Positions 1 to 44,582 of a DNA stretch of 44,582 nucleotides are shown here, one piece after another. A model generated the notes under the pieces. The model was not told where the DNA came from. It saw nothing but the letters and a program-made list of their open reading frames with translations, and did no database searches. This DNA comes from Bacteroidales bacterium. GTDB taxonomy: Bacteria > Bacteroidota > Bacteroidia > Bacteroidales > JAADJA01. The translations under genes were made by a program, and so were the position numbers. The stretch is from the NCBI GenBank assembly GCA_020438135.1, contig JAGQVF010000026.1:1-44582 (forward strand), given 5' to 3'. Position 1 is the first letter of the stretch, and each line of letters starts with the position of its first letter.

Positions 1-159
1 TGGCAGACCCGGAGTTTGTTGAAAGGTATTTTCATGGTGTTGCATTTTTACCCTCTTCACTGCATAATCCCTCATCGCTTTGGGTGGTACAACACGTTGT
101 TGTGCGATGCCTGATAATCCAATTCCGAGCACCAACGTAAAAAGTAGTAGTTTTTTCAT
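1..159 (-). CDS. Exported protein, N-terminal fragment (runs off left edge)
   Basis: Reading the minus strand from the ATG at 159 gives an open frame of 53 residues to the window edge without a stop. It begins MKKLLLFTLVLGIGLSGIAQ, a Lys-Lys n-region, a hydrophobic core and an AQ cleavage site, which is a textbook Bacteroidota Sec signal peptide. The mature part starts with Gln/Val/Pro-rich sequence followed by basic residues. The visible part shows no domain, so the function is unknown. Many T9SS cargo and outer-membrane proteins of this phylum begin this way. A TAATTTTG promoter-like box lies about 63 bases upstream. The gene diverges from comEC. Confidence 0.75.
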   Translation of the reverse strand, partial: MKKLLLFTLVLGIGLSGIAQQRVVPPKAMRDYAVKRVKMQHHENTFQQTPGLP

Positions 160-221
160 AGGTATTGATTTTTTAAATGTGTAAAATGTGTAACATAACA
201 TTAGAAAGTTTCATCAATTTC

Positions 222-229
222 CAAAATTA
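222..229 (-). promoter_or_regulatory. Putative -7 box for the exported protein at the left edge
   Basis: The plus strand reads CAAAATTA, which is TAATTTTG on the minus strand and matches the Bacteroidota TAnnTTTG -7 consensus. It would start transcription near 215, leaving a leader of about 55 bases before the ATG at 159. No convincing TTG -33 element is visible at the usual spacing, so this is tentative. Confidence 0.3.
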
Positions 230-392
230 CAAAAAATGTGCTTCTTTGCCTATTTGCCTGAAACAACAATGAAATAATAGTAGTGAGAATTTTAAATCAG
301 CGGATTGATTAAATTAAAAGGAACTTTTCCGGGTGTTCTTTATAAAATTATTCCTTATCTTTAAAACGAATTTAAAACCAATTGAGATACCC

Positions 393-2495
393 ATGAGCAA
401 CTGGAACCGTTATCCTTTTGTTAGATTTATCATTCCTTTGGTTTCAGGCATTGTAGTTGCCCTGAACATACCTGAAATGTACCCCATACCTTTTTGGATA
501 ATGGTTGCTCTTTTTGGAATCTATGCCTTGATAGAACTTATTTTCAGGAAACAGATCAGTTACAGGTATAGATGGATTTTTGGGACGTTGTCCTCTTTTC
601 TGCTCCTTTTACTGGGATATCAATTAACCTATCTAAAAACTCCGTCCTACGATCCTGACAATATAAGCCATTTTAAGCAGGCGGATAAATTGGTTATTCA
701 GATAAAAGAACCTCCGGCAGAAAAACCCAATTCGGTTAAAGTAGTTGGCGGAGTGTTATTCGCTGCTGACACAACAGGCTGGGAAAAGGCATCGGGAACT
801 GTGCTGCTATATTTTGAAAAAGATGAGAACATAGATAACATCAGATATGGAGATGAGCTGGTAGTTCATACTCAACTCAGGCCGGTAAAACCTCCGGCTA
901 ATCCGGAAGAGTTTAACTACAAACGTTTTCTTTCAAATAAAGGGATTTATGATCAGGGATATGTTACAAAGGGAAACTGGAAAATCACCGGGCAGGGTTA
1001 TGGAAATCCAATCAAAAAAACAGGGATCAAACTAAGAGATCATTTCCTGCGATTACTGGAAGAAAATGATATTAAAGATAAAGAGTTTGCAGTAGTTTCG
1101 GCCATTTTACTGGGTTATGATGCCCATCTTGATCCGGAGCAAAAGCGTCAATTTGCAGGGGCGGGAGCCATGCATATACTTTGTGTTTCTGGTTTGCATG
1201 TTGGCATCATTTACGTAATATTAAACAGCTTGCTCGCTTTTTTGAACCGAAAAAAACTGCTTCGATTTTTAAAAGTATTGTTATTGCTTTTTTTAATTTG
1301 GTTTTATGCAGCTATCACAGGGTTTAGTCCATCAGTTCTGCGCGCATCCACTATGTTCTCATTTATCATCATCGGCAAATCAATGAAACGAAAAGCCGAT
1401 ATTTTTAATATGATCGCAGTTTCGGCATTTTTGCTGCTTTCGATCAATCCTTATTTTCTTACTGAGGTTGGGTTTCAACTTTCATACCTGGCTGTTACAG
1501 GAATTGTATTGTTATTCAAACCCATTTACAACCTGCTTTCACCCGGGAATTATTTACTTGATAAAATCTGGCAAATAACAGTTGTATCAATTGCCGCAAC
1601 TTTATTTACATTTCCACTGACAGTATTTTATTTTAAACAATTTCCGGTTTTGTTTTTAGTCACTAATTTGGTAGCAATTCCAGCTTCGATGGTTGTGATT
1701 TACCTGGGAATTTCCGTTCTGGTTTTTTCTTTCATCCCTGTTGTATCAAATTGGCTTGCTTGGTTACTGGTATGGACTATTAAAGCTTTGAATTTTTCAG
1801 TAGGATGGATTGAAGGTTTATCATTTGCTACCATTCGTGAAATGTATATAAGTCCGATGGAGTTTATTTTACTTGTGCTCGTAGTATTGTCGGTTGTTTA
1901 TTTATTTACCATTGGTAAAAAATATGCAATCTATACATTAATTTCCGGTTTGATCCTTCTCAATATCTCAATTCTGACCAGGAAGATAAATCATCTGAAG
2001 CAGAAACAAATTGTGGTATACAACATTAACAAAACAACGGCAATTGAATTTGTGAAGGGTGAAATGTCCTGGTTTGTGTCAGATACGAATGTAATAGCCG
2101 ATCCTTCAAAAATTCAATACAATGTTGAAGGATATAGAAGTAAGGCCGGAATAAAAGATCAATTTTGGGTTAATATGGATAAACCAATCCTCAAAACGCC
2201 CGATTTTTATAAAACAGGAGAGTTGATTCAATTTGGAGATCTGAGGATTGCTTTGATAAGCCACTCCTCAGAATTGTTACCCCTCAATAATAAATTGAGT
2301 GTGGATGTGGTGATTTTTACCGGGAATGCTCAAATTACGCCCAGGCAAGCCATGGAAGTTTTTCAGTTTGAGGAGCTGGTTTTCGATGCATCAATCGCGC
2401 CATGGAATAAAATCACCTGGAAAAAGGAATGTGACAATGCAGGGATCAATTATTACGATGTAGCAGAATATGGTGCATGGATAAAAAGATTATGA
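393..2495 (+). CDS. comEC: ComEC/Rec2-family DNA internalisation channel
   Basis: This is an inner-membrane protein of the ComEC/Rec2 family, which moves single-stranded DNA into the cytoplasm during natural transformation. The N-terminus has two or three membrane segments and a soluble DUF4131-type region (about residues 80-200). A competence domain with many membrane helices follows (about 230-520). It contains the family motif HILCVSGLHVG (261-271) and FSPSVLRAS (about 311-319). The C-terminal soluble part (about 545-700) has the place and size of the metallo-beta-lactamase-like domain but lacks an HxHxDH metal site. The frame could open at a GTG at 333, but the 20 extra residues are not family-like and the ATG at 393 starts the expected soluble-then-hydrophobic N-terminus. 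It is divergent from the upstream gene and convergent with the M28 peptidase. Confidence 0.9.
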   Translation: MSNWNRYPFVRFIIPLVSGIVVALNIPEMYPIPFWIMVALFGIYALIELIFRKQISYRYRWIFGTLSSFLLLLLGYQLTYLKTPSYDPDNISHFKQADKLVIQIKEPPAEKPNSVKVVGGVLFAADTTGWEKASGTVLLYFEKDENIDNIRYGDELVVHTQLRPVKPPANPEEFNYKRFLSNKGIYDQGYVTKGNWKITGQGYGNPIKKTGIKLRDHFLRLLEENDIKDKEFAVVSAILLGYDAHLDPEQKRQFAGAGAMHILCVSGLHVGIIYVILNSLLAFLNRKKLLRFLKVLLLLFLIWFYAAITGFSPSVLRASTMFSFIIIGKSMKRKADIFNMIAVSAFLLLSINPYFLTEVGFQLSYLAVTGIVLLFKPIYNLLSPGNYLLDKIWQITVVSIAATLFTFPLTVFYFKQFPVLFLVTNLVAIPASMVVIYLGISVLVFSFIPVVSNWLAWLLVWTIKALNFSVGWIEGLSFATIREMYISPMEFILLVLVVLSVVYLFTIGKKYAIYTLISGLILLNISILTRKINHLKQKQIVVYNINKTTAIEFVKGEMSWFVSDTNVIADPSKIQYNVEGYRSKAGIKDQFWVNMDKPILKTPDFYKTGELIQFGDLRIALISHSSELLPLNNKLSVDVVIFTGNAQITPRQAMEVFQFEELVFDASIAPWNKITWKKECDNAGINYYDVAEYGAWIKRL

Positions 2496-2499
2496 TGCT

Positions 2500-2522
2500 A
2501 AAAAAGCCGGCAATGACCGGCT
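2500..2522 (-). terminator. Rho-independent terminator for the M28 peptidase (possibly bidirectional)
   Basis: A 6-bp stem AGCCGG/CCGGCT with a 6-base loop lies between the convergent stops at 2495 and 2551. On the minus strand it is followed by six T residues, so it fits best as the terminator of the peptidase gene. In the plus direction the T run is weak, but it could also end comEC transcription. Confidence 0.7.
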
Positions 2523-2550
2523 CTTTAGAACAATTTTGAATGAACAAAGT

Positions 2551-4830
2551 TTATTTTGTATGAATGATCTTTTGTGTTGTAATGAATCCGCCACTTTCAA
2601 TTTCACAGAAATAAATTCCTGAAGGCAAGTCACTTGTATCAATGTGCATGTTATGGTATCCTGAGCCGGATTTCACACCTTTATTTTCAAAAACTGTCTC
2701 ACCAAAAGCATTAAAAATCCTGATTGAAACGGATGATAGGAGATTATCTGTAAATTTTATTTCGAGGTAATTTGCGAACGGATTCGGATAGAGTTCTACT
2801 TCATAATCCAGATTGACATTGGAGATTGAATTTGGACCAGACTCTTCAACATATAACTCAACATCATCGATGTACATACCCTCTTCTGTAACATAATTGT
2901 CGCTCATGAATCTGAACCGGATAATCACCATGGTTTCTCCTAAATAATCCTCAAGGGAATAAGATTTCTCAATCCATGAATTTTGAGTACCATTAAATTC
3001 ATCCAATTCAGTCCAATTACTGCCATCAGTTGTAATTTCCAGCCATGTGTAATCGTATCCGGCTTCTAAGGCATATTTGGTCATAAAGCTAAAGGAGGCA
3101 GAAACTGCATTTTCAAGACTGAAATTATAAAGGGTAGCACTGCATACAGTTTCATTTTGGTAATTGCCTGAAGGGCTTTCCGAAATAGAATGTGTTGGTG
3201 AATAAGATTGTGTATTGGTGATTCCCCAGGTGCCTTCTAAGTTCCAATATAATGCTCCGGATTCAAAATCATCCGTAAATGGAAAAGCCAAGGGAGGAAG
3301 AGGTGTAATAGTGATCGTATTTGAAGGATCGGATTCATCGCCGGTATCTGAATAAATGGCTGTTACAAAATAGGTGTAAGTGGTAAAATTCTGAACTTCT
3401 TCATCTGTATATTCGGCTACTGTTGTTGTTGCAACCGGCACAGGATCATTATCTTTATATATTTTATAACTATCTACACCTGCCATTGTATCCCATAATA
3501 ATTGGATCATGCCATCTCCTGCCAGTCCGGCAAGGTTTTGCGGAGGCGAAAGCCAGTTTGCCATCGTGGCTACATTGGCAACCATTGCTTTAGTAAAGGT
3601 AGTAGCCATTTCAAGACTATTAACGCTTGTACCTATAACATCATTGGAAGTATGTATATAAGGGCTATAATTCTGGCTGTCTTCAAAAGGGAAGATACCC
3701 ATATATCCGGCATTGTTAAACGATGTGTGATCACTGTCGCCGCCTGTTAAATTTCCCTGATCCACTATAAAGTCAGGCAGGTAAGTATTGCAAACATTTG
3801 TATAGAATGTTACCAGAGGTTGTGCTGAAGCAGGTGCTATCATATCCGTATGGATTGCATCACCCGGATTCCGGTAACCGCACATGTCGATGTTAAAGTA
3901 TCCCAAAATGTTCATACTTTGGCTGGCAGCCCATTCAGCATATGCATCGCTACCATACAATCCATATTCTTCACCCGACCAGGCACAAAAAAGAACTGTT
4001 CGGTCAGTTTCAAAATCAGCCATAACCCTGGCCACTTCCATTACCCCACATACACCTGAAGCATCGTCATCTGCTCCGGGAGCATCGCCAGAATAACTAT
4101 AGGAATCGTAGTGTCCACCGAGAATTACATATTCATCCGGATAAGTTGTACCGGTTTTTTTGGCAATGATATTGTCACTTGCAGGACCCTGTGGCATCGT
4201 AAAATCAAATAATTCTACTTCATAACCGTAGTCTTCAAACTGGTCTTTTATCCAATTCTGGGCTTCAACCGATTGGGGCGTATATGCATTACGGGTTCCG
4301 TAATCCTGGAGGTGCTGGAGGTTGCTGAGGTAGATGTTTGAGTCAACTTCCTCCATCATTTGCACTATTTCAGGGTCAGTCAATATGGTTTTAGTATTGA
4401 AGTTAAATTCACTTCCGGGAAGCTGGATTTTTTTGTTATCGAAATTTACCACCCTGCCATCTACAGGCGGAGGAAGTGCAGCTTCCTTGCTCATCGAAAC
4501 AACCAGGTATTTTTCATTTTCAACGAGGATTGATGCCTCCTTGCTGATATCTCCTATATAACCCTGATCTTTCGTTTTATGAAACCAAACTATATAATAC
4601 CTGTTGGTACTTTTAAAACCGTCTTCTTCTAAAATAGTGAGATCTTGATTAAAGTTGTTATAACATGTTGCAATCGCAATGTTGTCAGCATAATAGTGGA
4701 TTGCTATTTCTGCATTGTTGAATAGTTGTTTTAAATCCTGGATATTTTCATAATTGATGACTGCAAGTTTCTGTGAAAATATTGAAGTCGAAATAAGAAT
4801 AGTAAAAATTGAAAGTATAATTTTTCTCAT
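2551..4830 (-). CDS. T9SS-exported M28-family aminopeptidase
   Basis: This is a secreted zinc peptidase of family M28 (leucyl-aminopeptidase-like). From the ATG at 4830 the protein is 759 residues. It has a signal peptide MRKIILSIFTILISTSIFSQ, a pro-region, and the M28 domain (about 200-425) with the metal and catalytic signatures GGHYDS, GADDDASG, SGEEYG, FNIDMCG and DSDHTSF. A fibronectin-III-like segment follows (about 430-515), then a beta-sandwich resembling MAM/choice-of-anchor domains (about 520-660). The C-terminal type A T9SS sorting domain has the usual LYPNPF start and a GIYF strand. The frame is open 18 residues further upstream, but that extension would bury the signal peptide and was rejected. 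The product is probably carried across the outer membrane by T9SS and attached to, or released from, the surface to degrade peptides. Confidence 0.9.
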   Translation of the reverse strand: MRKIILSIFTILISTSIFSQKLAVINYENIQDLKQLFNNAEIAIHYYADNIAIATCYNNFNQDLTILEEDGFKSTNRYYIVWFHKTKDQGYIGDISKEASILVENEKYLVVSMSKEAALPPPVDGRVVNFDNKKIQLPGSEFNFNTKTILTDPEIVQMMEEVDSNIYLSNLQHLQDYGTRNAYTPQSVEAQNWIKDQFEDYGYEVELFDFTMPQGPASDNIIAKKTGTTYPDEYVILGGHYDSYSYSGDAPGADDDASGVCGVMEVARVMADFETDRTVLFCAWSGEEYGLYGSDAYAEWAASQSMNILGYFNIDMCGYRNPGDAIHTDMIAPASAQPLVTFYTNVCNTYLPDFIVDQGNLTGGDSDHTSFNNAGYMGIFPFEDSQNYSPYIHTSNDVIGTSVNSLEMATTFTKAMVANVATMANWLSPPQNLAGLAGDGMIQLLWDTMAGVDSYKIYKDNDPVPVATTTVAEYTDEEVQNFTTYTYFVTAIYSDTGDESDPSNTITITPLPPLAFPFTDDFESGALYWNLEGTWGITNTQSYSPTHSISESPSGNYQNETVCSATLYNFSLENAVSASFSFMTKYALEAGYDYTWLEITTDGSNWTELDEFNGTQNSWIEKSYSLEDYLGETMVIIRFRFMSDNYVTEEGMYIDDVELYVEESGPNSISNVNLDYEVELYPNPFANYLEIKFTDNLLSSVSIRIFNAFGETVFENKGVKSGSGYHNMHIDTSDLPSGIYFCEIESGGFITTQKIIHTK

Positions 4831-4938
4831 ATGAAAAGTTTTTGTTTTGTTTTTTAGACAGGCCGGTTCATATTTTTGTTGCAAAATCCAATAATTTGGA
4901 ATTGATATAAATAGAATAGATAAAAGTTAAAAAAAATC

Positions 4939-4968
4939 TTGTGGAATAAAAAAAATGATTTACTTTTG
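4939..4968 (+). promoter_or_regulatory. Promoter of tRNA-Asp
   Basis: TTG at 4939-4941 and TACTTTTG at 4961-4968 are separated by 19 bases. This fits the Bacteroidota -33/-7 pattern (TTG, 19-21 bases, TAnnTTTG). It lies 35 bases upstream of the mature tRNA 5' end, as expected for a short 5' leader. It is the best-matched promoter in the window. Confidence 0.75.
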
Positions 4969-5003
4969 CACACCGTTTAACGAATGACGTTCATAAAAAT
5001 ATT

Positions 5004-5077
5004 GGTCCGGTAGTTCAGTTGGTTAGAATGCCTGCCTGTCACGCAGGAGGTCGCGAGTTCGAGTCTCGTCCGGACCG
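5004..5077 (+). tRNA. tRNA-Asp (anticodon GTC)
   Basis: This is a 74-base cloverleaf. The acceptor stem GGTCCGG (5004-5010) pairs fully with CCGGACC (5070-5076), with discriminator G5077. The D arm has AGTTGGTTAG. The anticodon stem CCTGC/GCAGG flanks the loop CTGTCAC, with anticodon GTC at 5038-5040. The T arm is GCGAG-TTCGAGT-CTCGT. The CCA end is not encoded. A clear promoter lies upstream and a terminator downstream, so it is a single-gene unit. Confidence 0.97.
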
Positions 5078-5084
5078 CAATTTA

Positions 5085-5113
5085 AGGTCACATTTTGTAT
5101 GTGGCCTTTTTTT
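5085..5113 (+). terminator. Rho-independent terminator of tRNA-Asp
   Basis: AGGTCACAT (5085-5093) pairs with ATGTGGCCT (5099-5107) around a 5-base loop, with one G-T wobble, and runs into seven T residues. It begins 8 bases after the tRNA 3' end and would end transcription before the tRNA-like copy at 5120. Confidence 0.85.
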
Positions 5114-5119
5114 ATATCC

Positions 5120-5193
5120 TTACCGGTAGTTCAGTTGGTTAGCATGTCCCGCTTCCTGCTGGAAGGTCGCGAGTTCGAGTCTTGTCCGGACGC
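5120..5193 (+). pseudogene. Decayed tRNA copy derived from tRNA-Asp
   Basis: This 74-base segment aligns end to end with tRNA-Asp. It shares the 18-base block GGTAGTTCAGTTGGTTAG, and a second identical block, GGTCGCGAGTTCGAGTCT, spans the T arm. Only the inner four acceptor pairs survive. The outer three positions are A-A, T-C and T-G. The anticodon arm is replaced by TCCCG-CTTCCTG-CTGGA, with one stem mismatch, a nominal TCC anticodon and a pyrimidine at position 37. It lies behind the terminator of tRNA-Asp and has no clear promoter of its own. I read it as a tandem duplicate that has decayed. An unusual functional tRNA-Gly(TCC) is possible but less likely. Confidence 0.65.
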
Positions 5194-5250
5194 ATTGAAA
5201 CTTCACCATAATATTTAAGGTTTTCTGTTTATCCTTTCCAATATATAATG

Positions 5251-5284
5251 TCAAAGGGCAGAATCCATAGATCCTGCCCTTTGA
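5251..5284 (-). terminator. Perfect 11-bp stem-loop after the exported operon
   Basis: TCAAAGGGCAG (5251-5261) and CTGCCCTTTGA (5274-5284) are perfect inverted repeats around a 12-base loop, 24 bases beyond the stop at 5308. Neither strand carries a long T run afterwards. It may be a weak terminator or a 3'-end stabilising hairpin of the operon mRNA. Confidence 0.45.
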
Positions 5285-5307
5285 TTACATATTATGAAAT
5301 GATATTA

Positions 5308-6888
5308 CTAATTGGGGACTGTAGAAGATGTTCCGGTATTGTTATACCATTGGTCGTTTTTATCTGCATTATCTACTTCTGTATTCATATCAAAATCACC
5401 GTCTTTATATCCTGTAGTCCCGGCTTCAGGAGCCCACACATTGTTTTTATCCATCAGATTGATCAGCAGATTCCCGTTACCATTCCCGCTATACATCCCA
5501 TAGTCGCCTCCTCCAAGATTTTTCTGTCCATTGAGGTAAGCCTGACCGGATGTTGTAAAATCATAGGAATAAATTCCTCCTGATTCGGAGAGCGCTGATG
5601 CAGACATGATCCCAAGATGATTTCTATGCCATACAACTGCAAACATTTGGTTTGTTAAGGTAAAACTGAATGCAGGAAGACTGGATCCGTCAATATCAAC
5701 GATTGATCCGTCGCTCAGCAGAAACACAGCTTTGGTTGCAACCACCGTTGCCGGTGTGGCTGATGCAGCATTTGCCGCATCCCTTATTTCAAGAAGACAC
5801 CAGTCGACAACATCTGCTGGAATGGATCCAACGCTTTCGGATCCGCCATAAAACCAGGGTGCGGTGTTGTAAGGTTGTAAGAGGGGTATTACTCCGCCCG
5901 ATAACAGGTCGGTATCCATCCCTGAACCATTGAAAGGGCCTTCAAGAAAGGCTGTTACATCCAGCCGGATATCGATTGGAATAGCCATTGGAGATTCCAG
6001 ATCACCCACAGCAAAAGCAGAAAGTGATGTAATGCCGGTTCGGGTTATACTATAAGGGTTCGCACCAGAAGCAATACCTTCCCCATCGGGATCCCATGCA
6101 CCTGCGGTATAATGCCCTACTGCAGCATGATTCCTGTTAAAATTGGGTCCTTCAAGACCAGCTGACCAGTATGGAGTTACACTCAGATTGGATCCTCCGG
6201 CGACATTTTCGGTGATTACCCATGTCATGTCGACACAATCATTGATTTCCGGGATGGTTCCACCTGTTGTACCATTTGTGCGTACGTCAGGAAAAACCCG
6301 TACTGAATAATAATCAGCGGTTCCGGTATTGCTAAGTGTGACAGGTACAAAACTGGAAATAGTTCCGACCGGGAAAATTTTATTGGCTCCGGTTACATAT
6401 TGGCGCAGCATACCATTCCCACCTGCAATAATATAACCCGAAGGGCCGGCTCCTACGATCTGCCCCGAGGATTGAATAACGACCACGCCATTACCCAGTG
6501 ATAAAAAGGTGCTGGAAAGCGTTAGGTTACCATTGACTGAAATTGCATTTGCTGTGAGGTTGGCATCATTTTGCAAATCGAGATCATGGAAATATGTTAT
6601 TGCCGATCCACCAATATCCTGTGGAGTTGATCCGGTAAATTCAACAACACCTGAAGTGCCATTTAAAAGGTTACCACTGGTTTGATTATTGATCCAGTCT
6701 CCACTGATCAGCACCTGACCGGAATTGTTCATGCTTCCGTCACTTTCATTTCGGAAAGAAGCATCCATCACCAGAGACGTTCCCGAATTGATCACGATAT
6801 CTGATCCCGCATTTACGAGATACTGACAGTGAGCCAGGTCAGCATAGCCTAAGGCGATAATTATTAAAAATGTTATTATTGATTTCAT
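5308..6888 (-). CDS. Exported beta-rich protein with C-terminal dockerin-like repeats
   Basis: This 526-residue protein has a signal peptide ending near HCQ (about residue 22). Residues 25-180 are Gly/Ser/Asn/Thr-rich short beta repeats, like filamentous beta-helix surface proteins. Residues about 300-450 match a domain I recognise from many Bacteroidota exported proteins (segments FLEGPFNG, VVDWCLLEIRDA, VVWHRNHLGIMSA). The C-terminus has two Ca-loop-like repeats. The second (GDFDMNTEVDNADKNDQW) keeps the Asp/Asn spacing of dockerin type I. The first has lost most Asp residues. No type A T9SS sorting domain follows. It is the last gene of a four-gene run, 31 bases after the propeller gene. 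Its role is unknown, probably a cell-surface or matrix protein. Confidence 0.8.
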   Translation of the reverse strand: MKSIITFLIIIALGYADLAHCQYLVNAGSDIVINSGTSLVMDASFRNESDGSMNNSGQVLISGDWINNQTSGNLLNGTSGVVEFTGSTPQDIGGSAITYFHDLDLQNDANLTANAISVNGNLTLSSTFLSLGNGVVVIQSSGQIVGAGPSGYIIAGGNGMLRQYVTGANKIFPVGTISSFVPVTLSNTGTADYYSVRVFPDVRTNGTTGGTIPEINDCVDMTWVITENVAGGSNLSVTPYWSAGLEGPNFNRNHAAVGHYTAGAWDPDGEGIASGANPYSITRTGITSLSAFAVGDLESPMAIPIDIRLDVTAFLEGPFNGSGMDTDLLSGGVIPLLQPYNTAPWFYGGSESVGSIPADVVDWCLLEIRDAANAASATPATVVATKAVFLLSDGSIVDIDGSSLPAFSFTLTNQMFAVVWHRNHLGIMSASALSESGGIYSYDFTTSGQAYLNGQKNLGGGDYGMYSGNGNGNLLINLMDKNNVWAPEAGTTGYKDGDFDMNTEVDNADKNDQWYNNTGTSSTVPN

Positions 6889-6919
6889 ATCAAAGTATTT
6901 TTATTTGGATAAAACGCTA

Positions 6920-9508
6920 TCATTGACTTCCCGGGCCAGCTATGGGCAAAGGATTATCTTCGGTTTCAACAATATCAACCGGGGATTTTGTCCCTGAGCA
7001 AGGTCCGAGATGAGCTTTAAACAGATTTCCTTGCTGTGCATGAAACCCTTGCTGAAGCGTCACACTGGAACCGGCCTGGTAAGTTACATTCGTTCCATAT
7101 CCCCCGGTGATAACTCTGCTTGATTCAACCGTGTTGCTGGCTTCATAAAGCTGAAAACCGGTAAAATTAGGATTACTCGGGTCATTTGCCGGTGAAAGGA
7201 AATATGCCGTCGGGCATGGAGTATAAAGGGCTGATGACCATAATCCCCGGCCATAGGTACCGGCTCTGATAACACCATAGGTTTCATTGATCTCAAGATC
7301 GAATACAGGAACTGTTGGCAATCCGTTCATAAACGGGATCCAATCCCCTGTATTATCATCCCTGTAAAAGACTCCGATATCAGTACCGATATAAACGCCA
7401 TCGGCAGATCCTTCTTCATATGCTATGCAATTGACCGGGATATTCGGTAAACTTCCTGAAATATTTGTCCATGATCCGCTGGCTCCGCCATTGGTGGATT
7501 CATATACTTTTTGTCCGGATGAATACCCACCAACAGTAACAAATACATTAAGAGAATTGGAAGGGTCAACAGCTATAAATGTAATGGTTAAGCCTGGTAA
7601 TCCGGTACTGATTGAATTCCATGTTCCGGCGGCATCATCTGATCTCCAGATCGAAGATCCGCTGGATGCATAAACTCTGCCTGTAAAACTTGTACCCAGA
7701 GCCATGGCTCCTCTGCCATCCACACCCGTGTTGGTCCATGACGATCCACCATTTGTGGATTTATAAACATCGCTATATCCACCATAGATAGTTGTTGCGG
7801 TAACAGGATTCATCACATAGGGTGTTACCCACGAACCTGATGATCCCGAGGGTTTAATACCAAAATATGAAGAGCCACCATTGGTAGATTTATTGAGCCC
7901 ACCATTTTGTGTACTATTATATAATATGTTTGAATTGCTGTGATCGACCATACAATCCATTCCATCGGCACCAAGAACGTGTTCAAAAGTACTTCCTCCG
8001 GTCCATTTATTCGATCCGTTATCCTGGGTTCCACCGATGATTAAACTACTGGATGCTTCTGTTCCGGCAATTCTGTACCATTGTGTGTTTGCGATACCGC
8101 TTGAGAGATCTGTCCAGGTTGCACCAAAGTTTGTCGACCTGAAAATACCACCATCACTACCACAATAGAGGTAATTATTCAAAGGGTTAATTTCAAGTGC
8201 ATGAATATCAGCATGGGTATACCCGATTGAATTGGGAACCGACCACATGGAAGAAATGGTCCAGGTAGCTGCAAAATCTGCAGAAGTCCAGCAGTTGATA
8301 CCACCTGTCATTACATCTGCAACATCGGTTCGGGAAACTGCTATGGCAAGGTCATAAGATGCCTGATTGTCGTTATCACCACCAACATCGCTATATCCAA
8401 GGATGTTTGGGGTGTCAGATTTCAGATAAAAGTTTAATCCGGAATCAAACGATCTGTAAACTCCTTTGAAAGATCCGGCACCGGTTGAGGGTCCGGCAAG
8501 AAGGTAAACATAAGAGCTGTTGTCGGGTGTAACTCCAATGGCCATCCGAGATGTTCCGGTTGGTATACCCGAAGACACAACCGACCATGATTCACCCGTA
8601 TTGGTAGACCGGTAGAAAGTTCCGGTTGTAACAGCATACATTACAGTAGGGTCGTAGGGTTTGAATTCCAGATCACGAAAACTACCTGATTGAACCTGGT
8701 ACCAACTGGAGGCTCCATTCGTTGTTTTATAGATTCCATCAGTTGTAACAGCAAATAAAATATTATTATTGGTAGGGTGTAAGGCAAGTTTATAGCCTTT
8801 TTCGAAATCGGTGACATCCCATTGTAGTCCAGTCTGATTCCATGTTTCGCCTCCGTCAGTGGTTTTCATCACACCGATTGATTGGGTATCTCCTCCATCA
8901 CCATCACCGGTAAGAATATAAATGGTATTGGTTAAAGGCCAGGCAATACCTGAAACACCGATGCTTGGCATTCCGTCGGTCAAACATTCCCATGTTGAAC
9001 CGCCATTGGTTGTTTTCCACAATCCACCGGATGGCATACCTATTAAAATATAGTTGGCAATGGTTGGATGAAATGCAATACAATTTACCCTTCCGATTCC
9101 GGGATTCCAGCCATTTCCGCTAGTGTAGCCTGTGGGGGCAAGAAAATCCCAATAACCATTGGTTGTTTCCGGATCATCACCGCCAGGGTTTTGAACCGGG
9201 CCATAATCCTGAATATATTGTTGATATGCTTCAAGATTTCTGGCTGCCACATTGGTAACCTTGCCATCTGGAGTGAGCCTGCGTTCGTGGAGATACTCCC
9301 AACGTTTCCACTGTTTGTATCCCGAGCCGCGACCTTTATCCTTATCAGCAAAGTACGCTTCTGCTTCCTGCTGAATCTCAGCAAAGGAAACATCTTCCGG
9401 TTTATCCATCAGTTTTTTATACTTAGGGATTGCATCTTCCTGGGCCATAAGTGTACCAAGGAAAAACACCGGAAGTATCAATAAAGTTTTAAGTATATAG
9501 TTTTTCAT
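6920..9508 (-). CDS. Exported Asp-box (BNR) beta-propeller protein with 3-coathanger stack domain
   Basis: This 862-residue protein has a signal peptide ending at LMAQ (about residue 22). After a charged helical N-terminal part (25-110), residues about 125-760 carry at least ten Asp-box/BNR motifs of the KTTNGGSTW type, for example KTTDGGETW, RSTNTGESW and KSTNGGSSW. This is the sortilin/VPS10- and sialidase-type propeller pattern, and the number suggests two propellers. The C-terminus (about 765-840) contains YQAGSSVTLQQGFHAQQG, the signature of the 3-coathanger stack domain seen in T9SS-related cargo. A classic type A sorting domain is absent. Asp-box propellers bind or process glycans or proteins; no sialidase active site is evident. 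It lies 67 bases after the small Pro/Gln-rich gene and 31 bases before the dockerin-like gene. Confidence 0.85.
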   Translation of the reverse strand: MKNYILKTLLILPVFFLGTLMAQEDAIPKYKKLMDKPEDVSFAEIQQEAEAYFADKDKGRGSGYKQWKRWEYLHERRLTPDGKVTNVAARNLEAYQQYIQDYGPVQNPGGDDPETTNGYWDFLAPTGYTSGNGWNPGIGRVNCIAFHPTIANYILIGMPSGGLWKTTNGGSTWECLTDGMPSIGVSGIAWPLTNTIYILTGDGDGGDTQSIGVMKTTDGGETWNQTGLQWDVTDFEKGYKLALHPTNNNILFAVTTDGIYKTTNGASSWYQVQSGSFRDLEFKPYDPTVMYAVTTGTFYRSTNTGESWSVVSSGIPTGTSRMAIGVTPDNSSYVYLLAGPSTGAGSFKGVYRSFDSGLNFYLKSDTPNILGYSDVGGDNDNQASYDLAIAVSRTDVADVMTGGINCWTSADFAATWTISSMWSVPNSIGYTHADIHALEINPLNNYLYCGSDGGIFRSTNFGATWTDLSSGIANTQWYRIAGTEASSSLIIGGTQDNGSNKWTGGSTFEHVLGADGMDCMVDHSNSNILYNSTQNGGLNKSTNGGSSYFGIKPSGSSGSWVTPYVMNPVTATTIYGGYSDVYKSTNGGSSWTNTGVDGRGAMALGTSFTGRVYASSGSSIWRSDDAAGTWNSISTGLPGLTITFIAVDPSNSLNVFVTVGGYSSGQKVYESTNGGASGSWTNISGSLPNIPVNCIAYEEGSADGVYIGTDIGVFYRDDNTGDWIPFMNGLPTVPVFDLEINETYGVIRAGTYGRGLWSSALYTPCPTAYFLSPANDPSNPNFTGFQLYEASNTVESSRVITGGYGTNVTYQAGSSVTLQQGFHAQQGNLFKAHLGPCSGTKSPVDIVETEDNPLPIAGPGSQ

Positions 9509-9575
9509 TTTTCTTGATTTTTTTGATTATCAGCCTTTTGATCTATAAAATGGATACAAAAGACAAATCAATAGA

Positions 9576-10076
9576 TTACTTCATTTCCGGTGAAGGATCG
9601 GGTTGTGATTGCGATCCGTTTACCTGACGCATCGGTCCTTGCTTAGCTGTGGTTGATGGTGCTGCTTGTTCTTGCTGACCATTAACCACTCTGAACTTTT
9701 GACCTGTGGAAAGTTTTTCGGGAGCAGGCTGCTCTTGCATTTCTATGGTCTTTGCTGTAACAATGGTTTCTGTTACAGGGAGTGCATCCTCTCTCTCCAC
9801 TATTGGTTGTGCTCCGGCAGGAGCGGCAACAGGTGTAGGTTCATTTTCCAGTTTTGGATCATGCATAGGTTGTGCCTCGACAGGGGCTCCAAGAACTGCC
9901 AGTTTGAGATTTTCAATTTCTTCGGCAGTCAGTTTGGGATCCATCGCTACGGCATCATCGATTGCTTGTTGCTGTGCTTCGGTAAGTTCGACTGTAGCTA
10001 TTGATTTTTCCTGAGAAATAGCTTCTGTCCCTAAACCGATAACAGCTATAAAGCATAGTATCAGTAGTTTATTCAT
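9576..10076 (-). CDS. Small exported Pro/Gln/Glu-rich protein, unknown function
   Basis: This 166-residue protein has a signal peptide MNKLLILCFIAVIGLG, with cleavage near AISQ (residue 22). Residues 28-65 look helical (LTEAQQQAIDDAVAM, LTAEEIENLKLAVLG). The rest is low complexity, rich in Pro, Ala, Gln and Glu, with no Cys. It ends in a Pro/Ser/Gln tail containing the repeated short motifs RVVNGQ and RQVNGS. I recognise no domain. It is 44 bases after the tail-fibre-like gene and 67 bases before the propeller gene on the same strand, so it is probably co-transcribed with them. It may act as a flexible linker or envelope-tethered partner, but that is inference only. Confidence 0.7.
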   Translation of the reverse strand: MNKLLILCFIAVIGLGTEAISQEKSIATVELTEAQQQAIDDAVAMDPKLTAEEIENLKLAVLGAPVEAQPMHDPKLENEPTPVAAPAGAQPIVEREDALPVTETIVTAKTIEMQEQPAPEKLSTGQKFRVVNGQQEQAAPSTTAKQGPMRQVNGSQSQPDPSPEMK

Positions 10077-10120
10077 AGTTCTGAAATTTTGAAGTGATTA
10101 ATTGATTAAACAGTAATTTG

Positions 10121-11554
10121 TTATTTCCTGAGTGAAGCATTTTCTGCTTTAAGCACTTCAACTTCAGATTGTAACTGTTTGATCATTTTCCCTTGTTCGA
10201 TGGTATAAAGGGTTAATTCTTCAACTTTTTCCAATACCCGTTTTTGCATATCGGAAATACTGAATCCTGTTTCTTCTACCTCCGTAGCAGGAGGAATTCC
10301 CGGAAGGTGATTTTTTTCGGTAATATGTTGTTCCAGTTCTTCGAGACTCATCAGGTCGTAAGAGGGATCAAAAACATAATCGGGCCAGCTACCGTTGTCC
10401 TGCACCAATACCTCTTCACAGGCGATTTTGCCATTAACGGATAATGCATATCCAACCGCTGCGGTTGTTGTTCCGATCCTGAGATCGCTACTTACATAAG
10501 CAGAACCGAGCATGTATGCCGCCCAGTTGGTTGTTCCACCACCAGCATATCCATATAATCCGACGCGTGTCCCATCAGTTCCATATGCATAACCATAAAC
10601 ACCCACTACTGTTCCGGTATAGGCACCACCGTTGCCATAACCGTATACTCCACGGTATCCGCCTTCTCCATAAACACCATAACCATAACCATCGACCGGG
10701 GTTGATTTACCATAAAAAGCTCTTGTATCTGAACTTATGTTATGTGTTACTTCAGAAACAACCACGTCCTGACTATAGTCACCGGCGTTATCCGTACTGT
10801 TGTTGTTGGCTTCAACATGAACACGTCCTTTGAAATATCCGGCATAGTTGGTGGTAGCACTGTCAGCATCTATATAAATACCGTAGTTTGTATTGGTGCT
10901 GACGCCCTGGGTAGCAAAGATACCAGCGTAGTTATTTGCATCCGTATCAACACTGTAGCCATAAATAGCGGCCCCTTCGAAACCGGAATTTGGTTTATAG
11001 CCAAAAACTCCGATATTGGGTACGTCAATGGGCAAAGCGAGTGGATTTCCTGTATAGTTCAGTAATCCAAGATGCCCTTCTGCAAAAAGCAAGGTGCCGC
11101 TTTGATCAGAACCTCTTACCGCTGATTTGCCATATGTGTAATTTTCCGAAGAAATGCCATGACCATTGGGATCATTTGTGCCAACAGCCACATGGCCAGT
11201 ATTGGTATTATAAATATCGGTTCCGTTTAAAGCCCAATGTTGGTCAGTTGCACGACCTACTTTCTGCCAGTCCGATCCATCGAAATAGTAGTATCCGGGA
11301 TCGTTGTTAGTTTGATAAATGATCAATCCGGTTGCCGGTGAAGCAGGCCTGTTCGCAAATGTCATCCGGGGAGCAAGCAATCCCAAACCGGTTGCCTTAA
11401 CATCCAGCATAGCAGATGCATTCGGCGAACTGTTATCATTGTTTATCGCTACCTGCGAATAGGAAAGCCCTGTAGTAAATACAAGCGTTACCAGTAAAAT
11501 AAACCATTTGTTCGGTTTATGAATACTTTTAAGAGTGAATAAATTTGAGTTCAT
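10121..11554 (-). CDS. Exported tail-fibre-like protein with C-terminal coiled coil
   Basis: This 477-residue protein has an N-terminal extension before the signal core (WFILLVTLVFTTGLSYSQ). Next comes a short head region (VAINNDNSSPNASAMLDV, with GLIIYQTNNDPGYYYFDGSDW at about 76-96) of the type that starts many Bacteroidota tail-fibre-domain proteins. The middle (about 140-370) is Gly/Tyr/Ala-rich with repeated YGVYGE, YGYGNG and AGIFAT segments, like trimeric beta-prism shafts. The C-terminus carries VNGKIACEEV, WPDYVF, LPGIPPATEVEETG and a coiled coil ending in ENASLRK, the usual terminal module of this family. It is first in a four-gene run that ends at 5308. The product is probably a trimeric fibre on the cell surface. 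Its partner is unknown, and nothing nearby suggests a phage. Confidence 0.82.
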   Translation of the reverse strand: MNSNLFTLKSIHKPNKWFILLVTLVFTTGLSYSQVAINNDNSSPNASAMLDVKATGLGLLAPRMTFANRPASPATGLIIYQTNNDPGYYYFDGSDWQKVGRATDQHWALNGTDIYNTNTGHVAVGTNDPNGHGISSENYTYGKSAVRGSDQSGTLLFAEGHLGLLNYTGNPLALPIDVPNIGVFGYKPNSGFEGAAIYGYSVDTDANNYAGIFATQGVSTNTNYGIYIDADSATTNYAGYFKGRVHVEANNNSTDNAGDYSQDVVVSEVTHNISSDTRAFYGKSTPVDGYGYGVYGEGGYRGVYGYGNGGAYTGTVVGVYGYAYGTDGTRVGLYGYAGGGTTNWAAYMLGSAYVSSDLRIGTTTAAVGYALSVNGKIACEEVLVQDNGSWPDYVFDPSYDLMSLEELEQHITEKNHLPGIPPATEVEETGFSISDMQKRVLEKVEELTLYTIEQGKMIKQLQSEVEVLKAENASLRK

Positions 11555-11596
11555 ACATTTAAGGTTTTAAGGATTAGTTTTAAAATTTGTGAAATA

Positions 11597-11604
11597 CAAA
11601 TATA
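11597..11604 (-). promoter_or_regulatory. Putative -7 box of the exported four-gene operon
   Basis: The plus strand reads CAAATATA, giving TATATTTG on the minus strand, an exact TAnnTTTG match 43 bases upstream of the ATG at 11554. No clear TTG -33 box is seen. It sits in the only long intergenic gap before the operon, which supports a role. Confidence 0.45.
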
Positions 11605-11756
11605 GAAATGATTATCTGGAATGATTCTAAATAAAATGTTAATGAAATGTTAACCCTTGAAAGGTGTACAACTTTGTGATGCAGCTTAAGGTCTTACAAG
11701 GTTTTAATTTTGAGTAAGACAGATTTGGAAAATGGCATCTGATCAGAAAAGGGAAT

Positions 11757-11786
11757 AAAAAACCCGGCTGAACCATCAGCCGGGTT
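11757..11786 (-). terminator. Rho-independent terminator of the transporter-pepD operon
   Basis: AACCCGGCTG (11761-11770) and CAGCCGGGTT (11777-11786) form a perfect 10-bp GC-rich stem around a 6-base loop. On the minus strand it is followed by a run of T residues. It lies 21 bases past the pepD stop. Confidence 0.88.
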
Positions 11787-11806
11787 TTCCTTTATCACTG
11801 AGTATG

Positions 11807-13267
11807 TTAATATTCAGGGATGTGTTCAAGCGTTTCAACCAGGTACATCCAGAATTTACTTACAGTTTCAATGTTCACTTTTTCGTCGGGGCTATGCGGA
11901 AAGCGTATAGTTGGCCCAAAGGAAATCATATCCCAATTGGGATAAATCGAACCCAGAATTCCACATTCCAGACCAGCATGGATTACCTTCACTTCCGGAA
12001 TTCTTCCAAATTTCGTATTATAAACCTTTTTCATTGTTTCGAGGATAGGAGAATCCACATTGGGTTTCCATCCCGGATAAGCTCCGTGATGAGCAACTGC
12101 GGCACCGGCTTCTTTGAATACATCGGCAATTTTAGCAGCCACTTTATCTCTTTCCCCATCCGATGCGCTTCTGGTAAGAATGGCAATCGAAATTGTATTT
12201 CCCTCGGATTTAATGATGGCAAGATTTGATGAAGTTTCAACAACATCCGGCATGTTTTTATCCCAGGCTATTACGCCATTGGGGCAGCCCATAACTGCAT
12301 CATAAAACCTTTCTGCCGTTTCTGAATCGATAACAGAGGCAGGCATATCAGTTTTTTCTGCCTTTATCCGGACTTCGGGATCAACCTCCTTCAGCACAAC
12401 GCTTACCTCGTCTTCGGTTGCCGAAATCAGGTCAAGGAAATCATCTTGCTGATCTTCAGGTACGGTTACTACGGCAAATGCTTCTCTGGGTATTGCATTC
12501 CTGAGGCTTCCTGCATCTATTGATGCCAATCGTGCATCAGATTTATCGGCCGCTGATTGCAACAAGCTGTTCAAAATCAGGCAGGCATTGCCTTTGCCCA
12601 GGTGGATATCCAATCCCGAGTGTCCTCCCTTCAGTCCGGTGACGCTGATTTTGTAAGCAACCGAGTTTTCAGGAACTTCATCATTTTTAAATTGAAATTT
12701 AACGCTGGTATCAACACCACCGGCACAACCAATATACAATTCACCTTCATCCTCCGAATCCATGTTGATCAGGATATCACCTTTTAAAATATTGGGTTGA
12801 AGGTTTTCAGCACCGGTCATCCCGGTTTCTTCATCGATGGTAAACAAAGCTTCCACAGGTCCGTGTTTAAGGTCGTTGGCTTCAAGAACAGCCATGGCTG
12901 CTGCCACACCCATCCCGTTGTCGGACCCAAGTGTTGTTCCGCGAGCGGTAACCCATTCGCCATCCACGTATGCATCAATCGGGTCTTTTTCGAAATCATG
13001 GGCAGTTCCACTGTTTTTTTGGGGAACCATATCAAGGTGGCCCTGCAAAATTACACCTTTGCGGTTTTCCATTCCAGGCGTGGCGGGTTTGCGAATAATC
13101 ACATTTCCAACGGCATCCACCATGGTTTCGAGTCCCAGATCCTCACCGAATTTTTTTACGAAGTCGATGACTTTACCCTCTTTTTTCGAGGGCCTTGGTA
13201 TTTGTGTGAGATTATAAAAATGTTTCCAAACGATTTTTGGCTCCAAGTTTAAAATTTCCTGACTCAT
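11807..13267 (-). CDS. pepD: Cytosol nonspecific dipeptidase (aminoacyl-histidine dipeptidase), M20C
   Basis: This cytoplasmic two-zinc dipeptidase hydrolyses a wide range of Xaa-Xaa dipeptides. The 486-residue length is that of PepD. The M20 metal and catalytic residues are visible: H77 and D79 in GHLDMVP, D116 in GSDNGMG, E146-E147 in DEETGMTG, Asp in INMDSEDEG, and the late His in RFPHSPDEK. The lid/dimerisation insert lies between about residues 205 and 385. There is no signal peptide. It is 47 bases downstream of an MFS transporter gene and is followed by a strong terminator, so the two form a unit. The pairing suggests that imported dipeptides are cleaved here. Confidence 0.95.
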   Translation of the reverse strand: MSQEILNLEPKIVWKHFYNLTQIPRPSKKEGKVIDFVKKFGEDLGLETMVDAVGNVIIRKPATPGMENRKGVILQGHLDMVPQKNSGTAHDFEKDPIDAYVDGEWVTARGTTLGSDNGMGVAAAMAVLEANDLKHGPVEALFTIDEETGMTGAENLQPNILKGDILINMDSEDEGELYIGCAGGVDTSVKFQFKNDEVPENSVAYKISVTGLKGGHSGLDIHLGKGNACLILNSLLQSAADKSDARLASIDAGSLRNAIPREAFAVVTVPEDQQDDFLDLISATEDEVSVVLKEVDPEVRIKAEKTDMPASVIDSETAERFYDAVMGCPNGVIAWDKNMPDVVETSSNLAIIKSEGNTISIAILTRSASDGERDKVAAKIADVFKEAGAAVAHHGAYPGWKPNVDSPILETMKKVYNTKFGRIPEVKVIHAGLECGILGSIYPNWDMISFGPTIRFPHSPDEKVNIETVSKFWMYLVETLEHIPEY

Positions 13268-13314
13268 AATAGTATTGTATTTTAGTGGTTATTAATAATT
13301 TGTGATTTGCCTTA

Positions 13315-14766
13315 TTATGATTTATCGGCAATGTTTGGTAATTCGAGACCGTACCCTTTCTTTTTATCTTCCGCTTTTAGCATAAAAGCTACAATAAGAG
13401 CTAAAATGGTGAGGCCAACAAAAATCATCCAGGTGGTTTCATAATTGTAAATCGGATATTGACCGGCTTCTTTCAGGGCTTTAACCTGTTCATCAATCTG
13501 ATCATCCGAAAGGTTTTGAGCTCTCAGGTTGCTCATTATCTCCTGGATTTTAACGGCAACGCCCGGATTGGTTTTTTCCAAAACAACACCTATTAAGAGG
13601 GGTATTCCCCATAGCCCGAAGTTTTGTATCCAAAATATAAAGGCATATGCTGAACCAATTTGTTTTTCGGGAATAATTTTCGGAACGGAAGGCCACATAG
13701 CACTGGGAACCAGCGAAAATGCAATACCAAGAATGATGGCATTTACGAAAGCCAGGGTAACTGAAGTTAAGGCTGGCAGGTAATAGATAAAGTGAACCAA
13801 AATAAGCATAACAGCTCCCAATATCATGATGGATGCACCTTTACCTTTTTTATCGTAAATACTACCGAAAAATGGTGTTAAAAATATGGTTCCAAATGGA
13901 ACAATCGAAGGAATCAAACCCGACCATTTATCGGAAACCCCGAATTTATTAACCATCAGGTCAGGACCATATTTATAAAAAGGAAATACTGCAGAATAAA
14001 ACAATACACATAATATTGCGATCAACCAGAATCCTCTGTTGCTAATAATAACCTTCAAATCAGTCAATTTAAACTTATCCTCTTCCTCAAGGCCATCAGA
14101 GGCATCTTTGTCTTGTTTTTCCAGTTTTCGGTCCATAATGTTGTAGATAATAAATCCGAAGAAACCGATGATAAGAAACAAAACACCAAACAGGACAGCC
14201 GTAGGCACGCTGAGTGCAGTAGCTATGGCAGCCCCAAAAGCCAATGGGACAAAAGATCCCAAACGGGCTATGGCCACCTGCATTCCCATGGCAAGGGCAA
14301 TTTCCTTTCCTCTGAACCATTTAACGATCGATTTGCTGACCGTGATACCAGCATACTCTACACCTACACCGAAAAGTGCATAGCCTATCGACGCAAGTAG
14401 CAACTGTGTATCGAAACCGGCAATGGTTGAACCCCCGAAATCCATGCTGAAGGCGAGATATTTTAAAAATGCCCCGGCGATCATAGTAAGAACCGAAGCC
14501 AGTGTACTAAATCGAATTCCAAATTTATCCAAAAGTATACCTACGAAGATCAATGCAAGAAAAAAGACATTAAACCAACCGTAAGCACTGAAAAACATAC
14601 CAAAATCAGAACCATCCCAACCATATACCCGTTCGATGATAGGCTTCATGGGAGAAATGATTTCGGTAAATAAATACCCGGCAAACATGGTAAAGGATAA
14701 AATACCCAGTGCGGTCCATCTGGCTGCAGCTGATTCCCGAAGAGATTTTTGAATAGCTTCTGTCAT
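13315..14766 (-). CDS. MFS transporter, MFSD1-like; candidate dipeptide importer
   Basis: This is a 483-residue polytopic protein with about 12 hydrophobic segments in two halves. A charged cytoplasmic linker (about 213-240) separates them, with KLEKQDKDASDGLEEED-type sequence. MFS motif A-like sequences appear as GILLDKFGIRFS after helix 2 and GSIYDKKGKG in the second half. The segment SLVPSAMWPSVPKIIPEKQIG followed by AYAFIFWIQNFG (about residues 365-400) resembles the eukaryotic MFSD1 family, whose mammalian member is a lysosomal dipeptide transporter. The gene directly precedes pepD. The substrate is therefore inferred to be dipeptides, but homology to other organic-anion MFS clades cannot be excluded by eye. 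Confidence 0.85.
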   Translation of the reverse strand: MTEAIQKSLRESAAARWTALGILSFTMFAGYLFTEIISPMKPIIERVYGWDGSDFGMFFSAYGWFNVFFLALIFVGILLDKFGIRFSTLASVLTMIAGAFLKYLAFSMDFGGSTIAGFDTQLLLASIGYALFGVGVEYAGITVSKSIVKWFRGKEIALAMGMQVAIARLGSFVPLAFGAAIATALSVPTAVLFGVLFLIIGFFGFIIYNIMDRKLEKQDKDASDGLEEEDKFKLTDLKVIISNRGFWLIAILCVLFYSAVFPFYKYGPDLMVNKFGVSDKWSGLIPSIVPFGTIFLTPFFGSIYDKKGKGASIMILGAVMLILVHFIYYLPALTSVTLAFVNAIILGIAFSLVPSAMWPSVPKIIPEKQIGSAYAFIFWIQNFGLWGIPLLIGVVLEKTNPGVAVKIQEIMSNLRAQNLSDDQIDEQVKALKEAGQYPIYNYETTWMIFVGLTILALIVAFMLKAEDKKKGYGLELPNIADKS

Positions 14767-14883
14767 TTTTGTGATTTTAATATTTTAGGCCGACGAAGAT
14801 AGTAAAAAACAGAAAGGCCGGGATCAATTTTCAATCAAATGGCTGTTTCGATTTATTAGCTGAATGGATATACCGATCGATGT

Positions 14884-15504
14884 TTACCGATAAAGATGGA
14901 CGATTGCTTTTGTTTCGAAAAAAGGCTCTTCAAAATATTTTGAAATGGGGTAAATGTGGCTTTTTAACTTCAGCAACCTGAGTTCTTCAGAAAATTCTCC
15001 GCCTTTGAGATAAAAAATGCCGTTCTGAAGATTGCCATCTTGTTTTTGCAAGATCAGTTTTTTTACCCATTCTGCAAATACAGGTAATGCAGTAACTGCC
15101 CTGCTTACAATAAATTCATATTGTCCGTTTAGGCTCTCGGCCCGTGATTTTTCGCAGGTGACATTTGTTAGTTTTAATTCCTTCATTACCTGATCCACAA
15201 CCATCACTTTTTTACCGATCGAATCCACCAGGTGAAAATGACAATCAGGAAACAGGATGGCCAGCGGAATACCAGGGAATCCGCCACCCGTGCCTACATC
15301 CAATATTTGAGATCCGGCAGGAAACCGGATGATATTGGAAATTGAAAGCGAATGAAGAACATGACGTTCATAAAAATGCTCCATATCCTTTCGGGAGATG
15401 ACATTTATCTTCGAATTCCATGATTCGTAAAGCGGACCCAATTTAGCAAAACGTGATTTTTGCTCCGGATGTAATTGAGGGAAATATTTCAGGATCAGAT
15501 TCAT
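14884..15504 (-). CDS. rsmG: 16S rRNA (guanine527-N7)-methyltransferase RsmG
   Basis: This cytoplasmic SAM-dependent methyltransferase modifies G527 of 16S rRNA. The SAM-binding loop is ILDVGTGGGFPGIPLAI (about 65-81). Further family signatures are YERHVLHSLSI upstream and the SRAVTALPVF block (about 133-142). The 206-residue length fits the family. I chose the ATG at 15504, giving MNLILKYFP. The ATG four codons earlier (15516) would lie at or inside the start of transcription predicted from the TATTTTTG box at 15524-15531. It is transcribed alone or with the kinase-like gene upstream. Confidence 0.93.
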   Translation of the reverse strand: MNLILKYFPQLHPEQKSRFAKLGPLYESWNSKINVISRKDMEHFYERHVLHSLSISNIIRFPAGSQILDVGTGGGFPGIPLAILFPDCHFHLVDSIGKKVMVVDQVMKELKLTNVTCEKSRAESLNGQYEFIVSRAVTALPVFAEWVKKLILQKQDGNLQNGIFYLKGGEFSEELRLLKLKSHIYPISKYFEEPFFETKAIVHLYR

Positions 15505-15523
15505 GGTTGACTGCATAGGTTTG

Positions 15524-15531
15524 CAAAAATA
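15524..15531 (-). promoter_or_regulatory. Putative -7 box of rsmG
   Basis: The plus strand reads CAAAAATA, which is TATTTTTG on the minus strand and matches TAnnTTTG. Transcription would start near 15517, about 13 bases before the preferred rsmG start. No TTG -33 element is evident. Confidence 0.4.
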
Positions 15532-15599
15532 AGGAATGTATGCAGTTGGTCTTCCTGAATGATAAAAAAAGAAATCGGTGTCTGCTCGCTACAGGTCAA

Positions 15600-16847
15600 T
15601 TATTCCCAGGCAGGCATTGAGACCCTTATTTCACTCTGCTGTTCACTTTCGTTGATGAAATCGATGGAGCCATTGTTTTTTTCGATGAAATCCTTACACA
15701 TCATTAGACCCATTCCATTACCTTTTTCACCGTTCAAGCTGTTATGAAAACTTAGATTTTCGATCTCAAAATATTGTTGAAATGCTGAACTGTTATTTTC
15801 TGTTGCACTCTCCCTGATCGAAATCACAATATGATTACCTGCTCTTTGTGCTTCTACTCTGATTTCTGTATTTTCAATCGACCATTTTACAGCATTGTAG
15901 AGTAAATTTCTGAATACCGTGATGATCATATATTCATCCGCCCGGATGCTGATATTCTCATCAATATCCTGAATAATTGAAATGCTTTTTGAAACAGCTG
16001 TGCTTTTTAGCAATAAAATATTGCTTCTTATGATGTGAGCAAGATCGACTTTAGTTGGGTTGATATAAATATCATGTTTAAACAACCTTGACCAGAAAAG
16101 AAAATCCTCCAGCATTTCGTGCACATTGTTGGCCGATTCTCTCATTCTGTATAGCAACTCTTTGCTCGACTTCTGATCGAGAAGATCGGGCTCATTCGTC
16201 AGAAAATCGAGTATCACTTTAATATTGGCAACCGGTTCTTTGAGAAACTGTGCGATGGAGTTATACATTTTATCACTGGTAAACCGGGTTGTCTCCTGAA
16301 CATTTTCAGGTTGCCCCGAAATGGTTTCACCCGGCACGATATCGCTATGCGTAATTTTATTCTCCATGTCGTGGGTGATCAAAACCATGCGCGTAATATC
16401 GATAAGCCGGTCGCGGGCATAATAAAATTCTGCCTCCGGATCATTTTCGTCAGGAATTTCCATCACTACAGGACCTACATCGGATTTAACCAGGTTTTCT
16501 TTAAACGTGATAAAACAGCGCCTGTTATTGAGATCATTTCTCACGAAATCGACAAACAGGGCATATGATCCGTTAACAGTGATGGTTTCATCAATCACCA
16601 CCAAAATTATTTGTGGATGCAACTCTGCTATCTTTTTCGCTTCAGAAAGATTGGCTGCCTTAAATATGTTGATGCTTTTTCCATTAAGTGAAAAATGCTG
16701 CAGCGTATCAAAAAGCGCTGCGTGGATTTTGTTGTTGTCGCTTACTACAATAATGTTGTAGTACGAATCTGTTGATCGGTGAAACGATCCTGAATACAAA
16801 AAATCCGAAACTTGATAATTACCTCTTGTACCTTGATTTGAATTCAC
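15600..16847 (-). CDS. Receiver/histidine-kinase-like protein, probable pseudokinase
   Basis: This is a 415-residue cytoplasmic protein without membrane segments. Residues 30-125 look like a response-regulator receiver (IIVVSDNNKIHAAL, then IILVVIDETI with D86 at the phosphorylation position), most like receivers preceding DUF3369. Residues 190-260 align with the dimerisation/phosphotransfer helices, but the expected His is Gln200 in SIAQFLKEPVANIK (usual form SHDLRNPIANIK). The ATPase domain keeps the N-box (FRNLLYNAVK, N314/N318) and G2 (GNGMGL, 376-381). Its G1 DxGxG motif is missing, replaced by IRESATENNS (344-353). It therefore probably cannot autophosphorylate and may act as a binding or scaffold protein in signalling. 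No response regulator is adjacent. The 402-base gap upstream holds no gene. Confidence 0.85.
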   Translation of the reverse strand: MNSNQGTRGNYQVSDFLYSGSFHRSTDSYYNIIVVSDNNKIHAALFDTLQHFSLNGKSINIFKAANLSEAKKIAELHPQIILVVIDETITVNGSYALFVDFVRNDLNNRRCFITFKENLVKSDVGPVVMEIPDENDPEAEFYYARDRLIDITRMVLITHDMENKITHSDIVPGETISGQPENVQETTRFTSDKMYNSIAQFLKEPVANIKVILDFLTNEPDLLDQKSSKELLYRMRESANNVHEMLEDFLFWSRLFKHDIYINPTKVDLAHIIRSNILLLKSTAVSKSISIIQDIDENISIRADEYMIITVFRNLLYNAVKWSIENTEIRVEAQRAGNHIVISIRESATENNSSAFQQYFEIENLSFHNSLNGEKGNGMGLMMCKDFIEKNNGSIDFINESEQQSEIRVSMPAWE

Positions 16848-17249
16848 TTTACTATGCGTTTTTCTCGATTATAGGACAAAAGCCAAATAGCAAAGACCAT
16901 ACCCTTTGAATTAAGTAGTTGATAAATAATACATAATGATTAACAAAGGGAGGCTGATGAAAACATTTTCTTCGAATATGGATACATGATGTTCTGATAG
17001 CAGATATAAAACCTTCTATATCGTCTAATTAAGGTATTACACTACTTGAATTGGTGCAGAAATCTCAGGTAATTTCCTATTAAGTCATCTTATAATATGC
17101 TAATCCGCTATGATACCACTAAACACTTTATGCGAAATCTGCGGGAAAAATACCTTGAAAGGTTTTATCCGGTAGATAAGCGGATAATCAATCTAATAAT
17201 TTTCAGGAAATAAAAATTGAAACGACTAAAAAAGTGTTGTTTGCTTATG
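16848..17249. other. 402-base non-coding stretch between DUF2461 gene and kinase-like gene
   Basis: No frame of useful length and no tRNA or recognised RNA is seen. Both flanking genes point the same way (minus). It must hold the promoter of the kinase-like gene, but I find no exact TAnnTTTG box. A small inverted repeat, TTATCCG (17165-17171) and CGGATAA (17181-17187), has a 9-base spacer and could be an operator or a weak hairpin. The stretch is AT-rich. Confidence 0.5.
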
Positions 17250-17918
17250 TTAATCCAAACCCCGGTTTAAAAACCTGTTAAACGGGTAAAGAGAGCTATA
17301 TACAGAAATTGCATGTTTAATAAACTGATCCTGGTTCAAAACAGCCGCATCGAATGAATTGACCACCGTATATGACTTGTATTTTAACAAATCGATTTCT
17401 GGAAAATCAGCAGGAAATCCTTGCGGTGGACGGGATAGTTTTTCACCATAAAACTCCTCAAAATGTTTTTTAAATTCCGGGTTTTCGATGATCGACTTAA
17501 ATTCGTCGATGTTATACATAATTTCATGCCTGAGTTTTTTTAAAACATCGCCGGGCGGCATATGCACTCCACCTGCCAGAAATGACCCACCTGGTTCGAG
17601 GTGAAGATAATATCCGGCGTGCATACCTTTGCGGCCACCTTGCGCAATATAGGCACCCATGTTGGTTTTGTAAGGTGATTTATCTTTCGAAAAACGAACA
17701 TCTCTGTAAATCCTGAACATACACTCTTTAGCAGTGGGTGTGCCGATAGAAGGATCTATTTTTTGTATTTCCGGGATCAACCGGTTCAGCAGATCTTCAA
17801 ACGTTTTTCGCGCCGATTCGTATTTTTTCTTATTGGCTGTAAACCATTCCCGGTTGTTGTTTGCTTTCAGGTCTTTTAAAAAACTGAGGATTTTTTCCAT
17901 GTTTTTAACTTTTGACAT
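17250..17918 (-). CDS. DUF2461 (TIGR02453) family protein
   Basis: This 222-residue soluble protein has the DUF2461 hallmarks: NNNREWFTANKKKYE near the N-terminus (about 20-34), MFRIYRDVRFSKDKSPYKTN (about 67-86) and GGVHMPPGDVL (about 116-126). The molecular function of the family is not known; it is common in Bacteroidota and other bacteria. A second ATG at 17900 (MEKILSFL) is an equally good start by family length. The gene diverges from the porin-like gene, and a TAATTTTG box lies 26 bases upstream of the ATG at 17918. The next gene downstream is more than 400 bases away. Confidence 0.88.
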   Translation of the reverse strand: MSKVKNMEKILSFLKDLKANNNREWFTANKKKYESARKTFEDLLNRLIPEIQKIDPSIGTPTAKECMFRIYRDVRFSKDKSPYKTNMGAYIAQGGRKGMHAGYYLHLEPGGSFLAGGVHMPPGDVLKKLRHEIMYNIDEFKSIIENPEFKKHFEEFYGEKLSRPPQGFPADFPEIDLLKYKSYTVVNSFDAAVLNQDQFIKHAISVYSSLYPFNRFLNRGLD

Positions 17919-17943
17919 TAAACAGCAGAAATTTAGAACGGTT

Positions 17944-17951
17944 CAAAATTA
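17944..17951 (-). promoter_or_regulatory. Putative -7 box of the DUF2461 gene
   Basis: The plus strand reads CAAAATTA, which is TAATTTTG on the minus strand and matches TAnnTTTG. Transcription would start near 17937, about 20 bases before the ATG at 17918. It lies only 9 bases from the opposite-facing box at 17961. Confidence 0.45.
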
Positions 17952-17960
17952 CTTTTTTTG

Positions 17961-17968
17961 TATATTTG
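17961..17968 (+). promoter_or_regulatory. Putative -7 box of the outer-membrane pair
   Basis: TATATTTG is an exact TAnnTTTG match and ends 6 bases before the ATG at 17975. If used, transcription would start at about the first codon, giving a leaderless or nearly leaderless mRNA. No TTG -33 element is clear. Confidence 0.35.
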
Positions 17969-17974
17969 GTGATC

Positions 17975-18844
17975 ATGAAAAAGAACCTGATTATATGGCT
18001 GCTGCTGCCATGGCTGACATTTCTGACTTACGATTTATCGTCTCAATCGCTATATCGGGCTGTAACCGGAAGTCGTTCAGTGGCGCTGGGAAATTCCGGC
18101 GTGGCTCTCAACGATTCATGGGCATTGTTCAACAACCAGGCTGGCATTGTTGCATCCGACGGTATGATGGCTATGGCAGACTGGCAAAATCGATTTCTGG
18201 TTAATGGACTATCACAAAATAGTGTTGGTCTTCTTTTTCCGGTTGGATCCGGTACTTTGGGAACGGGGCTTCAATATTTCGGTTACGAATTATACAATGA
18301 AAGTAAGTTGGGGATAGCTTACGCTAAACGATTGGGCGAAAATAGTTCGGCTGGTCTGCAACTTGATTATTTTAACAGACACATAGCCGAAGGTTATGGA
18401 AATGCCGGTGCGATTACTTTCGAAATCGGATTTATTTCAAAACTGAATGATGTGCTTACAGTAGGCGTTCATGTTTTTAATCCGATACAGGCTAAATATT
18501 CAGGATCAACGGATGAGAAAATCCCTTCTGTGTTTGTGGTAGGTTTGGTTTACAAAATCGACGAATCATTGCTTATTACAGCAGAAACAGAAAAAAACAT
18601 GAATTTCAAACCGCTGATACGCACAGGGTTTGAGTACGAAGTGGTTGAGAAAGTAGCAGTGCGCATCGGGTTTTCGACACAACCTGCCCGAACCGGCTCT
18701 GAAAGTTTTTCCGCAGCAAATATGTATACTTTCGGATTTGGTTATCAACTCGACCGTTTAATTGTCAATATTGCTGCATCTGTACACCAGGTGCTGGGCT
18801 GGTCACCCGGAGTTTCACTAAGCTATGCGTTTACCCGTAAGTAA
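17975..18844 (+). CDS. PorV/FadL-like outer-membrane beta-barrel protein
   Basis: This 289-residue protein has a signal peptide MKKNLIIWLLLPWLTFL, with cleavage near LSSQ (residue 24). The mature protein consists of alternating hydrophobic strands typical of an outer-membrane barrel. It starts with the PorV/PorQ-type pattern SRSVALGNSGVALNDSWALFNNQAG (residues about 33-57). It ends in VSLSYAFTRK, an aromatic final strand. The frame extends 21 residues upstream, but the signal peptide fixes the ATG at 17975. The stop is 7 bases before the helix-hairpin-helix gene, so the two are co-transcribed. PorV-family barrels serve in T9SS cargo shuttling and FadL relatives in hydrophobic uptake. Which applies here is not known. 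Confidence 0.83.
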   Translation: MKKNLIIWLLLPWLTFLTYDLSSQSLYRAVTGSRSVALGNSGVALNDSWALFNNQAGIVASDGMMAMADWQNRFLVNGLSQNSVGLLFPVGSGTLGTGLQYFGYELYNESKLGIAYAKRLGENSSAGLQLDYFNRHIAEGYGNAGAITFEIGFISKLNDVLTVGVHVFNPIQAKYSGSTDEKIPSVFVVGLVYKIDESLLITAETEKNMNFKPLIRTGFEYEVVEKVAVRIGFSTQPARTGSESFSAANMYTFGFGYQLDRLIVNIAASVHQVLGWSPGVSLSYAFTRK

Positions 18845-18851
18845 TTTGTAA

Positions 18852-20990
18852 ATGAAGGGTCTACCCAAATATGTAACGGTATGTTTATTTTGCAGTGTTC
18901 AGTTTTTCTTGCATGTAAATGCGCAGGATACCGCCTTTATGAATCGGTTAACAGAACAGGATCTGCGGGACCGTATAGAAGTGATTGCCGGAGAAACTGA
19001 TGCAGAGCTCGACTTTTCAGAATTGATCGAAAATCTTCGTTATTATCAGGAAAATCCGCTTAACCTCAATACCGCTAATTACGACGATCTCATCAAGATC
19101 ATTTTTCTGAATGATATGCAAGTATTCAATATCCTTGCCTACAGGGAGTCATTTGGTGCATTCTCAACCCTTTATGAATTGTCAGCCATCGATGGATTGG
19201 ATGAGGCTACCATACGTAATATATTACCCTTTGTTGAAATTGGCACAGTGGCAAAAACCAGCCGGATTTCAATTCTTAAACTGATAAAAAAAGGGAAACA
19301 TCAGGTGATAGGACGATATCAGCAAATTTTGCAGGAAAAACACGGTTACGCTTCTCTGCCTGATTCGGTTTGGCATTCAAGACCAGGTTCTCACTACCTG
19401 GGAACCCCTGAAAAGATCTATACCCGCTATGGGTTTAATGCCTATAATAAACTCCGAATTGGTTTCACAGCTGAAAAAGACCCGGGCGAACCTTTGTTTA
19501 ACAATATCAATAATGATTCTATCCGATCCCTCATTGGCAAACCGGTCAAGAAGAACTTTGACTTTTTGTCTTATCATATGGGATTATATGATTGGGGTTT
19601 TGTAAAAGCTTTAACTATAGGCGATTATCAATTGCGTTTTGGTCAGGGTTTGACAATGTGGAGTGGACTGGCATTTGGAAAATCGTCTGCGATTAATGAT
19701 ACTAAAAAAAGTCCTCAGGGTATAAGCCCATACACCTCTTCGGATGAAAACCGGTTTTTCAGGGGTGCGGCAACTACTTTACGCATTGAGAGATTGGATT
19801 TTACGGCATTTTATTCCAGCAATCGAATTGATGGCACTCAGGATGGAAGTGATTCATTATCCCGGGATGAATTTTATATTTCCTCTTTACAGGAATCAGG
19901 TTTGCACCGTACGTTTTCGGAATATGCCAAAAAAGATGAAGTTGTCATGGTTGTTTATGGTGGCAACATCGGTTACAGAGGTAAACAATTTTCAATTGGT
20001 GTAACAGGGTTCAAAACAAAATTTGAAAATCAGGTTGATCTGTCAGGTGAATTGTATAACCGGTTCTATTTCTCTGGTAAAGAGAATCTGAACGGCGGAT
20101 TTGACTACAGGTATTTACTCGGAAAATATAACCTTTTCGGTGAAGTTTCATACAGCAAAAACGGGGGCTATGCAGTTTTGCAAGGTTTTTCGGCCAACCT
20201 GCATACCCGGTTGTTTATCACTTTGCTCTATAGAAATTACAGGAAAGATTATGTAAACTTTTTCAGCAATCCATTTGCCGAAAGCAACACTTTTAATGAA
20301 GAAGGTTTATATGCTGGTATCAAATACAGCCTGGCACCCGGTTGGAGTTTATCTGCTTATGCTGACCATTTTTATTATCCCTGGTTGAGATATTATACCG
20401 ATAAACCTTCTCACGGCTCAGACTATATGGTGCAGGCTGATCATATACCGGCAAAAAACCTGAGCATGTATTTCAGAATTAAGTTGAAGCAAACACCTGT
20501 TAATAATACAAAGTTGGAGGCATTTACGGCTCCGGTTGTCTTTACAAGAAAACAAAGCGTTAGATATGTGGTTGGTTACGAAGTGCTTCCGGGTTTCTTT
20601 ATGAAAGATCGAATTGAATTTTTAACTTATCGTGAAGATAACGATTACCGGGGAACCGGGTTTTTAATGAGTCACGATATCAACTGGCAGTTGCCGGAGA
20701 ACAAAGTTGCATTTTATTTCAGATTTGCATTGTTCGACACCGATTCATACGACGAACGGATCTATGCATATGAAAGCGACATGTTGTACGCTTTTTCAGT
20801 ACCTGCATATTATTATCGCGGAAGCAAGATATATTTGATGTTACGATACAAACCATTGTCGTACTTAACTATTTGGGCACGGTTTTCTCACATCTGGTTA
20901 ACCGATAGAAATAATTTCGGGTCGGGAAATGAAATGATCGATGGAAATAAAAAATCAGAAATGAAGGTACAGGTAATGTTTAAGCTTTGA
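18852..20990 (+). CDS. ComEA-like helix-hairpin-helix protein with C-terminal outer-membrane barrel
   Basis: This 712-residue protein has a signal peptide ending near NAQ (residue 25). Residues about 68-130 hold helix-hairpin-helix repeats of ComEA type (NPLNLNTANYDDLIKI, YRESFGAFSTLYELSAIDGL), which bind DNA non-specifically in competence proteins. From about residue 150 to the end the sequence is beta-rich, with alternating aromatic strands (WGFVKALTIGDYQLRFGQG, YLTIWARFSHIWL). It ends with the charged strand MKVQVMFKL, as in outer-membrane barrels. Its 7-base spacing from the PorV-like gene shows an operon. It converges with the DEAD-box helicase gene at a 16-base gap. A plausible role is DNA or polymer handling at the outer membrane; this is inference from the domain pair. 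Confidence 0.85.
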   Translation: MKGLPKYVTVCLFCSVQFFLHVNAQDTAFMNRLTEQDLRDRIEVIAGETDAELDFSELIENLRYYQENPLNLNTANYDDLIKIIFLNDMQVFNILAYRESFGAFSTLYELSAIDGLDEATIRNILPFVEIGTVAKTSRISILKLIKKGKHQVIGRYQQILQEKHGYASLPDSVWHSRPGSHYLGTPEKIYTRYGFNAYNKLRIGFTAEKDPGEPLFNNINNDSIRSLIGKPVKKNFDFLSYHMGLYDWGFVKALTIGDYQLRFGQGLTMWSGLAFGKSSAINDTKKSPQGISPYTSSDENRFFRGAATTLRIERLDFTAFYSSNRIDGTQDGSDSLSRDEFYISSLQESGLHRTFSEYAKKDEVVMVVYGGNIGYRGKQFSIGVTGFKTKFENQVDLSGELYNRFYFSGKENLNGGFDYRYLLGKYNLFGEVSYSKNGGYAVLQGFSANLHTRLFITLLYRNYRKDYVNFFSNPFAESNTFNEEGLYAGIKYSLAPGWSLSAYADHFYYPWLRYYTDKPSHGSDYMVQADHIPAKNLSMYFRIKLKQTPVNNTKLEAFTAPVVFTRKQSVRYVVGYEVLPGFFMKDRIEFLTYREDNDYRGTGFLMSHDINWQLPENKVAFYFRFALFDTDSYDERIYAYESDMLYAFSVPAYYYRGSKIYLMLRYKPLSYLTIWARFSHIWLTDRNNFGSGNEMIDGNKKSEMKVQVMFKL

Positions 20991-21006
20991 TCTTTTTGCC
21001 TTCGCT

Positions 21007-22692
21007 TCATCGTTTATTTTTCCGTTTTTTCTTATCTTTCAGCCTTGTGTTCTTTGCCTCTGTGCGGGCTTGTTTGGTGTCGGGTCTTGAAATTTCTACC
21101 TTTAGATTTACGCCATCGAATTCAGCTTTCTTAAAAGCTTTTAGAATATCTTTTTCAAATTGCTGATCAATCTCAAAAAAGGTAAATTTTTTCATGATAT
21201 CAATTTTCCCGATAGCAAGATCACGCCGTTTTGTATAGTCGTTGATCAAACCGATCATGCGAGGAGGGGTAAGTTTGTTTTTTGTCCCGATATTGATAAA
21301 AAACCGGGTGAAAGTTTTCGCAGGCTTTATCTCTTTTTCCTTTCTCTTTGCGGATTGTTTCTCCTCTTTCACGTTGAGATCAGGCGCATTTTTGTAATAA
21401 TCGAGGAAACGGTTAAATTCCACCGAAACAAATCTTTTGATCAGGTCTTCGCGGCTCAGCCAGTCTAGTTTTTTATATATCACATCCATATACGGGCTGA
21501 TCTGTGATTCATCCACATCGGTGTGCTCCATTCGGTCAACCAGGTTAAACAATTGTTTTTCACAGATCTCAGGTCCTGTCGGAACCGGTCTTTTTTCGAA
21601 TGGTTTGCCGGTTAATCGCTCAAGGTTTCTGATTTTGTTAATCTCACGAGTGTGGATAATCGTAATTGAAATGCCGCTTTTCCCTGCTCTTCCGGTACGT
21701 CCGCTTCGGTGGATATAGACTTCAGGTTCATCGGGCAGGTTGTAATTGATCACGTGCGTGAGATCGCTCACATCGATACCTCTCGCAGCCACATCGGTTG
21801 CAACCAGCATTTGCAGCAAGCCGTTCCTGAAACCCTTCATCACATATTCGCGTTGCGCCTGCGAAAGATCACCATGCAGGGCATCGGCATTGTAACCGTC
21901 ATTTTTAAGTTTGTCGGCTACTTCGCGGGTCTCCTGACGGGTTCTGCAAAAAACAATCCCATAAATGGATGGGTTAATATCTGCGATTCTTTTAAGTGCC
22001 TCATATCGATCGCGGGCATGCACCATATAAAACTGATGTTTTACGTTGCCGGCCACGGCATTTTTTTCACCGGATGTAATTTCCACCGGATCATGCATGT
22101 ATTTTTTTGCAATTTTCAGAACCTCGTTGGGCATGGTTGCCGAAAAAAGCAAGGTCCGTTTGTTGTCAGGAACGGTATCCAGAATGGCATCCAAGTCTTC
22201 TTTAAAACCCATATTGAGCATTTCATCTGCCTCATCCAGAACAACCCACTGAATCTGGTCTGTTTTCAATATTTTCCGGCGGATCATATCGAGCACTCGT
22301 CCGGGTGTTCCGGCTACCATGTGCGGTTTATTTTTTAACGCTTTGATCTGTGCCGGCACATCCGAACCACCGTAGATGGCAGCCACTTTTAAATCGGGAA
22401 GATGTTTTGCATAAGATTCAAGGTCCTTGTGAATTTGCAGGCACAATTCACGTGTTGGACTCAATACCAGAGCCTGCAGGTGATTTGATTCCAGGTCGAG
22501 CTGTTGTTCAATCGGTAAACCGAATGCGGCGGTTTTGCCGGTTCCGGTTTGTGCAAGGGCTACAACATCGTCGTTTGTGCCAAGCACCATCGGAATGGTT
22601 TCCTGTTGAATAGGCGTGGGGTTCACAAACCCCAATTCATCCACGGCTTTTGTTAATTCAGGGATCAAACCCAATGATTCAAATGGATTCAT
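21007..22692 (-). CDS. DEAD-box ATP-dependent RNA helicase with DbpA-type RNA-binding domain
   Basis: This cytoplasmic RNA helicase belongs to the CsdA/DeaD/DbpA group, which remodels rRNA in ribosome assembly and RNA in the cold. All motifs are present in order: Q motif FVNPTPIQQ, I AQTGTGKT, Ia PTRELCLQ, Ib TPGRVLDM, II DEADEML, III SATMP, IV IVFCRTRQ, V ATDVAARGID and VI HRSGRTGRAG. Residues about 455-535 form a DbpA RNA-binding-like domain (FFINIGTKNKLTPPRMIGLI), followed by a Lys/Arg-rich tail. The length is 561 residues. An exact TACATTTG promoter box lies about 60 bases upstream. It converges with the helix-hairpin-helix gene. Confidence 0.94.
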   Translation of the reverse strand: MNPFESLGLIPELTKAVDELGFVNPTPIQQETIPMVLGTNDDVVALAQTGTGKTAAFGLPIEQQLDLESNHLQALVLSPTRELCLQIHKDLESYAKHLPDLKVAAIYGGSDVPAQIKALKNKPHMVAGTPGRVLDMIRRKILKTDQIQWVVLDEADEMLNMGFKEDLDAILDTVPDNKRTLLFSATMPNEVLKIAKKYMHDPVEITSGEKNAVAGNVKHQFYMVHARDRYEALKRIADINPSIYGIVFCRTRQETREVADKLKNDGYNADALHGDLSQAQREYVMKGFRNGLLQMLVATDVAARGIDVSDLTHVINYNLPDEPEVYIHRSGRTGRAGKSGISITIIHTREINKIRNLERLTGKPFEKRPVPTGPEICEKQLFNLVDRMEHTDVDESQISPYMDVIYKKLDWLSREDLIKRFVSVEFNRFLDYYKNAPDLNVKEEKQSAKRKEKEIKPAKTFTRFFINIGTKNKLTPPRMIGLINDYTKRRDLAIGKIDIMKKFTFFEIDQQFEKDILKAFKKAEFDGVNLKVEISRPDTKQARTEAKNTRLKDKKKRKNKR

Positions 22693-22751
22693 TAAATAAT
22701 TTGTTTTATGCTTCGGGAAAACCTTCGAAAATCCGGAAGTAAATTATGCGG

Positions 22752-22759
22752 CAAATGTA
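22752..22759 (-). promoter_or_regulatory. Putative -7 box of the DEAD-box helicase gene
   Basis: The plus strand reads CAAATGTA, which is TACATTTG on the minus strand and matches TAnnTTTG. It would give a leader of about 53 bases. The same eight-base box occurs before the PLP enzyme gene at 29594. Confidence 0.45.
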
Positions 22760-22855
22760 GTCTTTATATTTTGGATGAACTGATAAAAATTAGTTTGCAT
22801 GAACCGGAGCAGAAAAATGGTTGGATATCAGCATATCAGAATTCATATTTATCTG

Positions 22856-23257
22856 TTATTCATGAAGTTTTATCCACTCTACCATGTCTTCATCATCAGT
22901 AATTTTGATGACCAGGGTTTTTGATTTCAGCGTCCATGAGCCAAGTTTGGTTTTTGAGATCGTGTAATAAAGATAGTTTTCGTTTACGCGGTCGGGTTCT
23001 CCAAGCATATCGATCACCTGTTGCTTTGTTAACGTTCTTATCGAATCGCTGTAAAGGACTTCATTCAACATTTGATCCCTGAACGAATATTTGCCATTTT
23101 CTTTGGTTTTCCACTTCGTTTGCTCAAAATGAGCAGCGCTATCAGAATTCACTTTACCAGCGGAAGAACTATGATTGTCGGATGAGTTGCATGCAATGAT
23201 TGCGAACATCATAACTACAACCGGTATAGTTTGAAAGGTTGTCGTAAAAGCTCTCAT
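22856..23257 (-). CDS. Small lipoprotein with SmpA/BamE-like region
   Basis: This 133-residue protein has an N-terminal hydrophobic stretch and a lipobox FAIIAC, with lipid Cys at residue 23, then a Ser/Asn/His-rich linker. Residues about 70-130 include SIRTLTKQQVIDMLGEPDRV and LYYTISKT. This pattern of a short helix, GEPD turn and strands recalls BamE/SmpA-like folds and is frequent in small Bacteroidota lipoproteins. It is probably anchored in the inner or outer membrane facing the periplasm. The function is unknown. It lies between the helicase and the DUF349 gene on the same strand, but a strong terminator at 23346-23374 separates it from the latter. Confidence 0.75.
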   Translation of the reverse strand: MRAFTTTFQTIPVVVMMFAIIACNSSDNHSSSAGKVNSDSAAHFEQTKWKTKENGKYSFRDQMLNEVLYSDSIRTLTKQQVIDMLGEPDRVNENYLYYTISKTKLGSWTLKSKTLVIKITDDEDMVEWIKLHE

Positions 23258-23345
23258 ACCATCATATAACCATTTGCAGAAATAAAAGGTTGTAAGCTCA
23301 ATGAAAAAGAGAAAAGTTATTTTATCAACTACTAGGGAGGATCAT

Positions 23346-23374
23346 AAAAAAATCCCCCGCCAAGCGACGGGGGA
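23346..23374 (-). terminator. Rho-independent terminator of the DUF349 gene
   Basis: TCCCCCG (23353-23359) pairs with CGGGGGA (23368-23374) around an 8-base loop. On the minus strand a run of seven T residues follows directly. It starts 9 bases after the stop at 23383. Confidence 0.9.
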
Positions 23375-23382
23375 CCTGAAAT

Positions 23383-25695
23383 TTAATCTGTTTCTCTCTC
23401 CAGAAACTTGATTTTTTCAGTTAGTACTTCTATTTCGGTTTTCACCTTTTCAATTTTTTTCTCAAACTCCTCTTTCAGTAAATCTGCTTTTTTGGATGAA
23501 GCAAGGAAACCCATATTGTTTTCCCAAAGTTTGATATCGTCTTCAAGTTGTTTGCGTTTGCCAATGAGGAAGTTGCGTTCGTTATGTATGATACGTCCCG
23601 AATTTGGCCTATCTTTCAAATTTTCGATCCTTTGTTTGTAATTAACCGTTTGCATTTCTGCCTTATTGATGTTCAGCTTATCAAGTTGCTTATTGATTGC
23701 ATTTCTGAATGCCGACTGAACGCGGTCTTTTTCTTTAAACGGAACATGCCCGATATCGGTCCATTGCCTTTGAAAATCTTTGAGAAGTTCAAGGTTTTTG
23801 CTTTTATCGCTTCCAAATTCGAAAGCTTCAACCTGCGTAATCAGATCTTCTTTTTTCTTCAGGTTTTCGGCTTCATGTGTTTTTATGTTTGCAAAAAACG
23901 CAGATTTGCTATTAAAAAACTCATCACACGCGGCCCTGAATCTTTTCCAGATTTTATCGGAGTGGCGTTTCGGAACCGGTCCAATTTGTTTCCATTCCTT
24001 TTGCAGGTTAATGAGATCCTGAGTTGTGTTTCGCCAGTCGGTGCTTGTTTTAAGGGCTTCAGCCTGTGAACAAAGGTCGAGTTTCATGTTGTAGTTGTTC
24101 ATCTGCTCTTCCTTGATCCCCTGGAAAAACTCCTTTTTCCCCGCAAAGAAAGTGTCGAGTGAAGTCTTAAAGCGATCCCAGATTTCATCATTGTTTACCC
24201 TGGGAGCCGGACCAATTGTTTTCCAGACTTTAAGCAGTTCGCTGATTTTATCAGTATTTTCCTGCCAGTCTTTGATTGTAAGATTTTCAAAAGAAAGGAT
24301 CTCTTCTGCTTTTTCGCAAAGAGCTGTTTTTGCCAGCAGGTTATTTTTCTGGTCTTCTTTTATCTTGTTATAATGTTCGCGGCGGCGCTGATTGATCTTG
24401 TCGGTGGCATCTTTAAACCTGTCCCAAATTTCATCTTTTTTATCGGCCGGCACAGGTCCTGTTTCTTTCCACTGCCTGTGAAGATCCTGCAGCTTTTTAA
24501 AGGATTTGATAATGGAGGTTTCCAGCAACAGTTCTTCAGCGGATTCACAAAGCTCTATTTTCGTTTCGAGGTTTTTCTTTAGGTCAAGGTCACGAAGTTC
24601 TTTGTTGATCTTAACCTTGTCAAAGAATTTTTCCACATAAAAATGGTAGCTCTGCCACAGGTTATTCACTTCCGATTTCGGAACCATACCCGCTTCTTTC
24701 CATTTTTCCTGTAAGGTGCGGAATTCATCGTAGGTTGTTTTAAGTGATTCCTCTGATTCAATCAAAGCTTTCAGTTCCTCAAGGATGAGCTTTTTGGTTT
24801 CCAGGTTTTTTTGTTTGAGTTCTTCCTGATGCTCCATCCATTTGCTTTTCTTATCCTTATAGATGGAGAAAGCTGCATTGAAGCGAACTTCAGTGTCGTC
24901 CTGCGGTGCTTCATATGATTCTTCTTCACCACCTTCTTGCAGATAGGACTCAAACCGTTTTTCCTGTTCTTCTTTATTCAATTTCAGAAAAGCTACCTTG
25001 ATGAGTGCCACTTTGTTTTTTATGGCATCAACTTCGCCTTCCTGAACTGTTTGTTCGAGCAGGTCAACCAACTCTTTTCTTGAAAACTGGTTGTAATCTA
25101 CCCTAGTAGTATCATCATCCTCATCTTCACTTTCGTCGTCATCCTCATCATCCTCGTCGTCATCTTCGTGATCGAGGTCTTTTGAGGTCGAGTCAGAAAC
25201 ATTTGATCCAGGTGTTTCTACTTCAGTAAGTTCGCTTTGATCAGCCTCAGCAGTTTCATCGGAGGGTTTGGGTTGTTCTGGCTCAGCTGCCGCTTCAATT
25301 GCAATTTCTTTTTCTTCCGTCTGAACAGGTTGATCTTCATTCGGAATTTCCTGCTTTTCGTCAGTTTTTTCTTCCTCTGAAGTCTTTAAATCAATCTCAA
25401 CGGTTTCAGATTCCGACTGTTCGGGTTGTTCAACCGTTAACTCTGTTTTGACTTCTTCTTCAGGGATCTTCGCAGGGGCAGAATTGATTTCAACTTCTGC
25501 TGTCTGATCAATGGAAGGCTTTTTTTCAATGTTGGCTTTCAGTTCTGCCTTTTCCTCTTGTTTTACATCTTCCTCAGAAGCCTCTTTCGCTTCATCTTGT
25601 TTGTCTTTGATCTCCTCCTGTTTGTTTTCCTCATTCACAGGTTTGATTTCATCCGGGATTTCTGTGTTGCCGGTTTGAAGTTTGTTTTCGTTCAT
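23383..25695 (-). CDS. DUF349 repeat protein with long acidic N-terminal region
   Basis: This 770-residue soluble protein has no signal peptide. Residues 1-200 are low-complexity Glu/Lys/Pro/Thr sequence ending in an extreme acidic block (about 174-195, nearly all Asp and Glu). Residues about 270-700 contain five DUF349 repeats, each marked by a Trp-Lys/Thr core before Gly-x-Val/Ala-Pro: WKEAGMVP, WKETGPVP, WKTIGPAP, WKQIGPVP and WTDIGHVP, usually followed by IWDRFK-like helices. The C-terminus is a charged coiled coil. DUF349 proteins of unknown biochemical role are widespread in Bacteroidota. The helical repeats and acidic tail suggest a scaffold or nucleic-acid/ribosome-associated factor, but I cannot show this. 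Confidence 0.92.
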   Translation of the reverse strand: MNENKLQTGNTEIPDEIKPVNEENKQEEIKDKQDEAKEASEEDVKQEEKAELKANIEKKPSIDQTAEVEINSAPAKIPEEEVKTELTVEQPEQSESETVEIDLKTSEEEKTDEKQEIPNEDQPVQTEEKEIAIEAAAEPEQPKPSDETAEADQSELTEVETPGSNVSDSTSKDLDHEDDDEDDEDDDESEDEDDDTTRVDYNQFSRKELVDLLEQTVQEGEVDAIKNKVALIKVAFLKLNKEEQEKRFESYLQEGGEEESYEAPQDDTEVRFNAAFSIYKDKKSKWMEHQEELKQKNLETKKLILEELKALIESEESLKTTYDEFRTLQEKWKEAGMVPKSEVNNLWQSYHFYVEKFFDKVKINKELRDLDLKKNLETKIELCESAEELLLETSIIKSFKKLQDLHRQWKETGPVPADKKDEIWDRFKDATDKINQRRREHYNKIKEDQKNNLLAKTALCEKAEEILSFENLTIKDWQENTDKISELLKVWKTIGPAPRVNNDEIWDRFKTSLDTFFAGKKEFFQGIKEEQMNNYNMKLDLCSQAEALKTSTDWRNTTQDLINLQKEWKQIGPVPKRHSDKIWKRFRAACDEFFNSKSAFFANIKTHEAENLKKKEDLITQVEAFEFGSDKSKNLELLKDFQRQWTDIGHVPFKEKDRVQSAFRNAINKQLDKLNINKAEMQTVNYKQRIENLKDRPNSGRIIHNERNFLIGKRKQLEDDIKLWENNMGFLASSKKADLLKEEFEKKIEKVKTEIEVLTEKIKFLERETD

Positions 25696-25786
25696 TTCTA
25701 TATAAAGATTAATTCGCTACAGAATTAGACATCAGCACAATGGCTGTACGTACATCAGATAAATTTACATCGATTCCAAAGGGCTG

Positions 25787-25794
25787 CAAAAGTA
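25787..25794 (-). promoter_or_regulatory. Putative -7 box of the DUF349 gene
   Basis: The plus strand reads CAAAAGTA, which is TACTTTTG on the minus strand, the same box as at tRNA-Asp. It gives a leader of about 85 bases before the ATG at 25695. The -33 region shows no clear TTG. Confidence 0.45.
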
Positions 25795-25886
25795 TAAATT
25801 ATTTCTGTTAATGTGTGTTATTCAGCACCTTTTTACAATTTACATTCTATATTTTGACAATAATTTAAACAAATGATAATATTGGT

Positions 25887-28199
25887 TTATTCAAAAGGTC
25901 TTTTGTTAAATATATAATACCCGATGTTGATATTGAAATAATAGGGATCTTCAGCATTTTCGTAATAATCCAATCCGGCAGTTATGGGGCCGAAAGGAGC
26001 ATGGAAAACAAATCTTCCGGAAGTTATAAAATATCGTTTGTCGAATTCTTTGCCCAATTCTGCTTCATTGGATTCTGTTTTCCTGATTTCTTTGAACGGT
26101 TGAAATGCATAACCTTCAACACGGAGATCGAGGTTATTGATGATCGGAACGACCAGTTTCAATCCGAAACCGGCGAAATTATGAGCACGAAGATTGGGAA
26201 GAAATATGGTTTTTGATTCGGGAAGTGGTTCAAAAGCCGGTGCTGATAAAATCGTGGATGTATAATTTGAAAATACCGATTTCCGGCTTAAGGCAGCCTC
26301 TGAGTAAACCCCGAGTGTAACCCTTTCCGAAAGAGGGAAATAACCATCGTATTTTAATCTGATCTGCAACCATTTGTGATATTTTGTTGATTGCATGGTA
26401 TCGAATGAAGTTGATCCGGGAATATTTTTCTCATCTCCTGCAATATAACGGCCGCACAGATGTAGTCGGTAACCTCTGGATGCATATTGTTTCCGGTTTT
26501 GTGTATTGACATCAAGCACTATACCCGGACTTACGAAATCAAAAAATGTAACATCTGCAGTGTCAAGTCTGCTGAATTGATTGGTTTGATAGTATTCATC
26601 TTTTTTTCGTCCTGCCTGGAACTGTGCAGATATTTTTCCGGCCTTGCTGATGGGAGCTCCGGCAGAAAATGACCAGAAATTATCTTGTTGTATCAAGAAG
26701 CCGGGATCTTCATCTTCAAAAAAATAGGTGTCAGTCCTGAAATAATTCCAACCGTTGAGGGTATAAGATAATTCAAGGGCCAGCGGAATGTTAAACGGAA
26801 CATCCAATCGTGCATTTATGTGACCGGAATTGTGAAACCTCCCCAGGTAGGCATTCCCGAGCAGTGCAAGTGTATTTTTCCGCCACCGGTTGTATTTTAG
26901 TTGAAAAAATATTTCGTTGATCGCTCTCGACGAAACAAGTCCCCCGAGTTCAGCTTCAAGAAGGTTGCTTTTTGTAATGTCGTAAATCACGTTGTATCCT
27001 TTTACTGCCGGATCATAGATCAACCAGGGCTGGATCGATTCAATTTGTTCTTCAGCCAGCAATCTGAAATACTGGTCTTTGATTTCCTGTAATATTTCCT
27101 CATTGCTGAAAGGATTATTACTAAGTTTTTCAAGAAATTTTTCCTTTTTGATCAGGCGACGTAAATACGACTCTTGTCGGAGGGTTATTCCGGTAAACCG
27201 GATGTCATTTATTTCGGGTTTGGGAATTTTTTTTCGGAATGCATTTCGTTTGGCAGTTATATCTTCGTCTGTTGTTCGCCTGTTAACAAGCTCCTTAATA
27301 CGAACGATGTCTTTTTTTGTGGCAACATAACCACTATCGATAAACACCTTCGTATTTGAAAAATCTGTAATATTTACTGACCAGAGCTGAGGTTCGATCA
27401 AAATTCCGCTATCCGGATCAACCTGGTATACCGTATTTGACATCAACATGCTTTGTATTTGGGAGATGATGTCATTTTCGTCGGGCGGCCCATAGTTTGA
27501 AGCCGCTTTAACCCCGATGATCACATCCGGATGAAATTCAGATTTAAGGGCATCCACCGGAAAATTATTGTACATACCCCCATCAAACATCAGCTTACCG
27601 TTTATACGAACGGGTTTGAAGTAAAACGGAAATGTCATTGACGCTCGAATAGCCTTACCCACTTGTCCGCTTTTAAGCACTACTGCCTGGTTGCTGGCAA
27701 TATCAGAAGCAATACAGCGAAAAGGTACCAGCAAACTATCAAAATTATTTCCAGCTGCGGCGCTAACACCAGAGAACAATTCCATAAAACCGAAATCCAT
27801 TTCATAGGGTGAAACGATGTTGGTAGGCAGTTGGGCCCTTAGTAAAGAATCGTAAGTGATTTTAAAAATCTGCCACGATGCTGTTGGATTGATCTGCCTG
27901 AAATAATAGTAATAATTTGGGTTGAAACGACCTGATAGCCATGATAACAAATCCTCCGAGGTCATCATTTGTTCGATCTCTTCAGGAGTGTATCCGCTGG
28001 CATATAATCCACCGATGATAGCTCCCATACTTGTTCCCACAATGTAATCTATCGGAATATGCTCTTCTTCCAGGGCTTTCAGGACACCGATATGGGTCAC
28101 TCCCCTCGGTCCGCCTCCGCTTAAAACAAGACCAACCTTCTGGGGAAAAGCCTCAGAAAGAATGATAAAAAATGATAATATACAAACCAGTTTTTTCAA
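25887..28199 (-). CDS. Patatin-like phospholipase with POTRA and outer-membrane barrel
   Basis: This 770-residue protein has a signal peptide (residues 1-20, ending FPQ). The patatin domain (about 21-240) has the oxyanion loop GGGPRG (28-33), the nucleophile elbow GTSMG with Ser57, and the catalytic Asp206 in FDGGMYNNFP. Both dyad residues are intact, so it is probably an active lipid acyl hydrolase. Residues about 320-400 form a POTRA-like region (INDIRFTGITLRQESYLRRL). The rest to the end is a BamA/TamA-type 16-strand barrel. This layout equals the PlpD/FplA type Vd group, in which the barrel anchors or exports the lipase. Here the patatin domain may stay on the periplasmic or outer face. 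It is monocistronic by spacing, with a TACCTTTG box upstream. Confidence 0.92.
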   Translation of the reverse strand: MKKLVCILSFFIILSEAFPQKVGLVLSGGGPRGVTHIGVLKALEEEHIPIDYIVGTSMGAIIGGLYASGYTPEEIEQMMTSEDLLSWLSGRFNPNYYYYFRQINPTASWQIFKITYDSLLRAQLPTNIVSPYEMDFGFMELFSGVSAAAGNNFDSLLVPFRCIASDIASNQAVVLKSGQVGKAIRASMTFPFYFKPVRINGKLMFDGGMYNNFPVDALKSEFHPDVIIGVKAASNYGPPDENDIISQIQSMLMSNTVYQVDPDSGILIEPQLWSVNITDFSNTKVFIDSGYVATKKDIVRIKELVNRRTTDEDITAKRNAFRKKIPKPEINDIRFTGITLRQESYLRRLIKKEKFLEKLSNNPFSNEEILQEIKDQYFRLLAEEQIESIQPWLIYDPAVKGYNVIYDITKSNLLEAELGGLVSSRAINEIFFQLKYNRWRKNTLALLGNAYLGRFHNSGHINARLDVPFNIPLALELSYTLNGWNYFRTDTYFFEDEDPGFLIQQDNFWSFSAGAPISKAGKISAQFQAGRKKDEYYQTNQFSRLDTADVTFFDFVSPGIVLDVNTQNRKQYASRGYRLHLCGRYIAGDEKNIPGSTSFDTMQSTKYHKWLQIRLKYDGYFPLSERVTLGVYSEAALSRKSVFSNYTSTILSAPAFEPLPESKTIFLPNLRAHNFAGFGLKLVVPIINNLDLRVEGYAFQPFKEIRKTESNEAELGKEFDKRYFITSGRFVFHAPFGPITAGLDYYENAEDPYYFNINIGYYIFNKRPFE

Positions 28200-28276
28200 T
28201 CGGTCCGATCGGTTGATGCTTCAGTTATTTAAAATCCCGTTCACGGAACAATATTTCGTTTTCGGGATGATTCCAG

Positions 28277-28284
28277 CAAAGGTA
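28277..28284 (-). promoter_or_regulatory. Putative -7 box of the patatin gene
   Basis: The plus strand reads CAAAGGTA, which is TACCTTTG on the minus strand, an exact TAnnTTTG match with a leader of about 70 bases. No strong -33 box is seen. Confidence 0.45.
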
Positions 28285-28327
28285 GAATAAACAGGGAGAA
28301 ATTGGATAAAGTTACATTAAATCTTTC

Positions 28328-29509
28328 TTAAACAGCTTCCAGTGCCTGATCCAGATCGGCAATAATATCTTCTGCCTCCTCGATACCTACGGAAAGCCTG
28401 ACCAGTCCGTCGCTGATACCGGCTTTGTCTTTGGCCTCTTTCGAAAGCTTTGAATGGGTCATAGAAGCCGGATGTTGGATCAGGGTTTCGATACCGCCCA
28501 AAGATACAGCCAGCAGCGCCAATTGAACGTTGTTCATCATGGTTTTACCTGCCTCAAAACCGCCTTTCAATCCAAAACTGATCATTGCTCCTGAACCCCT
28601 CATTTGTGTTTTAGCCAATTCGAATTGAGGGTGGGAGGGAAGGCCGGGATACAATACCCATTCAACTTTGTGATGTTGCTCCAGAAACTCGGCAACCTTT
28701 TGTGAATTGGCCTGTGCGCGATCGATCCTGATGGCAAGTGTTTTTAAACCTCTTCTGGTAAGAAAGGCCTGGTGTGGATCCATGTTACAGCCAACATTCA
28801 TCATCACACCACGCAACATTTTGTAATGCTCCTCGGTTTTAGCCACAATCATACCGGCAACAATGTCAGCATGGCCGTTGATGAACTTGGTCATGCTGTG
28901 CAAAACGACATCAGCGCCCAAATCGAGTGGATTTTGCAAATAAGGACTGCAGAAAGTGTTGTCGACACATACGGGAATATTATGAGCATGAGCAATTTCA
29001 CAAACTGCTTGTATGTCGGTAATCCCAATGGTTGGATTGGCAGGTGTTTCGAGAAAGATCAATTTGGTGTTGGGTCTGATGGCATTTTTAACTTCCTCAA
29101 TCCTGGTTGCGTTCACAAAAGTTGACTCTACCTTAAATTTGGGATAGAGAGACTCCATAATGGCACGAGAAGGACCATACAGCGCTTCATGCCCGATGAA
29201 ATGGCTCCCTGCCTCCAGAAAACCCAGATAAACGGTATTGACGGCTGCCATACCCGAAGAAGTTGCAATTCCCCCAAATCCGTTTTCCAGTTCAGCTACG
29301 GTTTTTTCAAGGTCGATAATGGTTGGATTTCCCAACCTTGTATAAATAAATCCATCACTTTCTCCGGAAAAACATTTGGCTCCGTGATCAGCATTTTCAA
29401 ACGAAAAAGTTGATGTTTGATAAATCGGTGTAATTGCACTGTGCAATTTGTCATGGAATTCGCCACCATGAACAAGTTTCGAATTAAATCCTTTGTGTTT
29501 TGTGTCCAT
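28328..29509 (-). CDS. Cys/Met-metabolism PLP enzyme (methionine gamma-lyase / cystathionine gamma-synthase family)
   Basis: This is a 393-residue fold-type I PLP enzyme. Visible active-site features are YTRLGNP (Tyr56, Arg58) for the cofactor phosphate of the partner subunit, SSGMAAV (84-90), Tyr111 stacking on PLP in LYGPS, Asp183 in VDNTFCSPYLQ and the PLP lysine K208 in HSMTKFINGHAD. QHPASMTHS near the C-terminus binds substrate carboxylate. The overall pattern (KCFSGE, ETPANPT) is closest to methionine gamma-lyase, which splits Met to methanethiol, ammonia and 2-oxobutyrate. However, the Cys that marks that enzyme (position 116 in Pseudomonas) is Pro113 here, so gamma-synthase or gamma-lyase activity on cystathionine is also possible. 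The start ATG follows a TACATTTG box by about 85 bases. Confidence 0.9.
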   Translation of the reverse strand: MDTKHKGFNSKLVHGGEFHDKLHSAITPIYQTSTFSFENADHGAKCFSGESDGFIYTRLGNPTIIDLEKTVAELENGFGGIATSSGMAAVNTVYLGFLEAGSHFIGHEALYGPSRAIMESLYPKFKVESTFVNATRIEEVKNAIRPNTKLIFLETPANPTIGITDIQAVCEIAHAHNIPVCVDNTFCSPYLQNPLDLGADVVLHSMTKFINGHADIVAGMIVAKTEEHYKMLRGVMMNVGCNMDPHQAFLTRRGLKTLAIRIDRAQANSQKVAEFLEQHHKVEWVLYPGLPSHPQFELAKTQMRGSGAMISFGLKGGFEAGKTMMNNVQLALLAVSLGGIETLIQHPASMTHSKLSKEAKDKAGISDGLVRLSVGIEEAEDIIADLDQALEAV

Positions 29510-29593
29510 TTTTATACGTATCTGAATTTAAGTTTTTTCCACTCACTGAACCGTTTGATCCCCGGAAGGTATCGCTTTTGTTACGGAGGCCGA

Positions 29594-29601
29594 CAAATGT
29601 A
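29594..29601 (-). promoter_or_regulatory. Putative -7 box of the PLP enzyme gene
   Basis: The plus strand reads CAAATGTA, which is TACATTTG on the minus strand. It is an exact TAnnTTTG match in the divergent gap between the PLP enzyme and the E1 dehydrogenase. Confidence 0.42.
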
Positions 29602-29730
29602 TGCAGATATTTCGGATATTAAAAATTTTTGACTGTAATTTAGGGTGTGGATTTCCTACCGAACCTTCAATACGGATGTTAAAAACATTTAACCGGAGTA
29701 GCTGTTTTATAAATAATCCTTCATTTTGGT

Positions 29731-29738
29731 TACTTTTG
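29731..29738 (+). promoter_or_regulatory. Putative -7 box of the fused E1 dehydrogenase gene
   Basis: TACTTTTG is identical to the tRNA-Asp -7 box and lies 21 bases before the ATG at 29760. The -33 region is T-rich without a perfect TTG. The expected start is near 29744, giving a leader of about 15 bases. Confidence 0.5.
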
Positions 29739-29759
29739 CGCTAAAATCATTGATCATTC

Positions 29760-32189
29760 ATGGGAAAAAGCATATCACATCCGAAGGCTTATATCGAGGA
29801 AGTTTTAAGGGATTACAGAATCGCAAATGAAAGCCGGCAGGTTAGTTTGCTGGGCCGTAAGGAAGTGCTTACCGGCAAAGCCAAGTTTGGAATTTTTGGC
29901 GATGGTAAGGAAATTCCTCAGTTGGCCATGGCAAAGGTTTTTCAGAAAGGCGACTGGCGGGCCGGATATTACCGTGATCAAACTTTTATGTTTGCCGCCG
30001 GGTTGATGACACTCGAGGAGTTTTTTGCTCAGCTATACGGCGATACCGATGACCATTTTAATCCGCAAACTGCCGGTCGGCTCATGAACAATCATTTTAC
30101 TACCAAAACCCTTGATGAAAATGGAAATTGGCTCAAACTGAGTGAACGGAAAAACTCTTCTGCTGATATTTCACCCACCGCGGGACACATGCCCAGGTTA
30201 CTCGGGTTGGCACTTGCTTCTAAGTATTTCAGACATGAAACAGCCACCCAACAGTATAATAAAGACAATTATTTTTCAGTAAACGGAAATGAAGTCGCTT
30301 TCGGGACCATCGGAGATTCTTCAACTTCTGAAGGACATTTTTTTGAAACACTCAATGCTGCCGGTGTTTTGAAGGTTCCGCTCGCAATGTCGGTGTGGGA
30401 TGATGGATACGGTATCTCTGTTCCAAAGGATTTTCAAACCATCAAAAACAGTATTTCTGAGGCATTGATGGGATTTAAGAAAGATGGTAAATCCGGTGGG
30501 TTTTATATTTACAAAAGTAAAGGCTGGGATTATGAAGAACTTTGTAAAATATATGAAGAAGGTGTTTCACGTTGCCGGAAAGAACACATGCCGGTTTTGT
30601 TTCATATAACCGAACTTACACAACCGCAGGGTCATTCAACTTCAGGTTCGCACGAACGATACAAAACAAAGGAACGCCTGGAATGGGAAGCCGAATTTGA
30701 TGGTATTAAAAAGATGCGTGAATGGATACTGGATAAAAAAATTGCTTCTCCGGTTGAACTTGATAAAATTGAAGAAGAGGCTGCCCAAAGGGCCAGGGAA
30801 GCGAGAAAGAGTGCTTGGGACAATTATATGGGTCCTTTGAAACAAAAGCGAAAAGATTTTATCAATCTGGTTGATATTTCAACCTGCAATTGTGCCAAAA
30901 CCGACAAAATTGATGCGATCAAGAAGGAATTGAAAATGGTATCGGAGCCCATTCGCAAAGATATCATGGCCTCGGCCCGGAAAATTCTAAGGCTGATCTG
31001 CAATCAATGCAGCAATCCGGCCAATTCATTAAAAGAAAATGTAACAAACTGGTTGAATAAGGAAATGGCGGATGGTTATGATAGCTATAGCCGCTATTTA
31101 TACACTGAATCGGAACGATCAGCCTTGAAAATTCAGGAGGTGAAGCCGGTGATCAGCAAAGATTCTCCCTATGTTCCGGGTAGGGTTATTTTGAGGGATA
31201 ACTTCGATTATATTTTTAATCATTATCCTGAAGCTGTGGCATTTGGCGAAGATGTTGGGAAAATTGGAGGCGTAAATCAAACCTATGAAGGGTTACAAAA
31301 TAAATATGGAGAATTAAGGATTGCAGATACCGGAATACGTGAGGCCAGTATTATCGGGCAGGGCATTGGTATGGCGATGCGGGGATTACGTCCGATTGCA
31401 GAGATTCAATATTTCGATTATCTTTTATATGCGCTGCAGGTGATGAGCGATGATCTTGCTACGTTGCAGTACCGGACCAAGGGAGGACAGAAAGCGCCTC
31501 TTATCATCAGTACCCGCGGACACCGGTTGGAAGGAATATGGCATGCGGGATCTCCTTTGAGTATGGTGATCAATTCAATCAGGGGTGTTTATGTTTGTGT
31601 GCCCAGGGATATGACTCAGGCAGCGGGATTTTACAATACCTTTATGAAATCGGATGACCCTGCACTTATCATCGAACCTTTAAACGGTTACCGGTTGAAA
31701 GAACGCATGCCCGACAATATAGGTGAATATAACACTCCGGTTGGCCGGTGTGAAGTGCTCGAAGAAGGATTTGATGTAACCATAGTTACGTATGGCTCCT
31801 GTGTGAAAATTGCCGAAGATGCTGTGAAACAGCTTCGGGAGTTTTCAATTTCATGCGAGTTGATCGACGTGCAAACCTTGCTTCCGTTCGACCTGGACCA
31901 TACCATTCTGAAGTCGCTCAAAAAGACTAACAAAATTGTATTCTTCGATGAAGATGTACCGGGTGGTGCTACAGCTTATATGATGCAAAAAGTGCTGGAA
32001 GACCAGAAAGGATATTTTTACCTGGATGCTAAACCCAAAACAATAACGGCACGTGAGCACAGAGCTGCCTACAGCACGGATGGTGATTATTTTTCAAATC
32101 CCAATGCAGAGGATGTTTTTGATGCAGTGTATAACATGATGCACGAATACAATCCCTATAAATATCCCAAGATATTTCTGAATCAATAA
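29760..32189 (+). CDS. 2-oxoacid dehydrogenase E1, fused alpha and beta subunits
   Basis: This is a ThDP-dependent E1 component of a 2-oxoacid dehydrogenase complex (branched-chain or pyruvate type), decarboxylating the oxoacid and acylating E2 lipoate. The 809-residue chain fuses E1-alpha (about 1-400) and E1-beta (about 465-809). The cofactor motif begins GDSSTSEGHFFETLN (from 185) and ends WDDGYGIS (213-220), with Asp-Asp where other E1 enzymes have Asn-Asn. I recall the same change from other Bacteroidota homologues. The beta half shows AFGEDVGKIGGVNQTY, ASIIGQGIGMAMRGLRPIAEIQ and the late AREHRAAYSTDGDYFSNP. Asn/Cys-rich CNCAKTDK and CNQCSNPANS occur in the linker. No E2 or E3 gene is nearby. 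It is followed after 11 bases by a GT39 gene, perhaps co-transcribed. Confidence 0.93.
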   Translation: MGKSISHPKAYIEEVLRDYRIANESRQVSLLGRKEVLTGKAKFGIFGDGKEIPQLAMAKVFQKGDWRAGYYRDQTFMFAAGLMTLEEFFAQLYGDTDDHFNPQTAGRLMNNHFTTKTLDENGNWLKLSERKNSSADISPTAGHMPRLLGLALASKYFRHETATQQYNKDNYFSVNGNEVAFGTIGDSSTSEGHFFETLNAAGVLKVPLAMSVWDDGYGISVPKDFQTIKNSISEALMGFKKDGKSGGFYIYKSKGWDYEELCKIYEEGVSRCRKEHMPVLFHITELTQPQGHSTSGSHERYKTKERLEWEAEFDGIKKMREWILDKKIASPVELDKIEEEAAQRAREARKSAWDNYMGPLKQKRKDFINLVDISTCNCAKTDKIDAIKKELKMVSEPIRKDIMASARKILRLICNQCSNPANSLKENVTNWLNKEMADGYDSYSRYLYTESERSALKIQEVKPVISKDSPYVPGRVILRDNFDYIFNHYPEAVAFGEDVGKIGGVNQTYEGLQNKYGELRIADTGIREASIIGQGIGMAMRGLRPIAEIQYFDYLLYALQVMSDDLATLQYRTKGGQKAPLIISTRGHRLEGIWHAGSPLSMVINSIRGVYVCVPRDMTQAAGFYNTFMKSDDPALIIEPLNGYRLKERMPDNIGEYNTPVGRCEVLEEGFDVTIVTYGSCVKIAEDAVKQLREFSISCELIDVQTLLPFDLDHTILKSLKKTNKIVFFDEDVPGGATAYMMQKVLEDQKGYFYLDAKPKTITAREHRAAYSTDGDYFSNPNAEDVFDAVYNMMHEYNPYKYPKIFLNQ

Positions 32190-32200
32190 CCGGAAAGGTT

Positions 32201-34093
32201 GTGAAGTTTTCTACAAGTAAAGAAACCTGGCTCCTTTTGTTTATAATCCTTGCCGGATCTGTTCTGCGCTTTTATCATTTCAGAGAGTTACCACTTACAT
32301 TTGATGAATTCAGTGCTTTATCGCGCACTGTTTATGATAATTTTAACGATCTGATCAGGCTGGGTGTGGTTGAATCCGATACCCATCCGGCAGGTGTACA
32401 GGTGTTTATGTACTATTGGGTAATGGTTTTCGGAGATGGATCGATGATCATTAAACTTCCGTTTATGCTGGCAGGGCTTGCATCCATATATTTTGCATTC
32501 CTGATTTCACGTAAATGGTTCAACGGCACTGTGGGGATTATTGTAGCCATGTTTATGGCATTTTTGCAGTACCCGATTTACCTCACACAAATGGCCAGGC
32601 CCTATGCTTCTGGATTGTTTTTGTCCGTTCTCCTTGTTTGGTTTTGGTCAAATGCATTTGTAAGAACAAACAGCATCAGACCCGCCTATGTGGTTGGTTT
32701 TGTAGTTAGTGCAGCATTATGTGCCTACAACCATTATTTCACACTGTTTTTTGCAGGGGTTGTTTCAGCTTCAGGATTGTTTGTTGTAAAGAGGAAAATG
32801 ATGCTACCTTACCTGCTCAGCCTGGGTGCTGCGGTATTGTTGTTCGTTCCACATCTCAGGATCTTTTTTATTCAATTGGGAAAAGGCGGTATTGAGTCAT
32901 GGCTTGCCAAACCTGGTCCGGGTTTTTTTATTGAATACATCAGGTTTATTCTTCATTTTAATCCTGTTATGTACATTGTTACTGCCATTTTGTTTGCAAC
33001 CGGGCTAATGGTTCGAACCCCTGAAGTCAAAAAGGGAAATATTTACAGGATGTTGATTTTGGCTTGGATCATCGTAACCTATGGCGTTGCCTATTTTTAT
33101 TCGGTATATGTGAATGCAGTACTGCAATATTCGGTATTGCTGTTTACTTTTCCTTTTCTTATCATGCTGCTGTTTTCTTATATACGCAATATCCGGTTCC
33201 CTTTCAAGTTGTCGGCGGTTGTTGTATTTGGTGTTGTTTCTGTGCTAACACTTATTTACGGCAGGGAACATTATTCGATTTTCTATAATTCCGGTCAACG
33301 CGAAATTTTAAAAATCGCCGACGAAAAGTACCATAACTTTGGAAGCGATAGTTTGACAATATTGATCGATATGCCTCCAAATATAAATCAATATTATTTT
33401 GATAAGCTTTCGATAGATCCGGATCAATTTCAACATATTGATGAACTAGGTGGCTATAAAGGCCTTGTAAATTACCTTCAAAATCACCCAACCGAATACC
33501 TGCTTTTGGGATGGTACGACCAAAAACAAATTGGTTATTTCAGCCTGATTAAACAGTATTATCCATTTGTGCTGGAGAAGAAAAGCTGGTTTTTATGTGA
33601 TTATTTCCTGTTGTCGAAACATCAACCTATTGGTGCTGATTATCAACCCGCAGAAAGAACAATTTATGAATTTGAAAAGAGTTTCACCAAAGACGGCGGT
33701 TTCACAAAATTTTCAGAAACGGATGATTACATTTCACTTTTTTCAGGGCAATACAGCGAAATTGTAAAAAACCAAACCAACAATCTTTATTTTTCTCTCG
33801 GAGTTTCGCTACCTGACCTGTCGAAAGATGTGCTTGTGGTAACAGAGTTCAGACAGGGTGAAACAATCGTTAACTGGCGTGCATCATCTTTTCTTGATTT
33901 TGTTGATGTAGCGGGCGAATCAACCATTATGCATGAAGGTGTAAAATTGATCGACCTCAAAACTGACCCCGATAATACCCTCGTAAAGATTTACATATGG
34001 AATAAAAATAAGGTTCCTTTTACACTCTATTCCTTCCATATGGAAATTCTCGAAGGCAATCCCAAAATATACGGTTTATATTACCCGTTTTAA
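32201..34093 (+). CDS. GT39/ArnT-like membrane glycosyltransferase
   Basis: This 630-residue integral inner-membrane protein belongs to the GT39/GT83 type (protein O-mannosyltransferase or lipid A aminoarabinose transferase-like), which uses polyprenyl-phosphate sugars. It has 9-11 membrane helices in residues 10-370. The first periplasmic loop carries the acidic LTFDEFSALSRTVYD (about 30-45), the family's catalytic Asp-Glu site. A second signature, RPYASGLFL, follows after helix 4. Residues 380-630 are a soluble beta-rich periplasmic domain. The start is GTG (32201), since no ATG fits; it sits 11 bases after the E1 stop. The substrate is unknown. It may serve glycosylation of exported proteins or of envelope lipids. 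Confidence 0.85.
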   Translation: MKFSTSKETWLLLFIILAGSVLRFYHFRELPLTFDEFSALSRTVYDNFNDLIRLGVVESDTHPAGVQVFMYYWVMVFGDGSMIIKLPFMLAGLASIYFAFLISRKWFNGTVGIIVAMFMAFLQYPIYLTQMARPYASGLFLSVLLVWFWSNAFVRTNSIRPAYVVGFVVSAALCAYNHYFTLFFAGVVSASGLFVVKRKMMLPYLLSLGAAVLLFVPHLRIFFIQLGKGGIESWLAKPGPGFFIEYIRFILHFNPVMYIVTAILFATGLMVRTPEVKKGNIYRMLILAWIIVTYGVAYFYSVYVNAVLQYSVLLFTFPFLIMLLFSYIRNIRFPFKLSAVVVFGVVSVLTLIYGREHYSIFYNSGQREILKIADEKYHNFGSDSLTILIDMPPNINQYYFDKLSIDPDQFQHIDELGGYKGLVNYLQNHPTEYLLLGWYDQKQIGYFSLIKQYYPFVLEKKSWFLCDYFLLSKHQPIGADYQPAERTIYEFEKSFTKDGGFTKFSETDDYISLFSGQYSEIVKNQTNNLYFSLGVSLPDLSKDVLVVTEFRQGETIVNWRASSFLDFVDVAGESTIMHEGVKLIDLKTDPDNTLVKIYIWNKNKVPFTLYSFHMEILEGNPKIYGLYYPF

Positions 34094-34166
34094 ACACCAA
34101 ATTATTTTTATCAGCAAACTTTTTTTGTGATATTTGTATTGATTAAAATGACAAAACGGTGAACAT

Positions 34167-34736
34167 ATGCATACGATTGAACCGCACTATAACTGGCGTA
34201 ATTTATACATAGCCTCAGAAGACCGACGTTCGCCTTTTTTTGGGAGGGAATACAGTGAGTTTGAGTTTTCAAATGCCATTTACGACCACTTTATACATCC
34301 GCAGTGGGATACCATCGGATCAGCCACATTATACATTAAGATATTGTATGTAAGTTATGAATCGGGATATGCCATCATCGAATTGATCGGCGAATGGAAT
34401 GATTGCCTGTACAATGATATTATGTTTCTGAAAAGAGATATTATCGATGAACTAATCGGAAATGGTATAAACCAGTTTATTCTGATAGGTGAAAACGTGT
34501 TGAATTTTCATTCGGGTGATAACGATTATTACGAAGAATGGTTTGATGATATTGACGATGGTTGGATAGCGATGGTAAATTTCAGGGATCATGTAATTCA
34601 GGAAATACAAAGCAGTAGCATCGATTATTTTGTTGCCATGGGAGGATCCCTAAATGAAATTTTGTGGAGAAATCAAATGCCACAATACCTGTACGAAAAA
34701 GTTAACAATCTTATAATGAAAAGATTACCTGCGTAA
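34167..34736 (+). CDS. Conserved acidic protein, unknown function
   Basis: This 189-residue soluble protein has no signal peptide or membrane helix. It is strongly acidic and aromatic, with FHSGDNDYYEEWFDDIDDGW near residue 111-130 and RSPFFGREYSEFEFSN near the start. Predicted alternating strands and helices suggest a compact alpha/beta domain. I do not recognise the family, although proteins of this shape occur next to acylphosphatase genes in other Bacteroidota as far as I recall. Its stop is about 60 bases before the acylphosphatase ATG, so the two may be co-transcribed. A TATTTG-containing sequence upstream (34131-34138) is a near miss to the -7 consensus. Confidence 0.8.
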   Translation: MHTIEPHYNWRNLYIASEDRRSPFFGREYSEFEFSNAIYDHFIHPQWDTIGSATLYIKILYVSYESGYAIIELIGEWNDCLYNDIMFLKRDIIDELIGNGINQFILIGENVLNFHSGDNDYYEEWFDDIDDGWIAMVNFRDHVIQEIQSSSIDYFVAMGGSLNEILWRNQMPQYLYEKVNNLIMKRLPA

Positions 34737-34795
34737 GTTGTGATTCTGCCTTATTTTCCTTTATTTTGTACCCATTCAGGTTAGTTGTCATTTCA

Positions 34796-35068
34796 ATGAA
34801 AAAGCATATCAATTTAACAGTCCATGGGAAAGTGCATGGAGTCGGATTCCGGTTTTCATGCATGGAAGCAGCCTATAAATACAAGGTAAAAGGGTTTGTG
34901 AAAAACAATTCAGATGGAACGGTTTATATTGAAGCTGAAGGCCAGGAGGATTATCTTGAGGATTTCAGAAAATGGTGCTATAAGGGTCCCGTTTGGGCCA
35001 GGGTGCACAAAGTAGAAGAATCCGAAGGAGCATGCAAAGATTATGAATCGTTTGAAATTGTTCGTTAA
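34796..35068 (+). CDS. acyP: Acylphosphatase
   Basis: This 90-residue enzyme hydrolyses acyl phosphates such as acetyl- or carbamoyl-phosphate. The catalytic Arg lies in HGVGFRF (phosphate-binding loop, about residues 14-20) and the catalytic Asn in GFVKNNSDGTV (about 36-46). The frame extends upstream to a TTG at 34766, but the ATG at 34796 gives MKKHINLTVHGKVHGVGFRF, the canonical family N-terminus and usual length. Its stop codon overlaps that of mnmD on the other strand. Confidence 0.95.
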   Translation: MKKHINLTVHGKVHGVGFRFSCMEAAYKYKVKGFVKNNSDGTVYIEAEGQEDYLEDFRKWCYKGPVWARVHKVEESEGACKDYESFEIVR

Positions 35069-35757
35069 TCATTGCTTGTCGAGGGTTTTACGGCTTTTAT
35101 TATTTCCCTTTTGCCCCTCGGGCCCGGCAGTTTATAAATATTAAAACCGGCATTCAGCAGGTTTCGTTTAACCATTCCCCGGGATGAATAGGTTACCAAA
35201 ATGCCGTTTGGTTTTGTCGCCTTGTATATGTTTTGAAATATCTTCTGACTCCAAACACCCGGTTGCACATCCGGTGAAAATGCATCAAAGTAAACCAAAT
35301 CAAATTGCTTATCATTCAGTTTATGCTCCTCAACCGGCGAATCAACTTTAATCAAGGTGAAATTACCGGAAATGGCTGTTTGTTTATTAAACGGCGCAGC
35401 ATGCAAAGCCATAAAAATTTCCTGAATTCCGGTTTCGGTGAATTGATGCGAATAGTTAAGTTTTGAGTAAATAGTTTCCGGAAGCGGAAATGGTTCGAGT
35501 GCATAATAGCATATTCCTGTAGAATTATTGATAGCGTATAGGCACGAAAGTAAAGCATTCAGGCCGGTACCAAACCCAACCTCAAGAATGCAAATAGTTT
35601 GTTGAGTGGAAGTTATCTGTTTTAATCCCGTGTTGATGAATATATGTTCTGATTCTGATAAGGCACCAAACTTTGAATGATAAATATCCCCGATTTCGGG
35701 ATTATATATTGTATGAGATCCATCTTCAGTAAGCAATATGGTTCGGTTATCATGCAT
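35065..35757 (-). CDS. mnmD: tRNA 5-aminomethyl-2-thiouridine methyltransferase MnmD (MnmC N-domain)
   Basis: This 230-residue SAM-dependent methyltransferase has the DUF752 fold of the MnmC N-terminal half, which methylates nm5s2U34 in tRNA. The SAM loop is ILEVGFGTGLNALL (about 57-70), and the catalytic/substrate block LVYFDAFSPDVQPGVWS lies at about residues 158-174. It ends in GPRGKREIIKA. The FAD oxidase half of the fused MnmC is absent, as is normal in many non-proteobacteria. It is convergent with acyP, with overlapping stop codons (35065-35068). Confidence 0.9.
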   Translation of the reverse strand: MHDNRTILLTEDGSHTIYNPEIGDIYHSKFGALSESEHIFINTGLKQITSTQQTICILEVGFGTGLNALLSCLYAINNSTGICYYALEPFPLPETIYSKLNYSHQFTETGIQEIFMALHAAPFNKQTAISGNFTLIKVDSPVEEHKLNDKQFDLVYFDAFSPDVQPGVWSQKIFQNIYKATKPNGILVTYSSRGMVKRNLLNAGFNIYKLPGPRGKREIIKAVKPSTSND

Positions 35758-36090
35758 CTGTTTCTCCGATTTCGTAAACGTTTTAGCGATCCAATCCGGA
35801 TTTGTCTGACAGTATGTAATATGGATATAATTACTTTTATTATAAGCCTTTACAAGATTTGATTATCACTTCACATCGATCTATCCTAAAATAATTTCCG
35901 GACCTTTTACAAAACAAAATTACGATTCCGACGAAAAAAATCAGGGTATACACAGTTTTTATATGATGATAAATTGCTTAAGTGTGATGTAAATAACAAT
36001 GAATCAATGCGATCCTTCATTTGGCATAAACCTTGAATAGACACCAGCGCAAATCAAGGTAAGTTAATTTTAAATCTAAAATTTAAATTC
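35758..36090. other. 333-base non-coding gap between mnmD and the 60-residue protein gene
   Basis: This divergent gap must carry both promoters. For mnmD a CAAAATTA (35915-35922), TAATTTTG on the minus strand, matches TAnnTTTG but would leave a leader of about 150 bases. For the small gene only a near match, TTCATTTG (36016-36023), is visible. The 30 bases before the ATG at 36091 are AT-rich and partly palindromic. No RNA gene or longer frame is seen. Confidence 0.45.
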
Positions 36091-36273
36091 ATGACAAAAA
36101 AGGAAAAAGTCGGTTTAGATCTAATTTATAGTCATGCAGGCAAACGTAGGGTGTATGAAACGTATCTAAAAACCAATCCTGAAATGGCCAAAAAATACCT
36201 GGAGTTTATTTCCAAAAATACGGCTGCTCAGTATATTAAATGGGATGGTGTTAAAAATAAATTTAAGGCCTAA
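36091..36273 (+). CDS. Small basic protein of 60 residues, unknown function
   Basis: The product is Lys- and Tyr-rich (MTKKEKVGLDLIYSHAGKRR, then YETYLKTNPEMAKKYLEF) and predicted helical, with no signal peptide. Family is not recognised. Support for coding is moderate: an isolated ATG after a long non-coding gap with AT-rich leader, good codon texture, and no competing frame. It is convergent with the lipoprotein gene after 20 bases. Confidence 0.6.
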   Translation: MTKKEKVGLDLIYSHAGKRRVYETYLKTNPEMAKKYLEFISKNTAAQYIKWDGVKNKFKA

Positions 36274-36293
36274 AGCTGCTCATCTCCCTAATG

Positions 36294-37586
36294 CTACTTG
36301 TAAAACTGTAAGTGTAAACTAAGTATGGAATCAGAAAACAAATATGTTTTCTGATTTTCCATTTCAGGCCAGCTGTAAAGGAGCACTTTGTTGTCAGACC
36401 AAAGGTAAAGTTTACCTGATTCTTTATCAAAAAGAATATCCCGAATGGATATGTCTGCAAGGATATCCGTAAGGCTGTTTTGAATGATATTGTATTGCAA
36501 CAATCCCTGCATGGTCCCTAACAACAGGCTATTCCCATCAATTTTTTCAGAAGCAGTTATTTTTTCAGTCAGTGAAGTTTTCTGGTATAAGTAATTGGTC
36601 TCTAACCTGTAATGATAAATGGAACCCAACTGATTATTACAGATGATCAATACATTATCGTTCCCGTAAGGATGAAAATTAATAACATCAAAGGTTGTCA
36701 GTATCCGTTGCTTTTCTATACCGGTGTTCCGGTAATAAACAGCCACGGAAGGCGTACCGGCATTCTTCTTTTGCATGTCTACCAGCAAATAATCATCAAA
36801 ACTTATAATCTCTTCGGGTGATTCATTGTTTTCGATGAATGTTGTAAAACCGATATTCCCATTTGATGAAACACTTTGAATATAGTAGGAACGGTAGGTA
36901 AGATACAAATCGTTTTCATAATACAGGCAGTTCTCATTGTGGTATGGTTCCCAGGAATAGTCTTCGAATTGCCAGGTTTTATTATAGTTATCAAGATTAT
37001 ATGCCTTCAGGTTAAATTGTTGATTCCCCGCAATAAAAAGTTTATTTCCATCTGGATCCAAAGCACTGGCCGAAAAATCCCCTGCCACAGAAAACACCAC
37101 CGGCATCAGTCCAAAATCGTCTTCAATTTGCACGTCCATCGAATATTGATCTTTTTCCGTTATCACAATCAGTCTTTTCTCTTTATCTGAAATTCCTGAA
37201 AAAATAACCTGACGGTATTCAGTTGAATATTTCGTTTCGTCTTCGGCTCGAACAACAATATAATAAATGCCGGGTTCAAGGTTATTTTCTCCCGTTTGAA
37301 AAAATGAATTGTACTGCCATGATCGTGTTTCAGGGAAAAAGAATAACGATGTTGCTGCCGGTATCTGGTCCACATTGTTCAAGCCTATCTTAACTGATTT
37401 GATTGATTCATCGTCTGTTACAGAAACGTCGATAAATAAACTGTCGGTATTTGAAAAGGAGGTGCCTGTCTTGGGCGATATCATAGAAATTACCGGAGCT
37501 GTACCTTCGGGTTCCTTTTCGCAACGGGTGAAAATCAACAAGATAAAGCCAGGAATCAGGAGAAAAAATTGTAATTTGTGAGACAT
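36294..37586 (-). CDS. Lipoprotein with Ig-like domain and propeller-like region
   Basis: This 430-residue protein has an N-terminal hydrophobic stretch ending in a lipid Cys at residue 22 (LLIFTRC) followed by Glu-Lys-Glu. Residues about 30-125 resemble a Bacteroidota Ig-like domain (APVISMISPKTGTSF, VTDDESIKSVKIGL, PGIYYIVVRAEDETKYS). Residues about 135-430 are repeated strand-turn segments with SYYIQSVSSNGN, LFIAGNQQFNLKAYN and LYLWSDNKVLLYSWP. These look like a six- or seven-bladed propeller without Asp boxes. It is probably a surface or periplasmic lipoprotein. The ligand is unknown. It is divergent from the exonuclease gene. Confidence 0.8.
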   Translation of the reverse strand: MSHKLQFFLLIPGFILLIFTRCEKEPEGTAPVISMISPKTGTSFSNTDSLFIDVSVTDDESIKSVKIGLNNVDQIPAATSLFFFPETRSWQYNSFFQTGENNLEPGIYYIVVRAEDETKYSTEYRQVIFSGISDKEKRLIVITEKDQYSMDVQIEDDFGLMPVVFSVAGDFSASALDPDGNKLFIAGNQQFNLKAYNLDNYNKTWQFEDYSWEPYHNENCLYYENDLYLTYRSYYIQSVSSNGNIGFTTFIENNESPEEIISFDDYLLVDMQKKNAGTPSVAVYYRNTGIEKQRILTTFDVINFHPYGNDNVLIICNNQLGSIYHYRLETNYLYQKTSLTEKITASEKIDGNSLLLGTMQGLLQYNIIQNSLTDILADISIRDILFDKESGKLYLWSDNKVLLYSWPEMENQKTYLFSDSILSLHLQFYK

Positions 37587-37711
37587 TATAACACTTGTGT
37601 TGAGCAGTTCTAATCTGGTATTTTCAGCCGGATAAATTTACAACATATTCAAAAGTCGTATCTTTATCGACTTATAATGTGCCATTAAAATAAATCGAAA
37701 AAATACCGAAA

Positions 37712-38419
37712 ATGTTGTATACCCTCAATTTTGAAAAGATACTTTTTCTTGATATTGAAACAGTTCCAATGGTAGAACATTACGATCTGCTACCTGAAAG
37801 ATTCAGATTGTTATGGGATAAAAAATGTGAATTTCTTCGCAAGGACGAAGATGAAACACCCGATGTGCTTTTTAAAAGAGCAGGCATTTATGCCGAATTC
37901 GGAAAGATCATATGTATTTCCACCGGTTTTTTTGCAAAAGATCAGTTTCGGATCAAATCCTTTTATGGTGAAGATGAACTTGATTTATTGAAAGGATTTG
38001 CCGGACTCCTGGAAGGGTATTTTTGTAAACCGGGCTATATGCTATGCGCTCATAACGGTAAAGAATTCGACTATCCTTACATTGCCAGGCGCATGTTGAT
38101 TAACGGTTTGAATTTACCATCTGTGATCAATATGGCTGGCAAAAAGCCCTGGGAAGTGCCCCATCTCGATACCCTTGAGCTATGGAAATTTGGCGATTAT
38201 AAAAGTTATACTTCCCTCGATTTGTTAACCGCTGTTTTCGGTATTCCTACTCCTAAAGGGGATATTGATGGAAGTATGGTGGGCGAAGTGTTTTATAAAG
38301 AAAAAGATCTGGCCCGAATCGTGAAATATTGCGAAAGAGATACCCTCGCAGTTGCCCAGTTGTTGTGCAGCTATACAGGTAAGCCGCTGATAAAAGACGA
38401 ACTGGTTACGATCGTATAA
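37712..38419 (+). CDS. DEDDy 3'-5' exonuclease, related to PolB exonuclease domain
   Basis: This 235-residue soluble protein has the three exonuclease motifs: Exo I FLDIETVP (Asp14, Glu16), Exo II CAHNGKEFDYPYI (catalytic Asp within), and Exo III YCERDTLAVAQL, the Tyr-x3-Asp form typical of the DEDDy class. It matches the predicted PolB-like exonuclease family, which stands alone from a polymerase domain. It presumably trims DNA or RNA 3' ends in repair. Its stop is 10 bases before the metallophosphoesterase ATG, making it the first gene of a four-gene plus-strand run to 41294. A TATCTTTA at 37659 is a near match to the -7 box. Confidence 0.88.
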   Translation: MLYTLNFEKILFLDIETVPMVEHYDLLPERFRLLWDKKCEFLRKDEDETPDVLFKRAGIYAEFGKIICISTGFFAKDQFRIKSFYGEDELDLLKGFAGLLEGYFCKPGYMLCAHNGKEFDYPYIARRMLINGLNLPSVINMAGKKPWEVPHLDTLELWKFGDYKSYTSLDLLTAVFGIPTPKGDIDGSMVGEVFYKEKDLARIVKYCERDTLAVAQLLCSYTGKPLIKDELVTIV

Positions 38420-38429
38420 TTCAATAGGT

Positions 38430-39212
38430 ATGCGAATAGGAATTATCAGTGATATACACGAAGATGTAATCAGGTTGCAGGAAGCTTTGATGATGATCGA
38501 CGAAAGGAAATGCGATGAAGTATATTGTCTGGGGGATATCATCGGCTTTAATTACCCTAATTTTGGGTTCTTTGATTCACGCAATGCTTCAGAATGTATC
38601 CGCCTGGTGAGCGAAAACTGTAAATATGTGGTTGCCGGAAATCATGATTTTTATAGCATTAGAAGATTGCCTCAGCACGATGCTGGTTTTCGTTACCCTT
38701 CAAACTGGTATGAACTTGATTATCGTGAGAAGAAAAAACTGGCCGGCGATCAGGTTTGGGTGATGGAAGAAGTAGAGTTCGATCCTCTGATAAGTTCATC
38801 TGAAAAGAATTATTTGGCAAATCTCCCTGAATATCTTTCCGTTGAGGTCGGTACATCTGCTGTTTTAATATCGCATTACCTGTATCCCGATCTACCCGGA
38901 TTGCATGCACAGTTTTACCATAACTTCGGACCGGTTGAAGACCATTTGGAGTTTATCCGCTCCAGGTCCTGTTCTATCGGATTTTCTGGACATAAACACA
39001 TCGAAGGTGCCATGTTGTTCATCGGGGGTAAAAGCAGGCATATTCCTTTCGGAGTAGTGCAATTGCAGGAACAGTTGCAATGGATTGTTGGACCCTGTAT
39101 TGCAAATGGCAAAAAGCAAAATGGATGTATGGTTTATGATACAGTCAATAATATTTTGGAGATCATTCCCCTTGGTACACCGCCCCGAATGATGCAAACC
39201 GTTTACGTTTAA
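38430..39212 (+). CDS. Calcineurin-like metallophosphoesterase
   Basis: This is a 260-residue cytoplasmic phosphoesterase. The metal-binding motifs are present in order: SDIHED (Asp8, His10), LGDIIG, AGNHDFY, ISHYLYP and GHKHIEG. The spacing fits the small YfcE/ApaH-like group of metallophosphatases. The substrate cannot be told; protein phosphatase or nucleotide phosphatase activity is possible. It begins 10 bases after the exonuclease stop and is followed 10 bases later by the Kazal lipoprotein. Confidence 0.9.
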   Translation: MRIGIISDIHEDVIRLQEALMMIDERKCDEVYCLGDIIGFNYPNFGFFDSRNASECIRLVSENCKYVVAGNHDFYSIRRLPQHDAGFRYPSNWYELDYREKKKLAGDQVWVMEEVEFDPLISSSEKNYLANLPEYLSVEVGTSAVLISHYLYPDLPGLHAQFYHNFGPVEDHLEFIRSRSCSIGFSGHKHIEGAMLFIGGKSRHIPFGVVQLQEQLQWIVGPCIANGKKQNGCMVYDTVNNILEIIPLGTPPRMMQTVYV

Positions 39213-39222
39213 GGCCATAACA

Positions 39223-39636
39223 ATGAAATCAACCCTATCATTGATGCTGTTTGTTTTGTTATCATTCATTTCAGGATGTTATATCGACAAGGAGTGTTTA
39301 TGCACAGATATTTACGATCCGGTTTGTGGTGCCAATAATAAATCGTATGGCAACCCCTGTGAAGCCGAATGCGACAACGTTAAGTATATAAAAGGTGAAT
39401 GCCCTGTTAGCGGTATTGGTCAAGTGGTTTTCAGTGGTGATTCAACATGTGGTTTTTTGATTAATATTCTCGGCCAATCTTATAAACCCGACACCATTTT
39501 ACCGCAATTCAGGATTGAGGGACTCAATGTATCACTTTACTACCGCAGGTTAATGGATTTCGAAAGTTGTTTTTACCCTGTCGAAGAATTCCAGGTAATT
39601 CATATCCTTGAAATGGAAAAATTCATCAACAATTAG
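39223..39636 (+). CDS. Lipoprotein with Kazal-type protease-inhibitor domain
   Basis: This 137-residue protein has a signal peptide and lipobox LSFISGC, with lipid Cys at residue 19. Residues 25-60 form a Kazal domain with all six Cys (25, 27, 35, 46, 50, 60) and the core YDPVCGANNKSYGNPCEAEC. By alignment with ovomucoid the P1 position (second residue after the second Cys) is Asp29, which is unusual for trypsin- or elastase-type inhibition. A C-terminal region (65-137) is beta-rich with two further Cys and no recognised fold. It is probably surface-exposed. It starts 10 bases after the phosphoesterase stop and ends 2 bases before the GT39 gene. Confidence 0.88.
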   Translation: MKSTLSLMLFVLLSFISGCYIDKECLCTDIYDPVCGANNKSYGNPCEAECDNVKYIKGECPVSGIGQVVFSGDSTCGFLINILGQSYKPDTILPQFRIEGLNVSLYYRRLMDFESCFYPVEEFQVIHILEMEKFINN

Positions 39637-39638
39637 TT

Positions 39639-41294
39639 ATGCAAAACAGAACAATAATTTTACTTATCCTGGGTGTTGCCGCATTATTTTTTCTTCCTTT
39701 TCTGGGAGGTGTTCATCTTTTTGATTGGGATGAGATCAATTTTGCAGAAATATCCCGTGAAATGATCGTTCTGGAAGATTACCTGCGTTTGCATATCAAC
39801 TTCCAACCTTTTTGGGAAAAGCCGCCTTTATTTTTCTGGCTCCAGGTGCTCGCCATGAAAGCTTTTGGAATTGGGGAGTATGCGGCCAGACTTCCCAATG
39901 CAATTGCAGGAATGGTAAGCCTGGTTGTGTTGTTTTTGATAGGTAATAGATTATTTAACCGCCGTTTCGGACTGTTGTGGGCCCTTGCTTATTTTGGAAG
40001 CGTTTTGCCTCACCTTTATTTTAAATCCGGTATTATCGATCCCTGGTTCAATCTGTTTATCTTTCTCGGAATGTATTTCTTTATTTTGTTCTACTGGCGC
40101 AGAAAAGAAATAACGCAAGTAAAAGAACATAAGGGTTTGTTGCTTTTTCTGTCGGGAGTCTTTATCGGGCTGGCCATTCTCACCAAAGGTCCTGTCGGTT
40201 ACCTGATCCCACTGCTGGCATGGGGTGTTTACTGGATCATGAAAAAATTCAGATTTTATGTTTCTATACCTCAATTTGTGATCCTTACGCTGGTTGCAAT
40301 AGGTATAACTTTGTTTTGGTTTGGGCCGGAAACCATAAAAAACGGGACGTGGTTTGTCGAAACATTTACAACTTATCAGATCAGGCTGTTCAGTACACAG
40401 GATGCCGGACATGGTGGATTTCCCGGTTACCATTTTGTTGTTCTTCTGCTCGGATGTTTTCCCGCCTCCGTTTTTGCTATCAGGGGATTCTATAAAATGA
40501 AACCTGACATGGCCCATCAACAAAACTTCAGAACCTGGATGATCATATTATTTTGGGTGGTATTGATCCTTTTTACCATTGTACAATCTAAAATCGTTCA
40601 TTATTCATCTCTTGCATATTTCCCGCTCACATTTTTGGCGGCTTTAACCCTCGACAGGTTAATTGATAAAAAGATCGCATTTGGTGTGGGTTTAAAAGCC
40701 GGGTTGTTTGTTATCGGATCACTTTATGGATTGATAACCCTGGTGCTTCCGTTCATCGGACGAAATATTGAAGCCATTAAACCTTTATTTTCGAATGATC
40801 CATTTGCTATGGCAAACCTTGAGGCACATGTAAACTGGACAGGATGGGAAGCTCTGCCAGGAGTTTTAATTTCCGGAACACTTATTTGGTTTGGTTATTT
40901 TGTTAAGAAAGATAAAATTGTCCGTGGGATCACTGTATTATTTGTTTCAACGGCTATTTTTGTCAACCTTACTTTGATTTTTTTCATTGCACGAATTGAA
41001 ATGTATTCACAACATGCAGCAATTGAGTTTTGTGAAAACCTGCAGGGTAAGGATTGTTATGTAATTACAAGTGGATATAAGAGTTATGTACAGTATTTTT
41101 ATCCCAGAATTCAACCTTATGAAAACAATAAATACACCGAAAAAAAATGGTTGCTAACCGGTGATATCGATAAGGAGGTTTACATCCTTACTAAAGTTCA
41201 CCGGGCCCATGAATTGGACAAATACAAGGATATTGAGCGAATCGGTTCAAGAAACGGTTTTGTGTTTTTCAGGCGAAATCCACCCTCGCGGTAA
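39639..41294 (+). CDS. GT39/ArnT-like membrane glycosyltransferase (second copy)
   Basis: This 551-residue inner-membrane protein has 11-12 hydrophobic helices. The first periplasmic loop contains FDWDEINFAEISREM (about 29-43), the Asp-Glu site of the ArnT/PMT family, followed by WEKPPLFFWLQ. ARLPNAIAG and GSVLPHLYFKSGIIDPW follow, as in ArnT-like proteins. The soluble C-terminus is only about 80 residues. It transfers a sugar from polyprenyl phosphate; acceptor and sugar are unknown. It starts 2 bases after the Kazal gene, so translation is probably coupled. It is not closely similar to the copy at 32201. Confidence 0.88.
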   Translation: MQNRTIILLILGVAALFFLPFLGGVHLFDWDEINFAEISREMIVLEDYLRLHINFQPFWEKPPLFFWLQVLAMKAFGIGEYAARLPNAIAGMVSLVVLFLIGNRLFNRRFGLLWALAYFGSVLPHLYFKSGIIDPWFNLFIFLGMYFFILFYWRRKEITQVKEHKGLLLFLSGVFIGLAILTKGPVGYLIPLLAWGVYWIMKKFRFYVSIPQFVILTLVAIGITLFWFGPETIKNGTWFVETFTTYQIRLFSTQDAGHGGFPGYHFVVLLLGCFPASVFAIRGFYKMKPDMAHQQNFRTWMIILFWVVLILFTIVQSKIVHYSSLAYFPLTFLAALTLDRLIDKKIAFGVGLKAGLFVIGSLYGLITLVLPFIGRNIEAIKPLFSNDPFAMANLEAHVNWTGWEALPGVLISGTLIWFGYFVKKDKIVRGITVLFVSTAIFVNLTLIFFIARIEMYSQHAAIEFCENLQGKDCYVITSGYKSYVQYFYPRIQPYENNKYTEKKWLLTGDIDKEVYILTKVHRAHELDKYKDIERIGSRNGFVFFRRNPPSR

Positions 41295-41324
41295 ATTTTT
41301 ATTACATCTTAAAAAAAGCAATTC

Positions 41325-41356
41325 AAAAAAAAAGGCTGCACAAACAGGCAGCCTTT
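41325..41356 (-). terminator. Rho-independent terminator of the rpoC-DUF3467 transcript
   Basis: AAAGGCTGC (41331-41339) pairs with GCAGCCTTT (41348-41356) around an 8-base loop. On the minus strand it runs into a long T tract. It lies 23 bases after the DUF3467 stop and between convergent genes. Confidence 0.9.
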
Positions 41357-41378
41357 ATAAAATGTGTTATAGTATGCA

Positions 41379-41693
41379 CTAAGCCTGTGCCTTGGGTCCT
41401 CCAAAGTTAAGCGGTAGTGCTTCCGATTCAGAAACTTCAATTTCACCATGCAACCTCTCAAACTTCTGAATATTATCCTGAAGGGCTTTGAATAGTCGCT
41501 TGGCATGTTGGGGCGTAAGGATGATCCTTGACTTTACTTTGGCTTTAGGAATGCCCGGCATCATCTTGATAAAATCGACCACAAATTCAGAATGCGAATG
41601 CGTAATAATAGCCAGGTTACTATAAATTCCTTCTGCCATTTCATCACTCAGTTCAATATTTATCTGTTTTTTGTTATCTTGCTGTTCTGCCAT
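41379..41693 (-). CDS. DUF3467 family protein
   Basis: This 104-residue soluble protein has the DUF3467 signatures INIELSDEMAEGIYSNLA (residues about 11-28), HSHSEFVVDFIKMMPG (32-47) and KSRIILTPQHAKRLFKAL (54-71). No enzymatic motif is present, and its role is unknown. It starts 27 bases after the rpoC stop and is closed by a strong terminator, so it is translated from the rpoC mRNA. The same arrangement recurs widely in Bacteroidota by my recollection. Confidence 0.93.
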   Translation of the reverse strand: MAEQQDNKKQINIELSDEMAEGIYSNLAIITHSHSEFVVDFIKMMPGIPKAKVKSRIILTPQHAKRLFKALQDNIQKFERLHGEIEVSESEALPLNFGGPKAQA

Positions 41694-41720
41694 GATATTC
41701 CAATTTTGATAATTCTACAA

Positions 41721-44582
41721 TTAGTCAGTCTCGTCTTTAGCTGCCATTAGTGCTTCGTACTCTTCTTTCGAGCCAACGATCAGGTGTTCATACTCCCTCA
41801 AACCTGTACCGGCCGGTATCAGGTGTCCGACAATTACATTTTCTTTCAGACCGGCTAGGTCATCGGTTTTTGCATTGATGGATGCCTGTGTAAGAACTTT
41901 GGTAGTTTCCTGGAAGGAGGCTGCTGAAATCCAGCTATTGGTTTGCAGCGATGCTTTTGTGATACCCTGTAACACCTGTCTTGCAGTGGCGGGTTTAGCA
42001 TCTCGTGACTCAATCAGCTTTTTATCTTTCCGGCGCAACTGCGAGTTTTCTTCTCTCAGTTTCCTGGCACTCACGATCATTCCGGCTTTATAAAGCTGGC
42101 TATCACCTGCATCGATGATCACTTTTTTGCTGAAGATCTCATCATTTTCATCCTGGAATTCGGTTTTATTAACCAATTCACCTTCAAGGAATTTTGTATC
42201 ACCCGGATCGTCAACTTCAACTTTACGCATCATTTGACGAACGATGGTCTCGAAGTGTTTGTCGTTGATCTTCACACCCTGCAATCTGTATACCTCCTGA
42301 ATTTCATTCACGATGTATTCCTGAACCTTCATAGGGCCTTTAATTGCAAGGATGTCGGATGGTGTCATTGCTCCTTCAGAAAGGGGTGTGCCTGCTTTCA
42401 CGTAGTCATTTTCCTGCGCAAGGATCTGTTTTGAAGTAGGAATGAGATATTTTTTCTCTTCACCGGTTTTCGATGTAATGATCACCTCACGGTTACCCCG
42501 TTTCAGTTTTTTACCAAACGACACAATTCCGTCGATTTCAGCTACCTTGGCCGGGTCTGATGGATTTCTTGCTTCGAAAAGTTCGGTAACACGCGGCAAA
42601 CCACCGGTGATATCGCCTGACTTACCAATGGCACGTGGTATCTTAACCAGTGAATCACCGGCTTTGATCTCCTTGCCTTCTTCAACCATGATGTGAGCGC
42701 CAACAGGAATGTCGTAAGCTCTCAACTCATTACCTTTTTTATCAGTTACTATGATCTGAGGATTGCTCGTTTTTTTCCTTGATTCAATAATTACTTTATC
42801 ATGATATCCGGTTTGCTCGTCAGATTCTACACGGAAAGTTTCATTTTCAACGATATTCTCAAATTTGATCTTACCGTCAAATTCAGAAACGATAAGGGCA
42901 TTATAAGGATCCCATTCAGCGATTATTTCGCCTTTTTTGATGGTACTTCCATCGGTGAAATAAAGTCTGGCACCATACGGAATGTTACTCGACATCAGGA
43001 TAATACCTGTGTTTTTATCGACAATCCGCATCTCCGCCGAACGACCAATAACAATATCGAATTTCCTTCCTTCTGCATCCTGGTAAGTCACGTACCTTAA
43101 TTCGTCAATCTCAATTTTACCATCGTACTTGGCTTCAATTTTTGAAAGGATTGCGATATTTGAAGCGGTACCCCCGACGTGGAATGTACGCAGAGTAAGC
43201 TGCGTTCCGGGCTCACCGATCGATTGCGCTGCAATAACACCAACGGCTTCACCTTTCTGAACCATTCGGCCGGTTGCAAGGTTACGTCCGTAGCAAAGCG
43301 AGCATACGCCCTGTTTTGATTCACAGGTAAGTACTGAACGGATTTCAACCTCTTCGATAGGCGAGTCTTCAATCTTACGGCAAATATTCTCTGTTAGCTC
43401 ATGGCCTGCAGAGGCAATTAATTCGCCTGATTGCGGATGATAAATATCATGTAGTGATACACGTCCAAGAATACGATCATACAGCGTTTCAACCACTTCT
43501 TCATTTTTCTTAAGTGCTGTGGTACGTAATCCACGCAAAGTTCCGCAGTCTTTTTCATTAATAACAACATCCTGTGCAACATCTACCAAACGACGGGTCA
43601 AATACCCGGCGTCGGCTGTTTTCAGAGCTGTATCGGCAAGACCTTTACGGGCACCGTGTGTTGAGATAAAATACTCAAGTACTGAAAGTCCCTCTTTAAA
43701 GTTGGAGAGGATCGGGTTTTCGATGATCTCACCACCGGTAGCACCGGATTTTTGGGGTTTGGCCATCAGCCCCCTCATTCCCGACAGCTGCCTGATTTGC
43801 TCTTTCGAACCCCTGGCACCTGAGTCAAGCATCATATAGATAGCATTGAATCCCTGTTTGTCTGTCGAGAGCTTTTGCATCAGGGTGTTGGTAAGTTTCG
43901 AATTGGTATGTGTCCAGATATCGATAATCTGGTTATAACGTTCGTTGTTAGTGATGAATCCCATGTTATAATTGTTCATCACTTCTTCAACTTCGGCATT
44001 GGCCTGACCTACCAACTCTTCTTTTATTTCCGGAATAATTACATCACCAAGGTTAAAAGACAACCCACCTTCGTAAGCCATCCTGAATCCGAGTTGTTTG
44101 ATGTCATCAAGGAATTGCGCAGTTTCGGCTGTTCCGGTTATCTTCAGAACATCGCCGATAATTTCGCGAAGTGCTTTTTTGGTAAGCAACTGATTAATAT
44201 AGCCAATTCCTTCAGGAACTACCTGGTTGAAGATAACCCGTCCGACCGTGGTTTCAATCATTTTCTCAACCGGATTTCCATCTTCCATATCTTTGAGTTT
44301 ACACTCGATGATGGCGTGTAAAGCAACTTTACCTTCATTGTAGGCAATGTTAACTTCCTCCGGTCCATAAAATTTAAATCCTTCTCCTTTTACAATATGT
44401 TCGGGTGCACTGCGACGCGATTTGGTCATATAATACAGTCCTAAAACCATGTCTTGTGAGGGAACTGTGATAGGAGCCCCGTTTGCCGGGTTAAGAATAT
44501 TATGTGAAGCGAGCATTAGCATCTGCGCTTCGAGTATTGCTGCATTGCCGAGCGGGACGTGAACAGCCATTTGGTCACCATC
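41721..44582 (-). CDS. rpoC: RNA polymerase subunit beta-prime, C-terminal part (runs off right edge)
   Basis: This is the large catalytic subunit of RNA polymerase. The open frame enters at the window edge with Asp-Gly-Asp-Gln, the second half of the catalytic NADFDGD motif, so the first one third (clamp, zipper, first zinc site) is outside. Visible parts are the secondary channel region, the bridge helix neighbourhood [18 protein letters not shown], and [20 protein letters not shown]. The second zinc site ([12 protein letters not shown], with LTC and KDCG) and the trigger-loop region [20 protein letters not shown] are also present. The C-terminal part has the usual long beta-prime insert domains. 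The fragment is 953 residues and ends 27 bases before the DUF3467 gene. Confidence 0.97.

Follow-up and report, generated by a model that had tools for sequence, protein, structure and literature searches.

A PorV-like protein and a predicted 24-strand helix-hairpin-helix barrel encoded as a gene pair: a possible outer-membrane DNA-uptake route in Bacteroidota

A gene pair noted in a Bacteroidales genome (contig JAGQVF010000026.1, of which the whole 44,582-nucleotide stretch analysed is referred to as the window) encodes a small PorV/FadL-like outer-membrane protein and, directly behind it, a large protein in which a helix-hairpin-helix (HhH) domain is joined to a predicted 24-strand barrel. 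As modelled, the large barrel is a candidate for a widespread outer-membrane channel of Bacteroidota. The reading developed here, which is tentative and held with confidence somewhat short of even, is that this barrel may serve as an outer-membrane DNA-uptake channel feeding ComEC, with the PorV-like protein as an accessory dependent on the type IX secretion system (T9SS). Direct support was obtained for the gene pair, the predicted folds, the position of comEC downstream of the barrel in one family, the absence of secretin matches from barrel-bearing genomes of the window's class and the independence of the barrel from T9SS. A search of the open-access literature, with subscription papers outside its scope, found no publication on this gene pair and no test of the family for DNA transport, DNA binding or transformation; likewise, the accessible sections of papers on type IV filament and ComEC evolution (PMC6668835, PMC6299819) contained nothing on this barrel. 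With a gene pair that can be knocked out and that is operon-like with comEC in one family, the outer-membrane crossing of DNA in Bacteroidota becomes directly testable, which bears on how genes, those for resistance among them, are exchanged by soil-dwelling and host-associated Bacteroidota. The features concerned are as follows.

17975..18844, + strand: PorV/FadL-like 14-strand outer-membrane protein, 289 aa, ATG at 17975 (NF033709, AF2 model)
18845..18851, + strand: intergenic gap of 7 bp (sequence)
18852..20990, + strand: HhH outer-membrane barrel protein, 712 aa (PF12836, AF2 model, family matches)
18852..18926, + strand: putative N-terminal export signal, residues 1-25 (hydrophobic start, alignments)
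19053..19235, + strand: HhH (HHH_3) domain, residues 68-128 (PF12836; without GxG; net charge -6)
19296..20987, + strand: predicted 24-strand barrel, residues 149-712 (AF2 model, DSSP)
333..2495, + strand: ComEC (DUF4131 + Competence), 720 aa (open reading frame; PF03772 1.9e-57), not adjacent to the barrel

The first-pass annotation had described a PorV/FadL-like gene followed after 7 bases by a gene for an HhH region fused to a predicted outer-membrane barrel, and this description held. Thus, both open reading frames were intact and co-directional, and PF12836 matched the second protein (3.1e-11, above its cut-off) ahead of the modelled barrel. Single-chain AF2 predictions, which had been suggested for both proteins, gave a 14-strand FadL-type barrel for the PorV-like protein (pLDDT 91.6, alignment of 74 sequences) and a 24-strand barrel for the HhH protein (pLDDT 88.5, pTM 0.86, alignment of 80 sequences), the latter strand number being a hand count from the model's DSSP string (residues 149-711). 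Pairing of the two genes cannot be put down to chance, since 95 of 110 barrel loci, that of the window among them, had a co-directional PorV-like gene immediately upstream, as did 74 of 80 named loci; in most relatives the two genes overlapped or nearly touched. Residue Q25 of the barrel protein was conserved in at least 90% of sequences in two alignments.

In the model of the large barrel, long loops on one face alternated with turns of 2-5 residues on the opposite face, so that both ends of the protein and its HhH domain should, on this model, lie on the periplasmic side. Pore-facing residues, assigned by a hydrophobicity heuristic, carried a net positive charge in each of 80 barrels as opposed to 12 of 74 PorV-like proteins, which served as the control; such a lining suits a polyanion and is no proof of one. 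Usher pores such as FimD and PapC have 24 strands, as is predicted here, and in VIA comparisons these ushers were among the best overlays that reached the C-terminus of the model (359-380 residues, 3.8-5.4 Å, Z 13.9-14.7). Identity to the ushers was 9-12%, and TonB-dependent receptors overlaid the barrel almost equally well (PirA, Z 13.8, 365 residues, 4.0 Å); moreover, no usher sequence family was found among the Pfam matches of the barrel protein up to E 10. Wzi, AlgE, OprD-type porins, ushers and TonB-dependent receptors all fell in the Z range 13.5-16 with the HhH part barely covered, and sequence identity was 7-14% among the 50 VIA matches listed. A Foldseek search found no close relative beyond generic barrels, the best match being the Mtr complex at TM 0.39.

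The highest Z scores in the VIA comparisons were those of the polysaccharide proteins Wzi (16.1) and AlgE (15.4), with about 300 residues aligned at 5.7-6.2 Å. These scores favour a somewhat unlikely alternative, namely that the barrel is an outer-membrane transporter of another polymer or of lipid, or an envelope-biogenesis factor, and that the position of comEC beside it in one family is accidental, like that of purE. The wide distribution of the barrel also suits a general envelope function. Thus, single-sequence search at E<=1e-5 gave matches in 220 of the 296 Bacteroidota genomes sampled (201 at E<=1e-20, length being unchecked for the 19 matches above this value), and a profile search of 40 barrel-negative genomes, 33 outside and 7 inside the window's class, added approximately 10 divergent barrels, all outside the class. 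Against a general envelope function, none of the 35 genomes sampled from families f5 (6 genomes) and f6 (29 genomes), all of which had ComEC, contained a barrel match, 4 of them having also been searched by profile. (Codes f3, f4, f5, f6, f18, f24 and f38 denote families, and the prefixes G, L and g denote genomes, loci and genera.)

The motif of DNA-binding HhH domains is GxG in the hairpins. The HhH region of the window had been called DNA-binding in type, and this was not sustained, in that neither hairpin carried GxG and the domain was acidic (-6). GxG was found in neither hairpin of any of the 108 barrels tallied (the window, 80 named and 27 of f3), and mean net charge of the domain was about -3 in the named and f3 sets. 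At 36 further loci, GxG or GxN occurred at none in the first hairpin and at 3 in the second. Both hairpins kept GxG or GxN in 10 of 10 HhH domains of the f24 type, and the domain was neutral or positive at 15 of 18 f18 loci. A role of the domain as DNA grip was not supported by the tally of 108, by the 36 further loci or by the acidity in the window; judged by sequence, the HhH appears to be conserved as a fold and is unlikely to grip DNA in this barrel protein.

The barrel protein resembles ComEA in having an HHH_3 domain but differs in that this domain lies within a barrel protein, is acidic and is without GxG, and in that a separate ComEA-like protein is present in the same genome. Identity of the barrel protein with ComEA was rejected from its TIGR01259 score (22.7 bits as opposed to a cut-off of 152). 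The separate protein, which is membrane-anchored, 378 aa long and carries four HHH_3 domains (L003:859-1995, contig C297), is likely the ComEA equivalent. It resembles RA0C_RS02645 of Riemerella anatipestifer, listed as essential for transformation in the accessible sections of PMC8459023, in having several HhH domains, a likeness drawn from domains. HhH-only matches in open reading frames of approximately 220-430 aa also recurred in families f3 and f4.

The smaller protein of the pair matched the PorV family model NF033709 at 9e-18 and 64.9 bits, below the curated cut-off of 90 bits, and the same model was matched by 73 of 74 PorV-like relatives at E<=1e-3. The best PDB match of its structure model was 6h3i_F, a T9SS translocon entry (TMq 0.75), with FadL entries at 0.66-0.74. 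Assignment as the T9SS PorV equivalog (NF033710, 15.6 bits) or as BamG (NF053685, 23 bits) was rejected, the cut-off being 250 bits in each case. The arrangement resembles those of PorV with SprA and of BamG with BamA, in which, according to the accessible sections of PMC10994853 and PMC12611786, a FadL-type 14-strand barrel encoded beside a large partner barrel is proposed to sit on it. It differs from both in that the partner is here a predicted 24-strand HhH barrel and in that the small protein fell well short of the cut-offs for PorV and for BamG. By analogy with these pairs, the PorV-like protein may keep a surface partner, delivered by T9SS, in place on the channel.

Comparison with the distribution of SprA, which was found in 227 of 296 genomes, separated the two members of the pair. 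Thus, a PorV-like gene, counted next to the barrel only, was present at 37 of 49 SprA-positive loci as opposed to 0 of 21 SprA-negative loci, the latter being 18 of family f18 plus G230, G238 and G002 and so representing three lineages only, whereas 68 of the 69 genomes without SprA had the barrel itself and 75 of the 227 with SprA did not. These findings indicate that the small PorV-like barrel is T9SS-linked and that the large barrel is not. At 20 loci from 13 further families, a PorV-like gene was adjacent in 12 (10 by a stricter rule), including 0 of 4 f18 loci among them. The membership of the small protein in the PorV family and its adjacency at SprA-positive loci would fit a T9SS-allied secretion or surface-assembly module in which a PorV-like carrier serves a second, specialised translocon barrel. 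The same holds for a divergent PorD-like gene noted upstream at 21 of 49 loci searched (L005-L033 and L290-L309), a count limited by the short upstream stretches of approximately 1.4 kb in L005-L033. Such a module is unlikely, however, given the retention of the barrel in nearly all SprA-negative genomes, from which the barrel was also rejected as a T9SS component. One PorD-like gene that was scanned matched NF052317 at 239 bits, and no divergent PorD-like gene was found at 80 named and 64 f3 loci. PorD is described in the accessible sections of PMC10994853 as a T9SS translocon protein whose deletion in F. johnsoniae had no detectable effect.

The presence of comEC in the window, from which a role in DNA transport had been proposed in part, was confirmed as an intact open reading frame, but 16,356 bp separate this gene from the barrel and ComEC was found in 288 of 296 genomes. 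ComEC was absent from 1 of 220 barrel-positive as opposed to 7 of 76 barrel-negative genomes, and those 7 were the genomes sampled from a single family (f38, 7 of 7 without ComEC and without barrel, the barrel having been sought by profile as well). Thus, co-occurrence of the barrel with comEC, which had been suggested as a check, said little because ComEC is near-universal and the double negatives came from one family.

A link between the two genes was noted instead in family f3, of the same class as the window, where 57 of 65 barrels (19 genera) had a co-directional comEC directly downstream, with gaps of -74 to 62 bp (median 1) and where a PorV-like gene preceded the barrel at 53 of 65 loci. 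This set comprised the full or nearly full barrels from 81 genomes, 4 genomes with partial barrels and 12 without barrel being left out. Six of the 8 exceptions to the comEC layout belonged to genus g221 and the others were G422 and G417, while in G002 the barrel-comEC layout was kept without an adjacent PorV-like gene and without SprA. The same order of PorV-like gene, barrel and comEC was seen at one named locus, L089 (Sphingobacteriales), and barrel-comEC adjacency was found at none of the other loci examined; with no occurrence outside one family apart from L089, the layout may reflect a single event.

Other fixed neighbours of the barrel were noted as well, and these neighbourhoods conflicted between clades. 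In 25 named loci, purE lay upstream of the pair (position -2 of the barrel) on the same strand with gaps of -1 to 295 bp (median 74). Both purE and PorD, as alternative fixed neighbours, add to the case for transport of another polymer or an envelope function, whereas the far tighter gaps to comEC, with a median of 1 bp at 57 of 65 loci, count against regarding the two neighbours as equivalent.

Further evidence that bears on DNA uptake came from the distribution of secretins. Among 73 genomes of the window's class, secretin PF00263 was found in 0 of 30 barrel-bearing as opposed to 10 of 43 barrel-negative genomes (p=0.004, uncorrected for kinship), and no match was found in the window's own genome, which is 86% complete. 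Outside this class, 116 of 190 barrel-bearing genomes had secretin, and over all 296 genomes secretin was present in 140, of which 116 were among the 220 with the barrel and 24 among the 76 without it. The secretin gap is thus class-specific. Together with the f3 layout, this gap lends partial support to a link of the barrel to DNA import, although on grounds other than those of the first-pass annotation: the proposal of the pair as an outer-membrane DNA entry or exit point had been based on the HhH type and on comEC in the window, both of which failed as grounds, and the PorV-like member follows T9SS rather than ComEC.

In Riemerella anatipestifer, deletion of either RA0C_RS04915 or RA0C_RS04920 reduced transformation below detection, according to the accessible sections of PMC8459023. 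From the distribution given in those sections, f5 and f6 are probably Weeksellaceae and Flavobacteriaceae, and the barrel would be dispensable in these ComEC-bearing, barrel-less families if they transform as Riemerella does. Queries for RS04915-like genes were candidate homologues from f5 and f6 picked by domains and adjacency, not by Riemerella sequence; those scanned carried CarboxypepD_reg, with a weak match to a TonB-receptor plug in 1 of 2, and their partner carried DUF5689. At a threshold of at least 385 bits, 46 strong matches were noted among 296 genomes, all in the window's class; another 44 genomes had weaker matches, to a limit of 1e-15, and these were dropped. The RS04915-like gene was present in 34 of 35 f5 and f6 genomes. 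Of the 73 class genomes, 69 had a barrel, an RS04915-like gene or both (barrel only 23, RS04915-like only 39, both 7, the window's own genome included), and 4 had neither.

A similar pattern appeared in f4, where 35 of 88 genomes had the barrel, 41 the RS04915-like gene, 3 both and 15 neither (Fisher 3e-9; RS04915-like genes counted at E<=1e-60, G351, with its HhH-only match, scored as lacking the barrel and G324, whose match holds 13 TGA codons in frame, as having it). On an rpoB tree of 84 f4 genomes (of the other 4, 3 gave no rpoB match and 1 only a fragment), the barrel required 8 changes and the RS04915-like gene 15, with a split mostly between clades, and an independent-pair test on this tree gave a median p of 1, too few pairs being available for adequate power. 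Replacement of the barrel by the RS04915-like gene is therefore a suggestive, clade-level pattern. The Riemerella system resembles the pair studied here in combining an outer-membrane protein with a partner and in its complementary distribution within the class; it differs in that the homologues carry other domains with no HhH match and in that a homologue is also present in the window's own genome. That homologue (G000:C138:2198-4603, 5e-200) may represent a second route. RS04915-like genes were located away from comEC, beside DUF5689, and inspection by eye of the regions around comEC in 11 barrel-negative genomes showed no RS04915/04920-like pair. Endonuclease/exonuclease/phosphatase-family genes were noted near the RS04915/04920-like pair in 4 of 5 regions and are candidates for the nuclease of the Riemerella model.

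L137:10386-11585: endonuclease/exonuclease/phosphatase-family gene (PF19580 4.4e-93)
L138:10208-11407, L140:4429-5397 and 10578-11660, L141:2510-3730: endonuclease/exonuclease/phosphatase-like genes (sequence resemblance only)

On the reading favoured here, DNA that is taken up would cross the outer membrane by way of the HhH barrel, if not in general then in secretin-less Bacteroidota of the window's class. It would enter through the wide, basic 24-strand pore, which would have to open for its passage, and in the periplasm would pass to the ComEA-like protein, membrane-anchored and with several HhH domains, and from there to ComEC. The HhH at the periplasmic mouth of the pore would act as a structural or docking domain rather than as a DNA grip. 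The PorV-like protein would bind the flank of the barrel, much as SprA is bound by PorV and BamA by BamG, and might hold the surface partner proposed above in species with T9SS. A more elaborate and rather improbable version would have secretin-less Bacteroidota using a private DNA gate of this kind, in which docking of a T9SS-delivered surface protein by the PorV-like partner couples DNA uptake to T9SS and which an RA0C_RS04915-type receptor has replaced clade by clade.

Release of DNA, or its uptake as food instead of for transformation, would draw on the same genomic evidence, and ComEC alone is no proof of transformation; F. johnsoniae was reported, in the accessible sections of PMC7965970, not to be competent under the conditions used. 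This alternative is very improbable: ComEC is an importer, and no export gene was seen among the recurring neighbours listed.

Several barrel loci departed from the usual form. In genus g3 of family f3, the barrel matches at L202, L203 and L205 were broken by a stop codon in frame or by a split of the frame and are possibly decaying, and 5 of 7 loci in this genus were without an adjacent PorV-like gene. The match at G324:C1:833119-834852, with its 13 in-frame TGA codons, represents either a decayed gene or an assembly problem. Unusual lengths were noted at L305 and L307, where the PorV-like match lay inside an 879-aa open reading frame and the barrel open reading frame was 1042 aa long, respectively.
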